In this document: positions 1 through 64,000 of the stretch, in pieces
How positions within the stretch are numbered: position 1 is the first letter of the stretch
How the letters are laid out: each line of letters starts with the position of its first letter
Source: Loktanella sp. 3ANDIMAR09
GTDB taxonomy: Bacteria > Pseudomonadota > Alphaproteobacteria > Rhodobacterales > Rhodobacteraceae
Reading direction: 5' to 3'
NCBI RefSeq assembly: GCF_001420005.1
Contig: NZ_LJAK01000001.1
Location: forward strand, 1-64,000
DNA: 64,000 nucleotides
Made by a program: the position numbers and the translations under genes
Notes under the pieces: model-generated
Told to the model about the DNA's origin: nothing
Seen by the model: the letters and a program-made list of their open reading frames with translations, nothing else
Database searches by the model: none

Positions 1-8659: not shown

Positions 8660-9549
8660 CAGACCTTGCCCCGCAGCATTTTGAACGCGTTGCCAAAGGC
8701 CTCGACCGCGTCGGCGGGCAGGATGATGGTCTGCTTGCCCGGCCCCGACCCCAGCTTGTTCAGCGCCTCGACCTGTTTCAGTGCAACCTGATATTGCGCG
8801 GCTTCCAATCCGTTTTCTGCGATGGCGACCGCCACCACCTGCGTGGCATAGGCTTCGGCGTCGGCCAGAACGCGACGGGCCTTGGCCTCTTGCTCGGCGG
8901 CGTAAAGGTCGGCATCAGCCTGCAATTCGACCGACCGCTTCTTGCCCTCGGCCTCGGTCACCTGGGCGCGGCGGGCGCGTTCGGCGTTCAGCTGTTGCAG
9001 CATCGCGGCACGGGTGGCGGCATCCAGGTTGACGTCCAGAATTTCAGCGCGCGTCACCTCGATCCCCCAGTCATCCACCTGTTGGGCCAGCTGTTCGCGC
9101 ACGGCGGCAATCACGCTGGACCGGTTGGATTGCACCTGGTCCAGTTCCATACGACCGACCTCTGACCGGACGATGCCTGCGACCGTGGTGCCGATGGCAC
9201 CGTCCACATCGCGAATCCGGTAAACCGTCTTTTCGGGTTCGATGATGCGGTAGAACACGCTCGTTTCCACCTGCACCAACACGTTGTCCGATGTGATCGC
9301 GTCCTGCTGCATCGTGGGCAACTGACGTTCCAGGATGCTGACCTGATGTTTGACCCTGTCCAGGAACGGAATGATGAAATTGATCCCCGGCCCCAGCACG
9401 GCCCGCAGGCGGCCCAGGCGTTCGACAACGAATTTTTCGGACTGCGGCACGATCCGGACACCCGCAAGAATGCAGACGATCAAAAAGATCGCAAGCAGGA
9501 TCAGAACCAGATTGTCAGCCAAAATTTGCAAAAACACGTCCTCGACCAT
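8659..9549 (-). CDS. SPFH/stomatin-like (paraslipin, QmcA-type) membrane protein
   Basis: The 296-residue protein has one N-terminal membrane helix (residues about 9-29) followed by the SPFH domain, with VPQSEKFVVERLGR, GPGINFIIPFLDRV and the coiled-coil EARAAMLQQLNAERARRAQVTEAEGKK region split among its second half. Such proteins assemble into membrane microdomain scaffolds linked to membrane protein quality control. It is the first gene of a two-gene operon with the nfeD-like gene. Nothing abnormal. Confidence 0.93.
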   Translation of the reverse strand: MVEDVFLQILADNLVLILLAIFLIVCILAGVRIVPQSEKFVVERLGRLRAVLGPGINFIIPFLDRVKHQVSILERQLPTMQQDAITSDNVLVQVETSVFYRIIEPEKTVYRIRDVDGAIGTTVAGIVRSEVGRMELDQVQSNRSSVIAAVREQLAQQVDDWGIEVTRAEILDVNLDAATRAAMLQQLNAERARRAQVTEAEGKKRSVELQADADLYAAEQEAKARRVLADAEAYATQVVAVAIAENGLEAAQYQVALKQVEALNKLGSGPGKQTIILPADAVEAFGNAFKMLRGKV

Positions 9550-9675
9550 GATCGCCCCCAGATTGTTGCGACAGAGCTATGTTAGCACGGGATGCGTTGC
9601 AATGATCCAGTTTGACCCAGCGCGGTCGATTTTACGCTGCTCGCAAATCATTTGACCAAACCGCGGACAGGGTAG

Positions 9676-9711
9676 AAACTAAAGAACGCCGCCGGACCTG
9701 GGTCCGACGAC
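9676..9711 (-). terminator. terminator of the puf superoperon
   Basis: On the minus strand GTCGTCGGACC pairs with GGTCCGGCGGC over a CA loop and is followed by GTTCTTTAGTTT. Two pairs of the stem are G-U wobbles on the minus strand but would be C-A mismatches on the plus strand, so the structure is specific to the puf transcript. Confidence 0.8.
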
Positions 9712-9840
9712 GTTCAGCCCTGTAGCCAACAGGACGGGAACAGGTGCCGCAGCCGGGAAGCGAGGCACCCACCGGACCGACTGGAAACAGTCGACCGATC
9801 CCTATGCCCCGGCGCATGACGCGCGCCGGGGAAACACTTG
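9712..9840 (-). ncRNA. structured 3' UTR of the puf operon, possible PcrX-like sRNA
   Basis: Directly after the pufX stop about 130 bases contain no ORF but four further stem-loops on the minus strand: CCCCGGCGC/GCGCCGGGG (9806-9832), CGACTG/CAGTCG (9778-9793), GGTGCC/GGCACC around 9742-9770, and CCTGT/ACAGG around 9720-9735. They end in the terminator at 9676-9711. In Rhodobacter sphaeroides the sRNA PcrX is released from the puf 3' UTR and feeds back on puf expression. Position and structure suggest a counterpart; sequence homology cannot be judged here. Confidence 0.5.
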
Positions 9841-10083
9841 TCAGACCTGCTTCAGATCCGTGATGGACATGTCCCACGACAGCGGCGTGGGGTCGGGTTG
9901 CTGCCTGCTCTCTTCGGGCAGGGCGCGTCCGATCAGCGCGATGATTGCGATCACCGCCCAGATCGACAGAACCACGATCGCGGCATAGCCTGCCCCCTTG
10001 AGCATCAGCATCAGCACGTCACCAGCCAGCCGGGACTTGTTGCTGACGCCCAGCAAGTTGGTCGAAGTTTCGTCGCTACTCAT
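9841..10083 (-). CDS. pufX: PufX, LH1-opening polypeptide of the reaction-centre core
   Basis: The 80-residue protein follows pufM by 12 bases. It has a polar N-terminus, a single membrane helix (about residues 31-52) and a short tail. From memory of Rhodobacter PufX, two blocks match: LMLKGAGYA against QMMKGAGWA before the helix, and IGRALPEES against VGRMLPIQE after it. PufX interrupts the LH1 ring so that quinol can leave the reaction centre. The gene occurs only in a subset of Rhodobacterales and is found where pufC is absent, as here. Low overall conservation is normal for this protein. Confidence 0.88.
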   Translation of the reverse strand: MSSDETSTNLLGVSNKSRLAGDVLMLMLKGAGYAAIVVLSIWAVIAIIALIGRALPEESRQQPDPTPLSWDMSITDLKQV

Positions 10084-10095
10084 ATCGCACGCTCC

Positions 10096-11025
10096 TTAGT
10101 TGACTGGCGCATAGCCGTGGATCTGTGCCCAGGCGAACCAGTTGTCGACAACCGTGCCGGTCAGCAGGATCCCGATGCCGCCGGTCAGCGGCGTCAGGAC
10201 AGCGAACCACCAGGCCCAGCGGTGAATGCCTTCCATCGTGGCGTTGAACCCCATGGTCCAGCGCCAGAACAGGGCGGCGCGTTCCGTGGCCGTGCCGCGG
10301 TCCACGATCTGTTCCAGCTCTCGGTCGCCGCCGAAACGGCTAACGGCCAGAATGGTTGCGCCATGCATCGCGAACAGCAGGGCAGAGCCATAAAGGAATG
10401 CGATCGAAAGCGCGTGGAACGGATTGTAGAACAGGTTTCCGTAGGTGATCGAAAACAGGTTGGTCCAATCGAGGTGGCTGAACACGCCGTAGGGGACGCC
10501 TTCGGACCAGCTGCCCATGGCAATCGGACGAAAGAAGTTCAGCACAAAGATCAGCCACAACAGTGCCGCAAAGGCCCAGCTGACGTGGTGTCCCATGCCC
10601 AGCGCCGTGGCGCGGGTATAGGTGCGGATCCACCATGCGATGCATCCCACCCCAAAGAAGAAGCTGGAAATCAGCCACCAGCCGCCTTCGTCCAGCGGGG
10701 CAAAGCCCAGACCATAATCGGCCGACGGCGGGTCCAGCGACAGCCAGAACAGATCGCGCAAGAAGATCCCCGGCGAATAATCCGCCTGATCCCAGAACGC
10801 CATGCCGATGATAAAGAACCATGCAGCAAATCCGATGACCGCGACCAGACCGTATGGCCCCAGATGAACCGGGCCGATCTGGGCGTTGCCGAAAATACCC
10901 GCCAGCGTCGAAAAGCCCGCCTTCTTGGACCGTTCGAAATCGGTGGTCAGATCGCCTTCGCTGACGCCCATTTCGGGAGGACCCTGAACCTGGACGGCCG
11001 TAAAGATGTTTTGATACTCAGGCAT
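10096..11025 (-). CDS. pufM: photosynthetic reaction centre M subunit
   Basis: The 309-residue protein is the M chain of the type-II reaction centre, which binds bacteriochlorophyll, bacteriopheophytin and QA in the inner membrane. Five membrane helices are visible. Special-pair and accessory ligand histidines lie in [11 protein letters not shown] and [12 protein letters not shown], and the non-haem iron ligands in [10 protein letters not shown] and [12 protein letters not shown]. It starts 13 bases after pufL and ends 12 bases before pufX. No mutations at key residues were noticed. Confidence 0.98.
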
Positions 11026-11038
11026 GTCTCATTCCTCC

Positions 11039-11872
11039 TTACAGGTTCACCCACCAGGGCAGTTCGTAATACCAGTCCCACCAGACGATCCATTCCTCGA
11101 ACCAGATGGTGCCGGAAATCACGATGCAGACGGCCGACCAGAAACCGGCCATCAGCGCCAGGAACAGGCCCAGACGGTGGATGCCCAGCGGCCCGATCGA
11201 ATAACCGATGAGATCGCGGAAATAGGTGTCTTCGTGATCGGGCGAACGCACGATGTCGCCCTTGCGCGCGGGGTTCATGGCCGACAGGATCAGCGATCCA
11301 TGCAACGCCAGCGCCAGCGCCGTGATCCAGAAGAAGCTGATCGCGACCATGTGGGCGGGGTTATAGTGGAAGTTGCCGTAGGCATATCCCACGTTGTTGA
11401 CCCAATCGAGGTGGCTGAAGATGCCGTAGGGAAATCCGTGACCCCAGGCGCCCATCAGGACGGGGCGGATGATGACCAGTGTGACATAGGCGAAAATCGC
11501 GACGCCGAATGCGAACGGCACGTGATAGCCGATGCCCAGCTTGCGACAGATTTCGACCTCTCGCATCATCCAGCCGACAAAGGCGAACACGGCGCAGATG
11601 GTGATGATCTGCCACAACCCGCCTTCCAGCAGTGGCGCGGCCCCAAGGCCCACCTCCAGGCTGGGTGGATCGATGGAAATCAACCACGGGTTCCAGGTCG
11701 GTCCCTGGCTTGCACCGTAGAAAATCAGAATTGTGCCCAAGGCCGAAAAGAAGAAGGTCACGACCCCGAAGAAGCCGACATAAAACGGCCCCACCCAGAA
11801 ATCGAACAGGTCTCCTCCGACAAGCGTCCCGCCGCGGACGCGGTATTTTCGCTCGAAGCTGAGTTGCGCCAT
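11039..11872 (-). CDS. pufL: photosynthetic reaction centre L subunit
   Basis: The 277-residue protein is the L chain of the reaction centre. It begins [16 protein letters not shown], as in purple bacteria, and has five membrane helices. [11 protein letters not shown] and [12 protein letters not shown] carry chlorophyll-ligand histidines, ALHGSLIL the iron ligand and LGIHRLGLF the second. It is separated from pufA by a strong hairpin (11928-11953), which in Rhodobacter sets the higher abundance of LH1 over reaction-centre mRNA. An AGGGG site lies before the ATG. Confidence 0.98.
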
Positions 11873-11927
11873 TATGCGTCCCCTCGTTGCGTGACGCGGC
11901 CCCCATGGCCGTATCGTTTGTTGTTTA

Positions 11928-11953
11928 CCGAGGGCGGGTCACCCCGCCCTCGG
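11928..11953 (-). promoter_or_regulatory. pufA-pufL intercistronic mRNA-stabilising hairpin
   Basis: On the minus strand an 11-bp perfect stem CCGAGGGCGGG/CCCGCCCTCGG closes a GTGA (GNRA) tetraloop, 15 bases after the pufA stop. No T run follows, so it is an mRNA-stability or processing element rather than a full terminator. Rhodobacter capsulatus has hairpins at the same place that protect the pufBA segment from 3' decay. Confidence 0.88.
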
Positions 11954-11967
11954 CGAAGTTTCAATGC

Positions 11968-12135
11968 TTATTCAGCGGCCATTTCGCTACCGAATGCACG
12001 GTTGAACCAGTTCGTCTCCGGATTGCTCAGCAGGACGAGGTGAATCATCGCTGCCAGCAGAAAAAGGAAGACGCCCTGTGCCACGAAAACGCGGCGCGGA
12101 TCGAAAATGAGCCAGATCTTGTAGAACTGTGCCAT
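11968..12135 (-). CDS. pufA: light-harvesting 1 (B875) alpha polypeptide
   Basis: Reading the minus strand from the ATG at 12135 gives a 55-residue protein starting [20 protein letters not shown] and ending with a TAA at 11968. It has the LH1 alpha pattern: N-terminal Trp, FDPRRV, a single helix, the bacteriochlorophyll-ligand His in [10 protein letters not shown] and a Trp after it. It starts 12 bases after pufB. The alpha and beta chains form the ring around the reaction centre. Confidence 0.97.
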
Positions 12136-12147
12136 GATAGGTCTCCT

Positions 12148-12306
12148 TTAGCTCCAGTTGAACCAGGGCAGTTTGATGTACGTCAGTACGTGAGCGACGA
12201 CTGCGACCGCGGTAAAGATCGCAAATCCGCTCATGTAGACTGTGTGCAGCTCCTGCGCTTGCTCGTCTGTCAGACCTGTAAAGGACAGGTCAGTTTTATC
12301 AGCCAT
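12148..12306 (-). CDS. pufB: light-harvesting 1 (B870) beta polypeptide
   Basis: The 52-residue protein from the ATG at 12306 ([20 protein letters not shown]) has the LH1 beta signature: an acidic N-terminus, the first His in [10 protein letters not shown], the bacteriochlorophyll-ligand His in [10 protein letters not shown] and the C-terminal LPWFN. GGAG seven bases upstream fixes this start over an upstream in-frame Met. A structured spacer separates it from pufQ. Confidence 0.97.
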
Positions 12307-12338
12307 CGTTAGTCTCCAACTTTGAACTGACGCCGCGC

Positions 12339-12376
12339 ACCCCGGCGGCCGGGTCTTACGAGGGCTCCTCCCTCGT
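12339..12376 (-). promoter_or_regulatory. paired hairpins in the pufQ-pufB spacer
   Basis: Two stems lie in the 108-base gap before pufB: ACGAGGG/CCCTCGT with a five-base loop (12358-12376) and a GC-rich stem around CCCGG/CCGGG (12339-12354). They probably mark an RNA processing or stability boundary that raises pufBA mRNA over the upstream message. Read from the sequence; function is by analogy. Confidence 0.55.
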
Positions 12377-12414
12377 GGTATCCGCAAGTCCGGGGACCGG
12401 CGAAATTCGAAACG

Positions 12415-12636
12415 CTAGGCACTGAAGATGTGCGGCGTGATGATGCGGGCCTGGCTCCAGGCGCTGGCGATGGGGCCCTTTTCGGGCAGCTCCATCCGGC
12501 GCGCGGCCTTCAGCACCCATGTCAGCAGCGACAGCGGCAGCGTCGCCGCAAAGATCAGCGCGAAATACGCATAATACTCGCGTTTCGGCGGTGCCGTGCG
12601 GTCGCGGACCATCTGGTTTGTGGTGAAGTCAGTCAT
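12415..12636 (-). CDS. pufQ: PufQ, bacteriochlorophyll-related regulatory membrane protein
   Basis: The 73-residue protein has one membrane helix (about residues 22-43, [20 protein letters not shown]) with a positively charged flank [13 protein letters not shown]. Its position between bchZ and pufB and the preceding [11 protein letters not shown] motif identify PufQ, which in Rhodobacter promotes bacteriochlorophyll synthesis or pigment delivery. Its ATG overlaps the bchZ stop (ATGA), and a GGAGG site lies within bchZ. Sequence divergence from other PufQ proteins is expected. Confidence 0.88.
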
Positions 12637-14084
12637 GTCTGTCCTCCTGATTGAAGCGCCGCCACGGTGGTCAGCACCACGCGGTCGTCCCCGTTGTCGC
12701 GGGCCGATTTTTCAGCGGCGTCGCGCAATGATTTGGCCGCCGAGATCCGGGTCAGGATCGGATGGCTGGCCACGATTTCATCCAGACGCGCCTGTGCGTC
12801 GGCATCCCACGGCAATTGCCGTGTGGTGGTCGGTGTCGCCGGGCCCGCGTCCATGTCGGACCCCAGCGGCAGGATGTGGAACAGGGCATCGAACAGCCCG
12901 TTGCAAACCTCTTGCAGCAGGTAGGTCGCGCCCGCATAGCCCATGAACGGCGTGCCGGTGTGCCTGCGGATTGCGGCCCCGGGAAAACTGGCGGGAATGA
13001 ACGCAGGTGCCGGACCAAACCCGGCCTTCATCTCGGCCATGTACATTTTCTCGTTGATCGAACCCAAGACGATCAGCGGACGTTTGGTGTGCATCATGTG
13101 CCGCACCTCGTCGTTGTTCGTCTTTTTCCCGCGCACACGGGACACGGCAAAGGCACAGGGAAACCCCAAATCGGTTTCCAGGTAATTGCGGATACCGCGG
13201 GTGTAGGTTTCGTTCGCGACCACGGCGAATTCGCATGTCGCAAAAAAGTCCTGCGTGACCGACCGCCACAGATCCCAGATCGGTTTCAGCGTGGAATGCT
13301 TTTCCTGCTCAATAAATGGTTCAGGGTCGAGGCCCAGCAAACCACCCAAAGTGCGCAGAAATTTCGTCGTCTGTTCGATCCCCATGGGGGCTTGCAGATA
13401 TGGCTTGCCCAGCACCTCGCACAAACCGCGACCGAATTCGCGGTACATGCAAATGTTGACGTCGGCATTCACAAGGTTGCGCATCTCGGCCAGATGGCTG
13501 CCCAGTGGCATGACCATGTTGACGTCAGCGCCGATGCCTTCGACCAGACGCCGGATTTCGGCCAGGTCGGACGGCATGTTGAACGTGCCGTACATCGGAC
13601 CCAGGATGTTGACCCGCGGGGCCGCACCCTCTTCGCGCTTTTTCTCGGGGGGCATACGCCCCTTGGTCTGGCCGAATTCGGTGAACAGCCATGTCATCGC
13701 ACGGTCCGCCGATTCCCACTGATCCTCGTCAATGGTGCGCGGCAGGAAACGCTGGATATTGGTCCCCTGCGGCGTGACACCGCCCCCGATCATCTCGGCA
13801 ATGGACCCGGTCACGACAACCGCGGGCAGTGCCGGATCCAACACCTGCCAGGCGCGTTTCATCGCCGCTTCGGTGCCTTCGCCCATCTCGGTCTCACCCA
13901 GACCGGTGACGACGATCGGCAGCTCGTGCGGCGGCAACCCGTCTGTGTAATGCAGAACAGAGGTCACAGGCAGGTTTTCACAACCCACAGGACCGTCAAT
14001 GACAACCTGCAGACCCTTGGTGGCGCAGAACGCGTAGACAGCCCCCCAATACCCGCCTGCCCGGTCATGATCCGTGACTAGCAT
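12633..14084 (-). CDS. bchZ: chlorophyllide a reductase subunit BchZ
   Basis: The 483-residue protein is the BchZ half of the nitrogenase-like catalytic component of chlorophyllide a oxidoreductase, which reduces the C7-C8 double bond of ring B. It shows the subfamily start [19 protein letters not shown] and [19 protein letters not shown] with the cluster cysteine, then nitrogenase-fold segments. BchX supplies electrons; BchY is its partner. It overlaps pufQ by four bases and is separated from bchY by a 109-base gap holding a dispersed repeat. Confidence 0.98.
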
Positions 14085-14098
14085 GGGGCGGCCCTCCG

Positions 14099-14170
14099 CA
14101 TCATCTTGCCCGAAATACTCCGGGGTCCGGGGCAGCGCCCCGCGAGGGGTGGGTGGGCGGGCCCACCCAC
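14099..14170. repeat. dispersed GC-rich hairpin repeat, copy 1 (bchY-bchZ gap)
   Basis: The plus strand reads CATCATCTTGCCCGAAATAC, then TCCGGGG, then a GGGGCAGCGCCCC hairpin and a GGGTGGGTGGGCGGGCCC tail. The head matches copy 4 at 37178 almost base for base; the GGGGCAG-GCCCC core matches copies 2, 3 and 5. It fills the only sizeable gap inside the bchCXYZ-puf transcript. Confidence 0.8.
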
Positions 14171-14193
14171 CACATATGAACGGGATGCAGACA

Positions 14194-15798
14194 TCATATC
14201 ATCTGCTCCGCTTTGGCGGCGCGGGCCTGTTTATCCAGCTTCTTCTGGTGCTGGGCACGAAAATCGGGTCGCAGGTTGGGTGCGCCTTCCCAGACACCGG
14301 CTGTGTCGCCATGGCCCACACCCTCGAAAAAGCCCTTCATCCTGGCCATCCGGTCGGTATTGCTCATCGCGGCGGTGACAACCTGTTGCAGGCTGCCCGC
14401 CCCGGCAGGCCCCATCAGGGGCCGGGCGGAAATCAGGTTGGTGAAATACAGCGCCGGGATGCCCAGCTCCTTGGCCTTTTGCACGACCGGCGTCGTGCCG
14501 ATCGCAAGGTCGGGACGCACGCCTTCCATGGCCGACAGATCATCCTCGAGGCTCGCACGGAATTTGACTTTGACGCCCTTCGCCTCCAGCCAGGCTGCAT
14601 CATCGGCAGACCAGGGCGTCTTGGGGCAAGCCGTGCCCACGTAGGGCACATGTGCGCCGCTTTCGATCAGCAGCCGTGCGACCAGCAATTCAGAGCCCTC
14701 ATAGCCCGACACCGTGATCGTGCCCTTGACCTGCGCCCCGGACAGAGCGCCCTTGATCGCAGGCAGGAAAGCGTTTTGTGCAGCAGCGATTTTGTCAGCA
14801 GCGATACCGTAAGCGTCGCCGATACCCGCCAGCCATGCGGCGGTGCCATCCAGTCCGACTGGTGCAGAACCGACAACCCTGCGGCCGGCGGCCTGAAATT
14901 CGCGCACGCTTGCGGTGTAGAACGGATGGATCGCCGCCGCGACGCCACAGTCGAGTGCTGCGTAGAGCTCACGCCATTCACGGGTCGGGACAGTTGGACC
15001 GGCAGACAGGCCCATCGGGGCCAGCATGGCACCGATCATCATCGGATCGGCGGGGAACATTTCGCCCAACAGGGCGACGGCGGGCAGATCCGATGCTGCG
15101 CGCTCGGGGCGCGCGACGGGTCCGGCCTCTGCCTCGGCACGGGCATAGTTCAGCATCGCCCCTGCGAGAACGTCCTTTGCCTCGGCATGGGTGGGGATGC
15201 CGAAACCGGGCACATCGATTCCGATGATGCGCACGCCGTTGATGTCCCTGGGCAGCAACCGCAGCGGCACACCGGACGCGGTCGGCACGCAGAGGTTCGT
15301 CACCACGATCGCGTCGTAGCGATCGGGATCTGCCATGTCGTGAACGCTTTCGCGGATGTCCTCGAACAGCTTGCCCGTGACCAGCGATTCAGAATTGAAC
15401 GGCACATAACCAACAGACCGGCGCGCGCCGTAGAAATGCGACACGAACGTCAGGCCGTAGACGCAGCAGGCAGAACCCGACAGGACCGTCGCCACGCGTT
15501 TCATCCGCAAACCGACACGCAGCGACCCGAATGCGGGGCACATCGATTGTGGCTGGTCGTGCGGTCCCTTGGGATAATCGACCGCATATTGGTCGAGAAT
15601 GTCGGATTGGCCCGCATTGCGCGCGGCGGTGTCCAGTTCGGATTTCGATGCGCACAGACCTGCGTCAGCAGGGGGCTCTGCCCCCGATGCTATCGCATCT
15701 CCCCCGGGATATTTTTGACCAGAAGAAGCCGGGGCCGCGGTCACCATGACCGCGCCGGAAGCGTCCTTGCTGACGTGAAATCCCTCACGCATCGTCAT
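14194..15798 (-). CDS. bchY: chlorophyllide a reductase subunit BchY
   Basis: The protein (534 residues from this start) is the BchY subunit of chlorophyllide a oxidoreductase. From [21 protein letters not shown] onward it is typical, with cluster cysteines in [15 protein letters not shown] and [10 protein letters not shown]. The start at 15798 has GAGG six bases upstream and overlaps bchX by 14 bases; a second ATG at 15792 is possible. Residues about 24-44 ([16 protein letters not shown]...) coincide exactly with a copy of a dispersed repeat found elsewhere only between genes, so the N-terminus appears to carry a repeat-derived insertion. No in-frame Met lies between the repeat and SMCPAF. 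The subunit identity is firm. Confidence 0.95.
15668..15729. repeat. dispersed hairpin repeat, copy 2, inside bchY
   Basis: GCAGGGGGCTCTGCCCCC forms the hairpin, and CCCCCGGGATATTTTTGACC followed by AGAAGAAGC is the tail. Copy 3 at 29009-29072 shares the same hairpin and the tail AATATTT-TGACCAGAAGAAGC. Here the element is read through in frame as part of bchY. Confidence 0.85.
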
Positions 15799-16789
15799 AG
15801 ATGACCTCGAGGCTGTCCTTGATGGCACCATGCTTGCCGCGCATGTCCGTGTCGGTGGCGGGCACCAGTTCATAGTCGCCGCCCGTGTCCTTGCTGTCGA
15901 ACAGGGCGAGCAGGCCGTCCTGATCCAGCGGCGTCGGGCGGACGGGGGGCGCGATGCCCACGGCCTCTGCCAGGCCCTCGAACATCGGGCCCCACTGCGA
16001 TTTATGCGTGCCGACAATCTGATAGTTCGCCGATTTCTTGCGCAGATCATCGTCTTGGGGGATGGCGGACAGGACCGGGATATCGACGGCCTTTGCAAAG
16101 GCTTGCGCCTCACCGGTGCCATCGTCCTTGTTGATCACGAGGCCCGCGACCCCGACGTTGCCGCCCATCTTGCGGAAATATTCCACTGCAGAGCAGACGT
16201 TGTTTGCCACATACAGAGATTGCAGGTCGTTGGACGCCACCAGGATGACCTTTTGCGCCATGTCCCGTGCGATGGGCAGACCAAATCCGCCGCAGACCAC
16301 GTCGCCGAGAAAATCGAGCAGGACGTAATCGAAATCCCAATCGTGAAAGCCGAGCTTTTCCAGCAGTTCGAACCCGTGGATGATACCGCGGCCACCACAG
16401 CCGCGACCGACCTCCGGCCCGCCGAGTTCCATCGCAAACACGCCGCCGCGCTTGAAACAGACGTCACCGATCTTGACCTCTTCGCCGGCCAGTTTCTTCT
16501 TTGAAGAGGTTTCGATGATCGTGGGACAGGCCTTGCCGCCGAACAGCAAAGAGGTCGTGTCGGATTTGGGATCGCAGCCGATCAGCAGCACGCGTTTGCC
16601 CATTTCGGCCATCATGTGCGACAGGTTCGCCAGCGTGAAGGATTTGCCGATGCCACCCTTGCCGTAGATCGCGATGATCTGCGTCTTGGACGTGGGTTCC
16701 CCCTGAGGCACCTCGAGCGTGGCCTCTGCATTGGCCTCGTCGCGCAGGGTGCGATCGTAATCCTTGAGGTTCGGGATTTCGTCTTTCAT
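15785..16789 (-). CDS. bchX: chlorophyllide a reductase iron protein BchX
   Basis: The 334-residue NifH-like ATPase delivers electrons to BchYZ. It has the P-loop [10 protein letters not shown], the switch motif GCDPKSDTT, and Cys ligands for the bridging 4Fe-4S cluster in VGRGCGGRG and DVVCGGFG. The N-terminal extension of about 45 residues before the P-loop is normal for BchX. The start at 16789 overlaps the bchC stop (ATGA); a longer in-frame start at 16822 is less likely. It overlaps the start of bchY. Confidence 0.97.
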
Positions 16790-17721
16790 GCGGCGTTCCA
16801 ATCGAGGATCATTTTCAGGCAAGCGGTGTCGGTAAAGGCCGTATGATAGGCCTCTGCCGCGTCACGCGCCGGGCGCGTGTGGGTGATGAGGTCGGACAGG
16901 TTCAAAAACCCGCCCTCGACCAGGTCGCGGGTGGCGATCATGTCGGAGGCCTGCCATTCGGCGGCGATGCGGATGCGGGCTTCGCGCATGAAAGCCGGGG
17001 CAAAGGCGAACTGGATCGGATCGGTATAGAACCCGGCCAGCGTGATCTCGCCGGCCTTGGCCAGCCGACCGATGAGGTCCGGCAGCAGGCTGGCCTGGCC
17101 GGACGCGTCGTAGATCGCGTTGTAATCGCGGCGCTGATCGGTGGCGGGATCGAGGACATCATACCCCTGCGCACCACCACGCCGCGCGGGGTCGATGTCC
17201 CAGACGGTCGGGGCGGGAGCGCCAGACAGCACGGTCAGACGGGCCAGCAGGCGACCCAGAGTGCCGTGGCCCACAATGAGGTCAGGAGCGGATTTACCAG
17301 CGCCCGTCATCGCGTGATAGGCGGTCGCGGCGAGGGCCAGCAAGGCACCGGCAGGCCCGTGGCCTGCGTCCATTTCCGTGACCCGCGCAGCCGGTGTGAC
17401 CAGTGTCGCTGCAGAGGCCCCGAACAGACCATGCGCATCGCGGTAGCAGGTGGCACCGGGAACAAAGACGGTTGCACCGACAGGCACTGTCGGGTCATGC
17501 GATTCGACGACCTCTCCCGTTGCCTCGTAGCCGGGCACCAGCGGGTAGCCCATGCCGGGAAACGGCGGCATCGCACCGGACCAGAACAGCTTTTCGGTTC
17601 CGGTGGAAATGCCCGAGTGGCGCACAGCCACGACAACATCCCCGGCAGACGGCGGCGTCAAGGCCACCGATTCGACACCGATACGGCGCGGCTCATGCAA
17701 GAGGATGGCGTCAGTATTCAC
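16786..17721 (-). CDS. bchC: 3-hydroxyethyl bacteriochlorophyllide a dehydrogenase
   Basis: The 311-residue protein oxidises the C3 hydroxyethyl group of bacteriochlorophyllide to acetyl. It is a medium-chain dehydrogenase relative: the GroES-like half contains [13 protein letters not shown] and [14 protein letters not shown], and the nucleotide-binding half has [13 protein letters not shown]. It opens the bchCXYZ-puf part of the superoperon and has its own promoter with two PpsR sites just upstream (17795-17837). Coupled by ATGA overlap to bchX. Confidence 0.97.
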
Positions 17722-17772
17722 GAAGCTTTCCCACGTTTCCCACAGGATCGTTGCGACCTTGGGGCAACTGTC

Positions 17773-17800
17773 ACTTTAACCTGACGCGGCGTTGTGTCAA
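17773..17800 (-). promoter_or_regulatory. bchC promoter
   Basis: On the minus strand TTGACA (17795-17800) is followed after 16 bases by TAAAGT (17773-17778). The -35 lies within the first PpsR site, which would allow direct repression. Transcription would start about 40 bases before the bchC ATG. Confidence 0.55.
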
Positions 17801-17812
17801 CCCGGTTAGACA
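17795..17812. promoter_or_regulatory. PpsR/CrtJ binding site 1 before bchC
   Basis: TGTCAACCCGGTTAGACA is an exact TGT-N12-ACA palindrome, the consensus of the aerobic photosynthesis repressor PpsR/CrtJ. It covers the -35 element of the bchC promoter. Confidence 0.85.
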
Positions 17813-17819
17813 TTACATG

Positions 17820-17837
17820 TGTCAACTTGGGTTTACA
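17820..17837. promoter_or_regulatory. PpsR/CrtJ binding site 2 before bchC
   Basis: TGTCAACTTGGGTTTACA is a second exact TGT-N12-ACA site, seven bases from site 1. It overlaps the stop codon of crtF (17822-17824). PpsR tetramers bind such closely spaced pairs cooperatively; the Rhodobacter bchC promoter has the same arrangement. Confidence 0.85.
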
Positions 17838-18949
17838 CCCGTCACGACACCCGTGACGAAGGGCCGCGCGGATCGTGGCATCCGGACATCCCCGAATCCG
17901 GCCTGCACCAAGAGGTCTGACACCTGCCCCCGAGACCGCGCCGCACCCGTGCGCATCGCCTGGCAATAGAGCGCAAAATAAGCATCTCCGGCACGCGTCG
18001 GGCGCGGGCCCCCGGTCATGGGCTCTGACACGATGATGCGTCCGCCCGGCGGCAGTGCGCCCCGGATCGACCGCAGCAGCGCCACCACCGTATCGTCCGC
18101 ATGGTCGTAGAGAACCCGCACAAGGGTGATGACATCTGCGCCTTTTGGCAGCGGATCGTCGCGGAATGATCCCGCATGGATTGTCGTGCGCGCCGACAGC
18201 CCGGCCTGCGCGAATCTCTGCCGGGCGGCGGGCACGACGGCAGGCAGGTCAAACAGCATCAGCTGTGGCGCAGCGTGCCGCGCACCGACTGCCGTCAGAA
18301 ACGCACCCGTGCCACCCCCGACATCCATGATGCAGCGCGCGCGCCCCAGATCCACCGCATCCAGCGTATCCTGCGCCACCAGCGACTGACTGTCAGCCAT
18401 CAGCTGTGAATAGGTCTGCGCCACGGCTGGGTCAGCCGCACCGCCCGCACCAAAGACATAGGGCCAGAAATCCGCGAGCTCTGTGGTCACCTCATCGCGG
18501 AAAAAGGCGACCGGGTCCGACAGGTCGCGGTAGAGGACATCGTGGTGCGCGATCATCTGCTGCAACCCCGGCACACCGGCCAGCGCAGCCCCCCGCGTCG
18601 TCAGCTGCCACAGGCCGCGCCTCTGCCGCAGCAGACCCAGACTGGCCGCGCCATTCAGCAACAGCGTCATGTTGCGCAGCGGGACCGAGGCACGTTGCGC
18701 CAGCGCCGCCGTCGGTGACGGGGCGTCGAGCAATTGCGCCGGTATGTCGAAACGCACAAAGGCCTGCAAAATCTGACTGTGGCAAAACCCGGCGACCAGA
18801 TCGAACATCGCCTCGCCTTCGCGCCGGACAAGGCGACGCAGCAGCGGAATGCGGGCACAGCGCGCCTGAAACACAGGATCAGCCATCAGGCGGGTCCAGC
18901 GCGAGGTCCGCATACCCGGTCGCGCAGGCCGGTCGTCGATCGCCGTCAT
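17822..18949 (-). CDS. crtF: demethylspheroidene O-methyltransferase
   Basis: The 375-residue SAM-dependent methyltransferase adds the C1 methoxy group in the spheroidene pathway. An N-terminal dimerisation/winged-helix region precedes the Rossmann domain with motif I MDVGGGTGAFL, then LFDLPAVV and the late segment GGRIIVSEPM. Its ATG overlaps the crtE stop (ATGA). The end of the gene contains a PpsR site. Normal length. Confidence 0.96.
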   Translation of the reverse strand: MTAIDDRPARPGMRTSRWTRLMADPVFQARCARIPLLRRLVRREGEAMFDLVAGFCHSQILQAFVRFDIPAQLLDAPSPTAALAQRASVPLRNMTLLLNGAASLGLLRQRRGLWQLTTRGAALAGVPGLQQMIAHHDVLYRDLSDPVAFFRDEVTTELADFWPYVFGAGGAADPAVAQTYSQLMADSQSLVAQDTLDAVDLGRARCIMDVGGGTGAFLTAVGARHAAPQLMLFDLPAVVPAARQRFAQAGLSARTTIHAGSFRDDPLPKGADVITLVRVLYDHADDTVVALLRSIRGALPPGGRIIVSEPMTGGPRPTRAGDAYFALYCQAMRTGAARSRGQVSDLLVQAGFGDVRMPRSARPFVTGVVTGVNPS

Positions 18950-19821
18950 TCGCCCGGCACGGGTTGTCTGGCGACCGCAGGCACCAACCGGTCAGCATAG
19001 GCGCGCACCATGCCCGCCAGCGCCGCCTCTCCGGGGCAGGCCGGGATTGATGCGATGGCACCGCCCAGAACGTCGTCGAACCGCGCCACAGCCCCCCGCA
19101 CCCCTAGCGCCGCAACGGCGTTCGGCCGTCCGTGCAGATCGTCCTGACCGGCAGGTTTGCCCAGATCAGAGGCGCTGCACAGCGCGTCGCGCAGATCGTC
19201 CGCAACCTGAAATGCCTCACCGATCCGGTCGCCCAGTTCTTCCCACGGCTCCGCCTCCTGGCCCGCCGCGATGGCACCCATCGTCGTCGCCGCAATGAAC
19301 AGCGCACCGGTCTTGGACCGGTGATAGGCCGCGAGGTCGATGGCGTCCTCGCTCTCCCACCCTTGTCCTGCGCAGATGCCGTCCGGCATCCCGGTGCGTG
19401 TCGCCAGCGCGTCGATCAATGCAATCGCGCGCGCGGGGTGCTGTGCCGCCGCACGTGCGAGGGTCTGAAACCCCATCACGATCAGGCTGTCACCCGCCAG
19501 AACTGCCAGCGGCTCGGAATAGGCGCGATGGACCGACGGCTTGCCCCGGCGGGTGTCGGCATCGTCAAAACAAGGCAGGTCGTCATGCACGAGGCTGGCG
19601 CAATGGATCAATTCAAGCGCGGCCGCAGCCGCATCCGCGAGCGACGGCGCATCATCGCCACAGGCGCGCGCGACGGACAAAAGAATCGTGGGCCGGATAC
19701 GTGCGCCCCCCGGCGCAGTGGCGTAATCCAGCGCCGCAGCAAGCCGCGTGGGTGCCAGCCCGCCCCGCCCGGTTGCGATGGCCCGCTGAATAGCGGTTTC
19801 GATCCGTTGGGTCAGTGGCAT
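18946..19821 (-). CDS. crtE: geranylgeranyl diphosphate synthase
   Basis: The 291-residue polyprenyl synthase supplies GGPP for carotenoids and the phytyl tail of bacteriochlorophyll. The first Asp-rich motif is HDDLPCFDDADTRRGKP and the second is FQVADDLRDA. The start at 19821 (MPLTQRIETA) is chosen because GGAG lies eight bases upstream; an ATG at 19845 lacks a ribosome-binding site. First gene of the crtEF-bchCXYZ-puf superoperon, with two PpsR sites immediately upstream. Confidence 0.95.
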   Translation of the reverse strand: MPLTQRIETAIQRAIATGRGGLAPTRLAAALDYATAPGGARIRPTILLSVARACGDDAPSLADAAAAALELIHCASLVHDDLPCFDDADTRRGKPSVHRAYSEPLAVLAGDSLIVMGFQTLARAAAQHPARAIALIDALATRTGMPDGICAGQGWESEDAIDLAAYHRSKTGALFIAATTMGAIAAGQEAEPWEELGDRIGEAFQVADDLRDALCSASDLGKPAGQDDLHGRPNAVAALGVRGAVARFDDVLGGAIASIPACPGEAALAGMVRAYADRLVPAVARQPVPGE

Positions 19822-19839
19822 TGGACGCACTCCGCAGGT

Positions 19840-19857
19840 TGTCATTTATTTCTGACA
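19840..19857. promoter_or_regulatory. PpsR/CrtJ binding site 1, crtE-crtD intergenic region
   Basis: TGTCATTTATTTCTGACA matches TGT-N12-ACA exactly. It lies 18 bases upstream of the crtE start codon. Confidence 0.83.
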
Positions 19858-19863
19858 GCTTTG

Positions 19864-19881
19864 TGTAAATCAGACTGGACA
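19864..19881. promoter_or_regulatory. PpsR/CrtJ binding site 2, crtE-crtD intergenic region
   Basis: TGTAAATCAGACTGGACA matches TGT-N12-ACA exactly, six bases from site 1. The pair sits in an 88-base divergent promoter region and could repress both crtEF and crtDC in air. Confidence 0.83.
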
Positions 19882-19909
19882 GTTTTGGGCCTGCTGTCAA
19901 CAATGCACC

Positions 19910-21382
19910 ATGACATCGCGCACGACCCCACCCGTCATTGCCATCGTCGGCGCCGGTATCGGCGGGCTGGCCGCAGCATTGCGACTGGCACAGGCCGGCG
20001 CACGCGTGACGGTATTCGAGGCGCAACCGACCCCCGGCGGCAAGATGCGCACGATCGCCAGTGCGGCCGGCCCGATCGACGCAGGACCCACCGTGCTGAC
20101 AATGCGCGGGGTCTTTGACGACCTGTTTGCCGCAGCCGGGTTGCAGCTGGACGACCACGTCACGCTGACGCCGCTGGATACGTTGGCCCGCCACTATTGG
20201 CCGGACGGCACGATGCTGGACCTGATGGCCGATCCCAACGACAGCCTGGCGCGGGTGGCCGATGTCTTTGGGCCGCGTGCCGCTGATGAATTGCGCCGGT
20301 TTTCGGCCCGTGCGGTGCGGCTCTTTGATGCCTTCGAGGGCCCGATGATGAAAACCGCCGCACCCGGACTGGCCGCCATGGCGGGACGTGTCGCGCGGCA
20401 ACCGGGCCTTGCGCTTGACATGGCCCCGCATCTCTCACTGGCTGGGCTGGTGCGGCGCAGCTTTGGCGACCCGCGGCTGGCGCAGTTGTTTGCACGCTAC
20501 GCCACCTATGTGGGCGGCGCGCCGCAGCAGTCACCCGCATTGCTGTCGTTGATCTGGGCGGCAGAGGCACGGGGGGTGTGGACCGTCACGGGCGGCATGC
20601 ATCAACTGGCCGTAACGCTCGCGCGACTGGCACAAGAGGCGGGGGCAAGGTTTCACTACAACACGCCTGTCCACCGCCTTGCGGCACAAGGCGGCAGGGT
20701 CGCCAGACTGGAATACACCGGCGGCACCCTCGACGTGGATGCGGTCTTGTTCAACGGCGACCCGCAGGCCATCGCCCAAGGCCTGCTGGGTCCGGCAACG
20801 CGTCCGACCGTCAGACCCGAAAACATCCGGCCGCGCAGCCTGTCCGCCCATGTGGCAAGTTTCGCCGCCACACCTCGGGGCCTGCCACTGGCGCATCACA
20901 CCGTGCTCTTTGCCGACACGCCCAACGTCGAATTCGATGAGATCGCCAAGGGCCGCACCCCCGCAGATGCCACGCTCTACCTGTGTTCGCAGGACCACGG
21001 CCATGTCGCCGCCGATGCGCTGCACCGGTTTGAAATCATCCGCAACGCACCGCCCCTGCCCACCGACAAGAAGGAAGACGACCAATGCAAGACCATGATG
21101 TTCGATCGGATGCGGCAGTTCGGCCTGACCTTCAGTCCGGGGCCGGTGACGATCACCGGGCCGCAGGAATTCGCGACGCTGTTTCCGGCCAGCGACGGCG
21201 CGTTGTACGGGCGATCCCCGCAGGGGACGATGGCGGCGTTTCAGCGCCCGACCGCGCGCACGACCCTGCCGGGACTGTACCTGTGCGGGGGCGGGGCGCA
21301 CCCAGGGGCGGGGGTGCCGATGGCCGCACTCTCCGGCCAGCATGCGGCAGAGGCGATGAAACACGACCTGTCTTTGACCTAG
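19910..21382 (+). CDS. crtD: 1-hydroxycarotenoid 3,4-desaturase (methoxyneurosporene dehydrogenase)
   Basis: The 490-residue FAD-dependent carotenoid desaturase acts in the spheroidene branch. The dinucleotide-binding motif VAIVGAGIGGLAAALRLAQAG-like segment is at residues 9-30, and the C-terminal family signature is GLYLCGGGAHPGAGVPM. CrtD rather than CrtI is indicated by its location beside crtC and divergent from crtE. The ATG lacks an obvious Shine-Dalgarno sequence and the leader is short, so it may be poorly or leaderlessly translated. Its stop lies directly before the conserved part of crtC. Confidence 0.95.
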   Translation: MTSRTTPPVIAIVGAGIGGLAAALRLAQAGARVTVFEAQPTPGGKMRTIASAAGPIDAGPTVLTMRGVFDDLFAAAGLQLDDHVTLTPLDTLARHYWPDGTMLDLMADPNDSLARVADVFGPRAADELRRFSARAVRLFDAFEGPMMKTAAPGLAAMAGRVARQPGLALDMAPHLSLAGLVRRSFGDPRLAQLFARYATYVGGAPQQSPALLSLIWAAEARGVWTVTGGMHQLAVTLARLAQEAGARFHYNTPVHRLAAQGGRVARLEYTGGTLDVDAVLFNGDPQAIAQGLLGPATRPTVRPENIRPRSLSAHVASFAATPRGLPLAHHTVLFADTPNVEFDEIAKGRTPADATLYLCSQDHGHVAADALHRFEIIRNAPPLPTDKKEDDQCKTMMFDRMRQFGLTFSPGPVTITGPQEFATLFPASDGALYGRSPQGTMAAFQRPTARTTLPGLYLCGGGAHPGAGVPMAALSGQHAAEAMKHDLSLT

Positions 21383-22293
21383 AGGTTCCACCCGACGGCT
21401 ATGCCTGGTGGTATGTCGATGGCGTCAGCCATGACGGCAAACGGGCCGTCAGCGTGATCGGATTTATCGGATCGGTGTTTTCGCCGTGGTACAAATGGTC
21501 TGGCCGCCGCGATCCTGCGAACCACTGCTGCATCAATGTCGCCACCTACGGACCCGGTGCCCGGTTCACCATGACCGACCGAGGCCGCGCGGCCTTGCGC
21601 ACCACTGACGACGCGCTGACCGTCGGCCCTTCATCCATGCATTGGCAGGACGGCAAACTGGAGATTTCCCTCGACGAAATCAGTGGTCCCCCCATCATCA
21701 GCCGGGTGCGCGGCACGATCACGCTGACGCCGCAAGCGGTGACCGGGGTGGAATTGCCGCTGACCACGGACGGCGCGCATATCTGGCGCCCCTTTGCGCC
21801 CATCGCCGATATTACCGTCGATCTGGAGGCCGATGGCTGGCAATGGGACGGTCATGGCTATTTCGACGCCAATTTCGGCACCCGCGCGCTGGAGGCGGAT
21901 TTCGATTTCTGGACATGGGGGCGATACCCGACAGCCACCGGAGCCACGTGTTTCTATGATGCGACCCTGCGCGATGGCAGCGGGTTCGAAACCGCAATCG
22001 CCTTTGACCGTGATGGCGGTGCGGCCCATGTCGCCGCCCCCCCGCTGACCCCGTTCAAACGGTCCCTGTGGCAGGTGAAACGTGAAACGCGGGCCGATCC
22101 CGGTGTCACGCCGAAACAGCGGTTGAACATGCTTGATGCGCCGTTCTATTCGCGCAGCACCGTGGACACCGTGCTGAACGGCGAAGCCGTCACCGGCGTG
22201 CACGAGGCGCTGGACCTGACCCGCTACCGGCAACCGCTGCTGAAACCGATGCTGGCCTGTCGGGTGCCGCGCCGCGCGGGCTGGACGTTCTAG
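21283..22293 (+). CDS. crtC: hydroxyneurosporene synthase (carotenoid 1,2-hydratase)
   Basis: The protein hydrates the psi end of neurosporene to give the 1-hydroxy product. The CrtC family core starts at FDLEVPPDGYAWWYVDG, eight residues before which crtD ends, and continues with SVFSPWYKWSGRRDP and YGPGARFTMTDRGR. The end is well defined. The start is not: no ATG lies in frame between 21085 and the conserved core. I chose the GTG at 21283, overlapping crtD by 100 bases, but it has no clear ribosome-binding site; translation may depend on coupling to crtD. Its TAG stop shares the CTAG palindrome with the stop of the opposite gene. Confidence 0.9.
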   Translation: MRGRGAPRGGGADGRTLRPACGRGDETRPVFDLEVPPDGYAWWYVDGVSHDGKRAVSVIGFIGSVFSPWYKWSGRRDPANHCCINVATYGPGARFTMTDRGRAALRTTDDALTVGPSSMHWQDGKLEISLDEISGPPIISRVRGTITLTPQAVTGVELPLTTDGAHIWRPFAPIADITVDLEADGWQWDGHGYFDANFGTRALEADFDFWTWGRYPTATGATCFYDATLRDGSGFETAIAFDRDGGAAHVAAPPLTPFKRSLWQVKRETRADPGVTPKQRLNMLDAPFYSRSTVDTVLNGEAVTGVHEALDLTRYRQPLLKPMLACRVPRRAGWTF

Positions 22294-22922
22294 CCCAGCG
22301 TCACGACAGCACCACCCGCCGCGGCCGCATCCTCTGCATCATGCGTGACCATCAGCACGGGCAGATCGCGGTCGCGCGCGCGGGCAAAGACCAGATCGCG
22401 GACCTGCGCGCGCAGCGCTGCATCCAGACGGGAAAACGCTTCGTCCAGCAGCAGGGCACAGGGATCTGACAGCAGCATCCGCATCAAAGCGACCCGCGCC
22501 TTTTGCCCCCCCGAGAGCGTTGCGGGATCGCGGTCGGCAAAACCCGCCAGATCGACCTCGGCGAGGGCCGCATCCACCTTGGCGCGGCGCTGGCTACGGC
22601 TGCCGCCGGGCCGCAGGCCAAAGGCCAGGTTTTCGCCCACGCTCAGATGGGGAAACAGCAGGTCGTCCTGAAACAGGATACCGATCATGCGTTGGTGCGG
22701 TGCGGCGTCCGTCACGTCGCGGCCATCCAGCAGGACGCGCCCGGTGGCGGCAAAGGCAGGGGGAAGCGTGCCGGTGACAAACGACAGCAACGTCGATTTG
22801 CCCACACCGGACGGCCCCATGACCGATAGCACCTGCCCCGGCCCGATATGCCAGTCCAGCGACACCATCGGCGCGCCGTTTTTCGAGATGCGGACATCCT
22901 GCAGGGTCAGCCCCTTATCCAT
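22290..22922 (-). CDS. ABC transporter ATP-binding protein (YnjD type)
   Basis: The 210-residue ATPase has Walker A GPSGVGKS, Q-loop FQDDLLFPHLS, signature LSGGQKARVAL, Walker B ALLLDEAF and the switch His in VTHDAEDA. It powers the importer encoded by the two preceding genes and overlaps the permease gene by eight bases. The gene order (phosphatidyltransferase, binding protein, permease, ATPase) parallels the Escherichia coli ynjF/ynjBCD set, whose substrate is unknown. The ATPase also resembles ThiQ, so a thiamine-like or other small organic substrate is possible. Confidence 0.9.
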   Translation of the reverse strand: MDKGLTLQDVRISKNGAPMVSLDWHIGPGQVLSVMGPSGVGKSTLLSFVTGTLPPAFAATGRVLLDGRDVTDAAPHQRMIGILFQDDLLFPHLSVGENLAFGLRPGGSRSQRRAKVDAALAEVDLAGFADRDPATLSGGQKARVALMRMLLSDPCALLLDEAFSRLDAALRAQVRDLVFARARDRDLPVLMVTHDAEDAAAAGGAVVTLG

Positions 22923-24624
22923 GTTGCAGTCCTTTGCGGTTGCGCCAGATCAGCGCGGGTATGCCAAGGGCCAGCGCGAATGGCACCAGCGCCGCCGCGG
23001 TCTGCATCAGCCCGTAGGTCGCGATGGCCCGTCTGTCCCCACCAGAGGCAAGTGCCACCGCCTCGGTCGTCAGGGTCGATACCCGGCCGCCGCCGATCAG
23101 CAGCGTGGGCAGATATTGTCCGACACTGACCGACAGGCCAATGGCCGTGGCCGTCAGCAACGGGCGCAACAGCATCGGCAGGCGCACGCGCCACAGCACC
23201 CTGTCGGGCGAGGCCCCCAAGGCCGCCGCAACGGTCGCGTTGCGCACGTCCCATGCGCGAAACGGATCGGCCAGCGACAGGTAGACATAGGGCAAAACGA
23301 AGACAAGATGCGCCAGCATGACCGGTGCCTGCCCAGTGTCTGCACCCGCATTCAAGAGCAAGGTCTGAAGCCCCGGCAAAAACGCCGTCTGCGGAATGAT
23401 CAGCGGCAGATACAGCAACCACATGCCGCGCCGCGTCATACGCAAACCGTGCCGATGCTCGGCCTCCAGACAGCCGATCGTCAGGACCAATGCCACGGCA
23501 GTGACGCTGATGGCGATCACGGCGGTCTGCGTCAGTGCGTCGCCCAATCCGGCGGCATGGCGCATCCAGTTTTTCAATGTCAGCGCGTCAGGCATCGCAT
23601 CGGGGAATCCCCAGAACCCCGCAAACGACCAGACCACCAGCACGGCAATTCCCCCAGCAATCGCAAAGGCCGCGGTCGCTGACAGGCCCAGTGCCGTGGC
23701 GGCGATCGCGCGGTCACCGCAAAACCGCCCGCCAGTAGCGATCCAGCGCCGTCCCGCCCAGGCGACGACGCCTTCGGCCAGCCGCCAGACGGCCAGTGCC
23801 GCGATCACCAGCGCCAGTTGCAGCAGGGCCCCCGCATTGGCCAGCAGGCGGGCCGCGAAATCCGGCTCTCCCATCCAGCGGACAATCTGCACGGACAGCG
23901 GCGGCGGCGTGTTCGGCCCGAGGATCACCGCCACGTCAACAACGCTCATGCCGTAGGCCAGCACGACATAGACCGGCAGACGAATCTGCGCATAGACGCG
24001 CGGAAAGACGCATTTCAGCCACCCCGTGACGCGCCCATACCCAAGGGACGCGGCGATCGTGCGGGCGCGAGGCGCGTCGGTCTGCCCCAGTGCTGCCAGT
24101 GTCATCAGCAGCAGGAACGGAATTTCCTTGATGACCAGGCCCGCCGTCATGGTCAGACCCCACGTGTCCTGCACGATCAACAGGTCGGGCGGCCGGTCCC
24201 ACCCGGTCAACCAGGGCGAGGTGGCCCGCGCCACCCAGCCCGAGGGCGCGATCAGGAACGCAAGGCCAAAGGCCGCCGCCGCATGCGGCACCGACAGCAG
24301 CGGCGACAGCGCGCGTTCCAGCGCGCGGAACGCCGCCGTGCCGGACCAGCCTGCAACCAACCCCATGACGATGGCCAATGCGATGGCCGTCGTCGTGATC
24401 CCTGTTGTCAGCGACAGCGTCACCGCACGCGGCAACCCCGGCCAGTCAAACAGGCCGCGCATCGCCTCCAGCGACGGGCCGGTCAGCCCCGCTGCGGGCA
24501 GATGGCCAAAAGCAGGCAGCACGGTGCCATAGAGACCCGCCACCACCGGCCCCAACATTGCAACCAGCGTCAGCGCCGGCAGGACCGGCAACAACCGCCG
24601 CCGGGTCACAAGACGACCCGGCAT
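22915..24624 (-). CDS. ABC transporter permease, fused double-domain (YnjC type)
   Basis: The 569-residue inner-membrane protein has about twelve hydrophobic segments arranged as two homologous halves, each with a binding-protein-dependent permease (EAA-like) loop; ALGASPDRVLWRVRLP in the second half and ASLGYGRVTGWLKCVFPR in the first are the clearest. Such fused permeases also occur in ThiP and FbpB. The start at 24624 is preferred over 24717 because the upstream 93 bases contain a hairpin and encode no membrane-like residues. No good ribosome-binding site is visible. Confidence 0.88.
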   Translation of the reverse strand: MPGRLVTRRRLLPVLPALTLVAMLGPVVAGLYGTVLPAFGHLPAAGLTGPSLEAMRGLFDWPGLPRAVTLSLTTGITTTAIALAIVMGLVAGWSGTAAFRALERALSPLLSVPHAAAAFGLAFLIAPSGWVARATSPWLTGWDRPPDLLIVQDTWGLTMTAGLVIKEIPFLLLMTLAALGQTDAPRARTIAASLGYGRVTGWLKCVFPRVYAQIRLPVYVVLAYGMSVVDVAVILGPNTPPPLSVQIVRWMGEPDFAARLLANAGALLQLALVIAALAVWRLAEGVVAWAGRRWIATGGRFCGDRAIAATALGLSATAAFAIAGGIAVLVVWSFAGFWGFPDAMPDALTLKNWMRHAAGLGDALTQTAVIAISVTAVALVLTIGCLEAEHRHGLRMTRRGMWLLYLPLIIPQTAFLPGLQTLLLNAGADTGQAPVMLAHLVFVLPYVYLSLADPFRAWDVRNATVAAALGASPDRVLWRVRLPMLLRPLLTATAIGLSVSVGQYLPTLLIGGGRVSTLTTEAVALASGGDRRAIATYGLMQTAAALVPFALALGIPALIWRNRKGLQHG

Positions 24625-24628
24625 GTGC

Positions 24629-24649
24629 AAACGCCCCCGAAAGGGGGCG
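24629..24649 (-). terminator. attenuator-like hairpin between binding-protein and permease genes
   Basis: CGCCCCC and GGGGGCG form a perfect seven-base-pair stem over a four-base loop, followed on the minus strand by only TTT. Its position between a substrate-binding protein gene and its permease gene suggests partial termination or mRNA stabilisation, keeping the binding protein in excess. Confidence 0.6.
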
Positions 24650-24682
24650 CTGCGATCACCTGAAGCCCTGGCAAAGCCACCG

Positions 24683-25876
24683 TTACTGCGCGACGCCGTA
24701 ACGGGTGACCCAGTCATCGGCGATGCGGGTCATCCAGCTGGGATGCGGTTCGGCCTGAACGGTGCCCAGTTCAGCGGGCGACAGCGTGGCCACGCCCAGT
24801 TCCAATGCGTCAAAGGCCGCGCGCTGATCGGCGTCCAGTTTGTCCATGTCCAGCACCGTGCCATAGCCCAGCACGTCGGGGTCCTGCGCACGGGCCTGCG
24901 CCTCGGGCGACATCAGGAAATTCGCGACGACCATCGCGCCCTCTGCACTACCGGAATTATAGGGGATCGCGACAAAGCTGGCGTTGCCGATGGTGCCCTT
25001 GTCCAGAACAAAGGTCCGCACGGTGTCAGGCAGCTCGGAATTTGCGATCGCAGTCGATGCTGCACCCGGCGAAAAGGAAATCGACAGGTCCAGTTCCGCA
25101 TCCGCGATCAGCGGGAACATGGCCGTGCCGGTCGCGGGATATGCGCGACCTTCGCGCCACAGGGTCGGCGTCAGCGCATAGAGGTAATCCCACAGCGGAG
25201 CCGTCACGGTATCGTAATTTTCATCCGTCGCGGGCGATTGCAGTACGCTGGGATCGTCCAGCGTATCGACCAGCACCTGTTTCAGGAACGTGGTGCCCAG
25301 AAAATCCGGCGGCTGCGGATAGGTGAACCGGCCGGGGTTGGCGGTGGACCAATCCAGAATGGCCTGCATCGATCCCAGCGGTTCCATGTCGGCACTGTCA
25401 TAGACGAACACGACCTGCGCCATGGCCCAGGGGGATTCGTAGCCTTCGACGGGGACGGTGAAATCGGTCTGAACGGTCTTGCCGTCGACATCGACATACT
25501 GCCAGTTCGGTAGCTGTTCGGCAAAGGGACCGAACAACAGGTCAGCCTCTTTCATCGCGGCGAAATTCGCGCCGTTGATCCAGATCATGTCGATCGCACC
25601 GTCGGTGTCGGTGCCGGCCTGCTTTTCGCTGAGCACGCGGGTCACGGCATCGGCGGTATCCGTCAGCTTGACGTGTTCCAGCGTGACGCCGTAATCCTCG
25701 GCCACACGCTCTCCGACCCACGCGATAAAGTCATTGGTCGTCGTGGAACCACCCCAGGCATTCCAGAATACGGTCTGCCCCTGTGCGGCAGATGTCACGG
25801 CATCCCAGTCGGCGGGGTCAGCCTGCGACCATGCGGGCGTTGCCGCAACAGCCGCGAGTAGAGCGAGATATTTCAT
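24683..25876 (-). CDS. ABC transporter periplasmic binding protein (YnjB type)
   Basis: The 397-residue protein has a short signal peptide (MKYLALLAAVAATPAWS, cleavage near AWSQA) and the fold of the family-1/6 extracellular solute-binding proteins, with the YnjB marks FWNAWGGSTTTNDFIAWVG and DMIWINGANFAAMK. It would capture the substrate of the permease. It overlaps the phosphatidyltransferase stop by four bases (ATGA). Substrate unknown. Confidence 0.9.
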   Translation of the reverse strand: MKYLALLAAVAATPAWSQADPADWDAVTSAAQGQTVFWNAWGGSTTTNDFIAWVGERVAEDYGVTLEHVKLTDTADAVTRVLSEKQAGTDTDGAIDMIWINGANFAAMKEADLLFGPFAEQLPNWQYVDVDGKTVQTDFTVPVEGYESPWAMAQVVFVYDSADMEPLGSMQAILDWSTANPGRFTYPQPPDFLGTTFLKQVLVDTLDDPSVLQSPATDENYDTVTAPLWDYLYALTPTLWREGRAYPATGTAMFPLIADAELDLSISFSPGAASTAIANSELPDTVRTFVLDKGTIGNASFVAIPYNSGSAEGAMVVANFLMSPEAQARAQDPDVLGYGTVLDMDKLDADQRAAFDALELGVATLSPAELGTVQAEPHPSWMTRIADDWVTRYGVAQ

Positions 25877-26496
25877 GTAGAGGGTCCTTTATCCACAAAG
25901 ATACGCGACGCGCCGTAAATCCGAAGTCCGGCGGTCAGAAAACACAACATTCCAAACATCCACGCCAGCGCAGGAAACGCTGCCGGGAACATGCAGATGA
26001 CAACAAAGAACACGATGGTCTCGGTGCCTTCAAGAATGCCATTTGAATAATACAAGGATTTGATCCCTTGTGCGCGGGTTTCCAGGCCGTGTTTTTCGGC
26101 CAGGATGGCGTAGCCCAGAAAACTGGTGCCGTTGACATAGAACGCAAACAGCAAGAACGCCCCGGCCAAGGTGTTTTGCGCGGGGTCCAAAACGACAAAG
26201 GCGAATGGCACGGCCCCGTAGAACATGAAATCGGCAGCAATATCGAGGTAGCCCCCGAAATCGGTGCCTTTTGTTGCGCGGGCGACAGCCCCGTCCAGAC
26301 CGTCGGCGATGCGGCTGGCCAACAGCGGGATCAGCGCCAGCAGCGGCGCGCCCAGCGCGATGACCAGTGCCGACAGCACGCCCAGCGCCAGCCCCAGCAA
26401 GGTCACACCATTGGCCGTCCAGCCCGCAGCGGCCAGACGCGCGCCTGCGCGGTTCAGCGGCGGGTCGATCAGACGGCGTGCGGCGGCGTCAAACAT
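25873..26496 (-). CDS. CDP-alcohol phosphatidyltransferase family membrane protein
   Basis: The 207-residue multi-helix membrane protein carries the family motif D-x2-D-G-x2-A-R-x8-G-x3-D-x3-D as DGLDGAVARATKGTDFGGYL followed by DIAAD, so the metal-binding aspartates are all present. It corresponds in position to E. coli YnjF. It probably transfers a phospho-alcohol head group onto or from a CDP-linked lipid; the acceptor is unknown. First gene of the four-gene operon; GAGGAG lies upstream of the ATG. Confidence 0.88.
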   Translation of the reverse strand: MFDAAARRLIDPPLNRAGARLAAAGWTANGVTLLGLALGVLSALVIALGAPLLALIPLLASRIADGLDGAVARATKGTDFGGYLDIAADFMFYGAVPFAFVVLDPAQNTLAGAFLLFAFYVNGTSFLGYAILAEKHGLETRAQGIKSLYYSNGILEGTETIVFFVVICMFPAAFPALAWMFGMLCFLTAGLRIYGASRIFVDKGPST

Positions 26497-26589
26497 GGTC
26501 GGGGGTCTCCTCTTGGGACAACCTGACGCAGGTCGCGTGGACTGACAACGGACCTGACGCTAACGTGAGGGGCTGCAACGTGGCGGCCT

Positions 26590-26937
26590 CTAGGCCCCGT
26601 GCACGTCGCGGCTGTCGGCGGGGGCCTGATCGCGGTCGAACATGCCATAATCCCGGATCACCCCGGCCACTCGCAGACGGTAATCCGCGAACATGCCGTC
26701 GCGCCCGGCCTGCTGGGCACCCCGATGGGCCGTCAGCCTGCGCCAGTCGTCCAGTGCCTTTTCATCCCGAAAGAACGACACCGACAAAAGCTTGTCAGGG
26801 TTGGTCAAACTCTGGAACCGCTCGACCGAAATGAAACCGTCGATCTGTTCGACCAAGGGGCGCATCTTTGCGGCCATGGCCAGATAATCGTCCTTTTTGC
26901 CGGGCGCGGGCGTGACCTCGAAAATAATGCCGATCAT
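26590..26937 (-). CDS. antibiotic biosynthesis monooxygenase (ABM) domain protein
   Basis: The 115-residue protein matches the dimeric ferredoxin-like ABM fold: MIGIIFEVTPAPGKKDDYLA, then EQIDGFISVERFQS, LSVSFFRDEKALDDWR and the final RVAGVIRDYG. Members range from quinol monooxygenases to heme oxygenases (IsdG); here no distinctive catalytic residues decide among them. Its ATG overlaps the stop of the hydantoinase-like gene (ATGA), so the two are co-translated, but the functional link is unclear. Confidence 0.8.
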   Translation of the reverse strand: MIGIIFEVTPAPGKKDDYLAMAAKMRPLVEQIDGFISVERFQSLTNPDKLLSVSFFRDEKALDDWRRLTAHRGAQQAGRDGMFADYRLRVAGVIRDYGMFDRDQAPADSRDVHGA

Positions 26938-28946
26938 GTGTTTTCCCTTGCGATGCGGGGGCGGCCACGTGCGGTGACACGGATGGTCGCCCCGTAGAAT
27001 ATGTCCGATCCCTCGACCTCGGCGCGATTGATATCACGCACGACAGCGACTTGCGGGTCACTAACCCCGGCATCGGCCGCGCGGGCCGTCACCGTGGCGG
27101 TCAAATCCGCGATCAGCGCATCCATCGCAGTATCAGGGTCGCTGTAGGACACCGGACCACCCGACAGATGCGCGACAAACCGACCGCCCCCCGGCGCGCT
27201 GACCGTCCCGGTGGCATGCTGCGACACCTGCCCCACCACAGCACCGATGGCATTGGCGACATCGGCGTGTTCCGGCACGATCACCCGGGTGTGCAACGCA
27301 TCCCCCACCGCGCCATAGTAGCTGGCGGCAGATGCGCCCAGTCCGATCACCGGCACCGCCAGCGACAATTGCGTGGCGATCAGACCATTGTGCCGCGCCA
27401 ACCCGGCCCGGGTCAGCGGGTGCCGCGCCAGCGCATCCGGTGTGGCATCCCCCCAGGCGCCCGGATCGTCGGCAAAAGCCGCCTGCAGCAGGCAATCCGC
27501 CGTCTGTGCCGTGACCTGATCGATGATCCGCCGCGCCAGCGCGCCTGCATCCGCTGCACAGCGGCTGCCATCGCCACGCCTGCGCCGGGCAAAGAGCGTC
27601 AACGCCTTTTGGGCAGCGGTCCCATCCCATTGATCGGTCAGGCCCAGCACATGCGCCGCATCCGATGGTGTGACACCCGCCACCATGACCAGCCCGCGTG
27701 TGACAAGCCGTGTCAGCGCCGGTGCCTCCATCCGGCTGAGAACGACATCACCGGTGCGGCGCGGCCCCTCCGCCAGGCGGCTCGCGACCAATGCCTCGCG
27801 CTTGTCCAGCCCCACGGGTGGGGCCGACCACAGCGGCACGGCAAAGGTGCCGCCATCCAGCGGCGGGCCGATCGCCGTCAGCGCAAGATCCAGCGCCGCG
27901 TGCACAAGTGTCGGATGGCTGACGGCCAGCAACGCAATGGGCATCACCCGGCGCGGCCCCAGGCGCAAATCGCCCGACAGCCCGTCTTGCAGATGCACCT
28001 CGCTGTCGCCGCCCAGCCCCCAGGTCCGCATCGCGACCGCCTCGACCATGGTGCGGAAACCACCCACCAGTGCACCCTGCGGGTCGATCCGGGGCCGACC
28101 GTCGGTCAGCTGGCAGATATCCGTCGTGGTTCCCCCGATGTCGGACACCAGCGCATGGGACGTCTCCGTCAACCATGCAGCACCCGCGGCGGATGCGGCA
28201 GGCCCCGAAAGGATCGTCTCGATCGGGCGGCGACGCGCCAGATCAGCCGGGATCAGTGCCCCGTCGCCGCGCACCACCATCAGGCGCGCACCGGTTCCAA
28301 TCGACGCCAGATGCGCCTCGACCGCATCGATCAGCGACGCGATCATGCCGATCAGTCGGGCGTTCAGCACCGCCGTCAGGGCACGTTTCGGACCACCAAG
28401 GGCCGCCGACAGTTCGAACGAACAGGTCACCGGCAGTCCGGTCTGTGCCCGGATCGCATCGCGCACGGCACGTTCATGCGCGGAGTTGCGCGTGGCAAAA
28501 CGCGCAGCGACGGCGAAACCGGTGACACCTTCCAGCGCCGCGACCTGCGACGACAGCGATTCAAGGTCCAGGGGTGCCACCTCGGTGCCTGCGTGGTCAT
28601 GTCCACCCGCCAGCGCAATCACCGGATCGCCGTTCAGCGCCGCATCCAGACCGCCGCGCGACAGCTCTGCCGAATCGAACCCGATGAAAACGAGCGCGAC
28701 GCGCCCGCCCTGCCCTTCGACCAGTGCATTGGTGGCCAGGGTCGTCGACAGCGACACCATGTCGATCTGTGCGGGGGTGACGTCTGCTGCGGCCAGCGCG
28801 GCATCAATGGCGGCCGCGACTCCGGTGGACAGATCAGGCCGCGAGGTCAGCGCCTTGGCCCGGCCCAGCACGCGGGTCGCAGCACCGTCCAGAACAGCCG
28901 CATCGGTATAGGTCCCGCCCGTATCGATCCCCAGCAAGTGGCCCAT
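26934..28946 (-). CDS. HyuA-type hydantoinase/oxoprolinase family ATP-dependent hydrolase
   Basis: The 670-residue protein is a single HyuA-like chain with the two actin-fold phosphate motifs LLGIDTGGTYTD at the N-terminus and VSDIGGTTTDICQL in the middle. Such enzymes couple ATP hydrolysis to opening of lactam or hydantoin rings or to acetone carboxylation, usually with a separate HyuB subunit. No HyuB gene lies beside it, which is unusual. AAGGAG before the ATG at 28946 fixes the start; the upstream part of the open frame reads through a dispersed repeat and is not coding. Substrate unknown. Confidence 0.88.
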   Translation of the reverse strand: MGHLLGIDTGGTYTDAAVLDGAATRVLGRAKALTSRPDLSTGVAAAIDAALAAADVTPAQIDMVSLSTTLATNALVEGQGGRVALVFIGFDSAELSRGGLDAALNGDPVIALAGGHDHAGTEVAPLDLESLSSQVAALEGVTGFAVAARFATRNSAHERAVRDAIRAQTGLPVTCSFELSAALGGPKRALTAVLNARLIGMIASLIDAVEAHLASIGTGARLMVVRGDGALIPADLARRRPIETILSGPAASAAGAAWLTETSHALVSDIGGTTTDICQLTDGRPRIDPQGALVGGFRTMVEAVAMRTWGLGGDSEVHLQDGLSGDLRLGPRRVMPIALLAVSHPTLVHAALDLALTAIGPPLDGGTFAVPLWSAPPVGLDKREALVASRLAEGPRRTGDVVLSRMEAPALTRLVTRGLVMVAGVTPSDAAHVLGLTDQWDGTAAQKALTLFARRRRGDGSRCAADAGALARRIIDQVTAQTADCLLQAAFADDPGAWGDATPDALARHPLTRAGLARHNGLIATQLSLAVPVIGLGASAASYYGAVGDALHTRVIVPEHADVANAIGAVVGQVSQHATGTVSAPGGGRFVAHLSGGPVSYSDPDTAMDALIADLTATVTARAADAGVSDPQVAVVRDINRAEVEGSDIFYGATIRVTARGRPRIARENT

Positions 28947-29008
28947 GTCACGCTCTCCTTTGCGCGGCCTTGTGCCAAGGATCGACGGCGCTGTCAGCAG
29001 CGATGTGT

Positions 29009-29072
29009 GCAGGGGGCTGTCTGCCCCCGCGGCTGCGCCGCCCCCCGAGGAATATTTCTGACCAGAAGAAGC
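29009..29072. repeat. dispersed hairpin repeat, copy 3
   Basis: GCAGGGGGCTGTCTGCCCCC, a GC-rich spacer, then CCCCCCGAGGAATATTTCTG and ACCAGAAGAAGC. It lies between the starts/ends of the HyuA-like and NUDIX genes and shares hairpin and tail with copy 2 inside bchY. Confidence 0.85.
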
Positions 29073-29113
29073 ATGCGACCGGTGCAACCTGTGCTGCCTT
29101 TGCACCGGCCGCG

Positions 29114-29554
29114 TCAGACTGGTGGTGCCGCAGGCGGGACGTCGCACGCGGCCTGCCCGGCCAGCCAGTTGGCCAGCCGTTTTTGCAACTGCCCCGCGAC
29201 GTCTGGCCAGTGCAGCACCTCTGTCACGGTTGCCAGCCGCCAGAACTGACCCTCGTCGCCGAAGGTGACCCGGGCATCCCCCGGCAACTGCGCCACGAAA
29301 AACCAGACCACCCCCCTGTCGGACTGGTCGCAGGTTTGCCAGCGGATGTCGGCAGGTGTCAGGCACAATCCGACCTCCTCCAAGGTTTCGCGCACGATGG
29401 TCTGAAACGGTGTTTCGTCCCCTTCGCGGCCGCCACCGGGAAAATCCCAGTGATCGGGATACGCAATGTCGGGTCTGTCGTCGCGGCGGATGACCAGCAA
29501 CCGATCGCCGATGAACAGGGCGACCTTTGCCCCGTCGAAACCCGTTGTTGTCAT
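29114..29554 (-). CDS. NUDIX hydrolase
   Basis: The 146-residue protein contains the Nudix box G-x5-E-x7-R-E-x2-E-E-x-G as GGREGDETPFQTIV followed by RETLEEVGL, so the metal-binding glutamates are intact. It should hydrolyse a nucleoside diphosphate linked to another moiety; the substrate is not evident. The tail ends in a short Pro/Ala stretch. It is divergent from dinB with only 25 bases between start codons, hinting at a nucleotide-pool or DNA-damage role, but this is inference. Confidence 0.87.
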   Translation of the reverse strand: MTTTGFDGAKVALFIGDRLLVIRRDDRPDIAYPDHWDFPGGGREGDETPFQTIVRETLEEVGLCLTPADIRWQTCDQSDRGVVWFFVAQLPGDARVTFGDEGQFWRLATVTEVLHWPDVAGQLQKRLANWLAGQAACDVPPAAPPV

Positions 29555-29579
29555 GCGCCGTGCCCCTTATCTTGCGGCC

Positions 29580-30833
29580 ATGCCCAGCCTGTGCCGCGAC
29601 TGCCTGACGACCTTTGACGACGCGCGGCGCTGTCCCGCGTGCCGGTCACCCCGTATCCTGTCGCATCCCGAACTGTTCGATCTGACGATCGCGCACATGG
29701 ATTGCGACGCATTCTACGCCAGCGTGGAAAAACGTGACAATCCCGCGCTGGCCGACAAACCCGTCATCATCGGGGGCGGCCGGCGGGGCGTCGTGTCGAC
29801 CGCCTGTTACGTTGCGCGCATCCGTGGCGTGAAATCCGCGATGCCGATGTTTCAGGCGCTGAAACTCTGCCCCGATGCCGTCATCGTGAAACCGCGCTTC
29901 GACGCCTATGTCGCCGCATCCCGCGCCATCCGGGCGATGATGGACGACCTGACCCCCGTGATCGAGCCTTTGTCGCTGGACGAGGCGTTTCTCGACATGA
30001 CGGGCACCGCCCGGCTTCACGGCGCACCGCCTGCCGTGATGCTGGCCGGTCTTGTCAAACGCATGAAAGACGAACTTGGGCTGACTGGTTCCATCGGACT
30101 GAGCCACAACAAGTTCCTGGCAAAGGTTGCCAGTGATCTGGACAAACCGCGCGGGTTCTCCGTGATCGGCAAGGCCGAGACCACGGCATTTCTGCGCCCC
30201 AAACCCGTGCGGATCATCTGGGGGATCGGTACAGTCGGGCAGGACCAGTTGGCACAGGCCGGCATCCGCACCTTTGACGATCTGCTGCGCTGGGACCGGC
30301 GCGACCTTGGTGATCGCTTTGGCGGCATGGGCGACCGGCTGTGGCGGCTGGCGCGCGGCGAGGACGGCAGGCGGATCAGCGCCCACACCCCGGTCAAGGG
30401 CCTGAGCAACGAGACCACATTCAACGAGGACACATCAGACCCCGACATCCTGGACGGGCATATCTGGCGCATGGCCGAGAAAGTGTCTGACCGCGCCAAG
30501 GCCAAGGAAAAGGCCGGGCGCGTTGTCACGCTGAAGCTGAAACGCGCCGATCACAAGCTGATCACCCGGCGGCAATCGCTGCGGCATCCGACGCAATTGG
30601 CCGACACGATCTATCGCACCGCGCGTGGGTTGTTCGACGGGGCCGCACCGCATCCGGCCTACCGTCTGCTGGGGGTCGGCATTTCCGACCTGACAGGCGT
30701 GACCGAGGCCGACCGCGAGGGCGACCTGCTGGACCCCGGTGCCGCAAAGCGCACACAGGCCGAGCGCGCCGCCGACAAGATCAGGGCCCGATTCGGAGCA
30801 GAGGCAATCATCAAAGGTCGGGCGCTGCGCTGA
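29580..30833 (+). CDS. dinB: DNA polymerase IV with N-terminal zinc-ribbon-like extension
   Basis: The 417-residue Y-family polymerase does translesion synthesis. Catalytic acidic residues are in HMDCDAFYASVEKRD and SLDEAFLDM. Before the polymerase proper is a 30-residue segment with CRDC and CPAC pairs (MPSLCRDCLTTFDDARRC...), a probable small zinc ribbon also seen in other alphaproteobacterial DinB proteins. The start at 29580 keeps this segment; longer in-frame starts overlap the divergent NUDIX gene. It converges with the next gene. Confidence 0.93.
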   Translation: MPSLCRDCLTTFDDARRCPACRSPRILSHPELFDLTIAHMDCDAFYASVEKRDNPALADKPVIIGGGRRGVVSTACYVARIRGVKSAMPMFQALKLCPDAVIVKPRFDAYVAASRAIRAMMDDLTPVIEPLSLDEAFLDMTGTARLHGAPPAVMLAGLVKRMKDELGLTGSIGLSHNKFLAKVASDLDKPRGFSVIGKAETTAFLRPKPVRIIWGIGTVGQDQLAQAGIRTFDDLLRWDRRDLGDRFGGMGDRLWRLARGEDGRRISAHTPVKGLSNETTFNEDTSDPDILDGHIWRMAEKVSDRAKAKEKAGRVVTLKLKRADHKLITRRQSLRHPTQLADTIYRTARGLFDGAAPHPAYRLLGVGISDLTGVTEADREGDLLDPGAAKRTQAERAADKIRARFGAEAIIKGRALR

Positions 30834-30842
30834 CGCGCCCTG

Positions 30843-31703
30843 TTATTCCGCGGCCAGCTGCCCGGCCTGCGGTGCACCGATGGCCGCAATCCGGGACAGG
30901 ACGCCCGTAATCAGCGCCTTGAAATCCTCAAAATCTGGGCGCAGCGTCAGCGTTGTCTCGTCCATGTAGAGCGCACGGTCGACCTCGACCTGGATCGCGT
31001 GCTGATGCCGCGACGGGCGGCCATAGGCCTGGGTGATATAGGCCCCGGCAAAGGGGTTGTTGCGCGCGACCCGCAGACCAGCCGCGACAAAGGCAGCCTC
31101 GACAGCCTCGACGATGCGGGGCGATGCGGCCGCGCCAAAGCGGTCCCCGATCACGATCTCTGGGCGTGTGCCGTTCTGGCTGGCCTGGTCCAGCGCCTCG
31201 TGCGGCATGGAATGACAGTCGATCAGGATGCCCATGCCGAAATCCCGGCGCGATTCGTCCAGCAGAGTCTGCAACCGGTCATGATAGGGACGCCAGTAGG
31301 TGCTGATCCGGTCGTGGGCATCTTCGATCGGAATCCTGCCGCTGTAGATTGCACGCCCACCGGCCACCACACGGGGAATCACACCCAGACCAGACGACAC
31401 GCGGGGGTTCTGACTGATCCGGCGCACCCCGGCGATCAACGCGGGGTCCAATTCCTCTGGCGCACGATTGAGGTCGACATAGGCCCGCGGCGCAAGGGCG
31501 GTCAGAAAAGGCGCGCCGAAATCCGGTGCCCGATCCCAGAGCAGATCGACAAAAGCATCCTCTGACGACCGGATTGCCAGCGAATCAAGCCGGCTGGCAG
31601 CGAGAAAGGATTCAGGATAGGCCCGCCCACTGTGGGGTGAGGCGAACACCACCGCCGTGGTGCGCCGTTGCGGCAATGCAATGGAATAGGCGTCGGACGG
31701 CAT
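30843..31703 (-). CDS. N-formylglutamate amidohydrolase family protein
   Basis: The 286-residue protein has the family hallmarks VVFASPHSGRAYP near the N-terminus, PRAYVDLNRAPEELD and the zinc-site segment LIDCHSMPH, plus QVEVDRALYMDE near the end. The family cleaves N-formylglutamate in histidine degradation, but many members sit outside hut operons as here, so the true substrate may differ. AGGAG seven bases before 31703 decides the start. Confidence 0.88.
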   Translation of the reverse strand: MPSDAYSIALPQRRTTAVVFASPHSGRAYPESFLAASRLDSLAIRSSEDAFVDLLWDRAPDFGAPFLTALAPRAYVDLNRAPEELDPALIAGVRRISQNPRVSSGLGVIPRVVAGGRAIYSGRIPIEDAHDRISTYWRPYHDRLQTLLDESRRDFGMGILIDCHSMPHEALDQASQNGTRPEIVIGDRFGAAASPRIVEAVEAAFVAAGLRVARNNPFAGAYITQAYGRPSRHQHAIQVEVDRALYMDETTLTLRPDFEDFKALITGVLSRIAAIGAPQAGQLAAE

Positions 31704-31833
31704 CCGTGGCTCCTGTTGAGAGGGAACAGATAGTGCGATTGTCGAAACCTTCAAAAGGCGCTTGATCCCCTCGCGGTCACCTTCTATAGACCGCCTGACC
31801 GACGCAAGGGGCTCGCGCCTCTGTGGCCGGAAT

Positions 31834-31908
31834 GGATGATTAGCTCAGCGGTAGAGCACTTCGTTGACATCGAAGGGGTCACTGGTTCGATCCCAGTATC
31901 GTCCACCA
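31834..31908 (+). tRNA. tRNA-Val(GAC)
   Basis: A complete 75-base cloverleaf: acceptor GGATGAT pairs with ATCGTCC (one G-T), D arm AGCTCAGCGGTAGAGC, anticodon stem CTTCG/CGAAG with loop TTGACAT (anticodon GAC), T arm with GGTTCGATCC, and an encoded CCA end. It lies upstream of rpmJ in the same direction. Confidence 0.95.
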
Positions 31909-31988
31909 GAATTCACCGGGCCTCCGCTGGCCCAGACCGTAACCCAAAGGCGCATCGCCGCGCCGCGACGACAAGAAGGAGACTTTCG

Positions 31989-32114
31989 ATGAAAGTTCGC
32001 AACTCCCTCCGCTCGCTCAAGCAGCGCCACCGCGATTGCCGCATCGTGCGCCGTAAGGGCCGCGTCTATGTGATCAACAAGACGCAAGGTCGGTTCAAGG
32101 CTCGTCAGGGCTGA
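31989..32114 (+). CDS. rpmJ: 50S ribosomal protein L36
   Basis: The 41-residue protein [20 protein letters not shown]... is L36 of the type that lacks the full zinc-finger set: only one Cys is present. GAAGGAG eight bases upstream of the ATG fixes the start. A strong terminator follows at 32138-32175. It is not within a ribosomal protein operon here, which is normal for this type in Rhodobacterales. Confidence 0.96.
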
Positions 32115-32137
32115 ACCACCCCGATATTTCGGAATGC

Positions 32138-32175
32138 AAAAGCCGCGCCCGGCAACGGGTCGCGGCTTTTTCTTT
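32138..32175 (+). terminator. terminator of rpmJ
   Basis: AAAAGCCGCG and CGCGGCTTTT form a ten-base-pair stem, followed by TTCTTT on the plus strand. Confidence 0.88.
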
Positions 32176-32248
32176 GCGTGGCACACTAGCCCAACGGCCG
32201 GGACGTGGCCTAGGGTAGCGGCAACGACACGCAACCCACAGGATCATC

Positions 32249-33463
32249 ATGACCCGCTTGATCGCCACATCCGCCATCGCTCTTTGTGCAGCGTCACCAT
32301 CGTTTGCCCAGGACGCCGCCTGCCCCGCAGTGAGTGGCACCGGCCAATGGATCGGCGGATCGGCGGCAGCCTCAGATATCGCGACGACAGACAGCTACGG
32401 CGAACAGATGGCGCTGGTACTGAATGGCAACCGCTATGCCAGCGTCTTCAGCCTCAGCGCGCCGACCGCGACCCGGATCGAGGCGCAGGGCCGCGCCAAC
32501 GGCGATCCTGTGCTGACGCTGTATGGGCCTGCGGGCGACGAAATCCTGACGGACGACGATTCGGGCGGCAACGGGGCAGCCCGGGCCGAGGTCGATCTGG
32601 ACCCAGGCACCTACTGCGCCGTGATCACCAGCTACGACGGCGGACCGATGACCGCCTTTGTGCGGATCGGCAGGACCGAGATGGAACCGCTGACCGAAGG
32701 GCTGGGCAACACATCTAATCGCGGACCGGATACCGCCAGTGCGGGCTGTCAGGATGCGGTCAATTTCGGAACACTGGCGCCCGGGGGTGCCCCCCTGTCG
32801 ATCGCCACAGCCGCCGGGGCGACCGGCTACCTCAGCTTTGACCTGACCGAACCGATGCCGGTCACGATCACCGCCGAAAACGAAGACGCGGACCCACTGA
32901 TCAGCCTCAGCGGCCCTGACGGCACAAACCTGGGCGAAAACGACGATTTCGACGGGCTGAACGCGCGGCTGGACATCGCCGCCCCACTGGCACCCGGCAC
33001 CTATTGCATTGCTCTGGACGCGCTCAGCGATGAGGCTGCACCGATTGATGTGACCGTCGCGGGCTATGACCCCGAGGCCGCGCTGATGGGGCTCTATGCG
33101 CGTGGCGAGGCAGCCCCGCCGCTGGATGGCAGCGTTCAGATCACTGATCTGGGCACGTTGGAAACCGTATTGCGCGCCGATATCGATGTGGGGTCGGACA
33201 CCCAGTGGTTCCGCCTCGACGTGCCGTCGGCAGGGGTCATGCTGATCGAGGCAAATGCGATCGGCCCAGCGGGTGATCCCTGGCTCGTTGTGTATGACGT
33301 GGCAGGCCGCGAGATTGCGCAAAACGACGACACGCCGTCCGGCACAGACGCGCAGGTAATGCCGCGCGTGAACGCCGAAACCTACCTGATCGGTGTGAAA
33401 CAGGTCGGAGACCGTCAGGGGTTTGTCCGCCTGCTTCTGGAACGGTTTGTGCCCGCCCAGTGA
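32249..33463 (+). CDS. secreted protein with three PPC-like beta-sandwich domains
   Basis: The 404-residue protein has a signal peptide (MTRLIATSAIALCAASPSFA) and three repeats of a pre-peptidase C-terminal-like beta-sandwich. The repeats are marked by DPVLTLYGPAGDEILTDDDS, DPLISLSGPDGTNLGENDDF and DPWLVVYDVAGREIAQNDD, each followed by a PGTYC- or ETYLI-like strand. PPC domains normally accompany secreted proteases, but no protease domain is present, so it may be a stand-alone adhesin or scaffold. Four or more cysteines suggest disulfides. Convergent with the following gene. Confidence 0.85.
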   Translation: MTRLIATSAIALCAASPSFAQDAACPAVSGTGQWIGGSAAASDIATTDSYGEQMALVLNGNRYASVFSLSAPTATRIEAQGRANGDPVLTLYGPAGDEILTDDDSGGNGAARAEVDLDPGTYCAVITSYDGGPMTAFVRIGRTEMEPLTEGLGNTSNRGPDTASAGCQDAVNFGTLAPGGAPLSIATAAGATGYLSFDLTEPMPVTITAENEDADPLISLSGPDGTNLGENDDFDGLNARLDIAAPLAPGTYCIALDALSDEAAPIDVTVAGYDPEAALMGLYARGEAAPPLDGSVQITDLGTLETVLRADIDVGSDTQWFRLDVPSAGVMLIEANAIGPAGDPWLVVYDVAGREIAQNDDTPSGTDAQVMPRVNAETYLIGVKQVGDRQGFVRLLLERFVPAQ

Positions 33464-33484
33464 TACCGGACGGGCAGTGCGCCG

Positions 33485-34987
33485 CTAGCGAAAGGCGTCG
33501 ACCAGCATCTGACTGACCGTCGCCTGATCCAGATACCCGGTTGCACTCAGATTGCGGTCACGCTGATAGCGGCGGATCGCTCTGCGGCTGTCGTCGTCCA
33601 GCTGGCCATCAACCCGACCGGGGTCAAGGCCAAGCTGCGACAGCCGCGCCTCGACCAGCTGCAGGCTGATGGCATCCAGTGACAATTGCGCCTCGCGGGC
33701 AGCGGCGGCGGCATTGGTTTCGGCAGCCGCACGTGCGCGGCCCAACCTCTCGTTCGCCTCGGCTGCAAACAGACCGTCAGGGAACCGTTCCAAATAGGCG
33801 CGCAGATTGCGCTCGCCGCCGGGGACGCCGGTTTCCTGCCAGTATGCCCGGTCACGACGTTCCAGTTCCGCCCGTGCGGCGGCGGCCTCTGCCTCGCGCT
33901 GTGTGGCGCGGGTGGTCGCCTGCGCCGACAGCGTCGCGATCTGATCGCGCGTCAGGAAACCATTGGCCGTGATTCCGTTCTGTTCCTGCCAGCCCGTGAT
34001 CGCGCCCCGCGTCCCCGGTCCAAATATCCCGTCGATGCCGCGGGTGTCGAAACCCATGATCTGCAAATCGCGCTGGATCGCTTGCCGTGCCTCGGACGAC
34101 AGGCCCAGCGCATTTTCCGCATCACGCAGCGGATTGGGTGGATTGCGCCGCAATTCGGCCAGCCGGGACACGGCATTCGCCGCATTCGCGCCCTGCGGAT
34201 AGGCGTCCAGATACCGCGCATAGCTGTTTTCGGTGTCGGCAGCGCGGGCCGCCGTCCATGCGGTTTCCTCGCTGTCAGATGTCGCGGCCGTCAGTTCGGG
34301 CGGCAGGGTGACACGCTCTGTCGGAACTGCGGCCGCATCGCCGGGGACCAGTGTCAGGCGGTCGGGCACGAAACCGGACAGATCAACGCCGCGGGTCCGG
34401 CGTGCGGTGGCAATCACATCGCCTCCGCGCACGGCCAGCGCGTAACGCATCAGGCCTTCGATCGCCTCGGGCGAGCCGCGCACAACCGTGATATTATTCG
34501 GTATGTCCAGCGGCCCGACCCCCGCCGACAATCCCGTATCATAATCGGTGTCGGCCCCGGTCTCGCCCAACAGCAACACGGCCTCCTGGGATGCCTGCGC
34601 CAGCGCATTCAGCGCCGTCTGAATCAGGATGCCCTGCTGGCCAACCGTAAAATCCTGCGGCGCGGGTGCGTCCTGCCCCATGAACCATGTCAGTGCACCA
34701 TCTGTCGCGAATTGACCGGACAGCGCCACGACGATCCGGTCTGCATCCTCTGCATCATCCGAAAAGATGCGCGCCTGCGCAAACAGATCATCCACATCGA
34801 GGTTGCGACCACCTTTGACGGCAAACCCGTGTTCCCTCAGGGCGGCACCCGCTGCGACCAGACGATCCGCCCGCGACACGTCGGACAGGTCGTCATACTC
34901 CGAAATGCCGACCACAAGGGCCGCATCCTTTGCTGCGGCCATCGCCGCGGTGCAGATCAGTGTCGTCACAAGAAGGAATTGCCGCAT
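33485..34987 (-). CDS. exported caspase-fold (C14-like) protein with two peptidoglycan-binding domains, probably inactive
   Basis: The 500-residue protein has a signal peptide (MRQFLLVTTLICTAAMA), then a caspase-like domain from about residue 21 (AALVVGISEYDDLSD) to 215. In active members a SGHG His and a DAC Cys form the dyad; at these places this protein has VALSGQFATDG and AVLLLGETGAD, so both catalytic residues appear lost. After a linker come two peptidoglycan-binding type 1 domains: about residues 295-352 (GIDGIFGPGTRGAI) and 440-498 (RVDGQLDDDSRRAI), separated by an Ala/Glu-rich helical region. It probably binds the cell wall in the periplasm. Confidence 0.8.
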   Translation of the reverse strand: MRQFLLVTTLICTAAMAAAKDAALVVGISEYDDLSDVSRADRLVAAGAALREHGFAVKGGRNLDVDDLFAQARIFSDDAEDADRIVVALSGQFATDGALTWFMGQDAPAPQDFTVGQQGILIQTALNALAQASQEAVLLLGETGADTDYDTGLSAGVGPLDIPNNITVVRGSPEAIEGLMRYALAVRGGDVIATARRTRGVDLSGFVPDRLTLVPGDAAAVPTERVTLPPELTAATSDSEETAWTAARAADTENSYARYLDAYPQGANAANAVSRLAELRRNPPNPLRDAENALGLSSEARQAIQRDLQIMGFDTRGIDGIFGPGTRGAITGWQEQNGITANGFLTRDQIATLSAQATTRATQREAEAAAARAELERRDRAYWQETGVPGGERNLRAYLERFPDGLFAAEANERLGRARAAAETNAAAAAREAQLSLDAISLQLVEARLSQLGLDPGRVDGQLDDDSRRAIRRYQRDRNLSATGYLDQATVSQMLVDAFR

Positions 34988-34997
34988 GTGAGATCCT

Positions 34998-36194
34998 CTA
35001 GGTATCGTAGCTGCGACGGTCCTCGATCACGAGCCCGTCGCGGGGAAGCGTGCCGGGCGCATGAAGCGTGACCGTGCCGCGCAATTTCAGAATATCCGTC
35101 ACCGCCTTGGACGCCGCTTCGGCGTCAAGGTCCAGCCCTTCGAGCTGGATCGCCATCGTATCGGCGTCACCCTGCCGGTCGGCGATGACGCGCGCCCGAT
35201 CTGCACCAGTGGCCGTCACCAGTGCCGCGACCTGTTCGGGCCGCACGAACATGCCCTTGATCTTGGTCGTCTGATCGGCGCGGCCCATCCATCCCTTGAT
35301 ACGGGCATTGGTGCGCCCGGTGGCACTGGTGCCGGGCAGGACCGCACTCAGATCACCGGTGGCGAAACGGATCAGCGGATAATCCGGGTTCAGCGTGGTG
35401 ACGACGACTTCGCCGACCTCGCCCGGTGCGACGGGCGTGCCCGTGCCCGGTGTCACGATCTCGACGATAACGTGTTCGTCCAGGATCATCCCGTCGTCCA
35501 CCGCGGCCTCATAGGCGATCAGGCCCAGATCAGCGGTGGCATAGCATTGCAGGCAGGTGATCCCGCGATCGGCATAATACTGGCGCAGTTGTGGAAACAG
35601 CGCGCCGCCCGACACCGCAGCCTTGGTGATCTTCAGCGCAACACCCATCGCGTCGGCCTTTTCCAGGATCACCTTGAGGTAGTCCGGCGTCCCGGCATAG
35701 GCCGTCGCACCCAGCGCATGGGCGGCCATGACCTGCTGCTCGGTCTGACCCGTGCCTGCCGGAATGACCCGCGCACCGACCGCCGCCGCACCGTTTTCGA
35801 ACATCGTGCCGGCAGGTGTCAGGTGATAGGCGAAACAATTCTGGACAGTGTCACCCGGACCGATACCGCAGGCGTGCAGAAACCGGCCAAAGCGCCACCA
35901 GTCAGGCGCATTGCCACCGGGTTCGTAGATCGGGCCAGGCGATTGAAAGACATGGCTGATGTGCGACACCGGAATGCCGCCAAATGGCGGAACTTCGGCC
36001 TGCATGCGCCCCAGATCGGATTTGCGCAGCACCGGCAGGCCGGGCAAATCGTCCATTTCGGCGACCACCCCGCCGCTCAGCCATGACGCGTCAGACCCTG
36101 CAACGCGGTCAATCTGCGACTTCAGGCCCGCCAGCTGCGCGCGCTCGCGCGTCTGTGCATCGCGGGTTTCAAGATCGTCGAAATAGATGGTCAT
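34998..36194 (-). CDS. phenylacetate-CoA ligase-like (PaaK family) enzyme
   Basis: The 398-residue protein is an adenylate-forming enzyme of the PaaK group, with YAGTPDYLKVILEKA, VSGGALFPQLRQYY and the adenylation-core stretch LIRFATGDLSAVLPG, and the hinge KIKGMFVRPEQV. It is somewhat shorter than PaaK itself. It lies last in an operon with a branched-chain-type ABC transporter and a second acyl-CoA ligase, so it likely activates an imported aromatic or aliphatic acid. AGGAG nine bases upstream supports the start at 36194. Confidence 0.87.
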   Translation of the reverse strand: MTIYFDDLETRDAQTRERAQLAGLKSQIDRVAGSDASWLSGGVVAEMDDLPGLPVLRKSDLGRMQAEVPPFGGIPVSHISHVFQSPGPIYEPGGNAPDWWRFGRFLHACGIGPGDTVQNCFAYHLTPAGTMFENGAAAVGARVIPAGTGQTEQQVMAAHALGATAYAGTPDYLKVILEKADAMGVALKITKAAVSGGALFPQLRQYYADRGITCLQCYATADLGLIAYEAAVDDGMILDEHVIVEIVTPGTGTPVAPGEVGEVVVTTLNPDYPLIRFATGDLSAVLPGTSATGRTNARIKGWMGRADQTTKIKGMFVRPEQVAALVTATGADRARVIADRQGDADTMAIQLEGLDLDAEAASKAVTDILKLRGTVTLHAPGTLPRDGLVIEDRRSYDT

Positions 36195-36333
36195 GGCGGT
36201 CACTCCTGTCCGGGGGTTGATGGGGGTCATCCGCGGACACGTGTCATCCCATGGCCGCGGGAGGGCGTTATGCAATATCAGTCATGGGTCATGGGATCGC
36301 GGCGATGGACGGCTGGCAGCAGCCGACCCCGCC
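36195..36333. other. spacer between livF-like and paaK-like genes
   Basis: No gene is visible in these 139 bases. A small hairpin GGCTGGCAGCAGCC (about 36310-36324) lies just after the livF-like gene and may be an RNA-processing or weak termination site. Confidence 0.4.
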
Positions 36334-37161
36334 TCAGGCCAGCCAGCGCTTGCGCCGCCGGTAGCTGCGCACATCACGAAAGCTCTTGCGGCCTTCGTCG
36401 GACATGCCGAGGTAGAACTCCTTGACGTCCGGGTTTTCGCGCAGTTCCGCTGCCGGTCCCTCCATCACGACGCGACCGGACTCGAGGATATAACCGTGAT
36501 GCGCAAACCGCAGGGCCACATTGGTGTTCTGTTCCGCCAGCAGGAACGACACGCCCTCCCGCTCGTTCAGATCCTTCACGATGCCGAAAATCTCTTCGAC
36601 CAGCTGCGGGGCAAGACCCATCGACGGCTCATCCAGCAGGATCGTCTCGGGCCGCGACATCAGCGCGCGCCCGATGGCGCACATCTGCTGTTCCCCACCC
36701 GAGGTATAGCCCGCCTGGGATTTGCGCCTCTCGCGCAGGCGCGGGAAATAATTGTAGACCATCTCGAGGTCGGCACTGACAGCGCCGGACCCGTCGCGGC
36801 GCGTATAGGCACCGGTCATCAGGTTTTCCTCGATGGTCAGATGTTCGAAACAATGCCGGCCTTCCATGACCTGGATCACGCCGCGCTGCACCAGATCAGT
36901 GGGTGTCAGGTCCTGCACGCGGTCACCGCGATACTTGATCGACCCTTTTGTCACCTCGCCACGTTCGGATTGCAGCAGGTTGGAAATCGCCTTGAGCGTG
37001 GTGGTCTTGCCCGCACCATTGCCCCCCAGAAGGGCCGTGATGCCCCCCTTGGGCACCTTCAGCGACACGCCCTTCAACACGAGGATCACGTGATTGTAGA
37101 TCACCTCGATATTGTTGACCTCCAGCAAGGTCTCGGTCGCGGTCTCGGTGGTGTCCAGCAT
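36334..37161 (-). CDS. branched-chain amino acid-type ABC transporter ATPase (LivF)
   Basis: The 275-residue ATPase has Walker A LLGGNGAGKTTT, signature YTSGGEQQMCAIGRAL and Walker B ETILLDEPSMGLAP, with the LivF-type short form. It is one of two ATPases of the transporter; LivG is encoded upstream in the same operon. A basic C-terminal tail (SYRRRKRWLA) is longer than usual. A dispersed repeat separates it from the binding-protein gene. Confidence 0.92.
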   Translation of the reverse strand: MLDTTETATETLLEVNNIEVIYNHVILVLKGVSLKVPKGGITALLGGNGAGKTTTLKAISNLLQSERGEVTKGSIKYRGDRVQDLTPTDLVQRGVIQVMEGRHCFEHLTIEENLMTGAYTRRDGSGAVSADLEMVYNYFPRLRERRKSQAGYTSGGEQQMCAIGRALMSRPETILLDEPSMGLAPQLVEEIFGIVKDLNEREGVSFLLAEQNTNVALRFAHHGYILESGRVVMEGPAAELRENPDVKEFYLGMSDEGRKSFRDVRSYRRRKRWLA

Positions 37162-37177
37162 GGCGCGGTGTCCCCTG

Positions 37178-37231
37178 CATCATCTTGCCAAAAATACTCA
37201 GAATCGGGCGGCCCCGGCAGGGGCCGCCCGA
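37178..37231. repeat. dispersed hairpin repeat, copy 4
   Basis: CATCATCTTGCCAAAAATAC, then TCAGAAT and the hairpin CGGGCGGCCCC-GGCA-GGGGCCGCCCG. The head is nearly the same as copy 1 at 14099. Lies between the binding-protein and livF-like genes and might act as a terminator or mRNA stabiliser. Confidence 0.8.
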
Positions 37232-37239
37232 CATCAGGC

Positions 37240-38523
37240 TTACAAACAGCCCGGCGTGATGTTGTTTTCTGCCGCAAAGGCCATCGCGTCCTCGGTGATC
37301 AGCGGATCGATGACGCTGTCGTCGGGGGCGATGAAATCGGTCAGCGGCACGAACACACCGTCAGCGGCGTTCCACTGTTGCACCAGACCTTCACCCGAAC
37401 CGCCGTGGTTCTGACAGTTCACGCTGAATTCCGGCCCGATTCCGCCCATGCCCAGCTCGGTCATGCGCGCCTCGGTGATTTCCAACGCTTCCATGCCGTC
37501 GCGCATCATCGCAGGCGTGATGTCGGACACGCCGTGGATTTCCTGCGCCTTGGCTATGGCCTCGGCCGCCAGCATGGCCGCATACATGCCGCGCACGTAC
37601 AGCACCTTGCCCAGGTTGTCGCCCGCACCAGCCGCAAGGCCGGCATCCACGACCAGCGTCTGGATCTCATCCAGCACCGGATAATCCTGGATACGGTTCA
37701 TGTTCAGCGATTTGTAGCCATCAGCCGCAGCACCCGCGGGTGTCACGTCATGTTCGGCACCCGCCCACCAGTTACCGATGAAGTTCTCCATCGGGAAGCC
37801 GACGTTCGCTGCCTCTTGAACCGCGACCTGGTTCATCACGCCCCAGCCCCACATGACAACATAGTCGGGACGCTCGCGGCGGATCTGCAACCACTGCGAC
37901 TTCTGCTCCTGACCGGGATGATCGACGGCCAGCGTGCTCAAGGTGAACCCGTGCTTGGCCGACAGCTCTTCGAGGGTGCGGATCGGCTCCTTGCCGTAGG
38001 CACTGTTGTGATAGACCAGCGCGATGGTCTTGCCGGACAGATCGCCACCGTTCTCGTCCAGCAGGTAGTTCACCGCAACGGATGCCGCGTCCCAGTAGTT
38101 GCCGGGATAGTTGAACACCCAGTTGAACACCTCGCCTTCGGCCGCAGACGTGCGGCCATAGCCCATCGTATGGATCGGAATACCGTCCGCCGTTGCCTTG
38201 GGGATCAGCTGATAGGTGATGCCAGTGGACAGCGGCTGATACACCAGCGCGCCTTCGCCCTTGGTTGCCTCGTAGCATTCCACCCCTTTTTCGGTGTTAT
38301 AGCCGGTCTCGCATTCCACGATTCGGACAGGCTCGCCGCCGATGCCGCCATCACGCGCATTCAGCAGGGCAAAGTAGTCCTGATACCCGTCCGAGAACGG
38401 AATACCGCCCGCCGCATAGGGACCGGTGCGATAGGACAGGTCGGGGATGACCAGTTCTGCCGCCGCGGTATTGGCCGCCATCAGACCCGCGATGGCCGCG
38501 GCCGAAAATGTCGTAAACTTCAT
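37240..38523 (-). CDS. branched-chain amino acid-type periplasmic binding protein
   Basis: The 427-residue protein has a signal peptide (MKFTTFSAAAIAGLMAANTAAA) and the periplasmic binding fold of the LivJ/K type, with LSYRTGPYAAGGIPFSDGYQ, CYEATKGEGALVYQPLSTG and YVVMWGWGVMNQVAVQEA. Longer than true leucine-binding proteins and allied to those paired with acyl-CoA ligases, so the ligand is probably not an amino acid. GGAGG six bases upstream fixes the start at 38523. Confidence 0.92.
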   Translation of the reverse strand: MKFTTFSAAAIAGLMAANTAAAELVIPDLSYRTGPYAAGGIPFSDGYQDYFALLNARDGGIGGEPVRIVECETGYNTEKGVECYEATKGEGALVYQPLSTGITYQLIPKATADGIPIHTMGYGRTSAAEGEVFNWVFNYPGNYWDAASVAVNYLLDENGGDLSGKTIALVYHNSAYGKEPIRTLEELSAKHGFTLSTLAVDHPGQEQKSQWLQIRRERPDYVVMWGWGVMNQVAVQEAANVGFPMENFIGNWWAGAEHDVTPAGAAADGYKSLNMNRIQDYPVLDEIQTLVVDAGLAAGAGDNLGKVLYVRGMYAAMLAAEAIAKAQEIHGVSDITPAMMRDGMEALEITEARMTELGMGGIGPEFSVNCQNHGGSGEGLVQQWNAADGVFVPLTDFIAPDDSVIDPLITEDAMAFAAENNITPGCL

Positions 38524-38596
38524 TGTCTTCCTCCCAGTTGTGAAATGCCGGGCTTTGCCCCGGTCTTTCGATAAACCCGCGCCTCCTCGCACGAGC

Positions 38597-39673
38597 CTAA
38601 TACGGAAACGGCCAAAGCCGCAGCTTCTCCTTGATGTGGCGCCACATCTGCGCCAGCCCGTGCGGTTCCTTGATCAGGAAAAACATGATCAGTGCACCGA
38701 CCACGACCAATTGCAGGTGGCTGACGATCTGTGTGGGCCAGCCCAGCACATCGACGCCCAGCACCTTGAGCGCGACAGGCAACAGCACCAGGAACGCCGC
38801 CCCGGCAAAGCTGCCGAACAGGCTGCCAAGGCCGCCGATGATGCACATGAACAGCACGAGGAACGACTTGTTGATGCCGAATGCCTCGCCGACCTCGACG
38901 GCCCCAAGGTAGACCGCAAAGAATAGCGCGCCGGAAATACCGATGAAAAACGATGACACGGCAAAGGCCGTCAGCTTGGCCTTCAGCGGATCAACCCCGA
39001 TGATTTCAGCGGCGATGTCCATGTCCCGGATCGCCATCCACGACCGACCCACCGTGCCGCGCGTCAGGTTGCGCGCCAACAGCGCGCAGCCGGTCACGAA
39101 CAGCAGGCAGATCAGGTATTGTGCCGCCGGTGTCGTGTTGGCCCCCGTCACGGCATGTCCGAACACGAACCGTTCCGGCGCATTGATCTGACCCGAGGCC
39201 GAATAGTTGTAGAACCAGGACACCTTGTTGAACAACCAAACGAGGAAAAACTGCGCCGCCAGTGTCGCCACCGCCAGGTAGAACCCCTTGATCCGCAGGC
39301 TGGGCAGGCCAAAAGCCGCGCCCACTAAGGCCGTGATGCCACCCGCCAGCATGATGTGAACCAGCATCGACACGTCCGGAAAGGACGTCATCAGCTTGTA
39401 GCAGGCGTAGGCACCGACGGCCATGAAACCGCCTGTGCCCAGGCTGACCTGTCCGCAATAGCCCGTCAGGATGTTCAACCCGATCGCCGCAATCGCATAA
39501 ATCAGGAACGGCACAAGGATGGCGTTCGCCCAATAGTCATTGATCACGAACGGGATCACCAGCCAGGCCACCGCCAGCACCGCCCAATACCGCCAGCGGT
39601 CGAATGCGATGGGAAAGGTCTGGCTGTCGGCCTTGTACGTCGTCTTGAAATCGCCTGCTTCGCGGTACAGCAT
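38597..39673 (-). CDS. branched-chain amino acid-type ABC permease (LivM)
   Basis: The 358-residue permease has about nine or ten membrane helices and the LivM cytoplasmic loop with AIRDMDIAAEIIGVDPLKAKLTAF. It forms the channel with LivH. It begins immediately after the small membrane-protein gene (stop and start codons adjacent). Normal length. Confidence 0.94.
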   Translation of the reverse strand: MLYREAGDFKTTYKADSQTFPIAFDRWRYWAVLAVAWLVIPFVINDYWANAILVPFLIYAIAAIGLNILTGYCGQVSLGTGGFMAVGAYACYKLMTSFPDVSMLVHIMLAGGITALVGAAFGLPSLRIKGFYLAVATLAAQFFLVWLFNKVSWFYNYSASGQINAPERFVFGHAVTGANTTPAAQYLICLLFVTGCALLARNLTRGTVGRSWMAIRDMDIAAEIIGVDPLKAKLTAFAVSSFFIGISGALFFAVYLGAVEVGEAFGINKSFLVLFMCIIGGLGSLFGSFAGAAFLVLLPVALKVLGVDVLGWPTQIVSHLQLVVVGALIMFFLIKEPHGLAQMWRHIKEKLRLWPFPY

Positions 39674-39862
39674 CTATTCGTCGCCCTTTTTGTAACGCAA
39701 GAACCCGACCTTGCCGTAAAATGCCCCCGCCGCCGCACCGGTCAGCAACAGCAACGATTGTTCCTGGATCGCCAGCACCGAAAACAGCGCACAGGTCGCG
39801 GCTCCACAAACCGCCGTAATCAGCCCGGCGCGCGCGGTCTTGATTTCGTTAAACCCTTTCAA
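39674..39862 (-). CDS. small two-helix membrane protein inside the ABC operon
   Basis: A 62-residue protein with hydrophobic segments at about residues 11-29 and 35-49 and a charged tail GFLRYKKGDE. It overlaps the end of the livH-like gene by 14 bases and abuts the livM-like start, which argues that it is translated as part of the operon. No family was recognised; it may be an accessory or stabilising subunit of the transporter. Confidence 0.68.
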   Translation of the reverse strand: MKGFNEIKTARAGLITAVCGAATCALFSVLAIQEQSLLLLTGAAAGAFYGKVGFLRYKKGDE

Positions 39863-40844
39863 TGATCTTCTCCCCGAACAGGCCCTGCGGTCGGAACACG
39901 AGAAAGATCAGCGCCAGCACATAGGCAAACCAGTTTTCCGTCGCCCCGCCGATCATCGGACCGATCATGTATTCGAACAGTTTCTCACCGACCCCGATGA
40001 TCAGGCCGCCGACAATGGCACCCGGGATGGATGTGAAGCCACCCAGCATCAGCACCGGCAGCGCCTTGAGCGCGATCAACGACAGCGAAAACTGCACGCC
40101 GGACTTTGCACCCCACATCACGCCAGCCACCAGTGCGACCAGACCCGCCAGCGACCAGACCAGCACCCAGATATAGTTCAGTGAAATCCCGACACTTAGC
40201 GCTGCCTGATGATCATCCGCCACGGCACGCATGGCGCGGCCCTGCTTGGTGTATTGCGCAAACCCGATCAGGGCCGCGACCAGCACGATGGCGACCAGCG
40301 TGGCGACCATGTCCAGTTTGTCGATGAAGAATCCGTAGAAATCATCGCCACCCAGCCCGGCGGTCAGATCCTCGACGAACAGCGAACCGCCCTGCGGCAG
40401 GCCGACTGCCAGCGTCTTGATGTCGGACCCCCACATCAGATCGCCCACACCTTCGAGGAAATAGGCCAGACCGATGGTGGCCATGAACAGAATGATCGGT
40501 TCCTGACCGACCAGATGCCGAAACACAAAGGTATGCACCGCCCAGGCAAAGAATATCATCACCCCCAGCGTCACCAGAATTGCCGCGAACGCCGGGACGG
40601 TCCAGCCAAAGTGATGGATTTCCGTGCCGAATACGGCGTTGATCAGGTGGCTGAACGGCACCTGGCCCTCCATCACACCGACCAGTGTCAGGGCCGCAAA
40701 CAGGGCCATCACACCTTGTGCATAGTTGAAAATGCCGGACGCCTTGAAGATCAGCACAAACCCAAGGGCCACCAGCGCATACATGACGCCCGCCATGAGG
40801 CCGTTGATCACGACCTCGATCCCGTACAGAAAATCAGCTGACAT
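39849..40844 (-). CDS. branched-chain amino acid-type ABC permease (LivH)
   Basis: The 331-residue permease has about eight membrane helices and the LivH motifs GLMAGVMYALVALGFVLIF near the start and AMRAVADDHQAALSVGI in the cytoplasmic loop. A longer periplasmic insertion (about residues 125-165) distinguishes it from E. coli LivH. It lies 11 bases after livG. Confidence 0.94.
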   Translation of the reverse strand: MSADFLYGIEVVINGLMAGVMYALVALGFVLIFKASGIFNYAQGVMALFAALTLVGVMEGQVPFSHLINAVFGTEIHHFGWTVPAFAAILVTLGVMIFFAWAVHTFVFRHLVGQEPIILFMATIGLAYFLEGVGDLMWGSDIKTLAVGLPQGGSLFVEDLTAGLGGDDFYGFFIDKLDMVATLVAIVLVAALIGFAQYTKQGRAMRAVADDHQAALSVGISLNYIWVLVWSLAGLVALVAGVMWGAKSGVQFSLSLIALKALPVLMLGGFTSIPGAIVGGLIIGVGEKLFEYMIGPMIGGATENWFAYVLALIFLVFRPQGLFGEKIIERV

Positions 40845-40855
40845 ATGCGTGCTCC

Positions 40856-41674
40856 TTAGTCATGGGCGACCCCCAGATAGGCGTCGATGACATCCTGGTT
40901 GTTGCGGACCTCTGACGGGGTGCCGTCACCGATTTTCCGGCCGTAATCCATCACGACGACCCGGTCGGAAATATCCATGACCACGCCCATGTCGTGTTCG
41001 ATCAGCGCCACGGTCGTGCCGAATTCGTCATTCACATCCAGGATATAGCGGCTCATGTCCTCTTTCTCCTCGACGTTCATGCCCGCCATCGGTTCGTCCA
41101 ACAGCAGCAACTTCGGCTCTGCCGCCAAGGCACGGGCCAGTTCCACCCGCTTTTTGAGGCCATAAGGCAGACGGCTGACCGGTGTCTTGCGGATGGCCTG
41201 GATCTCCAGAAAATCGATGATCCGTTCCACCGCCTCACGGTTCTCGGTCTCTTCGCGCTCGGCCTTGCCCATCCACAGGGCCTGCGCCAGCATCCCCGAT
41301 TTCATGTGGGTCAAACGGCCGGTCATGATGTTGTCCAGGACGCTCATCCCTTCGAACAAGGCGATGTTCTGGAATGTGCGGGCGATGCCCTGCCGCGCCA
41401 CCTGGTAGGGTTTCATCGGCGGGCGCTTTTCGCCCCGGAACCAGACTTCGCCTTCCTGGGGGTGATAGAAACCCGAAATGACGTTCAGCATCGACGATTT
41501 GCCAGCGCCGTTGGGGCCGATGATCGCGCGGATTTCACCCTCGCGGATGTCGAAACTGATGTCCTTGATCGCCTCGACACCGCCGAACCGCAGGGTGATG
41601 CCGCGCATGTCCATCATCACGCCGCCGATGGTGCGCCCGTCCTCGGTGACGTAACTGTCAACGGTATCCTTCAT
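40856..41674 (-). CDS. branched-chain amino acid-type ABC transporter ATPase (LivG)
   Basis: The 272-residue ATPase has Walker A IIGPNGAGKSSML, the LivG-typical GIARTFQNIALFEGMSVLDN, signature LPYGLKKRVELARAL, Walker B LLLLDEPMAGMN and switch His LIEHDMG. AAGGGGAG before the ATG fixes the start. Together with LivF it drives the importer. Confidence 0.94.
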   Translation of the reverse strand: MKDTVDSYVTEDGRTIGGVMMDMRGITLRFGGVEAIKDISFDIREGEIRAIIGPNGAGKSSMLNVISGFYHPQEGEVWFRGEKRPPMKPYQVARQGIARTFQNIALFEGMSVLDNIMTGRLTHMKSGMLAQALWMGKAEREETENREAVERIIDFLEIQAIRKTPVSRLPYGLKKRVELARALAAEPKLLLLDEPMAGMNVEEKEDMSRYILDVNDEFGTTVALIEHDMGVVMDISDRVVVMDYGRKIGDGTPSEVRNNQDVIDAYLGVAHD

Positions 41675-41710
41675 GCATCTCCCCTTTCACGGGATGGCGG
41701 GCGGGGCACC

Positions 41711-41728
41711 TTTTGCGCCTGCGCAAAA
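41711..41728. other. inverted repeat in the ligase-livG gap
   Basis: TTTTGCGCCTGCGCAAAA is an eight-base perfect inverted repeat with a two-base centre, in the 67-base gap between the AMP-binding ligase and livG genes. It could be an operator, an RNA hairpin or a short repeat; there is no T run after it beyond the palindrome itself. Confidence 0.5.
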
Positions 41729-41741
41729 CAGCGTCGTCCCG

Positions 41742-43700
41742 TCATTCCGCAGCCATCCGCGCCGCGTTCACGACGACCGCGTCGCGGATATCCAGCGTCG
41801 CGCGCAGCTTGCCCTTGCGTCCGTCCTCATAGGTGACCTCTGTTTCGGTCGCGATGGTGTCCGACCCGTCATAGAGCGCGGTCACCAGGTCATTGAACTT
41901 GTCACCCACCACCGCACGACGCACCTTGCGCGTGCGGGTCATCTCGCCGTCGTCGGCGTCCAGCTCTTTGTGCAACACCAGAAACCGGTGAATCTGGCAG
42001 GCCGCCAGCATCGGGTCCTGTGCCACGCTGGCGTTGACCGCGTTCACGTGATCCGCAACCTGATCCAGCACGCGCGGATGTTGCGACAATTCCTGATAGG
42101 ACGAATAGGCGATATTGTTGCGTTCGGCCCAGTTGCCCACGGCATTGAGGTCGATGTTGATGAAGGCCACACAACGGTCACGGCCCGCGCCGAACACCAC
42201 CGCCTCGAGGATGTTGGGATAGAACTTCAACTTGTTCTCGACGTATTTGGGCGCGAACATCGCGCCATCAGCCATTTTGCCCACGTCCTTGGCCCGGTCG
42301 ATGATCCGCAGATGGCCACTGCCTTCTTCGATAAAACCGGCGTCGCCCGTGGCGACCCAGCCGTCCGGGTCCTTTGTCGATGCGGTGCTTTCGGGGTTCT
42401 TGTAGTAGGCCTCGAACGTGCCGGGCGAGCGATAGAACACCTCTCCCCGGTCGTCGATCCGCAGCTCGACCCCCGGTGAGGGCACGCCGACCGTGTCGGA
42501 TCGTACCTCGCCGTCGGGTTGCTGGGTGATGAAAACCGTCGCCTCTGTCTGGCCATAGAGCTGCTTGAGGTTGATCCCCAGCGACCGGTAGAAATCGAAA
42601 ATTTCCGGCCCGATCGCCTCGCCTGCGGTGTAGCCCACGCGCACGCGGCTCAGGCCCAACGTGTTTTTCAACGGGCCGTAGACCAGCAGATCGCCCAAAC
42701 GGTAGCGAATCCGGTCCAGCAGGCCCACCGGCTTGCGATCCAGCAGATCGGGCCCCACGCGCCGCGCCAGCGCCATGTAGTGATCAAACATCGCCTTCTT
42801 GATGCGGCCCGCGTCCTCCATCCGGATCATCACGGTCGTCAGCTGGGTTTCGAACACCCGCGGCGGAGCAAAGAAATAGGTCGGACCGATCTCGCGCAGG
42901 TCGGTCAACATGGTGTCCGGGCTTTCGGGGCAATTCACGCAGAATCCAGTCCACATCGCCTGCCCGATGGAAAAGATGAAATCCCCCACCCAGGCCATGG
43001 GCAGATAGGCCAGCACCTCGTCACCGGCACGCAGCCGGTCAAATTCTGCCGAATTGCGCGAGGTCGCGATGACATTGCGGTTCGACAGAACCACCCCCTT
43101 GGGACGGCCAGTCGTCCCAGAGGTATAAAGCATGACACAGGTATCATCGAGGGTGCGCGCCTGCGTCAACGCCTCCATCTCGGCGCGGCGGGCGCTGGCG
43201 CGGCCAGCGGCCTGCGTGTCGGCAAAGCTGGACATTGCCGTATGGTCATAACGTCGCAGCCCCCGTCCATCGACGTAAATCACGTGCTTCAGGGTCATGT
43301 TGCCGGCCTGCGCGTCGATCAGCTTGTCGACCATTTCCTGATCGCCGACCACGGCGAACCGCGCACCCGCGTGATCCAGCGCGTAGGCGATCTCTTCGAC
43401 GGCGGCATCCTGATACAGCGGGACGGGAATGCAGCCGATCTTTTGCGCGGCCACCATCGCCCAATACAGCGCCGGACGGTTGCGCCCCGTGATCGCGATA
43501 TGGTCGCCGACCTGCGCGCCCAATTCCAGCAGACCCAGCGCAAAAGCATCTATTTCCTCGGCGGCCTGCGCCCAGGTCCAGCTCTGCCAGATGCCGAATT
43601 CCTTTTCGCGGTACGCCGGCTTGTCGCCGTGGCGCGCGACATTGCGCGCCAGCAAATGCGGAATGGACCGTGCATCGTCGCCAATGGCACCGCTGTTCAT
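41742..43700 (-). CDS. long-chain acyl-CoA synthetase-like AMP-binding ligase
   Basis: The 652-residue adenylate-forming ligase has the AMP-binding motif MLYTSGTTGRPKGVVLSN, QLYGQTEATVFIT, WVATGDAGF and the hinge IIDRAKDVGKMADG. It is of the long-chain fatty acyl-CoA synthetase type (FadD15-like), and activates an acid with CoA, probably the substrate brought in by the ABC transporter encoded downstream. GGAGG nine bases before 43700 sets the start. First gene of the operon, behind a palindromic operator. Confidence 0.92.
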   Translation of the reverse strand: MNSGAIGDDARSIPHLLARNVARHGDKPAYREKEFGIWQSWTWAQAAEEIDAFALGLLELGAQVGDHIAITGRNRPALYWAMVAAQKIGCIPVPLYQDAAVEEIAYALDHAGARFAVVGDQEMVDKLIDAQAGNMTLKHVIYVDGRGLRRYDHTAMSSFADTQAAGRASARRAEMEALTQARTLDDTCVMLYTSGTTGRPKGVVLSNRNVIATSRNSAEFDRLRAGDEVLAYLPMAWVGDFIFSIGQAMWTGFCVNCPESPDTMLTDLREIGPTYFFAPPRVFETQLTTVMIRMEDAGRIKKAMFDHYMALARRVGPDLLDRKPVGLLDRIRYRLGDLLVYGPLKNTLGLSRVRVGYTAGEAIGPEIFDFYRSLGINLKQLYGQTEATVFITQQPDGEVRSDTVGVPSPGVELRIDDRGEVFYRSPGTFEAYYKNPESTASTKDPDGWVATGDAGFIEEGSGHLRIIDRAKDVGKMADGAMFAPKYVENKLKFYPNILEAVVFGAGRDRCVAFINIDLNAVGNWAERNNIAYSSYQELSQHPRVLDQVADHVNAVNASVAQDPMLAACQIHRFLVLHKELDADDGEMTRTRKVRRAVVGDKFNDLVTALYDGSDTIATETEVTYEDGRKGKLRATLDIRDAVVVNAARMAAE

Positions 43701-43810
43701 ATCGGTAATCCTCCCCTCGACATGGCCCACCGGACCAATGGGCCGCACCTCCTCAAGCGGACCCATGCTTCATCTTGGATAAGAACGACCGTCGCGGTCA
43801 AATTCTTTTT

Positions 43811-43826
43811 TTGAACACTTGTTCAA
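43811..43826. promoter_or_regulatory. TetR-type operator upstream of the acid-uptake operon
   Basis: TTGAACACTTGTTCAA has seven-base perfect arms around a two-base centre. It lies about 110 bases before the ligase start. TetR-family regulators of fatty-acid and aromatic-acid CoA operons bind sites of this shape; no regulator gene is in the window. Confidence 0.6.
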
Positions 43827-43844
43827 TTAAGTGGCATTTTCACG

Positions 43845-43874
43845 AAAAAGGGCGGTGGCTTGCGCCACCGCCCT
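43845..43874 (-). terminator. terminator of the DUF481 gene
   Basis: GGGCGGTGGC and GCCACCGCCC form a ten-base-pair stem over a four-base loop. On the minus strand it is followed by TTTTT. Confidence 0.9.
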
Positions 43875-43914
43875 CGCTTCACTGACAGTCTTCGGGAATG
43901 CAATCCGAGTGAGA

Positions 43915-44754
43915 TCAGTTGAAGTTGTAGACGACCGAAACACCCAGGGTGTTGTTCGCATCCGAAAAGCTGCTGTCGGATTCGTCGTTGTAGATCGTGG
44001 TCAGCGACGTGCGCAGCGCCAGCGCGTTCGTCATGGACACGTTCAGCGCCAGTTCGTTCTGGATCTGCGCGTTCGCATCCGAGAAGATGACGTCGGTATC
44101 GTTCGTCAGATAGGACGTTTCGGACAGCGAACGGTAGTAGTTCGACGACACGGAACCTGCGACTTCACGCACGTCTTCGCCGTTGACCTGCTCTGCGTAG
44201 CGGTAGCCCGGACCAGCCTGGATCGACCACTGCGAGGTTGCGTCGTTCAGGATGCGGTAACCCACACCGGCACCGGCAAAGATATCGGTGTCATAGGAAT
44301 CTGCATCCGTCACAGCCGAATCCAGCAGCACGTCCAGCTTGCCGTAGGCAAAGAAGGCACCCGACAGGTCGCGGCGGTAGTCGGCACCAGCCAGCAGGCG
44401 GTTCGTTGTCTCGTCACCGTTGTCGGACGCGTAGTCGTACTTGGCCGACACGTCGATGCCGTTCACGCCGTCAAAAGTGCCGTAACGCAGGCCGACGCCG
44501 ACGTTCGAGTTGTCGTCGTTGTCGTTGCTGTTGGCTGTGGCGCGCAGTGCGACAGAACCGTAGGACCCGACGATGCGGCCTTCGTTGCCGAACTGGTTGA
44601 AATCACGCTCGGCATCCTCGGCGATCTGCTCTTGCAGGTCATCGACGGCGTCGACTGCGGCGTCTTCGTTTGCAAAGACGGTGGTCTGCGCAGCAGCGGC
44701 ACCAGCAATCATGGATGCGGTCGCGGCAGCTACGAAAATATTCAATGTTTTCAT
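43915..44754 (-). CDS. outer-membrane beta-barrel protein, DUF481 (YdiY) type
   Basis: The 279-residue protein has a signal peptide (MKTLNIFVAAATASMIAGAAAA), a short acidic helical start and then alternating-polarity beta strands characteristic of a DUF481 barrel, ending in VSVVYNFN, near the usual terminal aromatic signal of outer-membrane proteins. Many Asp/Asn residues suggest calcium or salt adaptation. Function unknown; salt-induced YdiY is the family namesake. An AT-rich region lies upstream. Confidence 0.83.
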   Translation of the reverse strand: MKTLNIFVAAATASMIAGAAAAQTTVFANEDAAVDAVDDLQEQIAEDAERDFNQFGNEGRIVGSYGSVALRATANSNDNDDNSNVGVGLRYGTFDGVNGIDVSAKYDYASDNGDETTNRLLAGADYRRDLSGAFFAYGKLDVLLDSAVTDADSYDTDIFAGAGVGYRILNDATSQWSIQAGPGYRYAEQVNGEDVREVAGSVSSNYYRSLSETSYLTNDTDVIFSDANAQIQNELALNVSMTNALALRTSLTTIYNDESDSSFSDANNTLGVSVVYNFN

Positions 44755-44997
44755 GGTCTCTTTCCTTGTGTCCCGCTGTGTGCGGTGTCGGGGTTAAATG
44801 CCCACGCGCGACAAAAGTTCGAGACCCACCCGGCCATTTGGACACGGCTACGGGGCACCTGTTTCATCACAGCCACACCCCACAATCGCGTGATATTTTT
44901 TACTAATAAAAACAAATTATTACAGGAAACACAGAAACGTGTTCACGCGAACCGGGCAGGTTTCGACTTTGTGATGGAACTAAAACACGCCTTCTGG
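44755..44997. other. promoter region with an AT-rich tract
   Basis: These 243 bases lie between the fdhA end and the DUF481 start. No ORF is evident. Bases about 44888-44932 (TGATATTTTTTACTAATAAA and beyond) are sharply AT-rich against the GC-rich background, which could be an UP element or a binding site for a xenogeneic silencer such as MucR/H-NS. Confidence 0.5.
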
Positions 44998-47769
44998 TTA
45001 CCCGGCCGCCTGTGACGCCTTTTCGACGCGCACGGCCGCGTATTTGAATTCGGGGATCTTGCCGTCGGGATCGATCGCGGGATTCGTCAGCAGGTTGGCC
45101 GCCGCTTCGACATAGGCAAATGGCAAAAACACCATGTCGCGGGCCACCGCCCGATCCGCACGTGCCATGACGGTGATACGGCCGCGACGGGTGGACAGGG
45201 TCACATATCCGCCGGCCTCGACCCCCAGATCGCGCAACGTATGCGGATGCAAGGAACAGTTCGCCTGCGGTTCCACCGCATCAAGCACCGTCGCGCGGCG
45301 GGTCATTGCCCCCGTATGCCAATGTTCCAACTGCCGTCCGGTGGTCAGAACCATGGGATATTCCGCATCCGGCTGTTCGTCCGGCGCGATCACATCCGCA
45401 GGGGTGAATCGCGCACGACCGCCTTCACGGGGAAATCCATCGGCAAACAGGATTGGCTGGCCGGGGTCGTCCGGACCGCTGGTCGGATATGTGACGGCCT
45501 CGTTTTCCAGCCGTTCCCAACTGATGTGGTTCAATGACGGCATTGTGCTGGCCATTTCGGCATAGACGTCGCGCGGGTGGGTATAGGTCCAGTCCAGCCC
45601 CAGCCGCTGGCCCATGTCGATCAGGATGCGCCAATCCTCGCGCGCCTCGCCCGGTGGCGGGACGGCGGGACGCCCCATCTGCACCTGACGGTTGGTGTTG
45701 GTCACTGTCCCGGTTTTTTCGGCAAAGGCCGAGGCAGGCAGGATCACATCCGCGAAATTCGCGGTTTCGGTCAGGAAAATGTCCTGCACCACCAGATGAT
45801 CCAGCATCGCCAGACCGGCACGGGCGTGGTCCAGATCCGGGTCTGACATGGCCGGGTTTTCGCCTTGGATGAACATGCCCTTGATATGGCCGTCGTGGAT
45901 GCCTTGCAGGATTTCCGTCACGGTCAGGCCCTTTTCAGCGGCAACGGTGCCAGCACCCCACAGCGCGTCGAAACTGGCGCGCACCTCGGCGCTGGTGACC
46001 GACTGGTAATCCGGCAGATACATCGGAATAAGACCTGCATCAGACGCACCCTGCACGTTGTTCTGACCGCGCAACGGATGCAGCCCGGTGCCGGGTCGGC
46101 CGATCTGCCCCGTCATCAGCGCGAGCGAGATCAGGCAACGCGAATTGTCGGTGCCATAGGTGTGTTGGCTGATGCCCATGCCCCAAAAGATCATCGCCGA
46201 TTGCGCCCCGGCAAAGGTCCGCGCCACATCGCGCAGCGCATCGGCGTCGATGCCGCAGATCTCTGACATCGCCTCTGGCGTGAACCGTTTCAGGTGTTCG
46301 CGCTCTGCGTCCCAGTTTTCGGTATAGCCGTCGATATATTGCGCATCGAACAGCCCTTCGGTGACGATCACGTTGCAGATGGCGTTCAGCATCGCGACAT
46401 CGGTGCCCGGTTTGAACTGCAACATGTGCGATGCGTGCCGTTTCAACGCCTGACCGCGCGGGTCCATCACGATCAGCTTGCCGCCGCGCGCTGCGAACTG
46501 CTTGAAATAGGTGGCCGCGACGGGATGGTTTTCGACAGGGTTCGCCCCGATCACGATCGCCACGTCAGCGTTTTCAATCTCGTTGAACGTCGCGGTGACG
46601 CCGCCAGAGCCTACGTTTTCCATCAGCGCCGCAACGGATGACGCATGGCACAGCCGCGTGCAGTGATCGACGTTGTTGTGGCCGAACCCCTGCCGGATCA
46701 GTTTCTGGAACAGATAGGCTTCTTCGTTGCTGCATTTCGCAGACCCAAAGCCCGCGACGCTCTGCCCGCCGTGGCTGTCGCGCAGCGCGGACAGCCCGCC
46801 CGCCGCACGGTCCATCGCCTCTTCCCAGGTCGCCTCGCGGAACACGTCGCGGTAATTGCCGGGATCGACGTTCATCCCCTTGGCAGGCGCATCATCGCGA
46901 CGGATCAGCGGTTTCGTCAGACGATGCGGGTGGTTGATGTAATCGAACCCGAAACGCCCCTTGACGCACAGCCGGTTCTGGTTGGCAGGACCGTCGAGCC
47001 CTTCGACATATTTGATCTTGCCGTCCTTGACCTTGAGGCTGATCTGGCAGCCGACCCCGCAAAACGGGCAGACGCTGACGACCTCCTTGTCAAAATCCTT
47101 GCGGTCACCGACCTGGGCGGTATCGACGACGCTGGCCTCCATCAGGGCACCGGTCGGGCAGGCCTGCACACATTCCCCGCAGGCCACACAGGTGCTGTCC
47201 CCCATCGGGTCGTCCATGTCGAAGACCGGATAGGCGTCATGCCCACGCCAGGCCATGCCGATCACGTCGTTGACCTGCACCTCGCGGCAGGCGCGGACAC
47301 ACAGGTTGCACTGGATACAGGCATCCAGATTCACGCGCATCGCCACATGGCTGTCATCCAGCAGCGGCACGTGATCCAGATCCTTGGCCGGGAACCGCGA
47401 CGTGGTCACGCCCTCGGCCTGCGCCATGTCCCACAGGTGGCTGGATCTGTCGTGTGCCACATCCTGCGCAGGCTGATCGGCGACCAGCAGTTCCATCACC
47501 ATGCGCCGGGCCTGCCGTTCGCGCGGCTGATCAGTCGTGACGACCATACCCTCGGTCGGCGTGCGCAGGCAGGACGCCACAAGGTTTTTTTCCCCGTCAA
47601 CGGCCACCATGCAGGCCCGACAATTGCCGTCCGGGCGGTAACTGGCGGCATCCTTGAAACACAGGTGCGGGATCACCAAACCGCGGCCATGCGCGACTTC
47701 CCAGATGGTCTGACCGGCGGCGGCCTCGACCCGCTGGCCATCGAGGGTAAAGGTGATCGTATCAGTCAT
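44998..47769 (-). CDS. formate dehydrogenase alpha subunit (molybdenum, FdsA-like)
   Basis: The 923-residue protein has the NAD-linked Mo formate dehydrogenase architecture: an N-terminal 2Fe-2S domain (Cys in PHLCFKDAASYRPDGNCRAC), a Cys/His cluster region (HDRSSHLWD), two 4Fe-4S ferredoxin motifs (CIQCNLCVRACRE and CVACGECVQACPTGA), then the molybdopterin oxidoreductase with CPFCGVGC and the catalytic Cys in DHCTRLCHASS. It would oxidise formate to CO2. No fdsB, fdsG, fdsD or fdhD gene is adjacent, so the subunit is orphaned here. Full length and intact in motifs. Confidence 0.93.
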   Translation of the reverse strand: MTDTITFTLDGQRVEAAAGQTIWEVAHGRGLVIPHLCFKDAASYRPDGNCRACMVAVDGEKNLVASCLRTPTEGMVVTTDQPRERQARRMVMELLVADQPAQDVAHDRSSHLWDMAQAEGVTTSRFPAKDLDHVPLLDDSHVAMRVNLDACIQCNLCVRACREVQVNDVIGMAWRGHDAYPVFDMDDPMGDSTCVACGECVQACPTGALMEASVVDTAQVGDRKDFDKEVVSVCPFCGVGCQISLKVKDGKIKYVEGLDGPANQNRLCVKGRFGFDYINHPHRLTKPLIRRDDAPAKGMNVDPGNYRDVFREATWEEAMDRAAGGLSALRDSHGGQSVAGFGSAKCSNEEAYLFQKLIRQGFGHNNVDHCTRLCHASSVAALMENVGSGGVTATFNEIENADVAIVIGANPVENHPVAATYFKQFAARGGKLIVMDPRGQALKRHASHMLQFKPGTDVAMLNAICNVIVTEGLFDAQYIDGYTENWDAEREHLKRFTPEAMSEICGIDADALRDVARTFAGAQSAMIFWGMGISQHTYGTDNSRCLISLALMTGQIGRPGTGLHPLRGQNNVQGASDAGLIPMYLPDYQSVTSAEVRASFDALWGAGTVAAEKGLTVTEILQGIHDGHIKGMFIQGENPAMSDPDLDHARAGLAMLDHLVVQDIFLTETANFADVILPASAFAEKTGTVTNTNRQVQMGRPAVPPPGEAREDWRILIDMGQRLGLDWTYTHPRDVYAEMASTMPSLNHISWERLENEAVTYPTSGPDDPGQPILFADGFPREGGRARFTPADVIAPDEQPDAEYPMVLTTGRQLEHWHTGAMTRRATVLDAVEPQANCSLHPHTLRDLGVEAGGYVTLSTRRGRITVMARADRAVARDMVFLPFAYVEAAANLLTNPAIDPDGKIPEFKYAAVRVEKASQAAG

Positions 47770-47867
47770 CGGGTCGCTCCATCGGTGTTGAACCGACCCT
47801 AGCGCGTGGATCGCACCCCGTCACATGACACAGACGACAGATTGCCGATTTTTTGCGCCAGTTTGCC

Positions 47868-48641
47868 CTATTGGGTCGGATAATCCCGCACGAACGCCCA
47901 GGTGTCACCCTCTGACAGATCGGGGTCATAGGCATAGCCACCGCTGTTGAACCCTTTGACATCGTCGATTGCAGTCAGACGGTTTTCCACCACGTAACGC
48001 GCCATCGCACCGCGCGCGCGTTTCGCGAAAAAGCTGACCATGCGCGGGCGGTCGTCCTTTACCTCAAGGAACTTGGGCGTGATGACCCGCAGTTTCAGTG
48101 CGGGCGTCTGGGCTGCATTGAAATATTCCTGACTGGCGCAATTCAGCAGCGCATCGGTGCCACGTTCGTCCGCACGGGCATTCAGTGCCTTGGCAATCGT
48201 ATCGCCCCAGTAATCATAGAGGTTCGCGCCACGCCGCGTTTTCAGCCGACTGCCCATTTCCAGCCGGTAGGGCTGGATCGCATCCAGCGGGCGCAACACA
48301 CCGTACAGACCAGACAGAATGCACAGGCATTCCTGCGCAAAGGCCAGATCGTCCTGTGACAGCGTTTTCGCCTCTAGCCCCTGATAGGTGTCACCATCGA
48401 ACGCCAGCGCCGCGGGTTTCACCGCATCCGCTGCCGGGTCGTCGGCAAAGGCCTTGAACCGGTCACGGTTCAACCGCGCAAGGTCGTCCGAAATGCTCAT
48501 CAGTTTGCGCAGATCGCCCAACGTCTGGCCGCGCATCGTCTTGGCCAGCCGCACGGCGTCGGCCTGAAACGCAGGTTGCGTCGGGGTGACATCGACGGGA
48601 TCAAGGTTGAGCGATTTGGCGGGCGAGAGCGTGACGAGCAT
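47868..48641 (-). CDS. yaaA: YaaA, peroxide-stress DUF328 protein
   Basis: The 257-residue protein starts MLVTLSPAKSLNLDPV and contains LSGLYGVLRPLDAIQPYRLEMG and the C-terminal FFAKRARGAMARYV, all hallmark YaaA/DUF328 stretches. In E. coli YaaA limits free intracellular iron during peroxide stress. A GGAGG immediately before 48641 sets the start. Monocistronic, same strand as the next upstream regulator gene. Confidence 0.94.
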   Translation of the reverse strand: MLVTLSPAKSLNLDPVDVTPTQPAFQADAVRLAKTMRGQTLGDLRKLMSISDDLARLNRDRFKAFADDPAADAVKPAALAFDGDTYQGLEAKTLSQDDLAFAQECLCILSGLYGVLRPLDAIQPYRLEMGSRLKTRRGANLYDYWGDTIAKALNARADERGTDALLNCASQEYFNAAQTPALKLRVITPKFLEVKDDRPRMVSFFAKRARGAMARYVVENRLTAIDDVKGFNSGGYAYDPDLSEGDTWAFVRDYPTQ

Positions 48642-48713
48642 GGGACCTCCGGACAGTGTGCGCGACGTTGTAGCATCCCAGCCACCGGGCGCCACCCGGC
48701 GGCGTGTCGCATC

Positions 48714-49397
48714 CTACCGCGCCGTCAGGATCGCCACGTAATCCCGCAGCAGCGCGGTGCGGCGAGGGCGGAAACTTTCGTCTGTTGCCGAAACATCCTG
48801 AATGCGGTCCGCCATGAACTTGCGAAAGTCCTGCCGGAGAACACACCACGCCAGGATCATGACCCCGCGATCAACATAGACGGTCGCAAGCGGCAGGATA
48901 CGCCGGTCTGACGGGGTGCCTGTCGCGTCCACATAGCTGATCCTGACCGCCGTTTCGTCCCAGATCGCCGCCCGGATCAACGACAGGTCAGCCAGTGGTG
49001 CGGCAGGTCGTTCCGCGCGCCGCACCATCACGGCAGCATGCTGCGCCTGGCGTTGCTGGCGGTCGGGCAACGCGGCGATGATCTTGCCAAGTGCTGTTTC
49101 CGCAGCCTGCGCCAGCGCACGGTCACCGCGGTGCGGCACCTCTGCCAGTCCCAGCAACAGCGCCTCGATTTCCTCGCGGGTAAAGGTCTGGGGTGGCAAG
49201 GCCGAATCCTCGGTCAGGGTATAGCCATAGCCCGGCGCACCATCAATCAGGGCACCACCCGCGCGCAGAGTGTCGATATCACGATACAGCGTGCGCTCAG
49301 AAACCCCCGTTTCATCGGCCAGCCGCGCGGCAGTCACCGGCTGCGGCAGACGCCGCAGGGTATCGAGCAGGCGAAACAAGCGATCGGTGCGGGCCAT
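48714..49397 (-). CDS. HTH/WYL-domain transcriptional regulator (YafY type)
   Basis: The 227-residue regulator has an N-terminal helix-turn-helix (RLADETGVSERTLYRDIDTL, residues about 24-43) and a WYL ligand-binding domain in the C-terminal half (VRISYVDATG, LPLATVYVDRGVMILAWC). It is divergent from a glutathione S-transferase gene, a common pair, and probably controls it. The start at 49397 has AGGA just upstream; an ATG two codons earlier is possible. Confidence 0.88.
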   Translation of the reverse strand: MARTDRLFRLLDTLRRLPQPVTAARLADETGVSERTLYRDIDTLRAGGALIDGAPGYGYTLTEDSALPPQTFTREEIEALLLGLAEVPHRGDRALAQAAETALGKIIAALPDRQQRQAQHAAVMVRRAERPAAPLADLSLIRAAIWDETAVRISYVDATGTPSDRRILPLATVYVDRGVMILAWCVLRQDFRKFMADRIQDVSATDESFRPRRTALLRDYVAILTAR

Positions 49398-49469
49398 GAA
49401 CATCCTGACGGAAACTGGCAGGAGTGTTCCCCTATTCAGGCTGCATCGCAACCCTGAAAGGAAAAACCG
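49398..49469. promoter_or_regulatory. divergent promoter region, WYL regulator and GST
   Basis: This 72-base region must contain both promoters. It holds CCTGACGGAAACTGGCAGGA, an imperfect inverted arrangement of CTG(A/G)C and CAG that is a candidate operator for the adjacent regulator. Confidence 0.4.
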
Positions 49470-50087
49470 ATGTTGACCCTCTATCATGCCCCCTACACCC
49501 GTTCCTCTGGAATCATCCAACTGCTGATCGAACTGAATGCGCTGGACCAAGTGAATGTGCGCGTCGTGGACGTCGCCCGCCAGGACGGCGCAGGTGCCAC
49601 CGATCCCGCCAATCCGCATCCCGAAGGCAAGGTCCCCCTGCTGGTCCACGATGGCGTCACGATCCGCGAACGCGGCGCGATTATCCAGTATTTGACGGAA
49701 CTGTTCCCCAGCGCACTGGCTCCAGCACCGGGTGACCCTGCACGCGGCGCGTATCTGTCCTGGCTGGCCTACTATGGCGCCGTGATCGAGCCGATAATGG
49801 TCACGACGCTGCTGGGTCTGGATCACCCCGGTCTGCATGCCAATTTCCGTGGCAAGGCCGAGATGAGCGATGCACTTATCAACGCGCTCACCGACCAGCC
49901 CTATCTGTTGGGTGACAGGTTCACCGCCGTGGACCTGCTGGTCAGCTCGCCTTTTGACTGGTTGCCGTCCTTTGCGCCGACGGAACAGGTCGTGCAGGAC
50001 TGGCTGGCGCGCTGCACAGATCGGTCAGCCTATCGCGCGGCCCAGGAATATGATGCCCGCCTGATGCCCGGCACCAAGGCGGGTTAA
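49470..50087 (+). CDS. glutathione S-transferase family protein
   Basis: The 205-residue protein has the thioredoxin-like N-terminal half (LTLYHAPYTRSSGIIQLLI; VPLLVHDGVTIRERGAIIQYL) and the helical C-terminal half (LLGDRFTAVDLLVSSPFDWL). Candidate catalytic Tyr or Ser sits in APYTRSSG. Probably detoxifies an electrophile sensed via the divergent regulator. AAAGGA before the ATG fixes the start. It converges with recQ, overlapping its end by four bases. Confidence 0.9.
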   Translation: MLTLYHAPYTRSSGIIQLLIELNALDQVNVRVVDVARQDGAGATDPANPHPEGKVPLLVHDGVTIRERGAIIQYLTELFPSALAPAPGDPARGAYLSWLAYYGAVIEPIMVTTLLGLDHPGLHANFRGKAEMSDALINALTDQPYLLGDRFTAVDLLVSSPFDWLPSFAPTEQVVQDWLARCTDRSAYRAAQEYDARLMPGTKAG

Positions 50088-52123
50088 TCCACACCCTCGG
50101 CCAGGACCGCCAGGAAGGCGGTACCAAACCGCTGCGCATGGCGTTCGCCGATCAGCCGGGCCAGCGCATCCGCATCGGGGCTGCGCAGCTGTGCCACCTT
50201 GGCCAGTTGCGCAGCCGTGCAGGACATCGGCTTGTCCGCACCGTCCGGGCCGCGTTGCAGGTCAGCCTGCACGGCCAGCAACCGGTCATAGACCGCGCCC
50301 TCTGCCCGCCCGGCCAGTTTCATCCGCGCGGGGTGCACCTGTTCGACGGCCCCCGCGATCACCTCGAGGAACGCACGGCCGTAGCTGTCCAGCTTTTTCG
50401 CGCCGACGCCGCTGATGCCGGCCATCTGATCCAGCGTGCGGGGTTTGCGTTCCGCCATTTCGATCAGCGTCTTGTCGTTGAAAATGATATAAGCCGGGCC
50501 GCCAGCCGCCTCTGCCAACGCGCGGCGCTTTGCCTTGAGCGCGGACAGCAGCGGCGCATCCTCTTCGGATACCATCTGGCGGACTGCGGGGCTGAACTTG
50601 GCCGCCTGCACCGTATCGCGGCGCAGGGTGATCTGCGCCTCGCCCCGCAGGATCGGCAGTGCGGCATCGGTCATCCGCAATGCGCCGTGCCGCGCAGGAT
50701 CGGGGCGGAACAGATCCAGCCCCATCATCTGCCGGAAAATCGCCTGCCATTGGCGTTTGGAAAATTCGCGCCCGACGCCGAATGTCGGAAGCGCATCATG
50801 CCCGCGCTCGCGGATCTTCGCCGTATCGGCACCCATCACGATGTCGATCAGGTGACCCGCGCCAAACCATTCCTCGGTGCGCAACGCCGCGGACAGGGCC
50901 ATGCGCACGGGCGTCGTGGCGTCGAACACCTCTGCCGGGGTGTCACACAAATCGCAATTGCCGCAGGGCTGCGGGTCCTCGCCAAAGTAGCGCAACAGGT
51001 TCTGACGACGGCACACCTGCGCCTCGGCCAGCCCCAGCAGCGCGTTCAACCGGCCATGATCGGCCGCACGCCGTTCAGGTGGGGCCAAGCCTTCGTCGAT
51101 CTGCTGCCGGCGATAGCGCACATCGTCCGGCCCATAGAGCGTCAGCGTCTCGGCCGCAGCACCATCGCGCCCAGCGCGACCGATTTCCTGGTAATAGCTC
51201 TCGATCGACTTTGGCAGGTCGGCATGGGCGACCCACCTGATGTCCGGCTTGTCGATCCCCATGCCAAAGGCAATCGTGGCGCAGACGATCAAGCCGTCCT
51301 CTTGCTGGAACCGCCGTTCGATGTCGCGCCGCGCCTCGGCCTCCATCCCGCCGTGATAGGCGCAGGCCGAATGTCCTGCCTGCCCCAGCGCCTGTGCCAG
51401 CGTTTCCGTCTTGGCCCGCGTGCCGCAATAGACAATCCCCGACTGCCCCTTGCGGGCAGCGGCAAAGTTCAGGATCTGCGCCCGTGGCCCGTCCTTGACC
51501 GCAAAGGCCAGATGAATGTTGGGCCGGTCAAACCCGCGCAGAAACGACTGCGGCTGCACCCCGCCGAACAGTTTCTGCACGATTTCTTCGCGTGTTTCGG
51601 CATCTGCGGTCGCGGTGAATGCCGCCAGGGGCACATCCAGTGTTTCACGCAGTTCGCCGATCCGCAGGTAGTCGGGCCTGAAATCATGCCCCCACTGGCT
51701 GACACAATGCGCCTCGTCCACCGCGATCAGGCTGACGCCCGCCTCGCGCAGCATCCGCTGGGTGCCGAATGACGCCAGCCGTTCAGGGGCCATGTACAGC
51801 AGTTTCAGCGATCCATCCGCCAGGGCCTGCCAGACGGCGTCGGTTTCTTCCTCTGTATTGCCAGAGGTCAGCGCGCCAGCGGCGACCCCCGCCTCACGCA
51901 GGCCGCGCACCTGGTCACGCATCAGCGCAATCAGTGGCGAAATGACGACGGTGACACCCGGTCGCACCATCGCGGGCAACTGAAAACACAGCGATTTACC
52001 ACCACCCGTCGGCATGATCGCCAGCGTGTTCTGACCCGCGACGACAGCATCCACGATCTCTTCCTGGCCGGGGCGAAAGCCATCGAACCCAAAGACATCC
52101 CGCAGGATATGTGCCGCTTGCAT
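50084..52123 (-). CDS. recQ: ATP-dependent DNA helicase RecQ
   Basis: The 679-residue helicase has superfamily-2 motifs in order: MPTGGGKSLCFQLPA, DEAHCVSQWGHDFRPDY, FTATADAETR, IVYCGTRAKTE and IGRAGRDG, then a zinc-binding region with CRRQNLLRYFG and CGNCDLC, an RQC winged helix and an HRDC domain (about residues 515-590). A further Lys/Leu-rich tail ends with ERHAQRFG. It unwinds DNA at stalled forks and in recombination. Normal. Confidence 0.96.
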   Translation of the reverse strand: MQAAHILRDVFGFDGFRPGQEEIVDAVVAGQNTLAIMPTGGGKSLCFQLPAMVRPGVTVVISPLIALMRDQVRGLREAGVAAGALTSGNTEEETDAVWQALADGSLKLLYMAPERLASFGTQRMLREAGVSLIAVDEAHCVSQWGHDFRPDYLRIGELRETLDVPLAAFTATADAETREEIVQKLFGGVQPQSFLRGFDRPNIHLAFAVKDGPRAQILNFAAARKGQSGIVYCGTRAKTETLAQALGQAGHSACAYHGGMEAEARRDIERRFQQEDGLIVCATIAFGMGIDKPDIRWVAHADLPKSIESYYQEIGRAGRDGAAAETLTLYGPDDVRYRRQQIDEGLAPPERRAADHGRLNALLGLAEAQVCRRQNLLRYFGEDPQPCGNCDLCDTPAEVFDATTPVRMALSAALRTEEWFGAGHLIDIVMGADTAKIRERGHDALPTFGVGREFSKRQWQAIFRQMMGLDLFRPDPARHGALRMTDAALPILRGEAQITLRRDTVQAAKFSPAVRQMVSEEDAPLLSALKAKRRALAEAAGGPAYIIFNDKTLIEMAERKPRTLDQMAGISGVGAKKLDSYGRAFLEVIAGAVEQVHPARMKLAGRAEGAVYDRLLAVQADLQRGPDGADKPMSCTAAQLAKVAQLRSPDADALARLIGERHAQRFGTAFLAVLAEGVD

Positions 52124-52251
52124 CGTCTGCCCCCAACCGTGCCTGAGGGTGCTTCATTCCACATGAAGAATCGGTAAACAAGCGCCCCGCGCCCGCGACC
52201 GTTGCCAATCGCCGCCCGCTCGCCTACCCAATCACCGCAAAGGAGACCGAC

Positions 52252-52896
52252 ATGGGCGAAATCACACTGGTCCGGCACGGGCAGGCCAATTCCGCAGCCA
52301 CGAACGAGGCGGACTATGACCGTCTGTCTGACCTCGGCCACCAACAGGCCAAGTGGCTGGGCGACTGGATGCGCGACCACGACCGCCCCTATGACGTCGT
52401 GCTGTCCGGGACGCTGCGCCGCCAGCGCGAAACGCTGACCAATCTGGGATACCCGGATGCCGACCGCGACCCACGCCTGAACGAAATCGCCTACTATGAC
52501 CTGACGGACGAGATGACCCGCGTCCACGGATCAGGTGCCCACGACCCCAGTGATTTCGTGACCCGCTTTCCGGCCACCCTGACGGCATGGCGCAAGGGCG
52601 AGATCGGTGGTGCGGAAACCTATGACACCTTTCGCGACCGTGTGCGCGACGTGATGGATATGGCCGCCCAGCCTGGCAAGCGTGTGCTGTGCGTCTCGTC
52701 CGGGGGGATCATCGCGCAGGCGGTGTCCGACATCCTGGGGCTGGACATACCGCAGATGGCGCGGATTGCCCTGCCGATCTTCAATACCTCGGTCCACAGG
52801 ATCCACGTCACCGACCACGGCCCGCTGCTGGTCAGTTTCAACAGTGTGCCGCATCTCGACACCGCGGACCGCGCCGACAATCGCACGTTCTATTGA
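52252..52896 (+). CDS. histidine phosphatase family protein
   Basis: The 214-residue protein has the phosphohistidine motif LVRHGQANS at the N-terminus and supporting residues in VVLSGTLRRQRET and LCVSSGGIIAQAV, where the second catalytic His is replaced by Ser-Ser-Gly (usually SHGG). The loss of that His suggests altered or weak activity. AAAGGAG before the ATG sets the start. It lies 57 bases upstream of the saccharopine dehydrogenase gene, same strand. Confidence 0.86.
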   Translation: MGEITLVRHGQANSAATNEADYDRLSDLGHQQAKWLGDWMRDHDRPYDVVLSGTLRRQRETLTNLGYPDADRDPRLNEIAYYDLTDEMTRVHGSGAHDPSDFVTRFPATLTAWRKGEIGGAETYDTFRDRVRDVMDMAAQPGKRVLCVSSGGIIAQAVSDILGLDIPQMARIALPIFNTSVHRIHVTDHGPLLVSFNSVPHLDTADRADNRTFY

Positions 52897-52953
52897 CGCG
52901 CGTTCCGCGCCCGCTGACCTGAACCGCAACGCTCACGAAAAAGGACTGCCGAC

Positions 52954-54003
52954 ATGACACATCTCTGGGTGCGCGCCGAATCCCGCGATCACGAGGCACG
53001 GGTCGGCATCATGCCACAGGGCGTGGCCCAGCTGATCGCGGCGGGTGTGCACGTCACGGTCGAGGATTCACCCGACCGCATCGTGCCAACGGCCGACTAT
53101 GCGGCGACCGGGGCAGATATCGCGCCTGCCGGTGCCTGGACCGACGCGCCCGAAGATGCGCTGATCTTCGGGCTCAAGGAATTGCCCGCCGACGGCACCC
53201 CCCTCCGCCATCGCCACATCATGTTCGGCCATGCGTTCAAGGGTCAACCGGACGGTCTGCGCCTGCTGGACAGGTTCAGGGCCGGTGGCGGCACGCTGCT
53301 CGATCTTGAATACCTGACCGATGACCAGAACCGACGCGTTGCCGCATTCGGCTACTGGGCAGGCTATGCTGGCGCGGCCGTGTCGTTGATGTGCTGGATT
53401 GCGCAGCAGCGCGGCCACGACATGGGTCCGATCCGCGCCGTCCCTTCAGCCGCGCATCTGCTGGCAGACCTGCAAAGCGACCTTGTCACGCTCGGAACCC
53501 AGCGCCCGACCGCCCTGATCATCGGGGCCAAGGGACGGGTCGGCACCGGTGCTGCGGATCTGTGCCGCGAAATGGGTGTCGCCACCACCCGCTGGGATAT
53601 CGAAGAAACCGCGCACGGCGGCCCCTTTCCGCAGGTGCTGACCCACGACCTGTTTCTCAATTGCATCCTCGCGCGGCCCGGCACGCCGGTTTTTGTGCCC
53701 GCCTCGACCAGAACGGCTGCGCGCAGATTGCGCGTCATCGGTGATATCGCCTGCGACCCCGACAGCGATTTTTCCCCGATCAAGGTCTATGACCGCGTCA
53801 CCACATGGGACACCCCCGCGCTGCGGGTGCACGATGATCCGCAGCTGGATGTCACCGCCATCGACAACCTGCCATCCCTGATGCCGCTGGAATCCTCGCA
53901 GGACTTTGCAGACCAGCTTTTGCCGCACCTGGCCGCCCTTCCGGACAGCGACGTCTGGGCGCGCGCCGCACAGATCTTTGACCGGGCGATCAGCCGCCGC
54001 TGA
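52954..54003 (+). CDS. saccharopine dehydrogenase (NAD, L-lysine-forming; Lys1 type)
   Basis: The 349-residue protein resembles fungal Lys1/bacterial saccharopine dehydrogenases of the alanine-dehydrogenase-like fold: WVRAESRDHEARVGIMP with the Lys1-type RAE motif at the start, FGHAFKGQ and FGYWAGYAGAAV, and the nucleotide-binding IIGAKGRVGTGAADL. It converts saccharopine to lysine and 2-oxoglutarate or the reverse. In Rhodobacterales it occurs widely, probably in lysine degradation. AAAAGGAC precedes the ATG. Confidence 0.9.
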   Translation: MTHLWVRAESRDHEARVGIMPQGVAQLIAAGVHVTVEDSPDRIVPTADYAATGADIAPAGAWTDAPEDALIFGLKELPADGTPLRHRHIMFGHAFKGQPDGLRLLDRFRAGGGTLLDLEYLTDDQNRRVAAFGYWAGYAGAAVSLMCWIAQQRGHDMGPIRAVPSAAHLLADLQSDLVTLGTQRPTALIIGAKGRVGTGAADLCREMGVATTRWDIEETAHGGPFPQVLTHDLFLNCILARPGTPVFVPASTRTAARRLRVIGDIACDPDSDFSPIKVYDRVTTWDTPALRVHDDPQLDVTAIDNLPSLMPLESSQDFADQLLPHLAALPDSDVWARAAQIFDRAISRR

Positions 54004-54014
54004 TCCCTGCGCTG

Positions 54015-54056
54015 TTTTCGAAATATCCCGGGGGTCCGGGGGCAGCGCCCCCAGAC
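54015..54056. repeat. dispersed hairpin repeat, copy 5
   Basis: TTCGAAATATCCCGGGGGTC followed by CGGGGGCAGCGCCCCCAG. The AAATA-CCGGGG head and GGGGGCAG-GCCCCC hairpin match the family; the CTTGCC or GGTCA arm is missing, so it is a shortened copy. Between convergent genes. Confidence 0.75.
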
Positions 54057-54063
54057 GTGGCCA

Positions 54064-54756
54064 TCAGCGCCTGCGCCGCCTGCGGGACACAAGGATCAAG
54101 ACGCCGGCGACGACGATAAAAACCAGAATACACAGCAGGAAAAACCAACCGGGGCACAGAAAGGTGATCGTGACCACCGTGGCACCGGCCGCAGCAGCAG
54201 CCGACAGGCTTTTGCCCTTCGCGCCCGGTGGCAGACCGTTGAACGACCGGTTGAGATCCTCGATCGCTTGCGCGACACAATCGCGGCTCGCCTCCAGCGC
54301 CTCGCGGAACTGGTCGTCTTTTTCAGCGCGTGCCGCGATTGATTTGACCAGACCTTCCGCGCTTTCCATCTCTTGGACGGCGGTCAGAATATCCTTGCGC
54401 AGGGCGGTCCCCGCCGACGCACTATCGGGCAGCACCCGCAGCGCACGGCGCACCGATGGTCCGTCAACATCGTCCTGCAACCCGTCGTAAAGCGTCAGGT
54501 GCAGATAGGACAACAACAGCGACTGCGCCTCCCCCACATCCGGGATCGCCTTGAAATCAATCCCGGCCTCAGCGCCAGGATCGAGCCGGAAATCCCCGAT
54601 GATTTTCTCGATCAGCGCCTCGGCGCCCTCGGGTGGCTCGCCCGGCCTGTCGGCATGCAGATAGGTCTGCACCGCCTCGACCAACAGGTCGGGTTGAAAC
54701 ATCGCACGTGAAAACGCGTCTTTACCAATTACACTGGTGATATCATCGAAATGCAT
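54064..54756 (-). CDS. membrane protein of unknown function with polyarginine tail
   Basis: The 230-residue protein has a long soluble helical region (about residues 1-180), two C-terminal membrane segments (Ala/Thr-rich SAAAAAGATVVTITF near 185-199 and FFLLCILVFIVVAGVLILV near 205-223) and a terminal run of six arginines after SRRR. This resembles a tail-anchored cytoplasmic protein. No domain was recognised. A GGGAG site precedes the ATG. Isolated, with an intergenic gap of 108 bases upstream. Confidence 0.75.
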   Translation of the reverse strand: MHFDDITSVIGKDAFSRAMFQPDLLVEAVQTYLHADRPGEPPEGAEALIEKIIGDFRLDPGAEAGIDFKAIPDVGEAQSLLLSYLHLTLYDGLQDDVDGPSVRRALRVLPDSASAGTALRKDILTAVQEMESAEGLVKSIAARAEKDDQFREALEASRDCVAQAIEDLNRSFNGLPPGAKGKSLSAAAAAGATVVTITFLCPGWFFLLCILVFIVVAGVLILVSRRRRRR

Positions 54757-54864
54757 GCCGATCTCCCAAGTCAGAGTAAATTGCGCCCGGTTCGGGCACG
54801 ATAACTCTGCCTTGGGTTGTGATTCGTTTCTACAAAAACCGCCCTACGCGTCTCTCGGGCCGTT

Positions 54865-55599
54865 TCAGCGACCGAAAATCGGATAATAGAGCGCGTCGGG
54901 CAAGAACTGCCCCAGCCGAAAGATCGACCCGAGGAAGCGCGGAAATGTCTTTTTGAAATTCGCGCTGTCCATCAGTTCGAACATCTCGCGGGCGGCCTCT
55001 TCGGGCTCCATGATCTGGGGCATCGAAAAATCATTCTTGTCGGTCAGGCGTGTCTTGATGAAACCGGGGTTGGCGACCTGCACCCTGACACCCGTCTTGC
55101 GCAGATCCGCGTGCAGGCATTCCGCCATCGACAGGATCGCCGCCTTGGACGAGGTATATCCGATGGATCCCGGCAGCCCCCTGTAGGCCGTCAGCGAAGA
55201 GGTCAGAACGATATGGCCTGCGTCCCGCGCGGTCATGTCGCCGATCACGGCACCCACACAGCGCTGCGCGCCCAGGAAATTGACCGTGGCCATGGTATCG
55301 GCCTTTTCCTGATCCCATTCGCCCGCCGCCATCGGCCAATAGACACCGGCCAGATAGACCATGCCGTCGATCTGCCCAACCTGTTCGGCCGCCGCCTGAA
55401 CGGAACCCAGGTCCGCCACATCGACCGTCACATATGACGCCTTGCCCGGCAGTTCGGCCACCAGATCCCTGAGCCTGTCTTCGGACCGGGCGGATACGAT
55501 CACCTCGGCCCCGACCTTGGACAGCTGATGCGCCAGCGCGCGGCCCAGCCCTTCGGATGCGCCGACCAACCAATACCGTTTGCCCTGCCAGTCACTCAT
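54865..55599 (-). CDS. short-chain dehydrogenase/reductase
   Basis: The 244-residue SDR has the NAD-binding LVGASEGLGRALAHQL, the catalytic Ser in LTSSLTAYRG and Tyr-x3-Lys as GYTSSKAA, all intact. It closes an operon with an amine oxidase, DUF1365 and an MFS transporter, so it is likely to act in the same lipid- or membrane-related pathway. GAGGAG before the ATG; 23 bases from the MFS gene. Confidence 0.88.
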   Translation of the reverse strand: MSDWQGKRYWLVGASEGLGRALAHQLSKVGAEVIVSARSEDRLRDLVAELPGKASYVTVDVADLGSVQAAAEQVGQIDGMVYLAGVYWPMAAGEWDQEKADTMATVNFLGAQRCVGAVIGDMTARDAGHIVLTSSLTAYRGLPGSIGYTSSKAAILSMAECLHADLRKTGVRVQVANPGFIKTRLTDKNDFSMPQIMEPEEAAREMFELMDSANFKKTFPRFLGSIFRLGQFLPDALYYPIFGR

Positions 55600-55622
55600 A
55601 TCTTTCTCCTCTGCGTTAGAGG

Positions 55623-56864
55623 TCAGATAGGGTCGCGCTGCGGGTCCTCAAGCGACAGCCGCGCCAAAAGCGCGATCGCCAGCAGTTTCAACCCGCATGG
55701 CACCCCCGCATAGAGCCATGTCAGCAGCACAAGCGCGCTGTCGGGACTGTCGCCCGTGGACCGAAACCCGGCCTGTTCCAACAAGGGCAACAGGGCCGCT
55801 GCGGCAAAGGCCAGCGTCAGCTTGTTCACCAGACTCCACAAACCGAAACCCTGACCGCCATTTGGCGACACCCGCGCCATGCGACGCGCGAACAGCGCAG
55901 GCAGCAATGTCAGGTCGGCCCCGATGGACGCACCCGACAGCACGCAGACCACGGCGAATGCCACCTTGTCACCGGCCCCCAGCGTCAGGGTATAGCCAAA
56001 CGACAGCACCGCCAGGACCATCGCCACCAGCAAGACGCGCTTGGCCCCCCAGCGCCGCGCGGCGGCAGACCATGCCGGCGATGACAATGCCGCCGCAAGA
56101 AAGAACAGCACCAGCAGCGGTCCTTCCCAGCCGGGTGCCTGCAACCGGCTTTCGACAAAGAACAAAAACAAAGTGGACGACACCGCCAGCGGGGTCGCAT
56201 TGACCAGTGCCAGCAACAGCAGACGGCGGGTGATCTCGTCCGACAGGATGGTGCGGATCGGCGTGGTTTCGGCCTGGGTGCGGCCCTTCCATTCGGGCCA
56301 CATCACGATGGCGGCGACGACCGCCAGTCCCGCAAACCAGAACGCAAACACGGCAAATGGCGCATCGACCAGCCCCATCAGGGCGGTGGGCGCAATGGCG
56401 GCAATGCAGATCCCCAGCAGACCACCGCTTTCGCGCCAGGCGGCCAGCCGGACGTGACCATCATCCCCCGGTCCGGCCTTGGCCACGCCCTGTGCGTAGA
56501 AATTGATCGTCAAAAAGCTGAAGGCGCTGAACAACGCCGTAACGGTCAGTCCGAACCACCACAGCGGGGCAATGGGCGGTGCCACGGCGAACAGCCCCAG
56601 CATGGCCAGCGCCAGCACCAGAACCCCCGCGGTCACGGCCAGACGCTTGCCCTTGTCCAATCTCTCGCTGACCCACCCCAGTGCGGGGTCCTGCACCACA
56701 TCCACCAGCCGCAGCGCAGCCAACAGGGCGCCAAGTGCGGTCAGGCTGACACCGTAGGTGTCGGCATAATATTTGGGTGCATAGATATAGATCGGCAGTC
56801 CGGCCGCGTTGATGATCGCGGCGAACAACGCATAGGCAGGCAGGCGCTGGGACCAGGCGTTCAT
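55623..56864 (-). CDS. MFS transporter of the sugar:cation symporter (GPH/MelB) type
   Basis: The 413-residue protein has twelve predicted helices and the GPH-family features LPIYIYAPKYYADTYGVSLT near the start and LRLVDVVQDPALGWVSERLD after the second helix. Its substrate is unknown; the operon context suggests a lipid or lipid precursor. Its ATG shares one base with the DUF1365 stop (TGATG). Confidence 0.88.
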   Translation of the reverse strand: MNAWSQRLPAYALFAAIINAAGLPIYIYAPKYYADTYGVSLTALGALLAALRLVDVVQDPALGWVSERLDKGKRLAVTAGVLVLALAMLGLFAVAPPIAPLWWFGLTVTALFSAFSFLTINFYAQGVAKAGPGDDGHVRLAAWRESGGLLGICIAAIAPTALMGLVDAPFAVFAFWFAGLAVVAAIVMWPEWKGRTQAETTPIRTILSDEITRRLLLLALVNATPLAVSSTLFLFFVESRLQAPGWEGPLLVLFFLAAALSSPAWSAAARRWGAKRVLLVAMVLAVLSFGYTLTLGAGDKVAFAVVCVLSGASIGADLTLLPALFARRMARVSPNGGQGFGLWSLVNKLTLAFAAAALLPLLEQAGFRSTGDSPDSALVLLTWLYAGVPCGLKLLAIALLARLSLEDPQRDPI

Positions 56865-57616
56865 CAGGTGACATCATCCTTGGGTGGCGGCGTCCATGGG
56901 CGAAAGGTGGCACCCTTCCACCACAGCTTCAACGCCTGCCAGTGGATCAGTGCCAGCACGCGCCGCGATCCGAAGGGCCGGCGCAAGGCGGCGGCCAGAA
57001 TACCGCGATTGGTCAGTGGCAGCCGGGGTCCCTGCAGCGTCGCGATCAAACCACCCGCATCGCGCCCGTAATCGATCCGGATATCGACCGCATCCGCCGT
57101 GATGTCGAAATGAAAGGTATAGTCCCCGGCAATCGGCTGGAACGGCGAGACATGGAAAACCTTGCGGGCGTGCAGCGCATCGCGCCCGGTGATGGGGGCC
57201 AGATCGTCGTGGTGGCACAGATAGCAATGCCGGTCGCCAAAGGTATTGCCGACCTCTGCGATCACGACGCGCAGCACGCCGCCCGCGTCATGGCAAAGCC
57301 AGAACGACACCGGGTTGAACACATGGCCAAGCACGCGCGGCTGCGCCAGCAGATAGATGTCGGAGATCCCATCCAGTTCAGCCGCCGCCAACGTCTGGCG
57401 GACCCAGGCGGCACCGCTGCCCTGCTGCACGACGCCGCCATGGTCCGCGTCCCACAGGGACATCAGGCCGCGCCGGTTGCGCCCGAACAGACCGGGGCCC
57501 GTCACATCGGCCTCGGCATCGCACATCACGTAGTCGATGGAATAGCGAAAGGCGTTTTTCACAGCCCCTTTGCGACCGTGATAGGTCTGACCCGGGATAT
57601 GCTGAATGCCTGTCAC
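56864..57616 (-). CDS. DUF1365 family protein
   Basis: The 250-residue protein has the DUF1365 marks HGRKGAVKNAFRYSIDYV, RVLGHVFNPVSFWLCHD, VAEVGNTFGDRHCYL-like IAEVGNTFGDRHCYLC and HVSPFQPIAGDYTFHF. Members are nearly always coupled to the flavin amine oxidase encoded before it, here by an ATGA overlap. Role unknown, thought to concern modification of membrane fatty acids. Confidence 0.92.
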   Translation of the reverse strand: MTGIQHIPGQTYHGRKGAVKNAFRYSIDYVMCDAEADVTGPGLFGRNRRGLMSLWDADHGGVVQQGSGAAWVRQTLAAAELDGISDIYLLAQPRVLGHVFNPVSFWLCHDAGGVLRVVIAEVGNTFGDRHCYLCHHDDLAPITGRDALHARKVFHVSPFQPIAGDYTFHFDITADAVDIRIDYGRDAGGLIATLQGPRLPLTNRGILAAALRRPFGSRRVLALIHWQALKLWWKGATFRPWTPPPKDDVT

Positions 57617-58911
57617 TCTGCCGCGATCCGTCGGGTATGGGCGGCATTCAGCTGGTCAACCACGTCATAGGCGCTGGCAAGGCCATCCTCGTGGAACCCG
57701 TTCCGCATCCATGCACCACAAAACCAGGTGTTGTTGGTCCCGTTCATGCGTGCTGCATCCTTTTGCGCGGCAAGTGCGGCGGTATCATAGACCGGATGAC
57801 GCAGGTTGGTTTCGTCCCAGATCAGGTCCTCGCGGATCGTGCGGGTCGTGTTCAGTGTCACCATGTAGTCCTGACCGGTCAGCCAGGGTTGCAGGCTGTT
57901 CATCCAGTAGGTCAGGTCAATTTGATCGGACCGCTTGTTCGCGGCCTCGGTATAGATCCAGGACGCCCAGACCTTGCGGCGCTGGGGCATGATCGCGGTG
58001 TCCGAATGCAGCACGACACGGTTCCCCTGGTAACGCACGGCACTTAGGGTCGCGGCCTCTTCGGCACTGGCATCCGCCAGCAAGGCCAGCGTATCGTCGG
58101 AATGGGTGGCGAACACAACCTCGTCAAACGTTTCCCACTCTGCGCCGATGGCCCGCACCTGCACCGCGCCGTCCGTGCGCCGGACACCCTGCACACCGGC
58201 CCCAAGGCGCAGGTCCACACCGCGCTTTGCCATGTCGGCACCCAGTTTGGCCACATATTGCTGACTGCCGCCCGCGACGGTGTACCACTGGTGCTGGCCA
58301 TGTGTGTTAAGCAGCGCGTGATTGTCAAAAAACGTCAGCAGCGCATGGGCCGGAAAATCGAGGATCTTTTCCTTGGGCGTCGACCAGATCGCACCGGAAA
58401 ACGGCGTCAGGTAATGGTCACGGAAATAATCCGACAGGCGCAGCTTTTTCAGCAGGCCGGCGATGGTCAGGCTGGTGTCCTGTGCGGCGGCCAGACCGTG
58501 TTTGTTGAAATGCAGGATGTCGCGCACCATCCGCAGGAATTTCGGGTTGGCCGCGTTGCGTCGCTGCGCAAACAGGGCATCCAGCGAATGCAGCGCATAT
58601 TCCAGACGCCCCCCGTCGAAAGATGCGCCAAAGCTCATGTTGCTTTCGACGGTATCGACACCCAGCTCATCGAACAAACCGACAAGGTTCGGATAATTCG
58701 CATGGTTGAACACGATGAACCCGGTGTCGACAGGCGTATCCGCCTGCGGTCCGGCCATCCGTGTGCGGGCATGACCGCCCAGCCGCTTCGCCGCTTCGAA
58801 CAGGGTCACATGATGATCACGGGCCAATGCATGTGCGGCACCCATGCCGGATATACCAGCGCCGATCACCGCGATGCGACGCGGCGTGGGGGCTATTCTG
58901 GGCAGGGTCAT
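57613..58911 (-). CDS. FAD-dependent amine-oxidase-like protein
   Basis: The 432-residue flavoprotein has the dinucleotide motif RIAVIGAGISGMGAAHAL and the following GGHART segment typical of amine oxidases/desaturases, plus a C-terminal NTWFCGAWMRNGFHEDGL motif. It is the usual partner of DUF1365, and relatives are involved in cyclopropane or furan fatty-acid metabolism. The start at 58911 is supported by GGAG six bases upstream; a GTG at 58947 is a weaker choice. First gene of the four-gene operon. Confidence 0.9.
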   Translation of the reverse strand: MTLPRIAPTPRRIAVIGAGISGMGAAHALARDHHVTLFEAAKRLGGHARTRMAGPQADTPVDTGFIVFNHANYPNLVGLFDELGVDTVESNMSFGASFDGGRLEYALHSLDALFAQRRNAANPKFLRMVRDILHFNKHGLAAAQDTSLTIAGLLKKLRLSDYFRDHYLTPFSGAIWSTPKEKILDFPAHALLTFFDNHALLNTHGQHQWYTVAGGSQQYVAKLGADMAKRGVDLRLGAGVQGVRRTDGAVQVRAIGAEWETFDEVVFATHSDDTLALLADASAEEAATLSAVRYQGNRVVLHSDTAIMPQRRKVWASWIYTEAANKRSDQIDLTYWMNSLQPWLTGQDYMVTLNTTRTIREDLIWDETNLRHPVYDTAALAAQKDAARMNGTNNTWFCGAWMRNGFHEDGLASAYDVVDQLNAAHTRRIAAE

Positions 58912-58997
58912 TGCAGTCTCCGTCGTGGTCAATGTCGTCAGAGCCACGATACGTAGCGCAGATCAGTTGCAGGGCAGTGCGTATGAATTGTCGCAGG

Positions 58998-59387
58998 TCA
59001 GTCCCAGGCCAGCGGGATCATCTGGCCGCGCTCTTGCAGAAACCCGTCACCGTTGCGATCCAGAAAGAACGTCAGCCCCGGATAGGCGTTCGCGACGACG
59101 TATTGACCGTCGATGATGGACGACTGGCCGACGGGGCCATTCTCGGACCCGCCGCAGACCTCGGTGTTGTTGCGGCAGGGTGCCAGCGTGAAGGTGCGCA
59201 TCACCTGCAAAGGATCGGCGTCCTGAACCAGAATACGGATCGGGCCGTCATCCAGTGGCGTGTCGCCAAAGGCTTCGGTCAGGGCTATGCCCGATTGCGA
59301 AACACCATCCGAAAACGGCGCGGGGTTCATCGGATTCGTGCAGGCGGCCAGTCCAAGACTGCCGAGGATCATCAGGCGGGAAAACAT
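58998..59387 (-). CDS. lipoprotein of unknown function
   Basis: The 129-residue protein has a lipoprotein signal with lipobox LAAC at residues 13-16. The rest is a small polar domain with two cysteines (LAPCRNNTEVCGG) likely to be disulfide-bonded and a calcium-loop-like FLDRNGDGFLQ. AAGGAC precedes the ATG. No family recognised. Confidence 0.75.
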   Translation of the reverse strand: MFSRLMILGSLGLAACTNPMNPAPFSDGVSQSGIALTEAFGDTPLDDGPIRILVQDADPLQVMRTFTLAPCRNNTEVCGGSENGPVGQSSIIDGQYVVANAYPGLTFFLDRNGDGFLQERGQMIPLAWD

Positions 59388-59414
59388 CTATGGTGTCCTT
59401 TTGTCGTCTTGGCG

Positions 59415-60653
59415 TCAGTCTTGGCCGTCAGAACCATTGGCCGCAAGGGGCAATGGCGCCTGCGCCTGTGCTGCCAGTTCCTCAAAATCGAAATTGTCCA
59501 GCCTGTCGGCGCGTTTGCCGGCCCGCGTCGCGGCCGTCAGGATTCCGGATACATCTTCGCCTGCCTGCCGCAGATGCGTTTCCAGCTTGCCCGCCCGATC
59601 GCCGATCAGCTGCACGTCGCGGTGCAGCTGTTTCAGGCTCTTGCGGATTGCCCCCGTCTGTTCACGCATGCGTGCGTCCTTGAGAATGGCGCGCATGGTG
59701 TTCAGCGTCGCCATGCAGGTGGTCGGGGACACGATCCAGACCCGCGCGTCAAAGCCGTCACGCACCACGGCAGGCAGGCGGGCGTGCAGCTCTGCATAGA
59801 CGGCCTCTGACGGCAGGAACATGATGGCACCATCCGCCGTTTCGCCAGCGATGATGTATTTCTCGGCAATCGCCTTGATGTGGACCCGGACCGCTGCCGC
59901 CAATCCCTTCAGCGCTGCGTCCTGCTCTGCGCGGGTCTCGGCGCGGGTCAGCGCCTCGTAGGCTTCCAGCGGGAATTTCGCATCCACCACGATGGGTCCC
60001 GGCGGGTTGGGCAGATGGATCAGGCAATCCGCACGTTTCCCGTTCGATAGCGTGGCTTGCAGGGCATAGCTGTCGGCAGGCAGCGCCTTGCTCACGATAT
60101 CGGTCAGCTGGATTTCACCAAAGGCCCCGCGCGTCTGCTTGTTCGACAGAATGTCCTGTAGCGACAGCACGTCGCCCGACAGTTTTTCGATATTGCTTTG
60201 CGCGCGATCAATGGTGGCCAGACGCTCTTGCAACGCAGCCAACTGCTTGGTCGATTTTTCCGAACTGCCCGCCAGCGTGTCCTTCATCCGTTCCTGCAGG
60301 TCGGCCAGACTGCGTGCGGACCGCAGCGCGTTGTCGGCCAATCGTTCGGCGACCTGCGCATTCACCTCGGCCAGGCGCTGTTCCATGGTCTGCATGATGC
60401 GGGCCTGACCGGCGGTCTGGCTGTCGGACACGGTGCGCAGGTTTTCGCCAAGGCGTGCCTGATTTTCGGCCAGCGTCTGCATGAACCCCGATAATTGCCC
60501 GACCTGACCTGACAGCGCATCCACCGCCTGTCCCGACCGTCCGGCCCGGCGCACGGTGGCGATCAGCAGCGCAAAGAGTGCCGCCAACAGCAGCAACGCC
60601 GCAGCCGCCGCCCACAGACGCGGATCATCCAACGCAAACTGCGTGTCACCCAT
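59415..60653 (-). CDS. rmuC: RmuC DNA recombination protein
   Basis: The 412-residue protein has an N-terminal membrane helix (about residues 12-33), a long coiled coil (about 40-170) and the RmuC nuclease-like core with GAFGEIQLTDIV, LPNPPGPIVVDAKFPLEAYEAL and FLPSEAVYAEL. It limits inversions at short inverted repeats. It starts six bases after the mutL stop, so the two DNA-maintenance genes form an operon. Confidence 0.94.
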   Translation of the reverse strand: MGDTQFALDDPRLWAAAAALLLLAALFALLIATVRRAGRSGQAVDALSGQVGQLSGFMQTLAENQARLGENLRTVSDSQTAGQARIMQTMEQRLAEVNAQVAERLADNALRSARSLADLQERMKDTLAGSSEKSTKQLAALQERLATIDRAQSNIEKLSGDVLSLQDILSNKQTRGAFGEIQLTDIVSKALPADSYALQATLSNGKRADCLIHLPNPPGPIVVDAKFPLEAYEALTRAETRAEQDAALKGLAAAVRVHIKAIAEKYIIAGETADGAIMFLPSEAVYAELHARLPAVVRDGFDARVWIVSPTTCMATLNTMRAILKDARMREQTGAIRKSLKQLHRDVQLIGDRAGKLETHLRQAGEDVSGILTAATRAGKRADRLDNFDFEELAAQAQAPLPLAANGSDGQD

Positions 60654-60658
60654 CTGGA

Positions 60659-62479
60659 TCACGTGCGGCCGAACAGCCGTTCGATGTCGGTCATCGACAA
60701 TGTCACCGATGTCGGGCGCCCGTGGTTGCATTGTCCCGACAGCGGCGTTGCCTCCATCTCGCGCAGGAGGGCGTTCATCTCTGGCGCAGACATGCGGCGT
60801 CCCGTGCGCACCGACCCGTGACAGGCCACCCGGCTGAGGATCGCGTCGATCCGCGCCTTGAGGGATCCGGTGTCGCCGCCGTCCTGCAATTCGTCCAGCA
60901 CGTCCAGCACCAGGCGACGCGCATCCACCGTCCCAAGGATGGCGGGTGTTTCGCGCACGGCCACAGCGCCGCCGCCAAAGGGTTCGATTCCCAGCCCCAG
61001 ACGCGCCAGATCATCGGCCTGCGACAGCAGCAGATCCGCCTCTCCGGGTGTCAGTTCGACGATTTCAGGGATCAACAGCGCCTGCGCCGTCACCCCGTTG
61101 TCGCGCATCTGCGCCTTGAGCCGTTCGTAAACCAGCCGTTCATGCGCGGCATGGGCATCCACGATCACCAGACCGTCGGCGGTTTGCGACAGGATATAGT
61201 TTTCATGAAGTTGCGCCCGCGCCGCCCCCAGCGGCCGGGCCTCGTCCGCGATGGTCTCTGGCGTGTCCGGGACCGGATCAATCCGGGCCGACGGTATTTC
61301 CGCAAAGCCGGACTGAAACGTCATGTTTTGCGCGGTAAAGCGCGGCGTCGGACGGTCCATCTGGTAAACGCGCGGTTCGGTCACGGGCGTCATCGCCCCT
61401 AAGGTCGCCGTGCTGACGGTGGTGGACGACCGATGCCCGGCCTCGGCCAATGCATGACGGATTCCGCTGACGATCAGACCGCGCACGACGGCCGGATCGC
61501 GAAACCGCACCTCGGATTTCGCAGGGTGCACGTTGACGTCGACCAGCGTGGGATCGCAGTCGATAAACAGACAGGCCACCGGATGCCGGTCGCGCGACAT
61601 CACGTCCATGTAGGCCGCGCGCAATGCGCCCAGCAGCATCTTGTCCCGCACCGGGCGACCGTTGACACACAGGTATTGCGCGACGGCAGCCCCCTTGGAA
61701 AAGGTCGGCAGCGCCGCGTAGCCGGTCAGGTGAAACCCATCGCGTTCCGCGTCCAGCCGCAACGCATTATCGGCAAAATCGCGCCCGATGGCGGCCCGCA
61801 GACGGCGGTGCAGCGCGTCGAACATGTCGCCGGTTTCCGCATCCGCGCGGTAGAGCGTGCGCGCCTCGCCGTTGCTGCTGTCGCGCAGAATGAACGTGAT
61901 GAACGGTTCCGCCATCGACAGGCGTTTGATCACATCGGTGATTGCCTGCGTTTCGGCCCGGTCACTGCGCAGGAATTTCAGGCGCGCGGGCGTGGCATAG
62001 AACAGATCCGCCAGATCGACCTGTGTGCCGCCCGGATGGCCTGCGGGCCTGACAGGGTCCATGCGTCCACCTGCGACGCGGATGCTGGACCCCTCGTCAC
62101 CGCAACGGGACGTGATGGTCAGCCGCCCGACCGCACCCAGCGATGGCAGCGCCTCGCCCCGAAAACCGAACGAATGGATATTGAGCAGATCACTACCGTC
62201 AATCTTTGACGTGGCATGCCGCGACAAGGCCAGCGGCAAATCCGCAGCCGTCATGCCGCAGCCGTCATCGCTGACGCGGATCAAGGTCTTGCCACCATCC
62301 GCGATGGTCACATCAATCCGCGTGGCACCGGCATCAATCGCGTTCTCGACCAGTTCCTTGACCGCCGACGCGGGCCGTTCCACGACCTCGCCTGCCGCGA
62401 TCCGGTTGATTGCGGCGTCATCCAGCTGGCGGATCACGGGTGTGGCTGGTGTCTGTATCTGGGGTGAAGTCACTGTCAT
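60659..62479 (-). CDS. mutL: DNA mismatch repair protein MutL
   Basis: The 606-residue protein has the GHKL ATPase motifs IAAGEVVERPASAVKELVEN, DDGCGM, HATSKI and GFRGEALPSL, the transducer VNVHPAKSEVRF, and the C-terminal dimerisation domain with endonuclease-like remnants ENYILSQTADGLVIVDAHAAHER and ACHGSVRTGRRM. It couples MutS to downstream excision. Normal length for the class. Confidence 0.97.
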   Translation of the reverse strand: MTVTSPQIQTPATPVIRQLDDAAINRIAAGEVVERPASAVKELVENAIDAGATRIDVTIADGGKTLIRVSDDGCGMTAADLPLALSRHATSKIDGSDLLNIHSFGFRGEALPSLGAVGRLTITSRCGDEGSSIRVAGGRMDPVRPAGHPGGTQVDLADLFYATPARLKFLRSDRAETQAITDVIKRLSMAEPFITFILRDSSNGEARTLYRADAETGDMFDALHRRLRAAIGRDFADNALRLDAERDGFHLTGYAALPTFSKGAAVAQYLCVNGRPVRDKMLLGALRAAYMDVMSRDRHPVACLFIDCDPTLVDVNVHPAKSEVRFRDPAVVRGLIVSGIRHALAEAGHRSSTTVSTATLGAMTPVTEPRVYQMDRPTPRFTAQNMTFQSGFAEIPSARIDPVPDTPETIADEARPLGAARAQLHENYILSQTADGLVIVDAHAAHERLVYERLKAQMRDNGVTAQALLIPEIVELTPGEADLLLSQADDLARLGLGIEPFGGGAVAVRETPAILGTVDARRLVLDVLDELQDGGDTGSLKARIDAILSRVACHGSVRTGRRMSAPEMNALLREMEATPLSGQCNHGRPTSVTLSMTDIERLFGRT

Positions 62480-62548
62480 GCCACAAGAGATAGCATCAAA
62501 ACGGTTGATTCTGCGAGGGGCGAATTCAAGGACAAAACATACGATCCA

Positions 62549-62560
62549 TGTTATATAACA
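62549..62560. promoter_or_regulatory. palindromic operator upstream of the ArsR-type regulator
   Basis: TGTTATATAACA is a perfect 12-base palindrome that ends three bases before the start codon of the regulator gene. It is a likely autoregulatory site and could overlap the -10 region. Confidence 0.6.
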
Positions 62561-62563
62561 AAT

Positions 62564-62905
62564 ATGTTAATCGAATCGCTCAACCCCGCCGTGCTGGCCG
62601 CACTCGCTGATCCGATCCGCCTTCGGATCGTCGATCGCCTTGCATCGGGCGAATGCACGGTCGGCGAATTGGCCGCCCCGTTCGACGTGTCGCAACCCGC
62701 CATTTCACGCCACATCCGTGTGCTGACAGACGCGGGCATCGTCGTGCAACGGGTCGATGGTGCGCGCCGACCGTGCCGGTTGGCACCTGAATCCCTGGCC
62801 GCGCTGGACGCCTGGCTGACCCAATTGCGCAAGACATTGAGCGCGCAATACGACCGACTTGATGCCGTCTTGGCCGAACTGGAGGATGAGACCCATGACC
62901 CTTGA
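62564..62905 (+). CDS. ArsR-family transcriptional regulator
   Basis: The 113-residue winged-helix protein has LADPIRLRIVDRLASGE and the recognition helix segment FDVSQPAISRHIRVL typical of ArsR. No metal-binding CxC motif is visible, so it is of the non-metal class that pairs with SRPBCC proteins. It overlaps the following gene by 11 bases and lies just after a perfect palindrome. No strong ribosome-binding site fits between palindrome and ATG, so translation may be near-leaderless. Confidence 0.88.
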   Translation: MLIESLNPAVLAALADPIRLRIVDRLASGECTVGELAAPFDVSQPAISRHIRVLTDAGIVVQRVDGARRPCRLAPESLAALDAWLTQLRKTLSAQYDRLDAVLAELEDETHDP

Positions 62906-63362
62906 ACTGACCTTGGTGGGGGACACGCAGATCGTCGCGACCCGCCACTTTGCAGCCCCGCCGTCGCTGGTGTACCGCGCGCATATCGACCCCCAGATCA
63001 TCCGCAAATGGATGATCGGGTCAGACGGCTGGACCATCGACACGATCAGCGTGGATGCGCGGGTCGGCGGTGAATTCACCTATCGCTACAACGGGCCTGA
63101 CAACGACAGCTTTGCCATTACCGGCACGTTCATGGAACTGGACCCCGGTCGGCGCATCCTGCACGTCGAACGCATGTTGTTCCCGGACCCGACACCAGAC
63201 AACCGGATCGAAACGGTGTTTGAAGCGCAGGGCAGCGGCACGTTGATGACCATGACGATGACCCTGCCCGATGCCGAAACGCGGCAGATGTTGATGGACA
63301 TGGGCATCCAGACCGGCATGGAAGGAAGTTATGCCGGCCTTGACGCTGCTGTGTCCGCCTGA
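62895..63362 (+). CDS. SRPBCC (AHSA1-like) protein
   Basis: The 155-residue protein is an SRPBCC/START-like ligand-binding fold of the Aha1 C-terminal class: TRHFAAPPSLVYRAHIDP, RKWMIG, the GGEFTYRY strand and the C-terminal MEGSYAGLDAAV helix. GGAGG nine bases before 62895 fixes the start. It is translationally coupled to the ArsR gene; such pairs are common and of undefined role. Confidence 0.88.
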   Translation: MTLELTLVGDTQIVATRHFAAPPSLVYRAHIDPQIIRKWMIGSDGWTIDTISVDARVGGEFTYRYNGPDNDSFAITGTFMELDPGRRILHVERMLFPDPTPDNRIETVFEAQGSGTLMTMTMTLPDAETRQMLMDMGIQTGMEGSYAGLDAAVSA

Positions 63363-63368
63363 AAGCGA

Positions 63369-64000
63369 TCAGTTCGTGCTGGTCAGGCCCTCGGGCTGGC
63401 CCACGACGACAAAATGCAGATCCTCGGGCCGGTAGAGGCCGGCCGCCACGCGGTTCACGTCCTCAAGCGTCACCGCCTCGATATAGTCGTTGCGGTTGAC
63501 GACGTAATCACGCGGCAGGCCGATCATCTGCATCCCCACAAGGATGCTGGCGATATTCGCATTCCCGTCAAACCGCAGCGCGTATGACCCGGTCAGGAAC
63601 AGCTTGACCCGGTCCAGTTCCTCTTGGGTCATGCCGTCCTGCGCGATCTTGGCCCATTCATCGCGCACGACCGCGATCGCTTCGGCAATGGTGTCATTGG
63701 ACGACGCCAGTTGCCCCAGAACCATGGGGGCATGATCCTTGGGAACAAGGAATGTCGACACACCATAGGTCAGGCCACGCTTTTCCCGCACCTCGTCCAT
63801 GAGGCGGGATTCAAAGCCGCCTGCCCCCAGCGCCTCGTTCAGGATCGTGGCCGCGAAATAATCGGGATCATCGCGTTCCATGCCCGCATGGCCGAACAGT
63901 GCGACCGATTGGGGTGTCGGGAAATCGACCACCGTGATGCCGCCATCCAGCGCGAATGTGGTATCCGCGGGAAGTGGCGGCCCCTCGGCGGGCAATTCAC
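63369..64000 (-). CDS. M16 family peptidase (pitrilysin-like), C-terminal part, truncated by window
   Basis: The gene runs off the right edge; 210 residues are visible. The fragment matches the M16 C-terminal domain: LNEALGAGGFESRLMDEVREKRGLTYGVS and VLVGMQMIGLPRDYV are typical of the non-catalytic second subunit-like domain. Whether the missing N-terminal half holds the HxxEH zinc motif cannot be seen. The frame continues past the apparent TTG at 63995, so that is not the true start. Confidence 0.9.
   Translation of the reverse strand, partial: ELPAEGPPLPADTTFALDGGITVVDFPTPQSVALFGHAGMERDDPDYFAATILNEALGAGGFESRLMDEVREKRGLTYGVSTFLVPKDHAPMVLGQLASSNDTIAEAIAVVRDEWAKIAQDGMTQEELDRVKLFLTGSYALRFDGNANIASILVGMQMIGLPRDYVVNRNDYIEAVTLEDVNRVAAGLYRPEDLHFVVVGQPEGLTSTN

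Follow-up and report, generated by a model that had tools for sequence, protein, structure and literature searches.

The bchY gene of Loktanella sp. 3ANDIMAR09 carries, in frame, one copy of a dispersed hairpin-plus-tail element. All coordinates refer to the window, that is the whole stretch of 64,000 nucleotides that was analysed (contig NZ_LJAK01000001.1, positions 1 to 64,000). On the evidence set out below we consider it probable that this copy is an ancient capture in a linker of BchY and that the family to which it belongs is read at its tail by a trans-acting factor whose specificity drifts.

The gene encodes chlorophyllide a reductase subunit Y and occupies 14194..15798 on the minus strand. 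It was identified by the TIGR02015 equivalog (725.6 bits, match spanning residues 74-495), by its reading frame and by its homologous N-terminus, and it is flanked by bchX (TIGR02016) and bchZ (TIGR02014). bchX (15785..16822, minus strand) overlaps the start of bchY, and 56 nt separate its stop codon from the element, on the tail side. The element copy was located at 15669..15728 by sequence, genome repeat search, tail pattern and alignment. It lies on the plus strand, antisense to bchY, in the order CA-GGGGGCTCTGCCCCC-GATGCTATCGCATC-T-CCCCC-GGGATATTTTTGACCAGAAGAAG. Its parts, all on the plus strand, are a perfect 6-bp GC hairpin (hairpin 1, GGGGGC-TCT-GCCCCC, 15671..15685, supported by sequence, alignment and covariation), a perfect 5-bp second hairpin (hairpin 2, GATGC-TATC-GCATC, 15686..15699, from the alignment, in which its arms change together between species), a run of C and the tail (15706..15728), whose dialect positions GGGA and ACC were assigned by tail pattern and dialect scoring. 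On the minus strand, translation and segment comparison identify 21 element-derived bchY codons at 15667..15729 (residues 24-44, predicted coil). A sequence-only reading of this DNA had proposed a hairpin and tail read in frame inside bchY, and our analysis bears this out. In the AlphaFold2 model the insert is coil and the block pLDDT values for residues 21-50 (32, 28 and 26) are among the lowest in a model that is weak overall (mean pLDDT 64.9, residues 1-89 nearly all below 50). An Rfam search over 15500-15900 returned a sole match, far below its gathering score.

Searched with the element, the whole genome yielded 40 matches at E<=1e-3. The tail pattern, allowing up to two mismatches, occurs at 46 places and its reversed control at none, numbers that chance would by far not give. 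The same reading had taken the bchY repeat for a copy of a dispersed intergenic repeat, and these counts confirm that it is dispersed. The family consists of a GGGGGC hairpin, an optional second hairpin and the tail ATATTTNNRACCAGAAGAAG. When the 46 copies are aligned on their tails, most of them read GGGGCGCTGCCCC or a close variant, followed by the optional second hairpin, CCCC, GGG and the tail; some copies have other short GC hairpins directly 5' of the tail. The intergenic sister copy at 29009..29072 (plus strand), which has a counterpart with a changed tail at the corresponding locus of Loktanella sp. DSM 29012, matches the bchY copy with E 3.3e-7 and 80% identity (75% ungapped over 53 nt). 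The two copies had been described as alike almost base for base. This description fits hairpin 1 and the tail but not the middle hairpin, which in the sister copy has another sequence that is again palindromic.

A degraded copy in sense orientation with the foreign tail spelling GGAGTATTTCGGGCAAGATGATG lies in the gap between bchY and bchZ (14098..14141, minus strand, from the sequence). By eye its tail spelling GGCAAGATGATG resembles those of other genera and the palindrome GTGGGTGGGCCCGCCCACCCAC precedes it; similar palindromes also stand ahead of the copies L054, L071 and L172 (by eye). In four other Loktanella genomes (G001, G005, G007 and G008) a tail match begins about 70 nt past the end of the bchY match. 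Given the copy on the bchX side and the second one in the bchY-bchZ gap, two elements in opposite orientation may bracket bchY. Close pairs of copies placed tail to tail occur elsewhere in the genome of 3ANDIMAR09 (G000:C5:164313-164371 with 164504-164562), with similar pairs in G001, G002, G005, G155 and G163; by eye this is the orientation of most close pairs listed, and G122 has one in the opposite orientation. The palindrome CCGAATTTTCGCGAAAATTCGG was seen ahead of the element in the 3ANDIMAR09 (G000) copies L063 and L064, and the counterpart of L063 in G006 (L247) has a matching change on both of its arms. Another repeat within the window is a 21-nt tandem array at 6487-6952 (16 registers listed), which encodes a long run of AAPAEEE-type heptads within a 313-residue minus-strand open reading frame (6161-7102) with an N-terminal membrane-like stretch (by eye).

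Outside the genus, the pattern TATTTN{3,6}CMAGAWGAAG matches 61 of 149 genomes of the family and has no match in the other 88, while its reversed control matches one genome. By hand count 31 of the 61 have at least ten matches. The tails listed outside Loktanella vary genus by genus, and the number of element copies per genome ranges from tens to about 150.

bchY is present in seven of the nine Loktanella genomes searched. All seven genes have 531 codons counted from REGF and carry an insert of the same length (21 codons), in one case decayed. In this decayed copy (G008) hairpin 1 and the tail are gone and the codons are kept. At the former tail position it shows a perfect palindrome on the bchY strand, GCCCGAT-AAA-ATCGGGC (L027 1565-1624). 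We prepared 82 bchY loci, of which 81 were readable (L152 was left out) and 74 lie outside the seven Loktanella. No recognisable element copy was found in these 74; the scan recovers six of the seven Loktanella copies and misses the decayed one, so decayed copies elsewhere would escape it too. A loose tail match in L112 was a chance match at its start codon. Three of the 74 (L092, L095 and L110) are titled Loktanella; the BchY tree places them apart from the clade of the seven, and they are without the insert. This tree, built on 81 rows from the part of BchY that follows the insert, joins the seven Loktanella sequences in one branch with 98/89 support, from a bootstrap that is not fully settled. 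The branch is nested among insert-free lineages, which indicates that the element was gained once and inside the gene. By these sequence comparisons a single acquisition took place, in the ancestor shared by the Loktanella genomes studied.

The sequence-only reading had also allowed for a start-region extension. In that case translation of BchY would begin only downstream of the repeat, which would then belong to the bchX-bchY intergenic region. The TIGR02015 match starts only at residue 74 and the N-terminus is poorly conserved, as such an extension would have it. Many of the 74 other loci, however, carry the same N-terminal motif upstream, for example MTREGFEVSYDAAGEVSII in L134. In relatives this motif is followed by a linker that is variable in length and sequence and then by a conserved segment with AARxAG. 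The residues upstream of the insert are under protein constraint, with pN of.083-.091 compared to pS of ∼.49 (.091/.496 over all seven species), and the frame is kept in 7/7. With homologous residues upstream in element-free relatives, we regard a start extension as the least credible of the readings considered here. The absence of a recognisable copy from the other bchY loci, taken together with the shared upstream residues, points instead to an internal capture in the ancestor of the genus. An insertion of about 20 residues unique to this strain or genus had been named as what would support the reading. The insert is genus-wide (7/7) and, which had not been foreseen, lies in a variable linker. 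This linker has 34 residues in the seven Loktanella and 21-36 in the 27 other rows measurable by pattern (25 of the 27 between 24 and 32), so that compared to most relatives Loktanella has gained between a few and 13 residues in net length rather than a clear-cut 20. The element thus replaced linker or entered a short one, and exact boundaries cannot be given.

The closest named relative found is Loktanella sp. DSM 29012 (G004), with a BchY that is 98% identical. Between these two strains the insert shows 0 differences over 63 positions, compared to 8.3% in codons 100-400 (p ∼.004). In the six species whose copy is intact, pS of the insert is.283 compared to.480-.605 elsewhere and pN is.131 compared to.056-.108; over all seven species the values are.379 compared to.496-.661 and.201 compared to.056-.113, respectively. 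At the level of sequence, low pS together with high pN is the opposite of protein constraint. Of the 60 alignment columns 19 vary among the six intact copies: ten are in hairpin 2 and five are dialect positions, and the remaining ones are a free tail position, a position in the loop of hairpin 1, a spacer position and an edge position.

Hairpin 2 occurs in bchY in three stem spellings (GATGC/GCATC, GTCGC/GCGAC and GCAGG/CCTGC), each of them fully paired. The stem is alike in G000, G004 and G006 and identical in G001 and G005, while the tails differ. Three of its five pairs change on both sides compared to 1.6 after shuffling, a weak measure as 44 of 500 shuffles reach three. The covariation score is.242 compared to.056 for shuffled alignments, with 0 of 500 as high, and it falls to at most.079 when the partner is slid by 1-3 columns. 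These scores call for caution: the alignment includes the decayed copy and has six distinct rows, scores above those of shuffles can arise from relatedness among the sequences, and the structure itself was taken from one of them. One explanation for the presence of the copy is that it is a passive relic of a single insertion and merely slow to decay, for which the decayed copy in G008 and the variability of the linker in relatives could be cited. Such a relic is already disfavoured and we consider it very improbable, since the surrounding synonymous divergence reaches.48-.61 over the six species and nearly all changes within the copy are loop changes, paired co-changes or changes at dialect positions. 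The kept hairpins and the species-specific spelling suggest that something in the cell still maintains the bchY copy.

The tails are nearly uniform within a genome and different between genomes. All counts of these dialects cover only tails ending in AGAAGAAG, as the pattern requires. We observed GGGA...ACC in G000, G004 and G007, GGGA...GCA in G006 (GCA in 20/20 scored copies), GAGG...ACG in G001 (ACG in 41/44 scored copies), GAAG...ACC in G005 (ACC in 59/60, including the nnrE copy described below) and GGGA...GCC in G002 (17/17 listed). G003 has GAGG in 40 and ACC in 48 of the 50 listed among its 58 copies (hand count), and among the seven copies listed for G008 five have GGGA and six have ACG. 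For all six intact bchY copies the dialect of their own genome scores best or lies within 0.3 log units of a genome with the same dialect. Among the 720 possible assignments of the six copies, six do as well; as three of the genomes share one dialect, this is the most that the design, a sample of six related genomes with an intact bchY copy, can show. With the dialect the encoded amino acids also differ from those of the 3ANDIMAR09 BchY (G to R and P to L in G001, P to F in G005 and G to C in G006).

The change of dialect took place at fixed loci. For G006 we considered 21 of the 24 listed copies, consisting of 20 fetched copies and the one in bchY. Of these, 18 sit at the locus of a 3ANDIMAR09 copy (16 placed by both flanks, bchY by gene and L246 by one flank), and in 18/18 cases G006 has GCA where 3ANDIMAR09 has ACC or CCC. 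For L242, L252 and L256 no such locus was matched. One tail position has a C in the bchY copies of G001, G005 and G007, and only G or A in the other scored copies of these genomes (44 in G001, 60 in G005 and 32 in G007). The dialect bases on both sides of this private C differ between G001 and G007. That the C was kept amid differing dialect bases argues for change base by base rather than for wholesale replacement of copies.

Uniform dialects that switch in place are usually read as homogenisation. The leading rival to a drifting factor is concerted evolution, in which copies overwrite each other's tails by short gene-conversion tracts or templated rewriting, without any factor or selection per site. 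It is favoured by the near uniformity of the dialects in G001 and G006 with their switch in place and by the three different palindromes of hairpin 2 in bchY. It does not sit easily with the private C, which survives in three bchY copies between differing dialect bases, nor with the stem of hairpin 2, which stays the same (G000, G004 and G006) or identical (G001 and G005) despite differing tails. To account for both, the conversion tracts would have to be very short and skip the C. If conversion affected only the tail, in short tracts, it could look like change site by site, and we rate concerted evolution by such tracts as unlikely, though as the strongest of the alternatives.

A second capture was found in nnrE of G005 (NAD(P)H-hydrate epimerase; TIGR00197, PF03853). 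Here a copy in sense orientation (L294) encodes RGPAPVPPKYLKPEEGD between WPEL and RRAVVLCGPGNNGGDG. The nnrE search covered 46 genomes, of which 35 matched, and returned 30 loci, from which the 17 with the motif were used; it gave no match in 3ANDIMAR09 itself, in G002 or in G004. Three of the 17 loci hold the element (G005, G001 and G003) and one holds a degraded stretch (G008), L323 has an unrelated longer loop and the remaining 12 have a short link. The three captures and the degraded fourth correspond to the loci L318, L319, L320 and L322. By comparison with these relatives the L294 capture is real. The three copies read GAAG...ACC in G005, GAGG...ACG in G001 and GAGG...ACC in G003, in each case the dialect of the genome itself. 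Both scored copies (2/2) fit their own dialect by the criterion used for bchY, and the G003 copy was judged by eye.

Gene contexts were obtained with a home-made codon-usage gene caller. In 3ANDIMAR09 one of the 46 copies is in a gene (bchY), 16 lie between convergent, 26 between codirectional (13 with and 13 against the element) and three between divergent genes. For G005, 60 of the 66 listed copies were considered, leaving out bchY and five others: 24 are convergent, 32 codirectional (19 with and 13 against), one divergent and three were called inside genes. Among 20 copies in G006 there are eight convergent, ten codirectional (2 with and 8 against) and two called inside genes. Two of the inside calls in G005 (L275 and L283) look like errors of the gene caller by eye, and those in G006 (L248 and L251) align with loci that are intergenic in 3ANDIMAR09 (L064 and L055). 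Divergent gaps account for 4 of 102 intergenic copies in 3ANDIMAR09 and G005 compared to 28 of 74 other gaps (p 9e-9), a rough background taken from the same loci minus the element gaps. An intrinsic terminator consists of a stem followed directly by a U tract, in the sense of the gene. A terminator scan found none at the bchY copy; at the end of some other copies a stem stands directly before GATATTTTT (by eye). A one-way terminator would not be expected to lie in both orientations in codirectional gaps; this mixture speaks more for a function that is two-way or at the DNA level (a roadblock or an insulator, for example) than for a classical terminator. A role as the 3' end of bchX, 56 nt past its stop codon, is possible for bchY; it is not general, because the nnrE copy in G005 lies downstream of a divergent gene.

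The element had been called mobile-type. This can hold for an ancient insertion only, as 45 of the 46 copies are matched in DSM 29012 by a copy at the corresponding position; for L168 there was none among the DSM 29012 stretches compared. A search for a RAYT / Y1 transposase (PF01797) was negative in all nine Loktanella genomes (0/9), with a control search positive in 5 of 14 known genomes. Active mobility is ruled against by these two results and no present mobility was seen. Across 44 intergenic pairs between 3ANDIMAR09 and DSM 29012 the fixed tail positions differ by 0.8%, the hairpin region by 4.5%, the free tail positions by 12.9% and the flanks by 10.5% and 14.8%; the copies were found by the tail pattern, so the conservation of the tail among intergenic copies is partly built in.

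We propose that a dispersed hairpin-plus-tail element was captured once, in frame, in the N-terminal linker of BchY in a Loktanella ancestor. As the reading frame is kept in 7/7, the insert would have been translated ever since. The family would mark gene 3' ends as a structured feature, and a putative trans-acting factor, most likely a sequence-specific DNA-binding protein, would recognise its tail. The specificity of the factor would drift between species, and the sites would follow base by base and in place, coding copies included. A factor drifting in this way would most simply account for tails that change throughout a genome at the same time and yet base by base. Since the linker tolerates amino-acid changes, it would be the element and not the peptide that is kept by selection. 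Against this stands bchY of G008, which lost the element and kept the codons, so that the site is dispensable. Least certain is the task at gene ends, which would probably be to halt or insulate transcription or else to shield the ends of mRNAs, whichever way the element points.

More broadly, and only tentatively, Rhodobacteraceae may possess a trans-acting system, either a DNA-binding protein of drifting specificity or templated rewriting, that keeps tens to ∼150 hairpin elements per genome in a species dialect and enforces it even within coding sequence. If this is true, amino-acid changes in BchY and NnrE are a consequence of changes in the element, and we know of no described counterpart for such a chromosome-wide class of elements. 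The captured copies point to the putative factor that reads the tail. They also serve as a natural experiment, in which selection on a nucleic-acid element can be told apart from selection on the protein that it encodes. For annotators they are a warning that variable linkers in conserved enzymes can be derived from elements.

A literature search, mostly without subscription papers, returned no description of a Rhodobacteraceae element of this kind in the texts available. The dialects resemble those of the DNA uptake sequences of Neisseriaceae, described in PMC3630211 as species-specific spellings that follow phylogeny, and the tails could accordingly be a watermark of this type spread by biased transformation. 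Unlike uptake sequences, which occur in thousands of free copies, the element has tens to ∼150 copies per genome and its tail is tied to its hairpin: 40 of the 43 exact tail 11-mers in the genome lie within the element, so the tail is not scattered alone. We therefore consider a watermark very improbable. REPs of the GTAG and CGTC families are hairpin repeats found mostly downstream of genes, between codirectional or convergent genes, and some lie within genes, where dimers or groups encode 20-30 residues (PMC3733652). Like REPs mobilised by RAYTs, our element is palindromic, dispersed, 3' of genes and depleted between divergent genes. In contrast, no RAYT is present in 9/9 Loktanella genomes, none of the 46 copies has a constant GTAG/CGTC tag beside the hairpin (by eye), and the element has a long conserved tail on one side with dialects that change in place. 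A close parallel in description to the captures in bchY and nnrE are the Rickettsia palindromic elements, short palindromic repeats that lie in frame in unrelated protein genes (PMC10969869). The Rickettsia elements are ∼150 nt long whereas ours has ∼60 nt and is mostly intergenic (45/46 copies in 3ANDIMAR09), and its coding copies track species dialects, of which the accessible part of PMC10969869 makes no mention. In-frame palindromic elements are thus already known from Rickettsia and, as intragenic REPs, from several species (PMC10969869 and PMC3733652). What seems new, as far as the literature was searched, are the two captures and the tracking of dialects inside coding sequence. Intragenic palindromic elements tend to be treated as passengers tolerated by the protein (PMC3733652, accessible part), whereas the two captured copies appear still to act as members of a DNA family at the cost of amino-acid changes: the bchY copy keeps its hairpins through paired changes, and the copies in bchY and nnrE both match the dialect of their genome.
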